Assembly: GCF_002257665.1 (NCBI RefSeq) | Contig: NZ_MQWB01000001.1 | Coordinates: forward strand, 2,004,756-2,044,213 | Reading direction: 5' to 3' | From: Rubricoccus marinus | GTDB lineage: Bacteria > Bacteroidota > Rhodothermia > Rhodothermales > Rubricoccaceae | Length of the DNA: 39,458 nucleotides | Shown here: in pieces, positions 1 through 39,458 of the stretch | How positions within the stretch are numbered: position 1 is the first letter of the stretch | How the letters are laid out: each line of letters starts with the position of its first letter | The notes under the pieces: generated by a model | Told to the model about the DNA's origin: nothing | The model's database searches: none | The model's input: the letters and a program-made list of their open reading frames with translations, nothing else | Position numbers and translations under genes: made by a program

Positions 1-589
1 GGGCGGCATCCCCACCCCGCCTCTAGCGCCCAGGCCCGTCGTCCCGCCCTCCGGGAGCCCGCCGCCAGAGGCGGCGCCAAAGCCGGCCCCGGCTGTGGGG
101 AGCACACTCTTCGGCCGCCCAGCGCTCGCGCGCCGTCCCAGTTCGGGCGACGGCGCCAGCGGCCCGGCGTCGCTCGCGGCGCCGACGCCTGCCGAGGCGC
201 CAGAGGACCCGCACTTCGGCATCTCCATCCCGCGGGCCCGTGAGGTGTGGCCGCAACTCGTCACGCGCGTCCGCGCCGAGCGCGGCATGAGCTTGTTCTC
301 GATGATCGCGAGCGCGAAGCCGGAGCGCATCCACCGGGGCGCGCTAGAGGTGAGCGTCTCCAACAGCCTTGCTCAGGGCTCTCTCCAGAACGAGGTGGAC
401 TTCCTCTCCGAGATCCTGTCCGGCCTCGCGGGTCAGCCAACGCCGCTCCGGTTCGTGGTCTCGCAGGCCGAACGCCGGGAAACCGTCGCCGCGGACGACC
501 CGTTCGAAAAGCTCAAACAACTCCGCCAGACGGACCCGGTTGTGCAGGCTCTCTTCGAGAAGCTCGGCGCCGAGATCGTCTGGAACTAG
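1..589 (+). CDS. dnaX: DNA polymerase III subunit gamma/tau, C-terminal part (5' truncated by window)
   Basis: The frame is open from base 2, so only the last ~195 codons are present. The first ~65 residues are a Pro/Ala-rich linker; the remaining ~120 form a compact domain with SIPRAREVWPQLVTRV, a V-x-V strand followed by an N-E-x-x-F-L helix, and the end LGAEIVWN. This layout matches the C-terminal domain of Bacteroidota DnaX, the clamp-loader subunit that ties the loader to the polymerase and helicase at the fork. The AAA+ ATPase part lies upstream of the window. The following genes, ybaB and recR, are the classic dnaX partners in many bacteria, which supports the call. The linker carries two copies of the window-wide CGCCAGAGG motif. 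The identification rests on C-terminal similarity and context only. Confidence 0.8.
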   Translation, partial: GGIPTPPLAPRPVVPPSGSPPPEAAPKPAPAVGSTLFGRPALARRPSSGDGASGPASLAAPTPAEAPEDPHFGISIPRAREVWPQLVTRVRAERGMSLFSMIASAKPERIHRGALEVSVSNSLAQGSLQNEVDFLSEILSGLAGQPTPLRFVVSQAERRETVAADDPFEKLKQLRQTDPVVQALFEKLGAEIVWN

Positions 590-687
590 ACATCAGGACG
601 CCGCGATGGCGGACGGCCGCGCATACCGCCTTTGGCGTGAACGCGGCTGACACGCACCTCTCGCGGCCTTCCCACCCCCACGAAACG

Positions 688-1047
688 ATGGACGGAACCC
701 CGAACATGGCCGATCTCTTCGGCAAGATGGCCGACATGCAGAAGCGCATGGCGGATACCCAAGCGCGCCTCGCCGAGGAGAAAGTGACCGCGGAAGCCGG
801 CGGCGGCATGGTGGCCGTGACCGCAGACGGCACGGGCCGCATTGTCTCGATCAAGATCGAGAAAACGGTCGTGGACCCGGAAGACACCGAGATGCTCGAA
901 GACCTCGTCGTCGCGGGCGTGAACAAGGCGCTCGAAGAGGCCGAAGGCATCAAGCAGCGCAAGATGCAGGAGGCCGCGTCCACGATGCTCCCTCCCGGCC
1001 TGGACCTCGGCGCGATGGGCGGCGGCGGCGGTTTCCCCGGACTCTAG
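688..1047 (+). CDS. ybaB: YbaB/EbfC family nucleoid-associated protein
   Basis: A 119-residue protein with the family layout: an N-terminal helix rich in Met, Lys and Gln ([17 protein letters not shown]), a central strand pair with the V-x-A-x-G-x-G-x-x-x-x-I-x-I pattern, a D-P-E-D-x-E-x-L-E-D-L turn-helix, and a Gly-rich tail ending in GGGGGFPGL. Members form tweezer-like dimers that bind DNA and are usually encoded between dnaX and recR, as here. The start at 688 gives [11 protein letters not shown]; an in-frame ATG at 706 (MADLFGKM) fits family N-termini equally well. No Shine-Dalgarno is visible; the leader is C-rich. The stop TAG runs directly into a copy of the iterated motif (TAG then CCTCTGGCG). 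Confidence 0.9.
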
Positions 1048-1105
1048 CCTCTGGCGACACGGCGCTGTCACCGGCGCACCCTACCCTCGGGTTTTGCCCG
1101 TCCCT

Positions 1106-1789
1106 ATGACTCACACGAGCGAAACCGTCGAAGCCCTCGTCGAGCAGTTGAGCAAGCTGCCCACGATCGGGAGAAAGACCGCGAACCGGCTGGCCGCGTA
1201 CATACTCAAGATGTCGCGCGAGGAAGTCGTCGAGATCGCCAAGGCGATGGTGGCGGCCAAAGACCGCGTGGTGACGTGCCAAGTGTGCTTCAACGTGGCG
1301 GACTACAGCCCGTGCCCCATCTGCGCCTCGCACCGCCGCGACCGCTCCGTCGTGTGCGTCGTGGAGGACCCGAGCGACGTGTTCGCATTGGAGCGGACGG
1401 GCGACTTCCGCGGCCTCTACCACGTTCTCGGCGGCGTGATCTCGCCGCTGGACGGCGTCGGCCCAAACGACCTCCGCGTGCGCGAGCTTGTCGGGCGCAT
1501 CTCCGGCAAGCCCGATCTCACGACCGCCTCTGGCGAGGTCGCGGAAACGGCGGAGGCGTACGACGAATCGGGCGTGCAGCCGCCAGAGGCCGTTCCGGTC
1601 GAGGAAGTCATCCTCGCGCTCAACCCCAACGTGGAAGGCGACACCACGGCCGTGTACATCGGCCAGTTGCTGGACGCGTTCGACGTCAAGGTGACGCGCA
1701 TCGCCAGAGGCCTCCCCATCGGCGGCGACCTGGAGTTCGCGGACGAGGCGACGCTGAGCCGCGCGCTCGAAGGACGAAGCGGGCTGTAA
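1106..1789 (+). CDS. recR: Recombination mediator protein RecR
   Basis: RecR works with RecO and RecF to load RecA at single-stranded gaps. The 227-residue product has the N-terminal helix-hairpin-helix ([16 protein letters not shown]), a four-cysteine zinc finger at residues 58, 61, 70 and 73 (CQVC and CPIC), and a Toprim domain with [14 protein letters not shown] and a later [12 protein letters not shown]. The ATG at 1106 is preferred over an in-frame TTG at 1094 because it gives the usual N-terminus. It is longer than the usual ~200 residues because of an extra segment at about residues 132-165, between the D-L-R-V-R-E-L helix and the V-E-E-V-I-L strand. That extra segment contains two copies of the iterated motif, read as ASG and PEA. 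The TonB receptor starts 4 bp after the stop. Confidence 0.95.
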
Positions 1790-1793
1790 GCAC

Positions 1794-3740
1794 ATGCGCC
1801 GAGCGTGGGTGGGATGGCCTCTGGCGGCGTTGCTCTGCGCCGCCGCGCCTCAGGCGCAGGTGATCCCGGACTCGCTGTGGCAGCAGGAGTTGGAAGGTAT
1901 CGGTGTACGACCGGGCGCGGTGAACACCGTCCCGGCGGTTGGTGGCGCATCGGTCCGGCAGGTTCCGCTCAGCGGCACGCCAGCGGGTCCGCAGTCGGTC
2001 GCGGAAGTGGCGCGGCAGGTGCCGTCGGCGCACGTGCAGACCAATTCTCGCGGCGAGGCCCTCGTGTACCTCCGCGGATCGGGCGAGCGCCAGCTAGTCG
2101 TCACGCTGGATGGCGCGCCCCTGACGATTTCCTGGGATCGCCGCGCCGACCTCGGCTTGATTCCGACGGGCGCGCTGGACCGAATCGTCGTGGCCACAGG
2201 CACGCCTTCGGTCGCGTGGGGGCCCAACGCGCTGGGCGGCGCGGTGGATCTGGTTTCGCGCCGGGCCTCTGGCGAAGGCACGCTAACGGAAGCGAGCCTC
2301 GCGGGCGGCGTGCCAGGAACGGGCCGCGCGAGCGCGGTACGCGTCGCCAGAGGCGGGCCATGGAGCGCCACGCTTGCCGTCGAGGCCGGGGCCCGCGCGG
2401 GAGACGCCGTGGCCACTGGCGCTTCGCTCCCGTTTAGCCAGGAGCCGGGCGCGCTCCGTACCAACACCGACCGCGCGCTCGGCAGCGGACTCGCGCGGCT
2501 GGAGTGGGCGCCAGAGGCCTCGCAGTCCGTGGCTCTCACGCTGTTCCACGCCTCCGCCCAGAAGGGCGTCGCGCCCGAGGGCCACCTCGATCCAGCAACG
2601 GAAAGCGTGCGCTACTGGCGCCTCCCGCGCTGGCGCCAGAGCCTCGCCGTTCTCAACGCGCGAGCCGACGCGCGCCTCTGGCGCGTGCGCGGGACCGCGT
2701 GGGCGGGAGCGTTCGCGCAGACCATCCGCCAGTTCGACCGTGCGGACTACCAAACCGTAGGCGCAGAGCAACGCGACGCCGATGCGAGCGGCGGACTCCG
2801 CGCACTGGCCGAGTTTCCACGCGCCTGGGGCGTGATCCGCGCCACGACGTTCGGCGAGATCGCCGAGCACGTCCAGACCGAAACCGGCGAGCCGCGCGAG
2901 CGCTTCCGCCACGCGACGGGCAGCGTGGGCCTGGAAGTCGAAACCGAGGGCCGCGTCCGCTTCGCTGCTGGCACCGCGCTGGACGGCATGGCGCCTCTGG
3001 CGACGGGCGCGCGTCCCGAGGCCGGACCGTTCGGCGACCTCGCGCTCCACGCCGGCGCGGTCTGGGACGTAGCGCCAGAGGCCCGGCTCCGGATCGGCGG
3101 TGGGCGGAAAACGCGCTTCCCGTCCATGCGCGAGCTGTTCGGCGGCGCGCTGGGTCGTTTCGCTCTCAACCCCGACCTGCGTCCCGAGCAGGCGTGGTTG
3201 GCCGAGGTCGGAGCCGACCTGACCTCGGGGCCTCTGACGGGCTCGCTCGTCGCCTTTGTGCGCGACGTGAGCGGCACCATCGAGCAGGTGAGCCTAGCTG
3301 ACGGCCGGCACCAGAGGCAGAACCTCGGCGGCTCCACAGCCTTCGGCGTGGAAGCCACGGCCGACTGGCGCGCCTTTGGCGCCGTCCGAATCGAGGCCGC
3401 GCTCACGCTCGTGCGCCAGAGGACAGACGCAGGTGAAAGGCTGACGGAACGGCCCGGCGCGCTGGGCCGGGTGGGCGTCGATGTCGCCAGGGGCCTCTGG
3501 CGCGGACGCGCGTGGGCCGACGGCGTGGGCGGCGTGGTCTCGCCAGTTCCGGGCGGACGCATAGACCTGCCCGGCGCGGTCGTGCTCTCGGCCGAACTCG
3601 CGCGGCAGTGGAGCGCAGGGGGTGCGCTACTCGAAACGTCGGTCCGGGTGGACAACCTCGCGGACGCTGTGCTCGTGCCGCAGGCCGGGCTTCCGGCGCC
3701 TGGCCGTAGCGCGTCCGCCGGTGTGCGCGTGCTGTTCTAG
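1794..3740 (+). CDS. TonB-dependent outer-membrane receptor (BtuB/vitamin-type size)
   Basis: A 648-residue outer-membrane receptor for TonB-driven uptake. It starts with a signal peptide (MRRAWVGWPLAALLCAAAPQAQ), followed by a plug domain containing SVAEVARQVPSAHVQT, VYLRGSGERQLVVTLDGAPL and the plug end GPNALGGAVDLVSR. The rest is a beta-barrel with alternating aromatic and small residues and a terminal Phe, including a conserved P-S-M-R-E-L-F-G-G and L-N-P-D-L-R-P-E-Q stretch typical of these barrels. No TonB box or carboxypeptidase-like N-terminal extension is evident. The gene begins 4 bp after recR, so it is probably cotranscribed. The ligand cannot be told from the sequence; an iron- or cobalamin-type ligand is only a guess from size. 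It is very rich in iterated-motif copies. Confidence 0.88.
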   Translation: MRRAWVGWPLAALLCAAAPQAQVIPDSLWQQELEGIGVRPGAVNTVPAVGGASVRQVPLSGTPAGPQSVAEVARQVPSAHVQTNSRGEALVYLRGSGERQLVVTLDGAPLTISWDRRADLGLIPTGALDRIVVATGTPSVAWGPNALGGAVDLVSRRASGEGTLTEASLAGGVPGTGRASAVRVARGGPWSATLAVEAGARAGDAVATGASLPFSQEPGALRTNTDRALGSGLARLEWAPEASQSVALTLFHASAQKGVAPEGHLDPATESVRYWRLPRWRQSLAVLNARADARLWRVRGTAWAGAFAQTIRQFDRADYQTVGAEQRDADASGGLRALAEFPRAWGVIRATTFGEIAEHVQTETGEPRERFRHATGSVGLEVETEGRVRFAAGTALDGMAPLATGARPEAGPFGDLALHAGAVWDVAPEARLRIGGGRKTRFPSMRELFGGALGRFALNPDLRPEQAWLAEVGADLTSGPLTGSLVAFVRDVSGTIEQVSLADGRHQRQNLGGSTAFGVEATADWRAFGAVRIEAALTLVRQRTDAGERLTERPGALGRVGVDVARGLWRGRAWADGVGGVVSPVPGGRIDLPGAVVLSAELARQWSAGGALLETSVRVDNLADAVLVPQAGLPAPGRSASAGVRVLF

Positions 3741-3764
3741 ACGCCCCGGATCTTCTCGCGCCAC

Positions 3765-3789
3765 GCGCCAGAGGCGCTGTTCCTGGCGC
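3765..3789 (+). terminator. Hairpin after the TonB receptor gene, no T-tract
   Basis: GCGCCAG (3765-3771) pairs perfectly with CTGGCGC (3783-3789) around an 11-nt loop, 25 bp after the receptor stop. The left arm is part of an iterated-motif copy. No run of T follows, so termination is a guess. Confidence 0.3.
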
Positions 3790-3799
3790 ACCGCCGCGG

Positions 3800-3807
3800 T
3801 AGTTTTG
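3800..3807 (+). promoter_or_regulatory. Candidate Bacteroidota -7 promoter element TAGTTTTG
   Basis: TAGTTTTG matches the TAnnTTTG consensus of the Bacteroidota primary sigma factor. It lies only 5 bp before the ATG at 3813, so transcription from it would give a nearly leaderless mRNA. No convincing -33 element was found. Confidence 0.35.
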
Positions 3808-3812
3808 GCGCC

Positions 3813-4382
3813 ATGCCGATCTCCCGTGTTTGTGTTTTCTGCGGCTCGCGTCCCGGCGCCCGCCCCTCCTATGCCGACGCCGCCCGCGAGATGGGCAGCG
3901 CGCTCGCCGCCAGAGGCCTCGGTCTGGTCAACGGCGGCGGCCGTGTCGGCCTGATGGGCATCACGTCCGACGCGGTGCTCGACGGCGGCGGCGAGGCCAT
4001 CGGCGTGATGCCGCAGGCGCTTATCGACCGCGAGGTGGGACACCGCGAGATGACCACGCTGCACGTCGTGGAGACAATGCACGAGCGCAAAGCGCTGATG
4101 GCCTCGCTCTCGGACGCGTTCGTCGCGATGCCCGGCGGCATCGGCACCCTTGAAGAGCTGTTCGAGGTCTGGACGTGGTCCGTGCTCGGCATCCATGCCA
4201 AGCCTGTCGGCCTACTCAACGTGGACGGGTACTACGACGACCTCTTGCGCTTTCTGGACGGCGCCGTGGAGCAGGGCTTTTTCCACCCCCAGCACCGGGC
4301 CCGCCTTGTCAGCGCGACGTCGCCAGAGGCGCTGCTGGACCAACTCGCCTCTGGCGACGTGCCCGCCGCCGGGAACCAGTAG
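3813..4382 (+). CDS. LOG family cytokinin-riboside 5'-monophosphate phosphoribohydrolase
   Basis: A 189-residue cytosolic enzyme of the LOG (Lonely Guy) family, which releases a free base from nucleoside 5'-monophosphates. It has the N-terminal VCVFCGSRPG strand-loop, the glycine-rich VNGGGRVGLMG loop, the E-R-K site (residues 91-93) and the signature PGGIGTLEE at residues 107-115, then a W-S-V-L-G-I-H-x-K-P-V-G-L-L-N block. Length and motif order are normal for the family. The last 25 residues (TSPEALLDQLASGD...) contain an inverted pair of iterated-motif copies at the 3' end of the gene, read as PEA and ASG. The true substrate in bacteria is often unclear. The ABC permease follows after 90 bp. 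Confidence 0.9.
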   Translation: MPISRVCVFCGSRPGARPSYADAAREMGSALAARGLGLVNGGGRVGLMGITSDAVLDGGGEAIGVMPQALIDREVGHREMTTLHVVETMHERKALMASLSDAFVAMPGGIGTLEELFEVWTWSVLGIHAKPVGLLNVDGYYDDLLRFLDGAVEQGFFHPQHRARLVSATSPEALLDQLASGDVPAAGNQ

Positions 4383-4396
4383 CCGAGCCCACGCAA

Positions 4397-4412
4397 CCTC
4401 TGGCGCCAGAGG
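4397..4412. repeat. Perfect 16-bp palindrome of the iterated motif, after the LOG gene
   Basis: CCTCTGGCGCCAGAGG is two head-to-head copies of the 9-mer sharing the central GGCGCC. It lies 15 bp after the LOG stop codon and has no T-tract. Confidence 0.9.
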
Positions 4413-4472
4413 CATGCCGGGGTCACGCGCCCTTCTTCCCGCCGTCGCCGCTACGCTTCCTCACCCCTCCCC

Positions 4473-6128
4473 ATGATTCTGAGCCGCCGCGCCGCGTGGG
4501 CGATCGCCGTCCCGGTCGTGCTGATCCTGCTGGGCTACGTCGTGTGGCCGAACGTCGCCACGTTCCGGTTGGGGCTGGATGCGCAGGTCTTCGCGGACCT
4601 CTTCGGAAGCTGGAGCGCGGCGGGTACGCGCGCTCTCGTCAACTCGGTCGGCGTGTCGCTCGCGACCGTTCTCGGGGCGGGCCTCGTCGGCGTGGGGCTC
4701 GCGTGGGCGCTGTACCGCGTCCAGCTTCCCGCCAGAGGCCTGCTCGCCGGCGCGGCGGCGCTGCCTCTGGCGCTGCCGCCGCTCGTGGGCGTGCTCGCGT
4801 TCGTGTTCCTCTACGGCGAGGGCGGGATGCTGCCACGCGGGCTCCAAGCGCTGTTGGGGCTGGACCAAGCGCCCTTCGGCTTCGCGGGGCTCGCGGCCGT
4901 GATCGCGGTCCACGTGTACGTGTTCCAGGTGTACTTCTACCTCTTCGCCGGCGCCGCCCTGCGCGATCTGGACGGCGCGCTCCTGGACGCCAGCGCCGAC
5001 CTCGGGGCCTCTGGCGGGCGCACGTTCCGCCGCGTGGTTCTCCCACACCTCCGGCCGTCGCTCGTGGGCGCGAGTCTGCTCGTGTTCATGCTCTCGATGG
5101 CGTCGTTTACCGCGCCGCTGCTCTTTGCCGAGGCCGAGCCGTTTCTGACGACGCAGATCTACCAGTTCAAGCTCAACGGTGCGATGGACCGCGCGGCAAG
5201 CGTCTCGGTCGTGCTGACGGGCATCTGCCTGCTCTTTCTGCTCCTTGCCGAGCGCGGCGGTAGTCTCGGCGCCAGAGGCTCGGCCAAGGGCGTAGGGCGC
5301 GCACCTCGGCCTCTGGCGAGCCGGGGCGCACGCGTGGCGGCGGGCGCGGGCGTGGGTCTCGCGCTGGTCGTGCTCCTTCTGCCCATCGCGACGGTCGTGC
5401 TGCTCTCGTTCGTGCAAGAGGGAAGCTGGACCACCCAGGCCTTCCCGACAGACTTCACGCTCGACAACTACGCCGCCCTCGCGAGCGACCCGGCCGTCGC
5501 AGCCCCGGTCCGGAACTCGCTCTGGATGGCGGGCCTCGCAACGGCCGCCAACGTCGTCTTCGGCATCGGCGCTGCGCTCGCCATCCAGAGCAAGTGGGTG
5601 CGGGGCCGCGGCGCGATCCGCGCGCTCAGCCTCCTCCCCTTCGCGATCCCCGGGACCGTCATCGCGCTCGGCCTCATCGTGCAGTTCGACGAGCCGAGCG
5701 TGCTCGCCGGCGGCGCCGTGCTTGTCGGGACGGTGTGGCTCTTGCCTCTGGCGTACTTCGTGCGCCACGTGCCGCTCGTGGTGCGGAGCACGCAAGCGGC
5801 GCTCGAAGGCTTCGACGGGCGCCTCGCCGAAGCCTCCGCCGACCTTGGGGCCTCTGGCGGGCGCACGTTCCGCCGCATCGTCTGGCCCGCGATTCTGCCG
5901 GGCGTGCTCGCGGGCGCGTTGCTCACACTCGTGACCGCACTCGGCGAGTTCGTGGCCTCCATCCTCCTCTACGTCTACGCCAACCGCTCCATCTCCGTCG
6001 AGGTGTTCTCCCAACTCCGCGAGTACGACCTGGGCGCGGCCGCGGCGTACAGCGTCCTGCTGATGGCCCTCGTCGCCGTCGCCGTCGGCCTCGCGCGGTG
6101 GATGGGCGGAACGCTCCGCGCCACCTAG
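4473..6128 (+). CDS. ABC transporter permease with two fused membrane domains (Fe3+/thiamine FbpB/ThiP type)
   Basis: A 551-residue inner-membrane protein built from two homologous permease halves of about 6 transmembrane helices each. Each half has one EAA loop, the site that contacts the ATPase: residues ~172-195 (DASADLGASGGRTFRR, then LPHLRP) and ~453-476 (EASADLGASGGRTFRR, then WPAILP). Fused permeases of this length are typical of iron(III) (FbpB/SfuB) and thiamine (ThiP) importers. No binding protein or ATPase gene is next to it, so the substrate cannot be assigned and the partners must lie elsewhere. The DNA for the two EAA loops is nearly identical over 40 bp. The leader ahead of the ATG is C/T-rich with no Shine-Dalgarno. 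The stop TAG overlaps the first base of a perfect palindrome. Confidence 0.88.
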   Translation: MILSRRAAWAIAVPVVLILLGYVVWPNVATFRLGLDAQVFADLFGSWSAAGTRALVNSVGVSLATVLGAGLVGVGLAWALYRVQLPARGLLAGAAALPLALPPLVGVLAFVFLYGEGGMLPRGLQALLGLDQAPFGFAGLAAVIAVHVYVFQVYFYLFAGAALRDLDGALLDASADLGASGGRTFRRVVLPHLRPSLVGASLLVFMLSMASFTAPLLFAEAEPFLTTQIYQFKLNGAMDRAASVSVVLTGICLLFLLLAERGGSLGARGSAKGVGRAPRPLASRGARVAAGAGVGLALVVLLLPIATVVLLSFVQEGSWTTQAFPTDFTLDNYAALASDPAVAAPVRNSLWMAGLATAANVVFGIGAALAIQSKWVRGRGAIRALSLLPFAIPGTVIALGLIVQFDEPSVLAGGAVLVGTVWLLPLAYFVRHVPLVVRSTQAALEGFDGRLAEASADLGASGGRTFRRIVWPAILPGVLAGALLTLVTALGEFVASILLYVYANRSISVEVFSQLREYDLGAAAAYSVLLMALVAVAVGLARWMGGTLRAT

Positions 6129-6145
6129 CCTCTGGCGCCAGAGGC
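6128..6145. repeat. Perfect 18-bp palindrome of the iterated motif, overlapping the permease stop codon
   Basis: GCCTCTGGCGCCAGAGGC starts on the G of the TAG stop codon of the ABC permease gene. A further single copy (CGCCAGAGG) follows about 30 bp downstream. Confidence 0.92.
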
Positions 6146-6188
6146 CGGCCGCGCCCGGGGCTCACACAGCTTTCGCCAGAGGTCATCG

Positions 6189-6200
6189 GTAAGCGCTTAC
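6189..6200. promoter_or_regulatory. 12-bp palindrome GTAAGCGCTTAC, possible operator
   Basis: A perfect palindrome unrelated to the iterated motif, 55 bp before the ATG at 6255 and about 20 bp before a candidate -7 element. The AAnCGnTT-like core resembles LacI/GalR-family operators. No regulator gene is nearby. Confidence 0.35.
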
Positions 6201-6218
6201 ACCGTCAGAACCCAGCCG

Positions 6219-6226
6219 TACCTTCG
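6219..6226 (+). promoter_or_regulatory. Candidate -7 promoter element TACCTTCG
   Basis: TACCTTCG resembles TAnnTTTG with one change and lies 28 bp before the ATG at 6255. Similar TAnnTTCGG strings precede other genes here (27445, 32201, 8793), which is the main support. Confidence 0.35.
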
Positions 6227-6254
6227 GGTTTCACTCGGCGCCCCACCCGTCCGT

Positions 6255-7403
6255 ATGAAAATCACCGTTATCGGCGCAGGCACCATCGGCACCGCCGTCG
6301 CGCACGACCTGTGCCGCCGCCCTGGCATGACGCGCGTGCAGGTCTGCGAGGCCCGCCCCGTCGTCCTCCGCGCGCTGCGCCAGAAAGAAGCCCACCCGCT
6401 GCTCCGCACCTACGAGGCGGACGCGCGCGACACGCCAACGCTGGAGCCCATTTTTACGGGCAGTTCCGTTGTCGTCTCGTGCGTCGGGCCGGAGCACAGC
6501 CCGAGGCTTGCGAGGCTCGCCGTTAAAGCGGGCGCGCACTTCGTCGACCTCGGCGGTCCGCTCAACGACCCCGACCTCGCCGAGCGCGCGGCCTCTCGTG
6601 GCAAATGGATTGTGACCGGCGCCGGGCTCGGCCCGGGCTTGGTCAACGTGCTCGTGATGGAGGCGCTGGACACGTTCCCCGAGGCCAACCGCGTCCGCGT
6701 GCTCGTGGGAGACGTGCCCGCCCACCCGAGCCCGCCGTTCAACCACCGGCTCGCGCACTCAGCGGAAAAACTGTTGGACGACTACACCAGCAGCGTCAGC
6801 GTCGTGCGGAACGGGTCGGTCGAGATGCGCGAGCCGCTCACGGGCGTCGAACTCGTGGACATCGACGACTTTGGCAAGATGGAGGCCTTCTACGCAGGCG
6901 CGGGACTGGGCGCGCTCGCGGGGCGCCTCGCCGGCCGCCTCGACAGCCTCGATGTCAAGGTCCTGCGCTACCCCGGCCACGCTGAGCAGATGCGCTTTCT
7001 CCTCGACCTCGGCATGGCGGACTCGACCGTTCTCGACGTGCGCACCCACCTCACCTACCGCGACGTGCTCGTCCGCCGGTTGCGCCAGAGGCTCGGCGGC
7101 GCCTACGAGGACGCCGTCATCCTCCGCGTCGACGCCGACCGCGTGACCTCTGGCGAGAGCGAGCGGCACACGATCCGCCTGGTGGACTGCTGGGACGAGG
7201 CCACGGGCTTGAGCGCGATGCAGCGGTGCACCGCCTTCCCGGCGGCCAGCGTCGCTGCGCACCTCGCAACCGAGGCTCCAACGGGAGGCGGCCACGAGAG
7301 CCTGGAGAACGTGCTCCCCGCCGAGATCCTTCTCGCGGACCTCGCCGAGCGCGGCATCACGATCGAGCGCCGCGGCGTGCAGCCCTTGGCGGAGGTCGCG
7401 TAG
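6255..7403 (+). CDS. Saccharopine dehydrogenase family oxidoreductase
   Basis: A 382-residue cytosolic NAD(P)-dependent protein. The N-terminus is a Rossmann nucleotide-binding fold (MKITVIGAGTIGTAVAHDL), followed by the family's S-S-V-V-V-S-C-V-G-P strand, AGAHFVDLGG and the G-L-G-P-G-L-V-N-V-L turn that leads to the second domain. Length fits saccharopine dehydrogenase-like or carboxynorspermidine-synthase-like proteins. The exact reaction is not clear: neighbours do not suggest lysine or polyamine synthesis. Its stop TAG (7401-7403) abuts the stop of the convergent SDR gene, leaving no space between them. A palindromic operator candidate and a -7-like element lie upstream, so it probably has its own promoter. 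Confidence 0.82.
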   Translation: MKITVIGAGTIGTAVAHDLCRRPGMTRVQVCEARPVVLRALRQKEAHPLLRTYEADARDTPTLEPIFTGSSVVVSCVGPEHSPRLARLAVKAGAHFVDLGGPLNDPDLAERAASRGKWIVTGAGLGPGLVNVLVMEALDTFPEANRVRVLVGDVPAHPSPPFNHRLAHSAEKLLDDYTSSVSVVRNGSVEMREPLTGVELVDIDDFGKMEAFYAGAGLGALAGRLAGRLDSLDVKVLRYPGHAEQMRFLLDLGMADSTVLDVRTHLTYRDVLVRRLRQRLGGAYEDAVILRVDADRVTSGESERHTIRLVDCWDEATGLSAMQRCTAFPAASVAAHLATEAPTGGGHESLENVLPAEILLADLAERGITIERRGVQPLAEVA

Positions 7404-8063
7404 CTACCCGTTGCCGTAAGCGCGGAGGACCGATCCGGAGTGGACCGGTCCGGCGTCGCCGCACAGCCGCGTGCACAGTTCGGCGAGCGCCTCGGCGCTC
7501 ACGCCAGAGGCGTTGCTGTCCTCGCCGCCGAACAGGATCATCGACGGCGCGACGGCGACGGCCGCGATCTCCGGGTGCTCCGCAGCGGTCGCCTCCACCA
7601 ACCGGATCACGCCCGCTTTGGACGCCGCGTAGGCCGCCTGCTGCGCCGGAGCCGCATCGGCGCCCTGCCGCGACGCGATGGCGACGATCCGCCCTCCGTC
7701 CATGCGCCGCGCCGCCTCGCGGGCGCACAAGAACGCGCTCGTGAGGTTGAGCCGCATCACGCGCTCCCACGCCTCCAATGTGGTCTCCGCCAGAGGCGCC
7801 CCGTCCCACATCCCGACGGTGTGGACCAGTCCCCAGACCGGCCCCATCTCGCTCCCAACAGCATCGAACGCGTCCTGAACGGCGCGCTCGTCCGTGACAT
7901 CGGTCGCCCAGCCTCTGGCACCGTCCGGGAGCGCCTCTGGCGCCGTCCGGTCGAGCGCGGCGACGCGCGCGCCAGCGGCCGCGAGGTGCCGCACGACGAC
8001 GGAGCCCAGGCGCCCACCGGCGCCGGTAACGATGACGATGCGGCCGGAGAGAGAGTCTGACAT
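7404..8063 (-). CDS. Short-chain dehydrogenase/reductase (SDR) family oxidoreductase
   Basis: A 219-residue classical SDR. The cofactor-binding glycine motif TGAGGRLG is at residues 13-20, a D-V-T segment binding the adenine ring is near 55-57, and the catalytic YAASK is at 145-149 with a candidate catalytic Ser near 131 (IASRQGA). The sequence H-T-V-G-M at 81-85 replaces the usual N-N-A-G. The ATG at 8063 (MSDSLSGRIVIVTG) is chosen because the cofactor fold starts right after it; a longer frame upstream would add a low-complexity Arg/Ser/Thr stretch and overlap the next gene. Its substrate is unknown. It sits just downstream of a lipoprotein gene on the same strand (28 bp gap), so the two may be cotranscribed. 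Confidence 0.88.
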   Translation of the reverse strand: MSDSLSGRIVIVTGAGGRLGSVVVRHLAAAGARVAALDRTAPEALPDGARGWATDVTDERAVQDAFDAVGSEMGPVWGLVHTVGMWDGAPLAETTLEAWERVMRLNLTSAFLCAREAARRMDGGRIVAIASRQGADAAPAQQAAYAASKAGVIRLVEATAAEHPEIAAVAVAPSMILFGGEDSNASGVSAEALAELCTRLCGDAGPVHSGSVLRAYGNG

Positions 8064-8091
8064 AAGGCGTGAGGGATGCCGCCAGAGGCGT

Positions 8092-8550
8092 TTATTCGGA
8101 CGAGGTGTGGTCGTGGACGACGAGCCAGCCCTCGTCGGTGTTCTGCAAGAGGAGCGAAAAGAGCCCCGTCGGCGCGTCCTCGCCACGCGTCAGGCGCCAG
8201 CGGCCAAAGGCGAGGGCGTGCGTGGCGGAAAGCGGGCGCACCTCGATCTCCTCGAACGACAACGTCCCCATCGCCGACCGGTCCGGGTAGCCGCGCTTGT
8301 ACGCGTAGAAGCTTTCCTCCCAGCCACGCCGCATTGAGCCGCCGGAGAGGAACATGAGGGTGTCCGTCCGGGCGTAGCCGTCCATGAAGCCGCGGATCGA
8401 GCCCTCGTTCCAGGCCGCCACTTGCGTGTCGAGGGTTTGCATCACGCCCTCTCGGACGGCGTCGGCGTTCATCCCCGCCTCTGGCGGTGTGGACCCGCAC
8501 GCGCTGAGGCCGAGCGCGAGCAGAAGGGCGAGAGCAAAACGAGCGAGCAT
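8092..8550 (-). CDS. Lipoprotein with NTF2/SnoaL-like (DUF4440-type) domain
   Basis: A 152-residue secreted lipoprotein: a signal peptide MLARFALALLLALGLSAC with a lipobox whose Cys is residue 18, then a ~125-residue domain with the NTF2-like pattern. Supporting features are an N-terminal helix V-A-A-W-N-E-G-S-I-R-G-F-M-D-G-Y, the strand T-L-M-F-L-S-G-G, W-E-E-S-F-Y-A-Y-K-R-G-Y and the final strands F-S-L-L-L-Q-N-T-D-E-G-W-L-V-V-H-D-H-T. This is the usual DUF4440/SnoaL arrangement. No catalytic function can be assigned; such proteins may bind small molecules at the envelope. It precedes the SDR gene on the same strand. The call for fold is from pattern only. Confidence 0.75.
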   Translation of the reverse strand: MLARFALALLLALGLSACGSTPPEAGMNADAVREGVMQTLDTQVAAWNEGSIRGFMDGYARTDTLMFLSGGSMRRGWEESFYAYKRGYPDRSAMGTLSFEEIEVRPLSATHALAFGRWRLTRGEDAPTGLFSLLLQNTDEGWLVVHDHTSSE

Positions 8551-8946
8551 GTGGGCAATCAGGAGTGAGCCTGGAGACTACGCCCGTGCGCCTCGTCTGT
8601 CACGCCAGAGGCCACCTCATCCTGCGCTGAGACCGCTTAGCGGAGCGCCGCGTATTCGCCAGAGGCTCCGTGCCCACTCAAACGGTGGGGAGGCCGCGGC
8701 GGACGTTTGGGTACCACGCGGAGACGCGGTGGAATCGGGGCCGCCCGGATGGCGACGCCGTTTCCCCCTTGTCGCCCGCCCCGCCCGCCGGGTAGCTTCA
8801 GCCTCCCGATACGAGATCCTCGAACCTCGCGTTCCCGCTCTCGACGAGACACCCCAAGGCCCCTTCCCCCGTCGCCGCTGCTGCTTCCGCTACGCTTTCC
8901 GTATTGCCTCCCGTGACTGCGAGCCATCTGGCCGCGTCGGAGAGGC
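8551..8946. other. Intergenic region between divergent lipoprotein and sprA genes (396 bp)
   Basis: No convincing gene on either strand. It holds two single iterated-motif copies (near 8605 and 8658), a short palindrome CCGCTTAGCGG (8633-8643), and a TAGCTTCAG string at 8793 that resembles the -7-like elements near other genes and could serve sprA with a leader of about 150 nt. The stretch 8870-8940 is C/T-rich. Confidence 0.6.
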
Positions 8947-11900
8947 GTGCCCTTTCGAGCAGCCCACCCCCGCCTCGTGCGAGCGACTGACCGACCCGCC
9001 TCCTCTCCCCTGCGACACCTCGGCCTTCTAGGCTTGTTGGCAGCGGCAGGGTTCCTCGTTCTGCTTGTCCGCGCAGGCACCCTCGAGGCCGAGCCCGGCC
9101 GCGGCTTCTGGGCGCAGCCGCTGGCGCCAGAGGCCGTCCGCGCGGACACGGACACCGTCGTGGTCCAGCCCGGCCCCGTCCGCATCGACACGACCGACGC
9201 GGATTCGACGACGCGGGCGGAGTACCTCCTCCCCTCGTTGCCGCGCGACAACTACTACGCGGTCCCTGTCGAGCGCTTGGTGCCATCCTTGTTGGGCGGC
9301 TCGATCCGCGCGCGCCAGCAGCTCGTGGAGCTGGACTCTTCCCTTCTCCAGTATGAGGTCCGGGAAACCGTTGGGGGCCGCGATATCCGCACGCCCGTCC
9401 AGCTCTCGCTTCAGGAGTACCTCGCCGCTCAGCAGGGCGTCAACATCCAGGATGGCTTCCGCTCGCTCGCCGCGAGCCGCCTGCAACGCCAGCAGCGCCG
9501 CGCAGGCGTCGGGATCAACATCGACATTCCTGGCGGCAACCAGTCCGCCTTCCGGACCATTTTCGGCAAGAACGAGGTGGACCTCCGCGTGACGGGTAAC
9601 TCCACGCTGGACCTCGGCGTCGGCTACGACCAGAACGCCATCCAACAGGCGAGAACCGGCCAAGACGGAAGCTTTGCGCCTGACTTCGGGCAGGAGCTCA
9701 ACCTCAACGTAGCCGGCACCATCGGCGACAAGCTGCGGATCAACGTCAACTACGACACGCAGAGCCAGTTCGACTTCGAGAACCAGGTCTCCCTCGTCTA
9801 CACCGGCTACGAGGACGACATCGTGCAGAAGGTGGAGGCCGGCAACGTCTTCCTCCAGACGCCCTCCGAACTGATCCGCGGCGGGCAACGCTTGTTCGGG
9901 CTGCGGACGGACCTCCAGTTCGGCCCTCTTTCCATCACGGGTGTCGCTAGCCAGCAGGACGCGGAAAGCGATGCGGTGGTGATCGAAGGCGGCTCGCAGT
10001 CCACGCCCATCTCGCTCTCGCCTACGCGGTACGAGAACGACACCCACTTCTTCCTCGGCTTCGCGTTCTACAACTGGTGGAACGCAGCGCACCGGGACCC
10101 CAGCGTGCCCTCGCCGCCCCCGGGCTTTAGCCAGATCACCAACCTCGAGGTCTGGGTCCAGGACGCACAAGCGCAGAGCACGGTCAACACCAATGACCCC
10201 GTAATCCTCGGCGTCGGCCTCGTCGACCTCGGCGAGCCCGTGGGCGTGCTCGCCGGTGGCCGCGCCTACCTCGACGCCGTTGGCGAGGTGGCGCCGTTGC
10301 CGTCGCCAGAGGCCGACCAATACTCCCAGGCGCAGCTAGACTTTATCCGCACGCGGACGAGCGAGGTGAACTTCGAGGAGGACTACGGCCTCACCGTCGG
10401 CGAATCCGTCCAGGGGAAGTGGCGTCAGCTCCGGCCCGGAACGGACTTCACCCTTGACGAACGCCTCGGATGGATCTCCCTGACGGGCGCGCTCGGACCG
10501 GAGGACGCCCTCGCGGTGACGTATCAGTACCGCCGCGCCGACGGGACGTCCGTCACCATCGGTGACTTCGGCAACCACAGCACCGATACAAACCCAGCAA
10601 CGGGCGAGCGCTCGCGGCTCAAGCTCCTCCGTGGGCGCGCCACCAACGTCACTGAGGCCCCGTGGGACCTCACGATGCGCAACATCTACCGCGTCGGCGG
10701 CCGGTCCATCAACCCGCGGGACTTCACGCTGGACATCACCTACGAGCCACCGGGCAACACCGCGCAGTTCACGCTCCCCGGCATCCAGATCTCCGATGGG
10801 CTCACCATTCTCGCCGCGCTCGGCCTCGACCGCACCGCCGATGGCGGCATCCCCCGCCGTGACGACCGCTTTGACTTCCGCTCGGGCTACACCATCGACG
10901 CCCAGAACGGCCGCATCATCTTCCCCGTCCGCGAGCCCTTCGGCCGCTACATCGAGGGCCTCTTGCGCGATGGGCTCTACGTCAGCGGCGAAACGCTCAG
11001 CATCCAGATCGACGGGGGGTACGACGCCGTCGCGCAAGACCTCGTCTTCAACCGGCTGTACGAGCTGAAGCCAGCCGTCGCCGAGCGCGAGTTGAACAAG
11101 GTGCGTCGGTACAACATCGGCGGCGAGTACAAAAGCGCGTCTCAGTCCGTCTTCAACGTCGGCTTCGGCCTCGTCGAGGGCTCCGTTACAGTGACCTCTG
11201 GCGGGACGGCGCTCATTGAGGGCCAGGACTACGTCGTCAACGAGACCGCGGGAACCGTCGAGATCCGCAACCCGATCTATCTCGCCCCGGGGCAGCAGAT
11301 CCGCGTCGAGGTCGAAAAGAACAAGCTGTTCTCCATCGGCAGCAAAACCCTCGTCGGACTCCGCAGCGACTACCGCATCAGCGAGAACGCCGGCTTTGGC
11401 GCTACGTGGATGCGCCTCGCGGAGCGTCCCCTGAACGACAAATTCCGCATCGGCGAGGAAGCGCTCGAGAACACCATCTTTGGCGTCGATGGCGGCGTCA
11501 CGTTCGAGCCCCGGTGGGTCACGCGGGCGCTTGATGCGTTGCCCTTGATCCAGACGCGCGCGCCATCTTCCCTCGAGTTCCGCGGGGAGTACGCGCAGTT
11601 CTCCCCCGGCCACCCGGAGACGTTCGCCTTCCGCCAGGTGCAGCGGGACCTTGCCGACCTGGATCGCTCGCTTTCCGAGGACGAGTCGCGAGGCATCTCG
11701 TCAATCGACGACTTCGAGCAAGCCGAAACGGTCAACACCGCCCTGGAGCAGGCCTTCGGATGGCGGATCGCGGCTCCCCCTCGTGGCTCCGGTCCGATGA
11801 ACGGGGAAGGGACGGTCCCCTACGAGCGCGGAGTTACCCGCATCAACGACCCGCGCCTGGCGACAAACTGGAGAGGCCTGTTCGGCTGGTACTCCATTTC

Positions 11901-14900
11901 CAACCAGGGCTACGACCGGCTCACCGAGCAGCTCGGCGGGCTGCCTGTGGCCTCGCAGCGCGTCTACCCCCAGGACCTCTACGACCGGCAGTTCACGGCC
12001 GCTGAAGAGAGCCAGCCGCTGAACCTACTGGACGTCTACTTCGACCCCGCGCGCCGCGGACCCTACAACTACAACCGCGAGCTCGCCAGCACGTACGCCT
12101 CGGACCCGGCCTCGGCATGGGGCGGCATGATTCAGAGCATCGACGCCGCGTACTCGGACTTCGATGGCGCCAACACGATCGAGTCCATCGAGTTTCTCGT
12201 CGCGCCGCTGGGCGGGCGCGACGGGTCTGAGCCGATCAACCAGGGTGCGGTCCTCAACTTCGACCTCGGCATCCTGAACGAGGACACGCTCCCCAACGGC
12301 TCGCTCAACTCGGAGGACGGCATCTCTGAGTCCAACCCCGACGCCAACGAACTCGATGAGTGGAGCCGCCTGATCGATGGCATCTCGGAAGGCAACGTGG
12401 ACTTCTACGAGGACACGGGCCGTACAGAAGACCTCGGCATCGACGGTCTGGCCTCGCGCAGAGACCTCGTGGCCCCTGGCGGCACGCCCTACGCGTTCGC
12501 CGAAGCGGACTTGCCTGGCGTCGCTGAATTTCTCGATGCCCTTCCCGACGGCCCGGAGCGTCGGCGCGCCGAGCAGGACCCCGCCGGCGACGACTACCAC
12601 CACTTCCGTGAAACGTACTTCGACGACGGCAACTTCTTCGTGGGCCGCGCCACCGCGCAGGAACGCTACGCGCAGTACTTCTCCGGCAGCGAGCTCAACA
12701 ACGACGTCCCCCGCGGAAAAATCCTCCCCGACGAGGAAAAGGGCATCTCGCAGATCCCCTCTACGGAGGACATCGACGACAGCTTTACGGCCACGCGCCA
12801 GGCGGAGGAGCAGTTCTACCGCTACTCCCTCCCCCTCGATGAAGGCGGCCTCCGCAGCAGCCCGTTCTTTACCGGCAGCACCATCGAGACCAACGGCGCG
12901 ACGTGGTACCTGATTCGGATCCCGGTCCGAAGCGAGACCCGGCAGGACTTCGGCGGAAGCCTCGCCAACGTTCAGATGGCCCGGATGTGGACGACCGGGC
13001 ACCAGAAGCCCGTCACGCTCCGCTTCGCGACGCTAGAGCTCGTCGGCAGCCAGTGGCAGAAGTCCACCGACGTGGGCATCACCGAGGACGGGGCCTCTGG
13101 CGGGAGCGACCCCGAGCTCTTCATTGCGTCGGTCAACACAGACGAGAACCCGACCGAGTACCTGCCGCCGGTGAGCGCGTTGCGGCCGGTCAACCGGGAC
13201 ATCTCCGGCTCGGCCCGAGACGCGCGCGAGCAGTCCCTCGTGTTCCGCGTGGAGGATCTCGGCGAAGGCCAGTCGCGCGCGCTGTACAAACCGTTCTCCA
13301 CCAACCGGCTCGACCTCACGAAGTACTCCAACGTGCGGATGTTCTTGCACGGCGAGGGCTTCGAGGCCCGCGACGACGTGCGCGTCTTCCTGCGCCTTGG
13401 CGCGGACGAGACCGAGAACTACTACGAGATCGAGCAGCCGCTCTACCCGTCCTCTAGCGAGAACCTCCTGGAAGCCTTCGGCAACGGGGAGGAGTTCATC
13501 GACGCCACCCGGGCCGCGGACTACCTCTGGCAGACCAACGCCTGCCCGGGCGGAGACGACCCCGAAGGTGACGACCCGACCACGCGCGCGGACTGCTCCG
13601 ACGACCAGCGAGCCGACCTCAACTCGATCAACATCGTGCTGAGCGAGCTCAACAAGCTCAAGGTCTCCCGCGACGCCTCTGGCGTGGCCACCAACGTCCG
13701 CTACACCGAGGACCGGACGCCAGAGGGCGCCGCCCCCGGCGCGAGGCTCTCCATCATCGGGACGCCCTCCATCCAGTCCGTCTCCAACGTGGTGATCGGC
13801 GTGCGGAACGGCGACAACGGGGACCCCGTGCCTCTGGCGGAGGTCGAGGTGTGGTTCAACGAACTGCGCGTTTCCGGGTACGACGAAGGTGGAGGCGCGA
13901 GCGCGTTCCTCACCGCGCAGGCTCGCCTCGCCGACGTGGCCAACGCGACCGCCCGCGTCTCGCTCAGCCAGGACGGCTTCGGTGGCCTGAGCGCAGGCCT
14001 GGGAGATCGGGACTTCGTGGACCGCTTCGGCATCACGCTCTCCTCCACGTTCAACGCCCACAAGCTGCTCCCCGAGCGGTACGGGTGGAACGCCCCCGTC
14101 CAGGTCTCCTACACCGAGAACCAGACGACGCCCCGCTTCGACCCGACGAACAGCGACATCCGCATCGACGACCTCGCGGACCAGACGCTCGCCAACGAAA
14201 ACCTCCCCGAACCAGAGCGCCGCATCCAGGCCGACTCGATCCGGTCGGCGGCTCAGACCGTCTCGCGGCAGCGCACGCTCCGCATTCCGCTCAGCAAGAC
14301 GGGCAGCCGCTCGCCGTGGCTGAAGTACTCGCTGGACGCCCTCAACCTCTCGTACACGAACGCCGCGCAAGAGGCCCGCAGCCCGCGGCTCTCGGTCAGC
14401 AACTCCGACAACTGGCGCGTGGACGCGAGCTACCGGCTGACCGTACCGAAGCCGAAAACGGTCCGCCCCTTCTGGTTCACCTCTGGCGTGCCGCTGCTCG
14501 GCAGCGCGCTGGAAGGGCTGCGCATGAACCTCCTCCCGCGCTCGCTCTCGTTCTCCACGAACGCGGGCCGGACGGTCTCGGTCAGCCGCGAGAGGCCGCG
14601 GGCAAACGACCTGGACGAGCCGGAGATCATCAACGACTTCCTCTACCCGCGCCGCGTCACGCACGACTTCGGCCACACGCGGGCGTTCAACCTCCAGTAC
14701 GAGCTTTTCCCGTTCCTGACGACGACGTACGGCTCCAACTCCACGCAAAGCCTAGACCTCGCGGGCGTGGACGAGCGGTTCGCGATCCTCGCGAGAGACA
14801 CCTCGGGCTACTTCGGTGACCCGGGCCGCATCGAGCAGTTCGAGATCAGCCGCGCGGAGGCGTTGACGCCGGGCAGCGAGTTGTGGCAGCGCTTCGGCAT

Positions 14901-16914
14901 TACGCGTGCCTCGCAGTTGGACTCGCTCCAGATCCTGGGCGGCACGACGCCACAGCTCACGGTCCTCCCATGGGCCGAGGCCGTCGGTGCGACGCTCTCG
15001 GGCGACCGCCGCCTGCTCACCGACCGCTACGACCAGACCTTCTCTTCCACGTTCCGCATTTCGACGCGCAACGTGAAGTGGCTGGCCTGGATCCAGCCGC
15101 AGGCCATCGGCCTGTCCTCCTCGTACGCGTGGGACTTCCAGCCCATCACCGGGTTCGAAGACCAGACCATCGCGGGCGTGGGCAGCCAGTTGCAGATGCA
15201 GACCGGGCTCAAGCTGCGCCCCCGCGAGTTCTGGCGCCTCTTCCCCTTCTACCGCTCCCTGGAGGACGCGGATCGCAAAGCAAAGCAGGCCTCGGACCAG
15301 CGCCGCCGCGAGCGCGAGACGGCCCGCGAGGCCCGCCGCGCGGAACGCGAGCGAGAGCGTGAAGCCGCTCGCGCCGCCCGCGAGGCGGCAGCCGAGGCCG
15401 CAGCCGCTGGCGAAGCCGGCGGGGACGACACCGAGCCTCTGGCGCCAGAGGCCGCACCTTCTGGTCTGCCCGTACCGGCCGGCGCCCCCGCGCCCCCCGT
15501 GGGCGCGAGACCGACGGAGAACACCGTCGCGCCAGAGGCCGCCGGATCGGTCGCGCTGAATGACGAGGAGGACGCGGAGCCCCGCCGTCCGCTCATCAAC
15601 GTGGGCGGCATCGGGCGGCGGCTGTTCCTGGCCGTGACCGGCTTCGAGGACGTGCAGGTGAACTACCGCGGGGCGCTGAGCTCCACGGCCAACGGCATCG
15701 TCGGCGACGGGTTCAGCCTGCTCGCGGCGCTCACCGGCGACGCCCCGCCACTCGGTTACCGGCTGGGCTTGAACCGGCGCCTGCCGCTGGACTCCCGCCT
15801 CTCAGACCCCAACGTGACGCTCCAGCTCCAGGACGTGCTGGGCAACAGCCACGACTTGGACGGGCGGACCACGCTGCAGCTCTCGCAGAGCCTGCGCGTC
15901 TCGCTCAACGCGTCCACGAAGTGGGACTCCAACGACATCTACCCGCTGGAGCGCACGGCCGACGAGGTGATCGAGCGGGACCGCATCCGCACCGGCTCTA
16001 GCCAGTCCACCGTTCTCGCCCTCGGCCGGGACTACACGTCGCTGTTGAACCGCCACATCGAGCGCTTCCAGAACGACGTGGACGGCGCCTCTGGCGGAGG
16101 CCCGGTCGCCTCGGCCGTCGGCTCCGCCAGCGGCCTGGCGGAGGACTTCAACGCGACGTTTGCGAACGGGCTCGGTCGGTTCGGCCCGGATGGCCTCTTC
16201 GCGATCCCCATCCCGAGTTGGGAAGTCAACTGGACCGGGCTGAGCCGCTGGCCCCTGTTCGAGCGATTTACGCAGCAGGTCACGATCCAGCACGGCTACT
16301 TCGCGTCCAGCCAAACCACGTTCGAGTCCGTCGCCAATTCTGGGGAGCCTCAAACGCGCGACGTGGCCGGCGTGCTGCTGGTCGAACCGCAGACCGAGGT
16401 GGAGCCGCGCACGCTCGTCGTCAACGAACGCTTTCAGCCCCTGATCGGCGTCCGCGTCGGCTGGAAGGGTGGCCTGAGCACGGAGTTGACCTACAACCGC
16501 AGCCGGGTGCTGACGCTCCAGCCGCTCAACGCGTCGCTGACGCAGAAGAAGGTCAGCGACATCCAGGGCAACGTGACGTTTACAAAGACGGGCTTCCGGC
16601 TCCCCCTCTTCAACCGCCTGCGCAACACGGTCCGGTTTACGCTTACCGCGTCCCTCACGGACGACGTCACCGACAACCAGTTCATCCTCAACGACCTGGA
16701 GGACACCCTCAACGGGGACGGCGTGGAGGCCCGGTCCGGCGTGGCGTTTAAACGCGTGTCCATCTGGCCGCGCGTGGGCTACCAGATCTCGAACCGCGTC
16801 AACATGGACGTGTTCTTCCGCTACGAGCGGAGCATCAGCGAGAACAGCCGCGCCAGCCCGAGCATCGCGAGCTACGACGGCGGCGTTACGCTCCGCATCT
16901 CGTTCTCGAACTAA
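8947..16914 (+). CDS. sprA: SprA, type IX secretion system outer-membrane translocon
   Basis: A 2655-residue giant outer-membrane protein. SprA forms the 36-strand barrel through which type IX cargo leaves the cell, and it is needed for gliding where that occurs. Visible family features are an N-terminal membrane/signal segment (residues ~23-45), a conserved block with [10 protein letters not shown], a [10 protein letters not shown] segment, [19 protein letters not shown], and [20 protein letters not shown]. The barrel ends in R-I-S-F-S-N. It is somewhat longer than the usual ~2400 residues. A charged Arg/Glu/Ala coiled segment and a Pro/Ala-rich linker at about residues 2105-2215 interrupt the barrel. 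The start is GTG; no ATG gives a better signal. Motif density is low for its length. Other T9SS genes are not in the window. Confidence 0.95.
15435..15452. repeat. Perfect 18-bp iterated-motif palindrome inside sprA
   Basis: GCCTCTGGCGCCAGAGGC, the only perfect palindrome in a coding region of this window, read as PLAPEA. It falls in the low-complexity linker of SprA, where insertion would be tolerated. Confidence 0.9.
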
Positions 16915-16935
16915 TTCCCCTCTGGCGCCCGGCTC

Positions 16936-16953
16936 GCCTCTGGCGCCAGAGGC
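16936..16953. repeat. Perfect 18-bp iterated-motif palindrome between sprA and lipB
   Basis: GCCTCTGGCGCCAGAGGC lies 22 bp after the sprA stop and 11 bp before the lipB start. A further half copy (CCTCTGGCG) lies between it and the sprA stop. Confidence 0.92.
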
Positions 16954-16963
16954 CGCTCCCTCC

Positions 16964-17767
16964 ATGCCTGCACCGACCCTCCTCTGCGACCTCGGCCGGA
17001 TGGGCTACCGCGAGGCCTGGGACCTCCAGGCGGCGCTCCAGTCGCGCCTGATCGAGGCCAAGCGTGGCGAGCAGACAGACGCGCTGCCGCCCCACGTGCT
17101 CTTGCTCGTAGAGCACCCGCCCGTGTTCACGCTCGGCAAGAGCGGCGACGCCGCCAACCTCCTCGCCTCTGGCGACGCCCTCGCCGCCAGAGGCGCGACG
17201 TTCGTGGAGACCGACCGGGGTGGCGACATCACCTTCCACGGACCGGGCCAGGTCGTCGCCTATCCCATCCTTGACCTCGACCGCCTCTCGAACCTCGAGG
17301 GCGAACCGATGCGGGACCTCCACCGCTTTCTCCGCGAGATGGAGGAGGCCGTGATCCGCACGTGCGCGGACTGGAACGTCGTCGCGGACCGCGTGCCGGG
17401 ACGGACGGGCGTATGGGTGGGGCCAGACGCCAGAGGCGACGAGCGAAAGGTCTGCGCGATGGGCGTCCGGTGCAGCCGCTGGGTGACCATGCACGGGCTG
17501 GCGCTCAACGTGACCACGGACTTGGACTGGTTTGGCCTGATCGTCCCATGTGGCATCGACGACCGCGGCGTGACCTCGCTCGCGCGCGAGGCCTCTGGCG
17601 GTGGCCCTAGGTCCCATGGTGACGGAGTCTCGCCAGAGGTCGTATCGCAACAACTCGTCGGGCACCTCGCGGCGCGGCTGGGCTTGGACCTCCGCTCGGT
17701 GGAGCGCGCGGAGCTCGAAACCTGGGCACGAGGCCGTAAAAACTCCGCGCCTTCCACGGCCGCCTGA
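16964..17767 (+). CDS. lipB: Octanoyl-[acyl carrier protein]:protein N-octanoyltransferase LipB
   Basis: LipB moves octanoate from acyl carrier protein onto lipoyl domains, the first step of lipoate synthesis in the cytosol. The 267-residue product has [15 protein letters not shown], the signature [12 protein letters not shown] (residues 85-96), the lysine of RKVCAMGV (Lys162), HGLALNV, and the catalytic cysteine Cys196 in VPCGI. It is longer than most LipB proteins. Extra residues coincide with motif copies: [24 protein letters not shown] and the C-terminal [18 protein letters not shown] each contain them, two as inverted pairs. The ATG lies in a C/T-rich leader 49 bp after sprA, so it may be read from the sprA promoter. 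lipA is not in the window. Confidence 0.95.
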
Positions 17768-17788
17768 GTCCAAGCGGCGCCCCACCCG

Positions 17789-17797
17789 TATCATCGG
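17789..17797 (+). promoter_or_regulatory. Candidate -7 promoter element TATCATCGG
   Basis: TATCATCGG lies 26 bp before the ATG at 17824, a position similar to the -7-like strings before 6255 and 27472. Weak support on its own. Confidence 0.25.
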
Positions 17798-17823
17798 CGA
17801 CCCCTCCCCACACAGATCCCTCC

Positions 17824-18174
17824 ATGTTCAACGTCGACCAGTTCGCACGCCAGTTGCTCATCGAAGCCCTCTTCTACGATGAGGAGTACGGCGCCCTCGG
17901 CAACGTCAGCCTTATCGACCCCGAGAGCGTGCGCGAGAAGTACCTCGCCTCCTACGACCCCGAGCGCGACACCTTCCTGATCGAGGAAGCGGTCGAGTGG
18001 GAAGACCTCGACGCCGACGAGGACGGCGAGATCGACTACGCCCTCGCCGTGGACGGCAAGGAGTTCGGCACTTACGAGACGCCAGAGGACGCCGCCGACC
18101 AGCTCCTGGCTCTCGCCCGCGAGCACTCGCTCGCCCCGAGCTTTATGATCCTCTTCGACGAGGAGGCTGGCTAA
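17824..18174 (+). CDS. Small acidic protein of unknown function
   Basis: A 116-residue protein very rich in Asp and Glu, with no signal peptide or membrane segment. It begins MFNVDQFARQLLIEALFYDE and has a strongly acidic middle (E-W-E-D-L-D-A-D-E-D-G-E-I-D-Y) and an end with F-M-I-L-F-D-E-E. Regular codon use, a clear ATG with a C/T-rich leader and a strong terminator 20 bp after the stop support it as a real gene. The D-A-D-E-D-G-E-I-D-Y stretch resembles a calcium-binding loop, but no EF-hand pair is visible. I do not recognise the family. It follows lipB by 56 bp. Confidence 0.75.
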   Translation: MFNVDQFARQLLIEALFYDEEYGALGNVSLIDPESVREKYLASYDPERDTFLIEEAVEWEDLDADEDGEIDYALAVDGKEFGTYETPEDAADQLLALAREHSLAPSFMILFDEEAG

Positions 18175-18195
18175 GGCCTCTCGCGATCAGCTCTC

Positions 18196-18228
18196 AGGGA
18201 GTCCGTTTCGGCGGGCTCCCTTTTTTTT
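18196..18228 (+). terminator. Intrinsic terminator after the small acidic protein gene
   Basis: AGGGAG (18196-18201) pairs with CTCCCT (18216-18221) and an inner CCG/CGG adds to the stem; a run of eight T (18221-18228) follows. It is the clearest T-tract terminator in the window and separates this gene from the convergent DUF423 gene. Confidence 0.88.
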
Positions 18229-18304
18229 GTCGTTCAACCACACGCACTGGGGTGCCGCCTGCGCCAGAGGCCATGTCGAGTGGAGCCTTGGGCCTGGCGC
18301 TTTT

Positions 18305-18679
18305 CTACGCCTCTGGCGTCCGCCACGCTGTCCAGGCAAGGGCCAGCCAGCCCGAGATGAACGCCACGCCCCCAATCGGCGCGACGGCGCCGAGAATGGG
18401 CATCTCCAGCAGGACGAGGAGGTACAGGCTGCCTGAGAACAGAACCGTCCCCACCACGAAAAGCACCCCGGATGCGCGTGCGCGCCACCCTGACCGGATC
18501 GCGAGTGCCACCACGGCCAGCGCAACGGCGTGAGCGAGGTGGTAGGACGATGCCGTGCGCCACGTCGCGAGGCGCTCTGGCGAGACCGCATCGGCCAGCC
18601 CGTGTGCGCCGAACGCGCCTAGCGCGACGGCGAGCGCTCCGCTCACGCCAGCGGCCACCATCCACGTGCGAGCGGTCAC
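18305..18679 (-). CDS. DUF423 family small membrane protein
   Basis: A 124-residue inner-membrane protein with four hydrophobic helices. It has the DUF423 hallmarks: the N-terminal G-A-L-A-V-A-L-G-A-F-G-A-H-G-L helix, a W-R-T-A-S-S-Y-H-L-A-H-A-V-A-L segment, the middle F-S-G-S-L-Y-L-L-V-L and P-I-G-G-V-A-F-I-S-G-W. The function of the family is unknown. The chosen start is a GTG that overlaps the stop of the upstream lipoprotein gene (GTGA); an ATG six codons later is possible. It is the last gene of a five-gene minus-strand operon. Confidence 0.88.
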   Translation of the reverse strand: MTARTWMVAAGVSGALAVALGAFGAHGLADAVSPERLATWRTASSYHLAHAVALAVVALAIRSGWRARASGVLFVVGTVLFSGSLYLLVLLEMPILGAVAPIGGVAFISGWLALAWTAWRTPEA

Positions 18680-19182
18680 GGAGCCTCTGGCGCGAGTTCG
18701 CGGATGCGGAACGAGACCGGGGACCCGTTGACCTTCAGCGTGTAGGAGCCCGGGCCATACGTCCCCTCCAACGGGAGGTAGAACCGGAAGGGCCGGATCA
18801 CCTGAGCACATGCGCGGCCTCTCGGCTGGCGCGTGGTCAGTTCTACGTCGATCAGGTGACCGCGCCGCATCTGGACGGCGTCCTCCAACCGGGAGCACGC
18901 GTCTGGAAGGGTGCCCTTGAGCAGCACCTCAACCGAGACCGGAGCTTCTGGCGTCGTGGCGGAGCGCTCTGGACGGACGGCGATGGAATCCAGAACGGCC
19001 GGATAGATCAGGACCCGGACCACGCTGTCGGCCGGAGTCAGCAGCATCGTCTCCCGCCCGTCGGGCGCGACGCCGGGGTAGCGATGCCCAAACCGCTCGT
19101 CGCCCGAGGCCTCCGACGCGCCCCCACTGCCGCCGCAGGCGGAGCAGAGGGCCAGCACGAACAGGAGCAGCGCCGTTCTCAC
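18676..19182 (-). CDS. Lipoprotein of unknown function
   Basis: A 168-residue secreted lipoprotein starting with GTG that overlaps the rsfS stop (GTGA). The signal peptide is MRTALLLFVLALCSAC with the lipid-anchored Cys at 16, then a Gly/Ser-rich spacer. The C-terminal half has a recognisable but uncharacterised pattern: L-P-D-A-C-S-R-L-E-D, an R-R-G-H-L-I-D-V strand, a second Cys in R-A-C-A-Q-V, F-R-F-Y-L-P-L-E-G and G-S-Y-T-L-K-V-N-G. Two cysteines spaced this way suggest a disulphide in a beta-sandwich. I recall similar patterns in lipoproteins from several phyla, without known function. Translational coupling to rsfS and DUF423 is clear from the 4-bp overlaps. Confidence 0.8.
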   Translation of the reverse strand: MRTALLLFVLALCSACGGSGGASEASGDERFGHRYPGVAPDGRETMLLTPADSVVRVLIYPAVLDSIAVRPERSATTPEAPVSVEVLLKGTLPDACSRLEDAVQMRRGHLIDVELTTRQPRGRACAQVIRPFRFYLPLEGTYGPGSYTLKVNGSPVSFRIRELAPEAP

Positions 19183-19634
19183 TCTGCCGACGTGTCCTCG
19201 CCTGTGCCTTCGAGCAGCGCGACCGTCTCCGCGTCTTCAGCGACGGTCTCGGACGGGGCATCGCCCCAGAGACGTTCCAGGTCGTAGTGCTCGCGGGCCT
19301 CTGGCGTAAAGATGTGGACGGCGAGGTCGAAGTAGTCCAGCACGATCCAGCTGCTGGAGCCGGCCTGGCCCTCGCGGTGCGCGGGGCGCTCGTTGGCCTG
19401 CTCGCGGATCGCCATGACGATCCCCTCGGTAACGGCTTTGATCTGGAGGTCGCTTTCCCCCGTCGCGATCACGAAGTAGTCGACCTCGCCAGAGATGCCG
19501 CGGAGGTCCATGACCGTCACGTCTACCGCCTTCTTGTCCAGCGCGGCCTCAATCGCGATGCGGGCGAGGTCACGCCCGAGAGTGGGGCCTTCACGTTTGG
19601 AACGGGTCGATCGAGTAGAAGAGGCGGTCTCCAT
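19179..19634 (-). CDS. rsfS: Ribosomal silencing factor RsfS
   Basis: RsfS binds ribosomal protein L14 on the large subunit and blocks joining of the subunits when nutrients are low. The 151-residue product has the family core: A-L-D-K-K-A-V-D-V-T-V-M-D-L-R-G, D-Y-F-V-I-A-T-G-E-S-D-L-Q-I-K-A, W-I-V-L-D-Y-F-D-L-A-V-H-I-F and E-A-R-E-H-Y-D-L-E-R-L-W. The ATG at 19634 is preferred to a longer frame because it gives a normal N-terminus and leaves 7 bp to the LytR_C gene stop. An acidic tail of ~25 residues follows the core. The arrangement of a LytR_C gene upstream of rsfS is common in Bacteroidota. Confidence 0.93.
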   Translation of the reverse strand: METASSTRSTRSKREGPTLGRDLARIAIEAALDKKAVDVTVMDLRGISGEVDYFVIATGESDLQIKAVTEGIVMAIREQANERPAHREGQAGSSSWIVLDYFDLAVHIFTPEAREHYDLERLWGDAPSETVAEDAETVALLEGTGEDTSAE

Positions 19635-19641
19635 ACAAAAG

Positions 19642-20121
19642 TCAGTCTGTAGAGTCGGAAGAAAGGGCTCGGAAAGGAGCAAGGCGGGTGTAGTCCGCGC
19701 CGATATACACTGCGACGTCGGGGTCGTACTCCGCCAGAGGCCCGGGCGCGGTCACGCGGTCGTCCGGGACGCCGAGCGCAGCGGCTACGCGCTGGGCGTA
19801 CGTATCGGTCCCGGCGCGGACCTCCACGGCGGTCTCTTCACGCAGCGGCGCGTTCCCCACCTCGACCACGTCGAAGCCGCGGCGGCGCAGAAAGGCGGTC
19901 GCCTCGCGGCCAAGCCCGTCCACGCCGACGGCGTTTCGGACCTCCACCTGGATAGGGTCCGCTCCCGGCTCGGCCCCCAACGTGATCTCGGCGTCCCGGG
20001 TCGGCGTAGTCCGCGGCGCGAACGTGCGCGTGAGGAGGCCGTAGAGCAGGACTGCAACCAGAAGCCCAACGCCGACGAGCGCGGCGTTCAGCAGAACATC
20101 AACAATCCGCGGTCGGGCCAA
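19642..20121 (-). CDS. LytR C-terminal domain (LytR_C) membrane-anchored protein
   Basis: A 159-residue protein with one N-terminal membrane helix (N-A-A-L-V-G-V-G-L-L-V-A-V-L-L-Y-G-L-L) and an extracytoplasmic LytR_C domain at residues ~55-150. The domain shows V-E-V-R-N-A-V-G-V-D-G-L, a helix with F-L-R-R-R-G-F-D-V-V-E-V-G-N, an A-L-G-V-P-D-D-R-V block and the ending D-V-A-V-Y-I-G-A-D-Y. The catalytic LCP transferase part found in full LytR proteins is absent, so it is probably a binding module of the envelope. It is followed 7 bp later by rsfS and preceded 4 bp by the envelope protein gene. Confidence 0.85.
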   Translation of the reverse strand: MARPRIVDVLLNAALVGVGLLVAVLLYGLLTRTFAPRTTPTRDAEITLGAEPGADPIQVEVRNAVGVDGLGREATAFLRRRGFDVVEVGNAPLREETAVEVRAGTDTYAQRVAAALGVPDDRVTAPGPLAEYDPDVAVYIGADYTRLAPFRALSSDSTD

Positions 20122-20125
20122 TGCG

Positions 20126-20701
20126 CTACTGATCCGCTGCGTCGCGGAAGAACAGGTTGCCGCTGGCGCCAGAGGACGCGTTCAAGCCGAAGCCCTGGCC
20201 GTACATGCCATACCCCTGAGAGCAGCCGCCCTGATAGCCATACGTGCACGCCGAGCCGTACGGCGTCTGGCGAACCTGCAGGCGGATCATCGAGTTCTCG
20301 GTCGGGCGGTAGGCCAGCTCCGCGTTCTGGAGGTAGATCTTGGCCGGGTTGTCGGCGGAAAAGCCCGCCGCGTTCGCGAGAGAGCCGACGGCGCCATGCG
20401 CGAGGCCGACATCGACACGGGCCGCGAGCCGGTTGCTGGGCTGCCACTGAAGGGACGTGGTGTACGTGCCGAGCCCGAGATCGCCGTAGGCGCCCGTCTG
20501 GTACCCGTACTGGTAGCTCTGGCTGAGCTTGAGCGTCTGCGCGTTGAAGAGCCCCGCGAGCGAGAGCGTCGGAGCCTCTGGCGAGGCGATCACCTCGACG
20601 GGTGCCTGGCGGCCAGGCACGTTGGCCTGGAGTTGCGCCGAAGCGGGTGCGGCCACGAGAAGAGCGAGGCCGAGGGCGGTGGTCAGGACGGCAGTACGCA
20701 T
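20126..20701 (-). CDS. Secreted, probably outer-membrane protein of unknown function
   Basis: A 191-residue protein with a clean signal peptide (MRTAVLTTALGLALLVAAPASA). The mature part has alternating strands such as L-K-L-S-Q-S-Y-Q-Y-G-Y, Y-T-T-S-L-Q-W-Q-P-S-N-R-L-A-A-R-V-D-V-G-L-A-H-G, and N-S-M-I-R-L-Q-V-R-Q-T, consistent with a small beta-barrel or periplasmic beta protein. Near the C-terminus is a Tyr/Gly/Cys-rich segment with two cysteines (ACTYGYQGGCSQGYGMYGQG), perhaps a disulphide loop. It heads the operon with LytR_C, rsfS, a lipoprotein and DUF423. I do not recognise the family. Confidence 0.75.
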   Translation of the reverse strand: MRTAVLTTALGLALLVAAPASAQLQANVPGRQAPVEVIASPEAPTLSLAGLFNAQTLKLSQSYQYGYQTGAYGDLGLGTYTTSLQWQPSNRLAARVDVGLAHGAVGSLANAAGFSADNPAKIYLQNAELAYRPTENSMIRLQVRQTPYGSACTYGYQGGCSQGYGMYGQGFGLNASSGASGNLFFRDAADQ

Positions 20702-20865
20702 GCGCAGAGGTGAGGCGGAACGTGCAGGATAGACCTGCGGGCGGATAGCGTCAACTCAACGCGGCGTGCCCCAGGAGAGTGCCCGTCGCGCCGCACTTTT
20801 ATGGCGTAGGCCTCCGCGCGGCGCGCGCTCCCCGAACGCCGCGGCCTCTGGCGCGATCTTGCGTC

Positions 20866-21597
20866 ATGCTGAAGCGCCTCTCCCCTTACCTGCTCTTCGC
20901 CACCGTGCTCTTGGTGGGCTTCACGGCCCTCGGGTACTGGCTCGTTTCCACCGGCCGGTGGACGCCTGCAAACCCCAGCGAAGCCGCCTACCCCATCCGA
21001 GGCATCGACGTCTCGCGCCATCAGGGCACGATCAACTGGGACGCCGTCGCGGCCTCTGGCGTCGACTTCGTCTACATGAAGGCGACTGAGGGCGGGGACT
21101 GGACCGACCCCGAGTTCGTGGGCAACTGGAACGAGGCGGGCCGCGTCGGCCTCGCCAGAGGCGTCTACCACTTTTTTACGTTCTGCCGCGACGCAGACGA
21201 GCAGGCCGCACACGCGCTCGCCACCCAGCCGCCAGAGGCCGAGCTGCCCTTCGTCGTGGACGTGGAGTACGGCGGCAACTGCGAGGGCTTCGAATCGGTC
21301 GAACACGTCCGCGCCTCGCTGGACCGCTTCATGGACATCGTGACCGACTCGATCGGCTACGATCCCGCGATCTACGCCGTCCACTCCTCCTACCCGGACT
21401 TTATCGAGGGGCGCTACCTCGGCAGTCCGCTCTGGCTCCAGCACGTGCTCTGGAAGCCGTCGGCCGAGGGCGACCGCACGTGGTCCATCTGGCAGTATTC
21501 GGTTACCGGCACCGTTCCTGGCATCGAAGGGCCCGTGGACCTTAACGTGTTCAACGGGGACAGCACGGCGTTCGCGGCGTTCCAGGTCAGCCCGTAG
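20866..21597 (+). CDS. Glycoside hydrolase family 25 (lysozyme-like) protein, membrane anchored
   Basis: A 243-residue cell-wall hydrolase of family GH25, which cuts between MurNAc and GlcNAc. After an N-terminal membrane helix (L-L-F-A-T-V-L-L-V-G-F-T-A-L-G-Y-W), the catalytic domain has GIDVSRHQGTINWDAV, YMKATEGG, G-V-Y-H-F-F-T-F and the acidic pair FVVDVEY, which together hold the Asp and Glu residues of the active site. The end has W-S-I-W-Q-Y-S and D-L-N-V-F-N-G, also typical of the family. The ATG at 20866 follows GATCTTGCGTC, nearly the same as the sequence before tsaD. A role in wall remodelling or against other bacteria cannot be told apart here. Confidence 0.9.
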   Translation: MLKRLSPYLLFATVLLVGFTALGYWLVSTGRWTPANPSEAAYPIRGIDVSRHQGTINWDAVAASGVDFVYMKATEGGDWTDPEFVGNWNEAGRVGLARGVYHFFTFCRDADEQAAHALATQPPEAELPFVVDVEYGGNCEGFESVEHVRASLDRFMDIVTDSIGYDPAIYAVHSSYPDFIEGRYLGSPLWLQHVLWKPSAEGDRTWSIWQYSVTGTVPGIEGPVDLNVFNGDSTAFAAFQVSP

Positions 21598-21630
21598 GCT
21601 CGCCTCTGTCACGTTCTGGGCGAGAGTTGG

Positions 21631-21648
21631 GCCTCTGGCGCCAGAGGC
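21631..21648. repeat. Perfect 18-bp iterated-motif palindrome after the GH25 gene
   Basis: GCCTCTGGCGCCAGAGGC lies 34 bp after the GH25 stop and just upstream of the minus-strand terminator of the convergent lipoprotein gene. Both genes therefore point at it. Confidence 0.92.
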
Positions 21649-21654
21649 AGATAC

Positions 21655-21689
21655 AAAACCGGGCCGCCCTCACTTGGAGGACGGCCCGG
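21655..21689 (-). terminator. Intrinsic terminator of the minus-strand lipoprotein gene
   Basis: CCGGGCCGCCCT (21659-21670) pairs with AGGACGGCCCGG (21678-21689) with one mismatch around a 7-nt loop. On the minus strand the stem is followed by TTTT (21658-21655). Confidence 0.8.
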
Positions 21690-21716
21690 AAGGTCCAGAC
21701 AGGTCTGGAGCGGTCG

Positions 21717-22211
21717 CTACGCGTCAGTGCCGGTCAGCATCGCGCCGCCCTCGCTGAGGAGGGTGCCGAGCTGCATCAGGCCGTCTTGCGAGGAGGAGCT
21801 GGCGCCAGCGGCCGCAGCCGTGGTCAGCTCGCCGAGGCGGACGAGCGTCTCGCCGATCTCCGCCCCGTCGAGGGTGTCCTCCTGGAGCTCGTCGCGGAGC
21901 TCTTCGAGGTTGTCGGTGATCTCCTCCGCGCCCTCGAAGCCGGCACCTTCGAGCTTGGCGATCCAGCCGTTGATGTTGTCCACGGCCGCCGCCGCAGGGA
22001 TGTTGGTCAGGCCGCTCTGAAGCGTGGTGACGGTGCTCGCGACATCCACTTCGGGCGCGTCAGCGGGGACGCCGGGCTCGGGGTTGATGGGGGCGATCTC
22101 GTTGTCGGTGACCTCCTCCATCTGGTTCTCTGCAACGGTATCGTTGTCCGAGCAGGCGACGAGTGAGAACGAGAGGAGAAGCGCGAGGAGCGCAGTCGTG
22201 CGTGTAAACAT
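21717..22211 (-). CDS. Lipoprotein of unknown function, helical
   Basis: A 164-residue lipoprotein: signal peptide MFTRTTALLALLLSFSLVAC with the lipid-anchored Cys at residue 20, an acidic Asp/Glu/Pro spacer, then a helical domain. The domain has T-T-L-Q-S-G-L-T-N-I-P-A-A-A-A-V-D-N-I-N-G-W-I-A-K-L and runs of Glu/Leu helices, ending with G-T-L-L-S-E-G-G-A-M-L-T-G. The ATG at 22211 is chosen because it begins the signal peptide; the longer frame has no signal. It carries no copy of the iterated motif, which is unusual here. A good terminator follows and a strong inverted repeat lies in its leader. I do not recognise the family. Confidence 0.78.
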   Translation of the reverse strand: MFTRTTALLALLLSFSLVACSDNDTVAENQMEEVTDNEIAPINPEPGVPADAPEVDVASTVTTLQSGLTNIPAAAAVDNINGWIAKLEGAGFEGAEEITDNLEELRDELQEDTLDGAEIGETLVRLGELTTAAAAGASSSSQDGLMQLGTLLSEGGAMLTGTDA

Positions 22212-22240
22212 GGTGTCTCTGGGTGTGAGAGGGGAACAAC

Positions 22241-22263
22241 TCCGATGCCGATGCGGCATCGGA
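22241..22263. promoter_or_regulatory. Strong 10-bp inverted repeat between the lipoprotein gene and tsaD
   Basis: TCCGATGCCG (22241-22250) and its exact complement CGGCATCGGA (22254-22263) flank ATG. It is 30 bp upstream of the minus-strand lipoprotein start and 133 bp before tsaD. It could be an operator or a leader hairpin. It is unrelated to the iterated motif. Confidence 0.5.
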
Positions 22264-22396
22264 GGGTGACCGTCGTACAAGCGCCGCACACTGTGGTTCT
22301 GCGCTGGCGCCCTCTTCGCGCAGGCTGCGGTGGACGCCTACGGCGAAACCTCGGGGAATCGCCGCACGAGACGCCAGAGGCGTCGGATCTTGCGCC

Positions 22397-23440
22397 ATGA
22401 CCCCTGAGCAGCCCCCCATCCTCGCCATCGAGTCGTCGTGCGACGACACCGCCGCGGCCGTCTGGGCCGGTGGCCGCCTCGCCTCCTCCGTCGTCGCAAG
22501 CCAGCGCGTGCACGAGGGCTGGGGTGGCGTAGTCCCCGAACTCGCGAGCCGCGCCCACCAGCGCCTGATCGTGCCGACGGTCAAGACTGCCCTTGAAGAA
22601 GCGGGCGTGCCTCTGGCGGAGGTAGGTGCCATCGCGGTCACCTACGGCCCCGGCCTCGCCGGGTCGCTGCTCGTTGGGCTCAGCACCGCAAAGGGACTTG
22701 CGCTAGGCCTCGGCATTCCCCTCATCGGCGTGAACCACCTGGAGGGCCACGTCTACTCTGTGTTCGTGGACGAGCCGCACCCGGCGTTCCCGTTTCTCTG
22801 CCTGACGGTTTCCGGCGGTCACACGCTGCTCACGCTTGTCCGCGAAGGGTTCGTCCATGAGGAGTTGGGCCGCACGCGAGACGACGCCGCCGGCGAGGCG
22901 TTCGATAAAGTGGCGCGCCTGCTCGGTCTGGGCTACCCCGGCGGCCCACACATCGACCGCCTGGCGGCCTCTGGCGACGCGACGCAGTTCGCGCTCCCCT
23001 CCCCGCGCATCACGAACCACAAGTCGCGCTCCGTCGCGGACTTCTCCTTTTCGGGTCTTAAGACCGCCGTCCGCTACACCGTCGCCGACGCGCCAGAGGC
23101 CGCGGGGATGGCGCCCGACGCGTGGCTGGAGGCCAACCGCGCGGACGTCGCCGCGGCGTTCCAGCACGCGGCGAGCGAGGCGCTGGTAGGCGCGCTAAGC
23201 GACGCCGTGCGCCAGACTGGCGTGCAGGACGTGGCCATCGTCGGGGGCGTGTCGGCCAACAGCGGGCTCCGCGCCGCCGCGCAAGAGGCCTCTGGCGCCG
23301 AAGGCTGGACGCTGCACATGCCCGCGATGCGCTTTTCCGTGGACAACGCCGCGATGATCGCGGTCACGGCGGCATTCAAATGGGCCGCTGGCGAGACGGA
23401 CGACCTCTCGTTAGGAGCCGAGCCCTCGTTGAAGCTGTAG
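22397..23440 (+). CDS. tsaD: tRNA N6-adenosine threonylcarbamoyltransferase TsaD
   Basis: TsaD transfers the threonylcarbamoyl group to adenosine 37 of tRNAs that read ANN codons, as part of the TsaBDE complex. The 347-residue product has ILAIESSCDDTAAAV at the N-terminus, the metal-binding HLEGH (His114 and His118), TVSGGHTLL, D-D-A-A-G-E-A-F-D-K-V-A-R-L-L-G-L-G-Y-P-G-G, F-S-F-S-G-L-K-T-A and G-G-V-S-A-N-S-G-L-R. Length and order are normal. The ATG follows GGATCTTGCGCC with no Shine-Dalgarno. At least four iterated-motif copies lie within the gene, read as PLA, ASG, PEA and ASG. Confidence 0.96.
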   Translation: MTPEQPPILAIESSCDDTAAAVWAGGRLASSVVASQRVHEGWGGVVPELASRAHQRLIVPTVKTALEEAGVPLAEVGAIAVTYGPGLAGSLLVGLSTAKGLALGLGIPLIGVNHLEGHVYSVFVDEPHPAFPFLCLTVSGGHTLLTLVREGFVHEELGRTRDDAAGEAFDKVARLLGLGYPGGPHIDRLAASGDATQFALPSPRITNHKSRSVADFSFSGLKTAVRYTVADAPEAAGMAPDAWLEANRADVAAAFQHAASEALVGALSDAVRQTGVQDVAIVGGVSANSGLRAAAQEASGAEGWTLHMPAMRFSVDNAAMIAVTAAFKWAAGETDDLSLGAEPSLKL

Positions 23441-23518
23441 CCACTCCCGTAGAAGACGGAGAGGTACTTGAGCGGTGCGCGGACTGGCCGATACACAGGG
23501 GGCATCGGCACCCGTGCT

Positions 23519-25489
23519 TTGATCCTCTCTCGGTTTCTGGTCTTGGCTCTGGCGTTCGTGGCTGCTGCTGCGAACGCGCAACTTGTGCTCACCCCCGACC
23601 GACCGGCAAAGCCTCTGGCGACGGCGCTGGAGATCAACTCCGACGCGTCGCTGTCTTTCGCCGCCGCTCGCGCGGACACGGCTGGCTTTGCGCGCGCGAA
23701 GTCTTTCTCGCCCGACGATGGCGCGCCAGAGGCCTATTGGGCCCGGGTGGCGCTACAATCGGTGGCGGACGTGCCTACCGAGTGGGTCCTACCTCTTGCG
23801 CTGCATGACGTGAGCGCCGTGCTCGTCCGCGAGGACGGGCGAATGGAACGCCACCGGACCGGGCGAGGCGTGCCGCTGGCGGAGCGGACGTTCCCGGTTG
23901 CGCAGCCCGTCGCCATCCAGGTCGCGCTGGGGCCGCGCGAATCGGCCGTGCTGTACCTCAAGGTTGCCGAGCCCCGGGGCAGCTACGCCACGGTGAGTTC
24001 GCCTATCCCTGTTGAGGCCAAGGCGTTCGAGCGCTCCCGGCGCCGGTCCGACCTGTTCCAAGGTCTTTTCGCCGGGGTCTTCCTCGCGCTCGCCTTCTAC
24101 AACCTGTTCCTGTTCTGGTCCTTCCGCGACGAGAGCTTCCTCTACTACGTCCTGTTCCTCCTCTTCTCGGGACTGTTCTGGGGGGTCAGCACCGGGCATG
24201 TGTTCGAGCTGTTCTGGCCGCAGACGGTCGCCCCGTACGAGGCGCTGCAGTTCTTCGCGCTCGCGGGCGCGGCGGTGATGTACATCCAGTTCGTCCGCCG
24301 CTTTCTGGACACCCGGCGGACGGCGCCCCTCCCCGACCAAATCCTGCGGGCGCTGCTCGTGTTGTGGGTTGGCTGCATCCTCCTGGGCGCGCTCGGGGTT
24401 TGGAACCTCGCCCCGGACCTCGCTGCGCTCACCTCGATCGGGATCCTGACCACGACGTTCTCGGCGGGCATCGCGGCGCACCGACGGGGGTTTGCTCCGG
24501 CACGCGCCTACCTCTTCGCCGCGGTCGCTTTCCTCGCGCTGGGACTGGCGTACATCGGGCTGTACCTGTTCTCTCCAACGTTGCAGGCCTCTATCGGAAG
24601 GCCCATGCTCCAGGTCTCGATGCTGACAGAGGCCCTGCTTCTCGCCCTCGCGCTCTCGGTCCGCATCCGCATCCTGACCAGCGATAAGGCCGCTGCGGAC
24701 ATCGCCCGCGAAAAGGCCGAAGCCACGGCCCACGCGCTTCAGGAGACGGACGCGCTCAAAACCCGGCTGCTCGGCATTGCCGCACACGACCTCAGGAGCC
24801 CGCTCACGGGGATCGTCGGCTTTTCCGAGATGATCGAGATCGAGACGCCGGAGCGGCCAGACGTCCACGACATGACCTCCGCGATCCGGCGTGGGGCGCA
24901 GCGGATGCTCCACTTGATCGAGGACCTCCTAGTCACTGCAGCACTGGACGGAGGCCGCCTGCGCCTCAACCGCCGCCCCACCGCGCTCGCGGCGCTCGTC
25001 GCAGACGTGATCGACGACTACCGCTCCCGCGCAGACGCCAAGCAACAAGCGCTCTCGCTGCACCACGAGGGAGGCCTCGCGCTGGCTTCGGTGGACCCGG
25101 ACCGCTGCCGGGCGATCGTGGAGAACCTCGTCTCGAACGCCATCAAGTACACCCCCTACGGAGGCACCGTTCGGGTGGAACTGGCCTCTGGCGCCGAACA
25201 CGTGCGGATCGCCGTCCGCGACAACGGGCCAGGCCTCAGCGCCGACGATCAGAACGCGCTGTTCCAACGCTTCCGCCGGCTCACGCCAAACCCGACGGGT
25301 GAGGAAGCGGCCTCTGGGCTGGGTCTCTCCATCGCGCAGCAACTCGCGCGGCTCCACGGCGGCCGCATTGAGGTGGAAAGCACGCTTGGCGAGGGAAGCG
25401 TGTTCACGTTCGTGCTGCCGAAGGGCGAGGAATGCCCAGTCGCCGTTGCGCCAGAGGCCTCGTGCGAGCCCGAGCTTCAGATGGCGTAA
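23519..25489 (+). CDS. Membrane sensor histidine kinase with 7TMR-DISM sensor
   Basis: A 656-residue two-component kinase. A signal peptide (TTG start; MILSRFLVLALAFVAAAANA) leads to a periplasmic domain of the 7TMR-DISMED2 type (A-Y-W-A-R-V-A-L, R-E-S-A-V-L-Y-L-K-V), then seven membrane helices starting with L-F-Q-G-L-F-A-G-V-F-L-A-L-A-F-Y-N-L. A coiled linker reaches the HisKA domain with the phosphorylated His423 in AAHDLRSPLTGI. The ATPase part has the N box N-L-V-S-N-A-I-K-Y-T-P (Asn536), DNGPGLS and G-L-G-L-S-I. A TTG at 23468 would give 17 extra residues before the signal peptide. No response regulator is adjacent, so it is an orphan kinase. Its 3' end overlaps the convergent phosphatase gene by 13 bp. 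Confidence 0.9.
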   Translation: MILSRFLVLALAFVAAAANAQLVLTPDRPAKPLATALEINSDASLSFAAARADTAGFARAKSFSPDDGAPEAYWARVALQSVADVPTEWVLPLALHDVSAVLVREDGRMERHRTGRGVPLAERTFPVAQPVAIQVALGPRESAVLYLKVAEPRGSYATVSSPIPVEAKAFERSRRRSDLFQGLFAGVFLALAFYNLFLFWSFRDESFLYYVLFLLFSGLFWGVSTGHVFELFWPQTVAPYEALQFFALAGAAVMYIQFVRRFLDTRRTAPLPDQILRALLVLWVGCILLGALGVWNLAPDLAALTSIGILTTTFSAGIAAHRRGFAPARAYLFAAVAFLALGLAYIGLYLFSPTLQASIGRPMLQVSMLTEALLLALALSVRIRILTSDKAAADIAREKAEATAHALQETDALKTRLLGIAAHDLRSPLTGIVGFSEMIEIETPERPDVHDMTSAIRRGAQRMLHLIEDLLVTAALDGGRLRLNRRPTALAALVADVIDDYRSRADAKQQALSLHHEGGLALASVDPDRCRAIVENLVSNAIKYTPYGGTVRVELASGAEHVRIAVRDNGPGLSADDQNALFQRFRRLTPNPTGEEAASGLGLSIAQQLARLHGGRIEVESTLGEGSVFTFVLPKGEECPVAVAPEASCEPELQMA

Positions 25490-25959
25490 GCCTCGCGCAA
25501 GCGCTCGAGGATGGCGTCGCAGGTGCGGTCCACCATCGCGTAGACCTGCTCGAAGCCGTCGTCGCCTCCGTAATAGGGATCGGGCACCTGGTAGTCGCCG
25601 GGCTCGGGGTCGAACTCCCGGAACAGGCGGACCTGCGTGCTGCGGTCGCCGTCGGGATCGAGGTAGAGCGTGTCGTGGAGGTTGGCCTTGTCCATCACGA
25701 ACACGTGCGAGAAGTGGTCCAGGTCGGCGCGCGTGAGTTGGCGGGCCTTGAGGCGCGAGAGGTCAGTCCCGTGGCGCGCGGCGGTGGCCGTCATGCGCGC
25801 GTCCGGCGGCGCCCCGACGTGCCACCCGCCCGTCCCGGCGGAGTCGACCTCGATCTCGGCCCCGAGGCCGGCCGCCTCCACCTTCTGTTGGAAAAGCCCC
25901 TCGGCGACGGGGCTGCGGCAGATGTTTCCGAGGCAGACGAAGAGGACGCGGACGGGCAT
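25477..25959 (-). CDS. Low molecular weight protein-tyrosine phosphatase
   Basis: A 160-residue cytosolic phosphatase. The catalytic P-loop CLGNICRS gives the C-X5-R motif (nucleophile Cys9, Arg15), with a typical N-terminal MPVRVLFVCLGNICRSPVAE. The general acid Asp127 is in the conserved DPYYGG. Between them are the usual D-S-A-G-T-G-G-W-H-V-G-A-P-P-D-A-R and F-V-M-D segments. Homologues dephosphorylate tyrosine kinases of capsule systems or arginine phosphate; nothing here decides which. Its 3' end overlaps the sensor kinase gene, pointing in the opposite direction. Upstream is a 218-bp gap towards dxr with a full palindrome. Confidence 0.93.
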   Translation of the reverse strand: MPVRVLFVCLGNICRSPVAEGLFQQKVEAAGLGAEIEVDSAGTGGWHVGAPPDARMTATAARHGTDLSRLKARQLTRADLDHFSHVFVMDKANLHDTLYLDPDGDRSTQVRLFREFDPEPGDYQVPDPYYGGDDGFEQVYAMVDRTCDAILERLREAYAI

Positions 25960-26093
25960 GGGACAGGGGTTGTAGGACGGGAAGTTCGCGGTTGAACGGG
26001 CCTCTTGCGCTCGAAGGGTGATGCGTACTGCGGCCTAAGGGGTAGCCGCACGCGCCTGCGCTGGCCGAGCCCAGGTTATGGATGGCGCCGCCT

Positions 26094-26113
26094 CGCCTCT
26101 GGCGCCAGAGGCG
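26094..26113. repeat. Perfect 20-bp iterated-motif palindrome downstream of dxr
   Basis: CGCCTCTGGCGCCAGAGGCG, the longest perfect version in the window. It lies 64 bp beyond the dxr stop (minus strand), in the gap before the phosphatase gene. Confidence 0.92.
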
Positions 26114-26177
26114 GGGCGGCAGAGGCAGGGCAGCAGAGGGAGACCATGGCGGAGCACATAAAGCCGCGCCCCTTCGC

Positions 26178-27365
26178 TCACACGAGCCTCTGACGGACAA
26201 AGGCGCGGGCGCGGGCGTCGGCGTCGAGCAGCGCGTCCAGGCTCTCGCCAGAGGCGCCGCGAGCGTCGTCCATCGCGGCTTCGACGAGGCGCGGGATGTC
26301 GGGGAAACGGACGCGGCCGTCCAGAAACGCTTGCACTGCGACCTCGTCGGCGGCGTTGAGCGCGGCGGGGACGGCGCCGCCGGCGCGCATGGCCTCTTGC
26401 GCCAGAGGCAGCGCGGGAAAAGCGGATTCGTCGGGCGCGTGGAAGTCCAGCGAGCCCAGCGTGGCCCAGTCCAGGCGCGGGAACGGCGCGGGCCAGCGGT
26501 CTGGAAACGAGAGCGCGTACTGGATGGGCACCTTCATCGTGGGCACGCCGATCTGCGCCTTTGCTGAGCCGTCTACGAACTCCACGACGGAGTGCACGAT
26601 GGACTGCGGGTGCACAACCACGCCGACCTGCTCCGGCCGGAGGTCGTACAGCCAGCGCGCCTCGATCACCTCCAGGACCTTGTTCATCATCGTGGCCGAG
26701 TCCACCGTGATGCGCGCGCCCATGCTCCAGTTGGGGTGGTCCAGCGCTTCCTCGGGCGTGATGCTCGCAAACGTCTTCGGGTCGCGGTCTCGGAACGGCC
26801 CGCCAGAGGCCGTCAGGACGACGCGCTCGACGGCCTCTGGCGGCTCGCCGACCAGGCACTGGAACAGCGCCGAGTGCTCGCTATCGATGGGCAGCACGTG
26901 CGCGCCCGAGGCCTCGCAGGCGTCGCGCACAAGCGCGCCGGCGACGACGAGCGCCTCTTTCGTCGCAAGCGCCACGTCCACGCCAGCGCACAACGCCGCG
27001 AGCGTTGGCCGAAGGCCCGCCGCGCCGACGATAGCGGCCACGACGAGGTCGGCCTCTGGCGCCACGTCCACGATCGCCGCCTCGCCCGCGAGGACCTCGA
27101 TGCCGGTGCCCGCGAGGGCCTCCGCCAGAGGCGCATGGGCGGCTTCGTCCGCGATTACGACGCGCTCGGGCCTCACTTCGCGCGCCTGCTCCGCGAGCAG
27201 CTTCCAGTTGCGGCCCGCCGTGAGCGTCACGATCCGAACGGCCTCGGGGTGCAGCGCAGCCACCTCTAGGGTCTGCGTACCGATGGAGCCGGTAGAGCCG
27301 AGCACGGCGAGGCGGCGCGGGGCGCGGGGGTGGCGCGGGGCCGGGTGTCGGAGGTCGGGGATCAT
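26178..27365 (-). CDS. dxr: 1-deoxy-D-xylulose 5-phosphate reductoisomerase
   Basis: DXR makes 2-C-methyl-D-erythritol 4-phosphate, the committed step of the non-mevalonate isoprenoid pathway, which feeds carotenoids and quinones. The 395-residue product has the NADPH-binding LGSTGSIGTQTLE, A-L-A-T-K-E-A-L-V, the metal site P-I-D-S-E-H-S-A-L-F-Q-C-L, T-A-S-G-G-P-F, and the block HPNWSMGARITVDSATMMNK. The final domain has N-A-A-D-E-V-A-V. Length and motifs are normal. It carries about six motif copies. It is divergent from the TPR protein gene with a 106-bp gap. No other pathway genes are adjacent, but crtI, which depends on this pathway, lies 10 kb away. Confidence 0.96.
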   Translation of the reverse strand: MIPDLRHPAPRHPRAPRRLAVLGSTGSIGTQTLEVAALHPEAVRIVTLTAGRNWKLLAEQAREVRPERVVIADEAAHAPLAEALAGTGIEVLAGEAAIVDVAPEADLVVAAIVGAAGLRPTLAALCAGVDVALATKEALVVAGALVRDACEASGAHVLPIDSEHSALFQCLVGEPPEAVERVVLTASGGPFRDRDPKTFASITPEEALDHPNWSMGARITVDSATMMNKVLEVIEARWLYDLRPEQVGVVVHPQSIVHSVVEFVDGSAKAQIGVPTMKVPIQYALSFPDRWPAPFPRLDWATLGSLDFHAPDESAFPALPLAQEAMRAGGAVPAALNAADEVAVQAFLDGRVRFPDIPRLVEAAMDDARGASGESLDALLDADARARAFVRQRLV

Positions 27366-27444
27366 CGGTGCAATAGGGCCTCCCGCGCGGCGTTCGCGAG
27401 GTGGCGGCGAAGATAGCCGACCTCACCGGCGGCATCCGGCCCAC

Positions 27445-27453
27445 TACCTTCGG
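27445..27453 (+). promoter_or_regulatory. Candidate -7 promoter element TACCTTCGG
   Basis: TACCTTCGG lies 18 bp before the GTG start at 27472, in the gap between divergent dxr and the TPR gene. It is the same string as at 6219. Confidence 0.35.
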
Positions 27454-27471
27454 ACAGCCCCCGACCTTGCC

Positions 27472-29382
27472 GTGCGCGCTCTCGTCCTCCTTCTGCTCCT
27501 CCTGCCTCTGGCGTCTGCCGCGCAGACGCCCGCTCCCCCGCTGCCGCCGGAGCCCGCCATGACGCCGCAGATCGGGGACAAGCCGATCCGCACGCCACGG
27601 GCCGAGCGGCTGCCCGACCTCCGCCAGAGGCTGGACCTCGCGCGACGGCGCCAGGAGGCAGGGCAGATCGACGAGGCCATCGCGCTGCTGGAGGATTTGT
27701 ACGCGGCCAACCCCGGGACGTCGGCCATCTGGACACTCTTGCTCGACGCGTACCGCGAAGGGCGCCGCTTTGATGACGCTCTCGCGCTGATCGAGCGCCG
27801 CGAGGCAGACGGCCTCCGCAGCCCGGGGCTTCTGGCGCAAAAAGGCGGCGTGCTGTACGCCGCCGGACGGCCGGACGACGCGATGGCGACCTGGGACGCG
27901 GCCGTCGCGCTCGCGCCAGAGGCGGAGCAATCCTACCGGCTGGTCTCGAACGCCATCTCCCAGGAGCGGCTCTACGCCGAAGCGGCGCAGGTTCTCCAGC
28001 AGGGGGCGGAGCGCTTGGGCAATTCCCTCTTGTTCCGCCTGGAACGCGCGCACCTTTTCGGGCTCGGCGGCGAGTACCAGACGGCGGCACGCCTCTACCT
28101 GGAGGTGCTGGCGGAGGACGGGACAGCCGCGCAGCCCATCCAGACTCAGCTCAACCGCCTGATCGAGTCCGCGGGCGCAGCCGAGGGCTTTGACGCCGCG
28201 ATCCAGGAAGCCGTCGCGAGCGACCCGTTTAACGCGGCCTTCCGCGAGATGGCCGCCTGGATCGCGCTCGCGCGCGAGGACTACGCCAGAGGCCTGGACG
28301 CGACGCGCGCCGCCGACCGCCTGGGCGCCGGCGACGGCCGTGCCGTGTTCCGCTTTGCCGAGGCCGCCCTCGCCGCTGGCGCCTACGACGAAGCCGACGC
28401 CGCGCTCGACGCCATCTTGGAGCGCTACACCAACGGCCCGCTCGTCGCCCCCGCCCTGCTCTACCGCGCCCGGCTCGCCGCCGCGCGCGCCGAGGCCTCT
28501 GGCGAGCGGCCCAGCACCGGCCTCGCCACGCCGCTCACCGACCGCGCCCGCGACGCCTTCGAGCAGTTCGTCGCCGATTATCCCGGTCACCCCGACACGC
28601 CAGAGGCGCTCCGGCGCTTGGCCGACCTCTACCTCGGCGCCTACAACGACCCCGACCGCGCCGAGGAGGCTTTGGAACGCCTCCTCACGTCCACGCGCGA
28701 TCAAGCCGTGCTGGGCCAGGCGCGGCTGGACCTCGCGAGCGTGGCGCTCCAGCGTGGCGACCTCTTCGAAGCCCGCGACCGCTTTGGCGCCGTCGAGGAC
28801 GCGATGCGGATCGGGCCTCTGGCTGAGCAAGCGCGCTACGAGCTCGCGATGATCGACTTCTACGAGGGCTTCCTGTTTTCCGCCCTCGCCCGCGCCGAAG
28901 CGATGGACGACAACACCGCCGCCGACGTCGCCAACGACGCCGTGTCCCTCCGCCTCACACTCGACGAGAACGCCGGGCCGGACTCCACGAACGCCGCGCT
29001 CCGGCAGTACGGGCGCGCCGCCTTGCTCCACCGCCGCGGCCTCCACGCCGACGCCCTGGTCACGCTGGACAGCCTCGCGGCCGAAGACCCCAGCCACCCC
29101 CTGGCGGACGAGGTCCTGATCCTCCGGGCCCATGCGCTTCGGGCCTCTGGCGACTTCAGCGGCGCGCTCGCCTCACTTGCCCGCATCCCGACCGAGCACC
29201 CGCGCTCTTACTTCCTCGACCGCGCGCTTTTTGCCAGCGCCGAGATCCGCGAGCGTGACCTCGACGACCCCGCCGGCGCCCTCGACGCCTACGGCCGGCT
29301 TCTCGACCTCTACCCCGGCTCCCTCCTCGCGCCCCGCGCTCGCGAACGCCTCCGCGCCCTGCGCGAGGCCGCCCGCACCTAG
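27472..29382 (+). CDS. Secreted tetratricopeptide-repeat (TPR) protein
   Basis: A 636-residue protein with a signal peptide (VRALVLLLLLLPLASAAQT, GTG start) followed by tandem TPR-like helical pairs over most of its length. Repeats are visible in R-R-R-Q-E-A-G-Q-I-D-E-A-I-A-L-L-E-D-L-Y-A-A-N-P-G, the F-D-D-A-L-A-L-I-E-R-R segment, Y-D-E-A-D-A-A-L-D-A-I-L-E-R-Y, H-P-D-T-P-E-A-L-R-R-L-A-D-L-Y and the C-terminal A-Y-G-R-L-L-D-L-Y-P-G-S. It probably works in the periplasm as a scaffold. The open frame extends far upstream, antisense to dxr, but that part has no signal and is rejected. The next gene starts 32 bp after the stop, so the two are probably cotranscribed. Confidence 0.85.
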   Translation: MRALVLLLLLLPLASAAQTPAPPLPPEPAMTPQIGDKPIRTPRAERLPDLRQRLDLARRRQEAGQIDEAIALLEDLYAANPGTSAIWTLLLDAYREGRRFDDALALIERREADGLRSPGLLAQKGGVLYAAGRPDDAMATWDAAVALAPEAEQSYRLVSNAISQERLYAEAAQVLQQGAERLGNSLLFRLERAHLFGLGGEYQTAARLYLEVLAEDGTAAQPIQTQLNRLIESAGAAEGFDAAIQEAVASDPFNAAFREMAAWIALAREDYARGLDATRAADRLGAGDGRAVFRFAEAALAAGAYDEADAALDAILERYTNGPLVAPALLYRARLAAARAEASGERPSTGLATPLTDRARDAFEQFVADYPGHPDTPEALRRLADLYLGAYNDPDRAEEALERLLTSTRDQAVLGQARLDLASVALQRGDLFEARDRFGAVEDAMRIGPLAEQARYELAMIDFYEGFLFSALARAEAMDDNTAADVANDAVSLRLTLDENAGPDSTNAALRQYGRAALLHRRGLHADALVTLDSLAAEDPSHPLADEVLILRAHALRASGDFSGALASLARIPTEHPRSYFLDRALFASAEIRERDLDDPAGALDAYGRLLDLYPGSLLAPRARERLRALREAART

Positions 29383-29399
29383 CCTCTCGCGCCAGAGGC
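29382..29399. repeat. Near-perfect iterated-motif palindrome (one change) after the TPR gene
   Basis: GCCTCTCGCGCCAGAGGC differs from the perfect form at one centre base. It starts on the G of the TAG stop codon of the TPR protein gene. Confidence 0.75.
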
Positions 29400-29414
29400 C
29401 CCGCCGCCGTCCCC

Positions 29415-30671
29415 ATGCGTATCCGCTCCCTCCTCCTCGCCCTCGTGCTCGCCTCTGGCGTCAGCGCGGCGCCAGCGGCCCAGGACCTCCTCATCCCGAT
29501 GGATGAGAGCCAGTCCGACCACCTCAAGGCTTACGGCGCCGTCTACTGGGCCCTCGCCGACGGGCTCGGTGTGGACTGGCTGCTCAACTACCGCGGCGGC
29601 GCCTTTCTCGCGCCCGACACGCCCGGCATGCGCGACGAGCTTCGCGCCAGAGGCGTGAGCTACAGCGCGGCCTCTGGCGCCGAAATCACCGCCGAGGTGG
29701 AGACGCCAGCGGCCAACACGTCCATCGTGCGGCTGGAGAAGGCGCCCAAGATCGCGGTCTACGCGCCGGGCCAAACGTTGCCCTGGGACGATGCCGTGTT
29801 GCTCGCCCTCACCTACGCCGAAGTCCCCTACGAGCAGATCTACGACGACGAGATCCTGGACGGGAAGCTGGGCGACTACGACTGGCTCCACCTCCACCAC
29901 GAGGACTTTACGGGCCAGTACGGCAAGTTCTACTCCGCATATCGGGGCCAGCCGTGGTACCAACAGCAGCAGCGCGAGGCCGAGGCCAGCGCGCGGCAGC
30001 ACGGCCACCAGAAGGTGAGTCAGCTCAAGTTGGAGATCGTCCAGACCATTCGCGCCTACGTCGCCGAGGGCGGCTTCTTGTTCGCGATGTGCTCCGGGAC
30101 GGACACCTTCGACATCGCGCTCTCCGCCCACGCGACCGACATCGTGCCGGCGCAGATGGACGGCGACGGCGTGGCCTCTGGCGCCGAGCAGGCGCTGGAC
30201 TTCAGCGAAACCATCGCGTTCCAAGACTTCCGCCCCTCCTTCAACCCGATGGAGTACGAGCACTCCGACCTGGACGCCCCGCCACCGCAGGCGCTACGCA
30301 ACCCGCTCACGGACTACTTCACCCTTTTCGAGTTCTCCGCGCGGTACGACCCGGTCCCGTCCATGCTCACGCAGAACCACGTGGCCAGCGTGCGTGGGTT
30401 TATGGGCCAGACGACGGCCTACCGCGCCGACGCGCTCAAGCCCGGCATCGTCGTCCTCGCCGAGCACCCGACCGGGACCGTCCGCTACCTCTACGGCCCC
30501 GTCGGGCGTGGCTTCTTCGCCTTCTACGCCGGGCACGACCCCGAGGACTACCAGCACATGGTCGGCGACCCGCCGACGGATCTCGCGCTCTACCCGGATT
30601 CCCCGGGGTACCGCCTGATCCTCAACAACGTGCTCTTCCCCGCCGCGAAGAAGCAGCCGCAGAAGACCTGA
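29415..30671 (+). CDS. Secreted protein of the Bacteroidota family often labelled asparagine synthetase B
   Basis: A 418-residue protein with a signal peptide (MRIRSLLLALVLASGVSAAPA). The mature start DLLIPMDESQSDHLKAYG and W-L-L-N-Y-R-G-G-A-F-L match, from memory, a Bacteroidota family carrying the name asparagine synthetase B. There is no N-terminal Cys nucleophile and no ATP-pyrophosphatase SGGxDS motif, so that name is not supported. A segment A-E-G-G-F-L-F-A-M-C-S-G-T-D-T-F-D looks like the nucleophile elbow of class I glutamine-amidotransferase-like folds. The C-terminus has Y-G-P-V-G-R-G-F-F-A-F-Y-A-G-H-D-P-E-D. It follows the TPR gene by 32 bp and probably acts in the periplasm or envelope. 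Function unknown. Confidence 0.75.
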   Translation: MRIRSLLLALVLASGVSAAPAAQDLLIPMDESQSDHLKAYGAVYWALADGLGVDWLLNYRGGAFLAPDTPGMRDELRARGVSYSAASGAEITAEVETPAANTSIVRLEKAPKIAVYAPGQTLPWDDAVLLALTYAEVPYEQIYDDEILDGKLGDYDWLHLHHEDFTGQYGKFYSAYRGQPWYQQQQREAEASARQHGHQKVSQLKLEIVQTIRAYVAEGGFLFAMCSGTDTFDIALSAHATDIVPAQMDGDGVASGAEQALDFSETIAFQDFRPSFNPMEYEHSDLDAPPPQALRNPLTDYFTLFEFSARYDPVPSMLTQNHVASVRGFMGQTTAYRADALKPGIVVLAEHPTGTVRYLYGPVGRGFFAFYAGHDPEDYQHMVGDPPTDLALYPDSPGYRLILNNVLFPAAKKQPQKT

Positions 30672-30689
30672 GCCCCTGGCTGCGGTGGG

Positions 30690-30707
30690 GCCTCTGGCGC
30701 CAGAGGC
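30690..30707. repeat. Perfect 18-bp iterated-motif palindrome after the 29415 gene
   Basis: GCCTCTGGCGCCAGAGGC lies 18 bp after the stop. About 25 bp further on, CGCCTCGTCAGAGGCG (30731-30746) looks like a decayed copy that has lost the centre. Confidence 0.92.
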
Positions 30708-30873
30708 TTGTCTTCTGCCCGCGTAGGTAACGCCTCGTCAGAGGCGCGCCGGCCCAGCCGTTCAAGCCCTCGGCAGGTCTGCTCAGGGCTACCTCCGGTC
30801 GGTTCGATTCCCGCGCGTGGTATACAGGTGTTGACCGAAGTAGCATGCGGGATCTCCCGTCTACCATCCGCCT

Positions 30874-32079
30874 ATGTATCGCCTTTCAGTACCCGTGCTT
30901 GCGCTCGCTCTCGCCTTCTCCGCTTGTGACTCTGGCGTCATCGAGAGCCCACCTGAGACACCGCCGGCTCCAGCGCTCCCATCGGTGCCGATGTCTAGCA
31001 GAGCAGGTCTGAGCCCTCGGTCATTCAACCTGAGCCTGTCGAACCAGGGCTATCTCAGCCAGACATTCGGCAGCTCAGACTCTACTGCTGTGAATGCCCT
31101 CTTCAACGGCAACCTGTGGGTATCGGGCCAACAGGGCGGGACGCTTCGTGTCGCCGCTCGCACGGACCTCTCCAACTTTACCAACGTCCCCTGTGCGGAC
31201 GCCCCGAGCGGCGTGTTCTCCGTTGACAGTGACTCTGCTTACACGGAGGAGGGATGGCCTAGCGCTGTTGGAGCCCCTGTGGACGCGGAGGGAAAGCCTC
31301 GCGCCTATGGCGACCAAATGGCGTGGACCACCTATTGCCAATCCGCCAACGGGTCGATCCTGAACCAGCCGTTTACGGACCTCCGCATCAACGCGGCCGT
31401 TTTCGGGCACGACCAGTACTCGAACGTGGTGTTCATCCGGTTCGAATTGCGTAACGAGAGCGCCTCGGCCATCAGTGATGCCTACGTCGGGTTTTGGACC
31501 GACCCTGACCTCGAAACTGACGTGGCTCGGAATCTCGTGGGTGTAGACCTCGAAGAGCGGCTCGCGTACATCTACGCGGCCCCCGACGTCAGCGACCGCG
31601 CCCTCACGGCAGGGTCTGTCATCTTGGAAACCCCAGCCGACGCGCCTCTGGCGGCGCACCGGATTGTCACCAAGAACAGCCTGAGAGAGACGTACGGAGA
31701 GAACGGTCTCGGCTCCGCTGCTGCTTACGACATGGCCCTGCGCGGTCTCGACAACGCCGGCAACCCCATGGTGGACCCGACGACGAATCAGGCGTCCCCG
31801 TTTGCGTTCACAGGCAACCCGGTGCTCGGCACCGGCTGGCTAGATGGATATCTCTTCTGCGCGGAGAATTGCGAGGGGCAGGCGCAGCAGGGCCGAGAGG
31901 CGCGCCAGCTCATTTCAGCGGGCTCGTTCACCATCGGTGCCGGGGAGACGGAGGTCTTCACCCTCGCGTACGTTGTCCAGACGGGCTCTTCCTTTGAGGA
32001 CTCCCTCGCACAACTGCGCGCGCTGTCCTCTACCCTTCGCGGGGCTCCTGACCTCTGGCGCTTCGTCTCCCAGAGCTAA
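30874..32079 (+). CDS. Large lipoprotein of unknown function, motif-poor
   Basis: A 401-residue lipoprotein: signal MYRLSVPVLALALAFSAC with the lipid-anchored Cys at residue 18, a Pro-rich spacer (E-S-P-P-E-T-P-P-A-P), then a beta-rich domain. The domain has N-A-L-F-N-G-N-L-W-V-S-G, V-F-I-R-F-E-L-R-N-E-S and Y-V-G-F-W-T-D-P-D-L segments, as in surface proteins that record a product's fold with many Asn and Ser residues. Codon choice and base composition are visibly less GC-biased than its neighbours. Only one iterated-motif copy lies inside the gene, plus one near its end, against five or more expected from neighbours of this size. This suggests recent arrival or different constraint. I do not recognise the family. 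Confidence 0.78.
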   Translation: MYRLSVPVLALALAFSACDSGVIESPPETPPAPALPSVPMSSRAGLSPRSFNLSLSNQGYLSQTFGSSDSTAVNALFNGNLWVSGQQGGTLRVAARTDLSNFTNVPCADAPSGVFSVDSDSAYTEEGWPSAVGAPVDAEGKPRAYGDQMAWTTYCQSANGSILNQPFTDLRINAAVFGHDQYSNVVFIRFELRNESASAISDAYVGFWTDPDLETDVARNLVGVDLEERLAYIYAAPDVSDRALTAGSVILETPADAPLAAHRIVTKNSLRETYGENGLGSAAAYDMALRGLDNAGNPMVDPTTNQASPFAFTGNPVLGTGWLDGYLFCAENCEGQAQQGREARQLISAGSFTIGAGETEVFTLAYVVQTGSSFEDSLAQLRALSSTLRGAPDLWRFVSQS

Positions 32080-32086
32080 ACACCCA

Positions 32087-32131
32087 GCCTCTGGCGAGGC
32101 GGCGGGGATGACGCCTGCTCTCGCCAGAGGC
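32087..32131. repeat. Inverted pair of iterated-motif copies (12-bp stem) after the 30874 gene
   Basis: GCCTCTGGCGAG (32087-32098) pairs perfectly with CTCGCCAGAGGC (32120-32131) around a 21-nt loop. It starts 7 bp after the stop codon. Confidence 0.85.
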
Positions 32132-32169
32132 CTCGCGCTTGGGTAGGCCGCAGAACGCGTGAGGACGAC

Positions 32170-32194
32170 GCCTCTGGCGAACCGCGCCAGAGGC
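32170..32194. repeat. Second inverted pair of iterated-motif copies, before the thioesterase gene
   Basis: GCCTCTGGCG (32170-32179) and CGCCAGAGGC (32185-32194) are separated by 5 bp. The hairpin ends just before the candidate promoter element at 32201. Confidence 0.85.
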
Positions 32195-32200
32195 GCACGG

Positions 32201-32210
32201 TAGCTTCTGG
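32201..32210 (+). promoter_or_regulatory. Candidate -7 promoter element TAGCTTCTGG
   Basis: TAGCTTCTGG lies 19 bp before the GTG at 32230 and recurs before serS (35716-35725). It is one base from TAG plus the iterated motif, so it could instead be a degenerate motif copy. Confidence 0.3.
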
Positions 32211-32229
32211 CCTCGCTCCCGAACCCACC

Positions 32230-32757
32230 GTGATTACCAAAGCGCCAGAGGCCAGCCGCACCCGCATGAACGAGCTGGTGCTCCCCAACGACACCAACAC
32301 GCTCGGCAATCTCATGGGCGGGCGGCTGCTCCACTTTATGGACGTGGCCGCAGGCATCTCGGCCATGCGCCACTCCAACCGTACCTGCGTGACGGCGAGC
32401 GTGGACAACGTGGACTTCCGCAGCGCGATCAAGCTGGGCGAGGTGGTCCTCATCGAGGCCGTCGTCAACCGGGCGTTTACCACGTCGATGGAGGTGGAGA
32501 TCGACGTGTGGGCCGAGGACACCACGACGGGCACGCGGCGCAAGTGCAACCGGGCCTTTTTCACGTTCGTGGCCGTCGACCAGAGCGGGCGGCCCATCCC
32601 GGTCGTGCAGTTGGAGCCGGAGACCGACGAGGAGCGCGAGCGCTACGAGGCCGCCGAGCGCCGCCGCGAGCTCCGCCTCATCCTCTCCGGCCGCCTCTCC
32701 CTCTCCGACGCCGACAACCTCCGGGACCACCTCGCCGAGGTCGCCGCGGACGGCTGA
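32230..32757 (+). CDS. Acyl-CoA thioesterase, hotdog fold
   Basis: A 175-residue cytosolic thioesterase that cleaves acyl-CoA esters. The hotdog domain begins at R-M-N-E-L-V-L-P-N-D-T-N-T-L-G-N-L-M-G-G-R-L-L-H-F-M-D, followed by the central helix A-A-G-I-S-A-M-R-H and strands T-A-S-V-D-N-V-D-F and V-E-I-D-V-W-A-E-D. The ending N-R-A-F-F-T-F-V-A-V-D is typical of the YciA/BACH type. The start is GTG at 32230; an ATG at 32266 just before N-E-L-V-L would also give a complete domain. Two motif hairpins and a -7-like element lie upstream. A Glu/Arg-rich helix forms the C-terminus. Confidence 0.9.
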   Translation: MITKAPEASRTRMNELVLPNDTNTLGNLMGGRLLHFMDVAAGISAMRHSNRTCVTASVDNVDFRSAIKLGEVVLIEAVVNRAFTTSMEVEIDVWAEDTTTGTRRKCNRAFFTFVAVDQSGRPIPVVQLEPETDEERERYEAAERRRELRLILSGRLSLSDADNLRDHLAEVAADG

Positions 32758-32770
32758 GCCCCACCGCGCG

Positions 32771-32788
32771 GCCTCTGGCGCCGGAGGC
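32771..32788. repeat. Near-perfect iterated-motif palindrome (one change) after the thioesterase gene
   Basis: GCCTCTGGCGCCGGAGGC differs from the perfect palindrome by one base in the right arm. It lies 13 bp after the stop. Confidence 0.75.
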
Positions 32789-32889
32789 CGATGGATCGCG
32801 CCAGCATCCGCGGCGTACACCGCTGCGAAGCGGCCGCTCCCCGCGGTCGTATCCGGTACCGGGCACCGGACCCATCCCACCCTCCTTTC

Positions 32890-33336
32890 ATGTCAAGACT
32901 CTTCTCTCTCGCCTTTCTCGCCGCCCTCCTCGCGCCAGCGGCCTCGGCCCAATTCGGCATCGGCGCCCAGCTCGGCACCCCGACGGGTGTCTCCGCCAAA
33001 TTCGGCTCTGGCAGCGGAGCCCTCGCTCTCGCCGCCGGTTGGGACCTGGACAACACCTCCGAGCTCGCGGTGGAAGGCCACTACATTCTCAGCGAGCGCC
33101 GCATCCCCGGCGACGCTGACCTCCGGCTGTTCTACGGACCGGGTGCGTACATCGAGACGCGCGAAAACGCCCGGAACCAGCGCAGCACCCAAGGCGGCCT
33201 GAGCTTCGGCGTTGGGCTCTCGCTCTTCGCCACCCGCGATATTGAGCTGTACGGCGTCGCCTCCCCGCGCCTCCAGCTGTTCGATGACACCGACTTCGAT
33301 TTCGGCGGTGGCATCGGCGGCCGCATCTACTTCTAG
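32890..33336 (+). CDS. Small outer-membrane beta-barrel-like protein
   Basis: A 148-residue secreted protein: signal peptide MSRLFSLAFLAALLAPAASA, then a run of amphipathic strands such as F-G-I-G-A-Q-L-G-T-P-T-G-V-S-A-K-F, L-A-V-E-G-H-Y-I-L, L-R-L-F-Y-G-P-G-A-Y-I-E and L-S-F-G-V-G-L-S-L-F. It ends in G-G-R-I-Y-F with the C-terminal Phe usual for outer-membrane barrels. Size fits an eight-stranded OmpA/OmpW-like or Bacteroidota porin-family barrel. The ATG at 32890 is chosen because it begins the signal peptide. It carries no iterated-motif copy in the body but a perfect palindrome follows the stop. Confidence 0.78.
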   Translation: MSRLFSLAFLAALLAPAASAQFGIGAQLGTPTGVSAKFGSGSGALALAAGWDLDNTSELAVEGHYILSERRIPGDADLRLFYGPGAYIETRENARNQRSTQGGLSFGVGLSLFATRDIELYGVASPRLQLFDDTDFDFGGGIGGRIYF

Positions 33337-33342
33337 CCCCTC

Positions 33343-33360
33343 GCCTCTGGCGCCAGAGGC
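33343..33360. repeat. Perfect 18-bp iterated-motif palindrome between the barrel and B12-binding genes
   Basis: GCCTCTGGCGCCAGAGGC lies 7 bp after the barrel gene stop and 17 bp before the next start. Confidence 0.92.
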
Positions 33361-33376
33361 CATCCCCGCGTCCCTC

Positions 33377-33793
33377 ATGTCCGAGCGTCCCATCCGCATC
33401 CTCATCGCCAAAGTCGGCCTCGACGGCCACGACCGTGGCGCGAAGGTCGTCGCGGCGGCGCTGCGCGACGCGGGCATGGAGGTGGTCTACACCGGGCTCC
33501 GCAAGACGCCCGCGGTCGTCGTCCGTGCCGCGCTGGAAGAGGACGTGGACGCCATCGGCGTCTCCATCCTCTCCGGCGCGCACAACACGGTCCTGCCCCG
33601 CATCCGCGAGGCGCTGGACGCCGAGGGCATGACGGACGTAATCCTGTTGGCCGGTGGGACGATCCCCGAGGCCGACGCCAGAGGCCTGCTGGACGCCGGG
33701 ACCGTGGACCACGTGTTCACGCCGGGCGCGCCTCTGGCGGGCATCGTGGACACGCTCAAGGAGTCCGTCTACGCGCGCAGGGCGGCGGCATAG
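33377..33793 (+). CDS. Cobalamin B12-binding domain protein (methylmalonyl-CoA mutase small-subunit type)
   Basis: A 138-residue stand-alone B12-binding domain of the methylmalonyl-CoA mutase C-terminal type. It has the cobalamin-binding D-x-H-x-x-G motif in KVGLDGHDRGAKVVA, then G-M-E-V-V-Y-T-G-L-R, S-I-L-S-G-A-H-N and L-L-A-G-G-T-I-P. Such small proteins pair with a large catalytic subunit in split mutases (isobutyryl- or methylmalonyl-type); no such subunit is in the window. The next gene starts 2 bp after the stop, so the two are read together. A sensor role without a mutase partner is also possible. Confidence 0.9.
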   Translation: MSERPIRILIAKVGLDGHDRGAKVVAAALRDAGMEVVYTGLRKTPAVVVRAALEEDVDAIGVSILSGAHNTVLPRIREALDAEGMTDVILLAGGTIPEADARGLLDAGTVDHVFTPGAPLAGIVDTLKESVYARRAAA

Positions 33794-33794
33794 C

Positions 33795-34718
33795 GTGATT
33801 CCGCCCCGCGTTCTCATTACCGGTGCCGACGGGCTCGTCGGCCAGGCGCTGACGCGGCGCTTTGCCGAGTGGCCTGGCCTGGACCTGCTGCTTACGGGAC
33901 GTGGCGACGGCTCGCGGCTGGCCGAGTTTTCCGGCGGCTGGGTGCCGCTCGAAGTCACGGACGCGGCAGAGGTCGAGCGTGTGATGCAAGGGTTCTCCCC
34001 GACCGTCGTGGTACACCTCGCGGCAATGAGCAAGGTGGAGCCCTGCGAGCGCGAGCGCGAGGCGTGCTGGGAGGTCAACGTGCACGCCACGGAACGGATC
34101 GCGCGGTCCTGCCGCCGCCACGGCGCGCGGCTGGTCTTCCTCTCAACGGATTTCGTGTTCGACGGCACCGCTGGCCCCTACGGCGAGGGCGACCGGCCCT
34201 CTCCTGTCAACGCCTACGGTCGCTCCAAACTGGCCGCCGAGAACGCGATCATCGGCTCGCGCTTGGCCGAGTGGAGCATCGTGCGCACCACGCTCGGCTT
34301 CGGCGACGTGGTGGGATATCCCGAGGGACGCTTCAACCTCGCCACGTTCCTCGTCCGCGAGCTATCCGCCGGCCGCGAGGTCCGCGTCCCCTCGGACCAG
34401 TACCGCACGCCCACCTACGTCCCCGATCTCGCCAGAGGCATCGCGCGCCTGATCGATCAGCGGCGCGACGGGGTGTACCACATCGCCGGGGGCGAGTACA
34501 TGAGCACGTTCGAGTTCGCGCAGATCCTAGCCCAGCGCTACGGCTACGACGCCGGCCTCTTGCGCCCGGTCACGACGGCCGAGTTGCACCCGGACGCGCC
34601 GCGCCCCCTCAAGGCGGGTCTGCTCACGCTCCGCGCCCAGAGCGAGATCGGCTTCCGTGCGACGCCTCTGGCGGAGGCGTTGGACGCGCTGGGCAAACGC
34701 CTCGGCGTGCTCGCCTAG
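33795..34718 (+). CDS. NAD(P)-dependent SDR, RmlD-like (dTDP-4-dehydrorhamnose reductase family)
   Basis: A 307-residue extended SDR. It has the cofactor motif ITGADGLVGQAL, H-L-A-A-M-S-K-V-E-P-C-E, F-L-S-T-D-F-V-F-D-G, the catalytic Y-G-R-S-K in NAYGRSKLAAEN, and P-T-Y-V-P-D-L-A-R-G. This order matches RmlD/MAT2B proteins, which reduce a 4-keto sugar nucleotide in rhamnose synthesis. No rmlA, B or C genes are close, so the substrate is uncertain. The GTG at 33795 is 1 bp after the stop of the B12-binding gene and removes the long upstream frame that overlaps it. The TAG stop shares its bases (CTAG) with the stop of the convergent META lipoprotein gene. Confidence 0.85.
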   Translation: MIPPRVLITGADGLVGQALTRRFAEWPGLDLLLTGRGDGSRLAEFSGGWVPLEVTDAAEVERVMQGFSPTVVVHLAAMSKVEPCEREREACWEVNVHATERIARSCRRHGARLVFLSTDFVFDGTAGPYGEGDRPSPVNAYGRSKLAAENAIIGSRLAEWSIVRTTLGFGDVVGYPEGRFNLATFLVRELSAGREVRVPSDQYRTPTYVPDLARGIARLIDQRRDGVYHIAGGEYMSTFEFAQILAQRYGYDAGLLRPVTTAELHPDAPRPLKAGLLTLRAQSEIGFRATPLAEALDALGKRLGVLA

Positions 34719-35167
34719 TTCGACGCCGTCGGCGCCTGGGTGGGCAGGAGGATGAGCTGCGGCGCGCCAGAGGCCGCGCCCGCCTCCACCTCTGGCGTGA
34801 CGATGAGGTACGAGCCGTCGCGGCGGACCGAGACGTCCGTGGCGAAGAACTGCTCCAGTTGGACGGCGTCCGTCGGGCAGGCCATCCGCGTGCAGCCGAG
34901 GCCCTCCTCCACGCTGAGCGTGGCGCCCCGCATCCGGTAGCGCCCCTGGCAGGTGTTGCAGGAAGCGATGGAGAGCGACCCATCGGCCCCAAACGCGACG
35001 GTCTCGCCGGAGCCTCTGGCGACCTCACCCGTGGGGTACACGATGCGCTCCAGGCTCCACGACGAGCCCGCGAGGAGCACACCGCCACCAGAGGCGCCCG
35101 GTCCGCTGCACCCGGCTACGATGAAGGCGAGAGCGAGAAGGGCGAAGCGGCCGGCCGGAAACGTCAT
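34715..35167 (-). CDS. META domain (HslJ-like) lipoprotein 1
   Basis: A 150-residue lipoprotein: signal MTFPAGRFALLALAFIVAGC with the lipid-anchored Cys at residue 20, then a small beta-rich META domain. The pattern G-S-S-W-S-L-E-R-I, V-A-F-G-A-D-G-S-L-S-I-A-S-C-N-T-C-Q-G-R-Y and M-A-C-P-T-D-A-V-Q-L-E-Q-F-F matches HslJ-like proteins (the usual C-N x G and M-A-C features are visible). In E. coli HslJ is linked to novobiocin resistance; the general role is unknown. Its stop overlaps that of the RmlD-like gene. A second META protein is encoded 65 bp upstream on the same strand. Confidence 0.82.
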   Translation of the reverse strand: MTFPAGRFALLALAFIVAGCSGPGASGGGVLLAGSSWSLERIVYPTGEVARGSGETVAFGADGSLSIASCNTCQGRYRMRGATLSVEEGLGCTRMACPTDAVQLEQFFATDVSVRRDGSYLIVTPEVEAGAASGAPQLILLPTQAPTASN

Positions 35168-35232
35168 TGAGGCAAGGTGGTGACTGCGCGCAATCTACAC
35201 GCCGCGGCTCCTCCCGGTCGCCAGAGGCTCGT

Positions 35233-35679
35233 CTACTCCCGTGTAAACGTCAGCACGCGAGAGGCCTCTGGCGCGGAAACCCGGATCTGCAGCCGCGTCG
35301 AGTCTGCGGCGAAAAGCGCGGGCTCACGGACCACGCCGTCTCGGTACACCCCGAGCACCAACACGAGGTCCGTTTCGAGCGTGCCAGCCACCTCCGTGCA
35401 GGATGCAGTCGGGAAGTCCAGAACCTGCTGGTTGACGGCGAACTGCGAGGTGTACGTCCCGGTGCAGTCGTTGGTGGAGTCGATGGAGAACGTGCCGTCT
35501 GCGCCGAAGGCCAGTTTAGAGCCTACGGGGCCCTCCACCGCCGCTCCGGAGACGTCCGCTACCTGCGCGAGCGTCCACTCGCCGGAGAGCGCGCTCTCGG
35601 GCTCGGCGGAATCGCACCCCGCCAGAGGCATCGCGAGGAGTGAGAGGCAGCAAAGAACGGGAGTGAAGAGGCGTCGCAT
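35233..35679 (-). CDS. META-like lipoprotein 2
   Basis: A 148-residue lipoprotein: signal MRRLFTPVLCCLSLLAMPLAGC with the lipid-anchored Cys at residue 22, followed by a META-type domain. G-E-W-T-L-A-Q-V, L-A-F-G-A-D-G-T-F-S-I-D-S-T-N-D-C-T-G-T-Y and F-P-T-A-S-C-T-E-V align with the neighbouring META protein, so the two look like a diverged tandem pair. The C-terminal half differs. No enzyme activity is expected. It starts near a C/T-rich leader, 87 bp from the divergent serS. Confidence 0.78.
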   Translation of the reverse strand: MRRLFTPVLCCLSLLAMPLAGCDSAEPESALSGEWTLAQVADVSGAAVEGPVGSKLAFGADGTFSIDSTNDCTGTYTSQFAVNQQVLDFPTASCTEVAGTLETDLVLVLGVYRDGVVREPALFAADSTRLQIRVSAPEASRVLTFTRE

Positions 35680-35715
35680 GTCGGGCTCGGAAGGGAGTCG
35701 GAATGCAAGCTAGGC

Positions 35716-35725
35716 TAGCTTCTGG
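35716..35725 (+). promoter_or_regulatory. TAGCTTCTGG element upstream of serS
   Basis: The same ten bases as at 32201, here 41 bp before the GTG of serS, in the gap between divergent serS and META lipoprotein 2. It is either a -7-like promoter element or a degenerate iterated-motif copy. Confidence 0.25.
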
Positions 35726-35766
35726 CGCTCTCCCCGTCCCAAACCGCTTACCCCACGCCCGGTCCC

Positions 35767-37062
35767 GTGCTCGATCCCCAGTTTCTCCGCGACCACCCCG
35801 ACCGCGTCCGCGAGGCCATCACGAACAAGCGGACCGGCGACCCCGCGATCGTCGACCGCACGCTCGACGCCGACCGCCAGAGGCGCGACGCCATCACGGC
35901 GCTCCAGGCGCTCCAACAGCGTCAGGGCGAACTGAGCAAGACCATCGGTCCGCTCATGAAGGCCGGCAAGCGCGACGATGCGCAAGGGCTTCTGGCGGAG
36001 GTCGCCGAGGTCAAGGAGCAGGTCAAAACGTTGGAGGCCGAGGCGCGAGAGGCCGAAGCCCTCTTCCGGGATCTGATGCTGGAGATCCCCAACGTGCCCG
36101 ACCCGAGCGTGCCCGTAGGCGCGACGCCAGAGGAGAACATGGTGGCGTTCGAGTGGGGCGAGACGGCGGCGTTCACGGGTCCCGATGGCGAAGCCTTCGA
36201 GCCTCTGGCGCACTGGGAGTTGGCGGAACGGCACGGCCTGATCGACTGGGAGCGCGGCGCGAAGGTCGCGGGCGCGGGCTTCCCCTTCTACATCGGCAAG
36301 GGTGCGCGGCTGCAGCGGGCGCTGATCAGCCTGTTCCTGGACCTCGCGGGCGAGGCGGGCTACACCGAGATGCAGGCGCCGCTCCTCATCAACGAGGCCT
36401 CTGGCGTGGGGACGGGACAGATCCCCGACAAGGAAGGCCAGATGTACGAGGCGACCAAAGACGGCCTCTACATGATCCCGACCGGCGAGGTGCCGGTGAC
36501 GAACTTCCACCGCGACGAGATCTTCTCTGCCGAGGACCTTCCCGTCCTCTACGCCGCGCACACGCCGTGCTGGCGTCGGGAGGCGGGCTCGTACGGCAAG
36601 GACGTGCGCGGCCTCAACCGCCTGCACCAGTTCGATAAGGTGGAGTTGGTCCGCTTCTGCACGCCAGAGGCCTCGGACGACCACCTGGAGGCGCTGCGCG
36701 AGGACGCCGAGCGCGCCGTGCAGGCGCTGGGCCTCCCCTACCGCCGCCTGCTGATGTGCACCGGCGACATGGGCTTCACGCAGTCGAAGAAGTACGACTT
36801 GGAGGTGTGGAGCGCGGGCCAGGGCATGTGGCTGGAGGTCTCCTCCATCTCCAACTTCCAGGCCTTCCAAGCGCGCCGCGCCGCTATCCGCTACCGTCCC
36901 GAGCCCGACGCCAAGCCGGAGTTCGTGCACACGCTCAACGGCAGTGGCCTCGCACTCCCACGCATTCTCGCGGCGGTGCTGGAAAACAACCAGCAGGCCG
37001 ACGGCAGCATCGTCCTCCCCGAGCCTCTGGCGCAGCGCGCCGGCTTCTCACGGATCGGGTAG
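35767..37062 (+). CDS. serS: Seryl-tRNA synthetase
   Basis: SerRS charges tRNA-Ser and is class II. The 431-residue product has the N-terminal coiled-coil arm (residues ~30-100) that grips the long arm of tRNA-Ser. The catalytic core shows motif 1 region P-L-L-I-N-E-A-S-G-V-G-T-G-Q, motif 2 C-W-R-R-E-A-G-S-Y-G-K-D-V-R-G-L-N-R-L-H-Q-F and motif 3 G-S-G-L-A-L-P-R-I-L-A-A-V-L-E-N-N-Q. T-G-E-V-P-V-T-N is the substrate loop. Length is normal. The start is GTG (MLDPQFLRDHPDRVRE), which is the usual N-terminus. A perfect iterated-motif palindrome begins right after the TAG stop. Confidence 0.97.
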   Translation: MLDPQFLRDHPDRVREAITNKRTGDPAIVDRTLDADRQRRDAITALQALQQRQGELSKTIGPLMKAGKRDDAQGLLAEVAEVKEQVKTLEAEAREAEALFRDLMLEIPNVPDPSVPVGATPEENMVAFEWGETAAFTGPDGEAFEPLAHWELAERHGLIDWERGAKVAGAGFPFYIGKGARLQRALISLFLDLAGEAGYTEMQAPLLINEASGVGTGQIPDKEGQMYEATKDGLYMIPTGEVPVTNFHRDEIFSAEDLPVLYAAHTPCWRREAGSYGKDVRGLNRLHQFDKVELVRFCTPEASDDHLEALREDAERAVQALGLPYRRLLMCTGDMGFTQSKKYDLEVWSAGQGMWLEVSSISNFQAFQARRAAIRYRPEPDAKPEFVHTLNGSGLALPRILAAVLENNQQADGSIVLPEPLAQRAGFSRIG

Positions 37063-37080
37063 GCCTCTGGCGCCAGAGGC
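37063..37080. repeat. Perfect 18-bp iterated-motif palindrome directly after serS
   Basis: GCCTCTGGCGCCAGAGGC starts on the base after the serS TAG stop. No T-tract follows on the plus strand. Confidence 0.93.
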
Positions 37081-37093
37081 AAAGGATCTGCGC

Positions 37094-37118
37094 GAAAGGA
37101 CGCACAGCCGGTGCGTCC
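37094..37118 (-). terminator. Candidate intrinsic terminator of crtI
   Basis: GGACGCAC (37098-37105) and GTGCGTCC (37111-37118) form a perfect 8-bp stem with a 5-nt loop. On the minus strand the stem is followed by TTTC, a short T-tract just past the crtI stop. Confidence 0.6.
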
Positions 37119-37123
37119 GCCCT

Positions 37124-38743
37124 CTACGCCGCCAGAGGCTCCGACGGCCTCTGGCGCTCGAAGTCCTTCGCGTCGGGGATCAGCGTGTCCAGCACGCGGG
37201 CTGACGAGAGCACGCCGGGCATCCCCGCGCCGGGGTGCGTCCCGGCGCCGACGAGGAACAGGCCCTCGACGTCCTCGGACTTGTTGTGCGGGCGGAAATA
37301 GGCGCTCTGCGTGAGCTGCGGCTGGATGGAGAACGCCGCGCCTTTCAACGAGAGGTAGTCCTCCTCGAACTCCTTCGGCGTAAGGGCGAGTGACGCCGTG
37401 ACGTGCTCGGAGAGGCCCGGCAGGACAGTCGCCTCCAGGTACTGCTCCACGAGCTTGCGGTACTTCTCCGTCTCCTTGGTCCAGTCGGTGCCGCTTTCCA
37501 GGTGCGGGACGGGTGAGAGCACGTAAAAGCTGTCGTGGCCTGGAGGGGCCATGTTGGGGTCGGTCGCGCTCGGGCGGTGGAGGTAGAGCGAGAAGTCGTC
37601 CGCCAGCTTGTGGTTGTCGAAGATGTCATCCAAGAGCGCTTTGTAGCGCTTACCGAGCAGGATCGTGTGGTGCGCCACGTCCTCGTATTTCTTGTCGGTC
37701 CCGAAGTACCAGACGAAGAGACTCATGGAGAGCTTCGTCTTGTCCACCTTCTTGTCGGTCCACGTCGTCCGGTGCTCAGGGCGCACGAGGTGCTTGTAGG
37801 TCCACGCCGCGTCGGCGTTGCTCACCACCATGTCGGCGCCGATGTGCTCCCCCCCAGCCAGGCGCACCCCCGTCGCGCGGGGCTTGCCGCCAGAGGCCTC
37901 GGCGGTGATCTCCTCCACGGTCTCGCCAAACCGGAACCTGCCGCCCATGCGCTCGATCAGCGCGGCGATGCCGGCGACCATCGCGCCGGTCCCGCCCATG
38001 GCGTACCACACGCCCCAGTGGCGCTCTAGGTACGCGATGAGCGCGTAGATGCTCGTCGTGGAAAACGGGTTGCCGCCCACCAAGAGCGGGTGGAAGCTGA
38101 AGACCTGCCGCAGCCGCTTGTCCTTGAAATACTTCGCAACGAGGCCGTAGACCGTCCGGTGGCTCTCCAGGAGAACCATGCTCGGGATGATTTTGGCCAT
38201 GTCGGTGAACTTGCCGAACGGCACGTGCCCGAGTTCGAGAAAGCCGGTCTCGAAGATGGCCTCGCTCTTTTTGAGGAAGCGCCGGTAGCCCGCCACGTCG
38301 TCCGGGTTGAACCGCGCGATCTGCTCCTCCATCGCGGCCTGATCACCGGTGTACTCGAACACCTCGCCGTCGTCGAAGCGGATGCGGTAGAACGGCGTCG
38401 TGGGCACCATCTCGACGTAGTCCTCGCGCTTCTCGCCCGCGATTTCCCACAGCTCGTCGAAGAGGAACGGCGCCGTGATAAGCGTCGGGCCCATGTCGAA
38501 AACGTACTCGCCCCCGTCGCCCTCGACGCGCGTGACGCGCGCGCGCCCACCGGGCTGCTCCAGCCGGTCCACGACGGTCACGTTGTATCCTCTGGCGAGA
38601 AGCCGGACGGCTGCGGCGAGCCCACCGAAGCCCGCGCCAATCACGACGACGTGCGGCGCGTCAGGTCCCGCGAGCGTGGGCTCGGAGGAGGTGTTGAGGC
38701 TCGCGTCTTTGCGTACGGCGAGAGTGCGGATCCAGGAGGGCAT
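37124..38743 (-). CDS. crtI: Phytoene desaturase family protein (CrtI-type)
   Basis: A 539-residue FAD enzyme of the CrtI/CrtN family, which introduces double bases (desaturations) into carotenoid precursors at the membrane. The N-terminus has the dinucleotide fold PHVVVIGAGFGGLAAAVRL, followed by E-Q-P-G-G-R-A-R; the middle has F-D-M-G-P-T-L-I-T and the C-terminus the signature L-F-L-V-G-A-G-T-H-P-G-A-G-M-P-G-V. The length is a little above the usual ~500 because of a ~35-residue N-terminal extension. The ATG at 38743 is chosen because the longer frame upstream is low-complexity. Only two motif copies lie well inside the gene. No crtB is next to it in the window. It implies carotenoid pigments. 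Confidence 0.93.
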   Translation of the reverse strand: MPSWIRTLAVRKDASLNTSSEPTLAGPDAPHVVVIGAGFGGLAAAVRLLARGYNVTVVDRLEQPGGRARVTRVEGDGGEYVFDMGPTLITAPFLFDELWEIAGEKREDYVEMVPTTPFYRIRFDDGEVFEYTGDQAAMEEQIARFNPDDVAGYRRFLKKSEAIFETGFLELGHVPFGKFTDMAKIIPSMVLLESHRTVYGLVAKYFKDKRLRQVFSFHPLLVGGNPFSTTSIYALIAYLERHWGVWYAMGGTGAMVAGIAALIERMGGRFRFGETVEEITAEASGGKPRATGVRLAGGEHIGADMVVSNADAAWTYKHLVRPEHRTTWTDKKVDKTKLSMSLFVWYFGTDKKYEDVAHHTILLGKRYKALLDDIFDNHKLADDFSLYLHRPSATDPNMAPPGHDSFYVLSPVPHLESGTDWTKETEKYRKLVEQYLEATVLPGLSEHVTASLALTPKEFEEDYLSLKGAAFSIQPQLTQSAYFRPHNKSEDVEGLFLVGAGTHPGAGMPGVLSSARVLDTLIPDAKDFERQRPSEPLAA

Positions 38744-38888
38744 CGGAGGTGGTTTCAGTCTGGAGTGAAAGTCCCGACGGCTACCCCTTGCCTCTGGCGG
38801 CGTTCCCGACACGGCGTCGCCGGAGAGGAGTGAAGGCGGGTGCGCCTTCCCAGGCGATCCTGTCCGCGCCAGGGACGCTGGCGAAACT

Positions 38889-38902
38889 CCTGTTCCAACA
38901 GG
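38889..38902. promoter_or_regulatory. Inverted repeat CCTGTTCCAACAGG between crtI and the FAS1 gene
   Basis: CCTGTT and AACAGG flank CC, in the 266-bp gap between the divergent crtI and FAS1 genes, 146 bp from the crtI start and 107 bp from the FAS1 start. It is a candidate operator serving one or both genes. The regulator is unknown. Confidence 0.4.
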
Positions 38903-39009
38903 TTCATGAGAGTTTGCGGGAGCGTTCGTCAAGCTCCACCCAACTCTACAAACGCTCGAACCAGAGCCGGACTCGGTTCGTGATTCCGGCCCACCCCTCT
39001 CCCCCTTCT

Positions 39010-39458
39010 ATGCGATACCTCACTCTCTTCGCTCTCGCGTTTTCCCTCACCCTGACCGCCTGCGACTCCGCCGACGTCGAAGACGACTTCACGGTCACGG
39101 CTGCGGTCACCGCCGACGCGGAACTCTCCGTTCTAGAGCAGGCCGTGCTCGAAGCTGGCCTCGCGACCGCCCTCGACGATCAGGACGGTGAGTTCACTGT
39201 ATTCGCGCCCACGAACGCTGCGTTTACCGCCGCGCTCGACGAGCTCGACCTCACCGCCGCCCAGCTTCTGGCGCGCCAAGACCTCGCGGCGATCCTCCAG
39301 CTCCACGTGATCTCCGGTCGCGATCTGGAAGCCAACGACCTCCAGGACGGTGACACCATCACGACGCTGAACGGCCAGACCCTGACGGTCGTCGAGCAGA
39401 ACGGCCGCATCGGCCTCGACACCGAGGACGACGATGACGATGCCAACGCGTTCGTCAC
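39010..39458 (+). CDS. Fasciclin (FAS1) domain lipoprotein, 3' end outside the window
   Basis: Translation of the open frame from the ATG at 39010 gives a signal peptide MRYLTLFALAFSLTLTAC with the lipid-anchored Cys at residue 18, then a FAS1 domain. The domain starts L-S-V-L-E-Q-A-V-L-E-A-G-L and has D-G-E-F-T-V-F-A-P-T-N-A-A-F, then L-Q-L-H-V-I-S-G and T-L-N-G-Q-T-L-T-V, which are the two conserved FAS1 boxes. The frame is still open at the window edge after 149 codons; an acidic loop E-D-D-D-D-D-A-N is near the end. FAS1 lipoproteins often act in adhesion or surface contacts. No iterated-motif copy is seen in this part. It is divergent from crtI. Confidence 0.85.
   Translation, partial: MRYLTLFALAFSLTLTACDSADVEDDFTVTAAVTADAELSVLEQAVLEAGLATALDDQDGEFTVFAPTNAAFTAALDELDLTAAQLLARQDLAAILQLHVISGRDLEANDLQDGDTITTLNGQTLTVVEQNGRIGLDTEDDDDDANAFV

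Follow-up and report, generated by a model that had tools for sequence, protein, structure and literature searches.

The window, the whole 39,458-nucleotide stretch of Rubricoccus marinus DNA analysed here, carries a gene for a TPR protein followed by a second gene whose product we call P1, with the following features.

27472–29382, + strand: TPR protein, 636 codons from a GTG start, product (27472–29379) apparently exported
29415–30671, + strand: P1, 418 aa, apparently exported, residues 109–414 predicted to be class I GATase/ThuA-like
29475–29738, + strand: P1 N-terminal domain (residues 21–108), alpha/beta in the model, weak match to the C-terminal part of UreE
29739–30656, + strand: predicted class I GATase/ThuA-like domain of P1 (residues 109–414), from AlphaFold2 and structure comparison
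29889–29906, + strand: HLHHED of P1 (residues 159–164), at the end of strand 157–160
30090–30092, + strand: Cys226 of P1, at the nucleophile-elbow position between strand 221–225 and helix 227–237
30531–30551, + strand: GHDPEDY of P1 (residues 373–379), just past strand 366–371, with the candidate catalytic His374 and Asp/Glu
30633–30668, + strand: C-terminal tail of P1, LFPAAKKQPQKT, whose -KT end falls at the same column in nearly all relatives

The end of the TPR frame (29382) and the start of P1 (29415) are separated by 32 bp, as the preliminary description of this locus had reported, and both frames (27472–29382 and 29415–30671) are present. P1 begins with MRIRS, and its N-terminus (MRIRSLLLALVLASGVSA...) looks by eye like the signal peptide claimed earlier, from which we infer that the protein is exported; a regular expression for a lipobox found none in 146 P1-family sequences. 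From this export signal, an envelope or secretion function may be proposed for P1 and the TPR protein.

The preliminary description had likened P1 to proteins named asparagine synthetase B, while noting that it lacked the synthetase motifs, and the latter proved correct: neither Pfam nor NCBIfam showed an Asn_synthase domain in P1 at E≤1, and the domain was absent from the family lists of 40 members (P1 and 39 aligned relatives). Class II GATase profiles were likewise missing from P1 (E≤1) and from the lists for the 40 members. Pfam and NCBIfam returned only chance-level lines for these proteins (best E 0.010), with no profile match to PF00117 (class I GATase) or PF06283 (ThuA). At E≤1 the sole Pfam line of P1, over residues 196–246, was DUF4159 (PF13709). 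Membership of that family was rejected, since its cut-off is 25.9 bits and P1 scored 14.5, and the match was seen in two of 40 members. All 25 genomes searched, its own included, contain a DUF4159 match over the cut-off, which in genome G000 is located elsewhere than P1. A sequence search of the PDB gave one line for P1 (E 1.4) and none at E≤10 for the family profile. In an hhalign panel of 41 alignments (ThuA, GATase, DUF4159, 35 neighbour-gene decoys and 3 reversed controls), ThuA ranked 8th, among the decoys, GATase 39th, and DUF4159 first, over 14 columns only, the reversed controls falling at ranks 31, 35 and 41; Cys226 stood opposite a ThuA His in a statistically insignificant profile alignment. 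By these comparisons there is no sequence-level link between P1 and either class I GATases or ThuA, and none of the sequence searches led to a function.

Among 296 genomes of Bacteroidota, the window's phylum, 207 carry the P1 family, and so do 88 of 98 genomes of the phylum Zixiibacteriota, whose family members are 51–57% identical to P1; there is usually one match per genome. A quick tree of 118 rows placed the window's class, the other Bacteroidota and the Zixiibacteriota each on one side of a branch (supports 98, 67 and 99, respectively), the grouping that vertical descent would give, and tblastn against an annotated plasmid collection found no match to P1. Three invariant stretches sit at strand ends in the AlphaFold2 model. 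H159, H161, H162, E163 and D164, as well as Cys226 and D233, are identical in all 168 family sequences, and L160 is kept in at least 90% of 40 aligned members. The same invariance (168/168) applies to H374, D375 and P376, with E377 following in 167 and D378 and Y379 each in 165, these last two being missing from divergent second copies (L233–L235). The last two residues are -KT in 166 of the 168 sequences (144 of 146 in a smaller set), mostly as K/R-K-K-x-Q/R/K-K-T-COOH. Judged from these alignments and from the copies of Pfam and NCBIfam searched, this is an uncatalogued, very strongly conserved family of two phyla. A literature search, with most subscription papers outside its reach, found no study of it. 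Such identity across two phyla, in so many genomes and with no Pfam or NCBIfam match, marks an evident gap in current knowledge of the Bacteroidota envelope.

The AlphaFold2 model of P1 (mean pLDDT 86.5, pTM 0.86), compared with the PDB using Foldseek and VIA-align, indicates a class I glutamine-amidotransferase/ThuA-like fold over residues ~109–414, and 328 of the best 1000 Foldseek chains reached Z≥8. Among the best matches were the ThuA-like 1t0b (Z 12.4, 191 aligned residues, 3.4 Å), the N-acetyl-(R)-beta-phenylalanine acylase 8i5a (Z 12.4, 209 aligned, 3.9 Å) and the GATase1-like 2gk3, 3soz and 3rht; Foldseek E values to lin1909, PuuD and SpuA ranged from 1e-5 to 1e-3. The model places a Cys, C226, at a strand–helix elbow, so that the glutamine-amidotransferase-like fold with a Cys elbow put forward in the preliminary description is supported by prediction. 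Class I GATases carry the catalytic motif HPE (His-x-Glu) after a late strand; in P1, HDPED stands after strand 366–371, with a spacing unlike HPE. The order of the strands suggests that C226, H374 and HLHHED may lie close together in one active site. The N-terminal domain, folded alone (pLDDT 94.1), had weak best matches in the PDB (UreE at Z 7.9 over 72 residues; E 0.12 by Foldseek); matches of this kind are within the range of common arrangements, and we therefore draw no metallochaperone inference from them.

P1 would share its main-domain fold with ThuA-like proteins (PF06283; 1t0b, 4pxy, 4jqs, 4e5v; Z 11.2–12.4), from which it differs by an extra N-terminal domain, the Cys elbow, HLHHED, GHDPEDY and the fixed C-terminal tail, and by having no PF06283 match, the profile comparison staying at decoy level. 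With class I glutamine amidotransferases and gamma-glutamyl hydrolases (PF00117; PuuD, SpuA) it appears to have in common the fold, the Cys elbow and a His followed by acidic residues past a late strand, whereas it lacks a PF00117 match, has HDPE as its His-acid motif and is apparently exported. A GATase/ThuA-like core is also found in N-acetyl-(R)-beta-phenylalanine acylase (8i5a, 8huy; Z 12.0–12.4), which is kin of dimethylformamidase; the acylase and the dimethylformamidase large subunit are larger, multidomain proteins, while the polar motif of P1 is HLHHED plus Cys.

The TPR product scored over the Pfam cut-offs of TPR_19, TPR_16, TPR_6 and TPR_14 (bits against cut-off: PF14559 67.8/25, PF13432 58.7/32.7, PF13174 57.9/26.3). 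Its architecture is common to TPR proteins of the BamD, YbgF and PrsT type, and NCBIfam BamD and YbgF were both below cut-off (71.2 against 81.4 and 64.3 against 90.1 bits). Pfam YfiO (PF13525), at 34.6 against 25, was over the cut-off, which we read as a general TPR match. Because the product falls short of the curated threshold in all 16 NCBIfam families that were listed, it could not be assigned to one family.

The preliminary description had regarded the two genes as a likely functional pair. Their linkage was seen in every one of the 40 loci from the window's class and in 22 of the 46 from other families of its phylum, and in thirteen loci the two frames overlap by 4 bp. No linked TPR gene of this kind was found in the 13 loci of family f26 or the 20 loci of Zixiibacteriota, nor was one found in 74 of 75 further loci carrying P1; since P1 is present at all of these, a linked TPR gene is not required. 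The linkage is real but lineage-limited, and the pair is no general rule. Neither of the two outcomes that had been named as counting against the earlier proposal, an asparagine synthase domain in P1 and an absence of TPR–P1 linkage elsewhere, was observed. The neighbours of P1 outside the TPR lineages, named from reading the sequences rather than by profile search, include DnaB, AccA, a porin-like protein, LpxK, purine nucleoside phosphorylase, RarA and others. Those read are mostly housekeeping genes that point to no pathway, and we consider this neighbourhood uninformative.

We tentatively favour, at a probability approaching even, the reading that P1 represents a new family of exported Cys-dependent enzymes of the hydrolase or amidase type, accompanied in some lineages by a TPR scaffold. 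Cys226, His374 and Glu377/Asp378 would form its catalytic triad; as an alternative within the same proposal, the HLHHED loop might bind a metal assisting catalysis. Its reaction, taking place outside the cytoplasm, would be the hydrolysis or transfer of an amide, gamma-glutamyl or acyl group. Where the genes are linked, the TPR protein would probably be co-transcribed with P1 and might act as its periplasmic scaffold, possibly holding the fixed C-terminal tail. Counted against an enzyme of this type is the existence of similar folds with no Cys-triad-type mechanism, as in dimethylformamidase. The predicted fold, the invariant residues, the fixed C-terminus and the TPR neighbour are all concrete targets for tests.

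A somewhat unlikely alternative is a metal-centred hydrolase, in which the H159-x-H161-H162-E163-D164 loop would bind Fe or Zn and catalyse the reaction upon the GATase-like core in the manner of dimethylformamidase, Cys226 being structural, redox-active or a ligand. Five invariant potential ligands do lie within this one loop, and the acylase structures 8i5a, 8i59 and 8huy match P1 at Z 12.0–12.4; Cys226, however, is just as invariant and sits at the canonical nucleophile position. In the dimethylformamidase large subunit, the GATase/ThuA-like core (domain III, ThuA-like) holds a mononuclear Fe site, but its ligands are two Tyr and a carboxylate (a 2-Tyr-1-carboxylate site), unlike HLHHED (PMC7686228). 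A gene called "asparagine synthetase B", possibly a member of the P1 family, is reported to go down together with iron-uptake genes in a Bizionia argentinensis regulator mutant (PMC9478572), although the same name may also denote a genuine AsnB in Bacteroidota, as for a 605-aa Tannerella forsythia protein predicted to be AsnB (PMC6120980).

We regard as unlikely a non-catalytic exported binding protein that has retained the fold and, in some lineages, is partnered by the TPR protein. The unvarying tail of P1 and its linkage to the TPR gene suggest that a complex is formed, and chain G of 8aa2, from a levan utilisation machinery, matches P1 at Z 12.2 over 212 residues; against this, all 168 sequences keep the catalytic-type polar residues that follow three strands, which we judge to be beyond the usual demands of binding.

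That P1 assists type IX secretion or gliding as an accessory factor seems improbable. All 207 P1-carrying Bacteroidota genomes have SprA_N (found in 227 of the 296), 69 lack both, and the SprA-less genome G002, from an otherwise P1-positive family (f18), is also without P1 even at E≤10 (order and class were compared by hand and the rest of these genome sets by script). On the other hand, 19 of the 20 SprA-negative genomes listed belong to one family, f23, with 49 more outside that listing, 20 SprA-positive genomes have no P1, five of the 88 P1-positive Zixiibacteriota genomes, of unstated completeness, have no SprA_N match, and no T9SS gene was recognised among the P1 neighbours read. With so few independent losses, the co-occurrence is weak evidence for a secretion role.

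In a genuine asparagine synthetase B, a synthetase domain accompanies a class II amidotransferase domain at the N-terminus, whose Cys comes immediately after Met. This identity, favoured only by the name that databases may attach to the P1 family, is refuted by the profile searches and retains practically no likelihood, given that P1 starts with a signal-like sequence in place of an N-terminal Cys and cannot accommodate both synthetase domains.

A bolder extension of the preferred enzyme reading, to which we give little credence, can be imagined for the pair. TPR receptors elsewhere read C-terminal peptides (PTS1/Pex5). By analogy, P1 might represent an unrecognised family of exported core enzymes shared by Bacteroidota and Zixiibacteriota, and perhaps by the FCB group as a whole. 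The fixed C-terminal peptide of this family would serve as a docking tag that a dedicated TPR protein recognises in the periplasm, and the two would form an envelope amidase module that was unlinked or lost in some lineages. A pairing of acidic TPR proteins with the basic P1 tail was considered separately and set aside, as the 61 TPR proteins, at −6.3 to +1.6 charges per 100 residues, gave it no consistent support. In some loci of the window's class, Maf and MazG, likewise named from reading the sequences, flank the TPR–P1 pair.

A 418-codon gene of the window, P1, represents a new, unusually conserved family inside a known fold superfamily. It has one match in its own genome (G000, 4.43 Mb) and lies in the following setting:

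8947–16914 (+), single open frame of 2655 codons
26178–27365, dxr, divergent from the TPR gene
27472–29382 (+), TPR gene, GTG start at 27472, ending 32 bp upstream of P1
29415–30671 (+), P1
30874–32079 (+), lipoprotein-like 401-aa protein (by eye), between P1 and the thioesterase gene
32230–32757, 4HBT thioesterase gene

By eye, the P1 and TPR products both start with a signal-peptide-like hydrophobic stretch. The 401-aa product gave no Pfam family at E≤1; a similar gene of 180 aa immediately follows P1 at two other loci (L004 and L005).

The preliminary description likened the product to a family labelled "asparagine synthetase B" and noted that the synthetase motifs were lacking, as Pfam and NCBIfam scans of P1 and 40 members bear out. 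Profile searches rule out an asparagine synthetase: at E≤1 NCBIfam gave no line for P1 and Pfam a single one, DUF4159, whose 14.5 bits fall short of the 25.9-bit cut-off, and the 40 members scanned singly yielded only scattered lines (best E 0.022 in Pfam, 0.010 in NCBIfam). PDB sequence searches returned no significant match for the family. Mislabelling is plausible. In a regulator mutant of Bizionia, a gene called "asparagine synthetase B" goes down along with those for iron uptake (PMC9478572), and since a predicted 605-aa AsnB of Tannerella bears the same name (PMC6120980), the Bizionia gene may or may not belong to the P1 family; its iron-uptake link is a weak hint to mechanism.

Scanning genome contigs gave 349 P1 relatives, of which the best 80 were kept; P1 and 39 sequences chosen from these 80 loci (40 rows) had a mean column identity of 69%. 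Dropping duplicates, hits that scored no more than 450 bits and frames no longer than 390 residues left a second, larger set of 168 sequences (P1, 144 others from Bacteroidota and 23 from Zixiibacteriota, the latter 51–57% identical to P1). H159, H161, H162, E163, D164, C226, D233, H374, D375 and P376 are kept in 168/168 and E377 in 167. A quick 118-row tree separated three groups, each on its own side of a branch: the window's class (support 98), Zixiibacteriota (99) and the remaining Bacteroidota (67). The fixed C-terminus is unusual. Counted from LFP, the last stretch is exactly twelve residues long in 145 of 146 sequences, and 144 of the 146 end in -KT (exceptions: L139, -QRT, and L137, where the frame reads on), as do 166/168 of the larger set, including all 23 from Zixiibacteriota; residues 415–418 have pLDDT <50 in the AlphaFold2 model. 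Three genomes (G190, G249 and G186) carry divergent second copies of P1 (L233, L234 and L235), in which HLHHED, GHDPE and the elbow Cys are retained and the DY after GHDPE is missing.

Presence was counted in two phyla, Bacteroidota (207/296 sampled genomes, 122/139 genera) and Zixiibacteriota (88/98 genomes). Family f23 made up 14 of the 20 absences listed, out of 89 in the Bacteroidota sample. SprA was present in all 207 P1-positive Bacteroidota genomes and in 83 of the 88 from Zixiibacteriota, a co-occurrence that mostly reflects both being widespread core genes.

The earlier guess of a glutamine-amidotransferase-like fold was a good one at the level of fold. AlphaFold2 on the 40-row alignment gave a confident model (mean pLDDT 86.5, pTM 0.86), for which Foldseek against the PDB retrieved GATase1-like and ThuA-like proteins, gamma-glutamyl hydrolases (PuuD, SpuA) and GH42 enzymes bearing a GATase1/ThuA-type domain. 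VIA-align of the 1000 top chains gave Z of at least 8 in 328; ThuA-like 1t0b aligned over 191 residues (Z 12.4, 3.4 Å, model residues 109–413). In profile-profile comparison with 41 alignments, ThuA ranked 8 and GATase 39, with no support beyond decoys (DUF4159 ranked 1, across only 14 columns), and P1 is therefore placed by fold only. The N-terminal domain modelled alone (pLDDT 94.1) had UreE as its best, weak, structural match.

The suspected Cys elbow is present in the model, with C226, kept in all 168 sequences, between strand 221–225 and helix 227–237. HLHHED (159–164) overlaps the end of strand 157–160, and GHDPEDY (373–379) directly follows strand 366–371. Strand ends placed like these usually face a single active site in alpha/beta folds of this type, which makes a Cys-His-acid centre plus a loop rich in His and acidic residues the natural inference. 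P1 is most likely an exported hydrolase/amidase-type enzyme, in which Cys226 would act with His374 and a neighbouring acid, assisted by the HLHHED loop. HLHHED could equally be a metal site. A weak hint to mechanism comes from dimethylformamidase, whose metal centre sits on a core of ThuA type (PMC7686228).

The 32-bp gap to the TPR gene was confirmed, and the proposed pair proved real but not general. With the window's TPR protein as phmmer query, a TPR gene adjoined P1 in 25/25 loci that fall in or close to the window's order; a profile built from it and the TPR proteins of those 25 found one beside P1 in 15/15 loci from other orders of the class. In all 40 it lies upstream on the same strand (about 38 independent loci, as L003/L119 and L005/L128 look duplicate, with identical scores and lengths). 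Outside the class, the profile found an upstream same-strand TPR gene in 22/46 loci, distributed by family as follows:

f17, 2/2 (weak, 94–103 bits)
f19, 3/4 (one 3.4 kb off)
f22, 5/6; f25, 3/3; f40, 4/4; f41, 1/2
f42, 2/2; f46, 1/1; f49, 1/1

Loci read of f20, f27, f28, f36, f37, f38, f39, f48 and f50 had no linked TPR gene, nor was one near P1 in 13 f26 or 20 Zixiibacteriota loci. Among L007–L081, 74 of 75 loci had none, although several contigs end close to P1 and some of these would have been unable to show one; the exception, L051, has a weak, distant match on the opposite strand. The TPR and P1 frames overlap by 4 bp in thirteen loci (longest-ORF starts). In f22, f40 and f46 they lie about 1.2–1.4 kb apart, a gap that contains a gene read as ClpX in the three such loci looked at (two f40, one f22). 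The 61 TPR proteins compared share 27% identity on average and 36 P1 proteins of those loci 66%, the pattern expected of a putative scaffold next to a constrained enzyme. In loci with the linkage, the TPR protein may partner P1 as its scaffold in the envelope.

The window contains 124 copies of the 9-mer GCCTCTGGC where about one is expected (e.g. 29451–29459 and 30174–30182), with an inverted pair at 30690–30707. Genome-wide there are 14,385 copies (7161 + 7224), against 195 of the reversed pattern and 136 copies of the 9-mer in a same-genus genome. Its 18-bp back-to-back palindrome has 873 genome sites, eight of them in the window, several just past ORF ends; among the 16 genomes searched, the same-genus one had 0 sites and one other had four. 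The 9-mer resembles HIP1 or a DNA-uptake sequence and appears to be species-specific.
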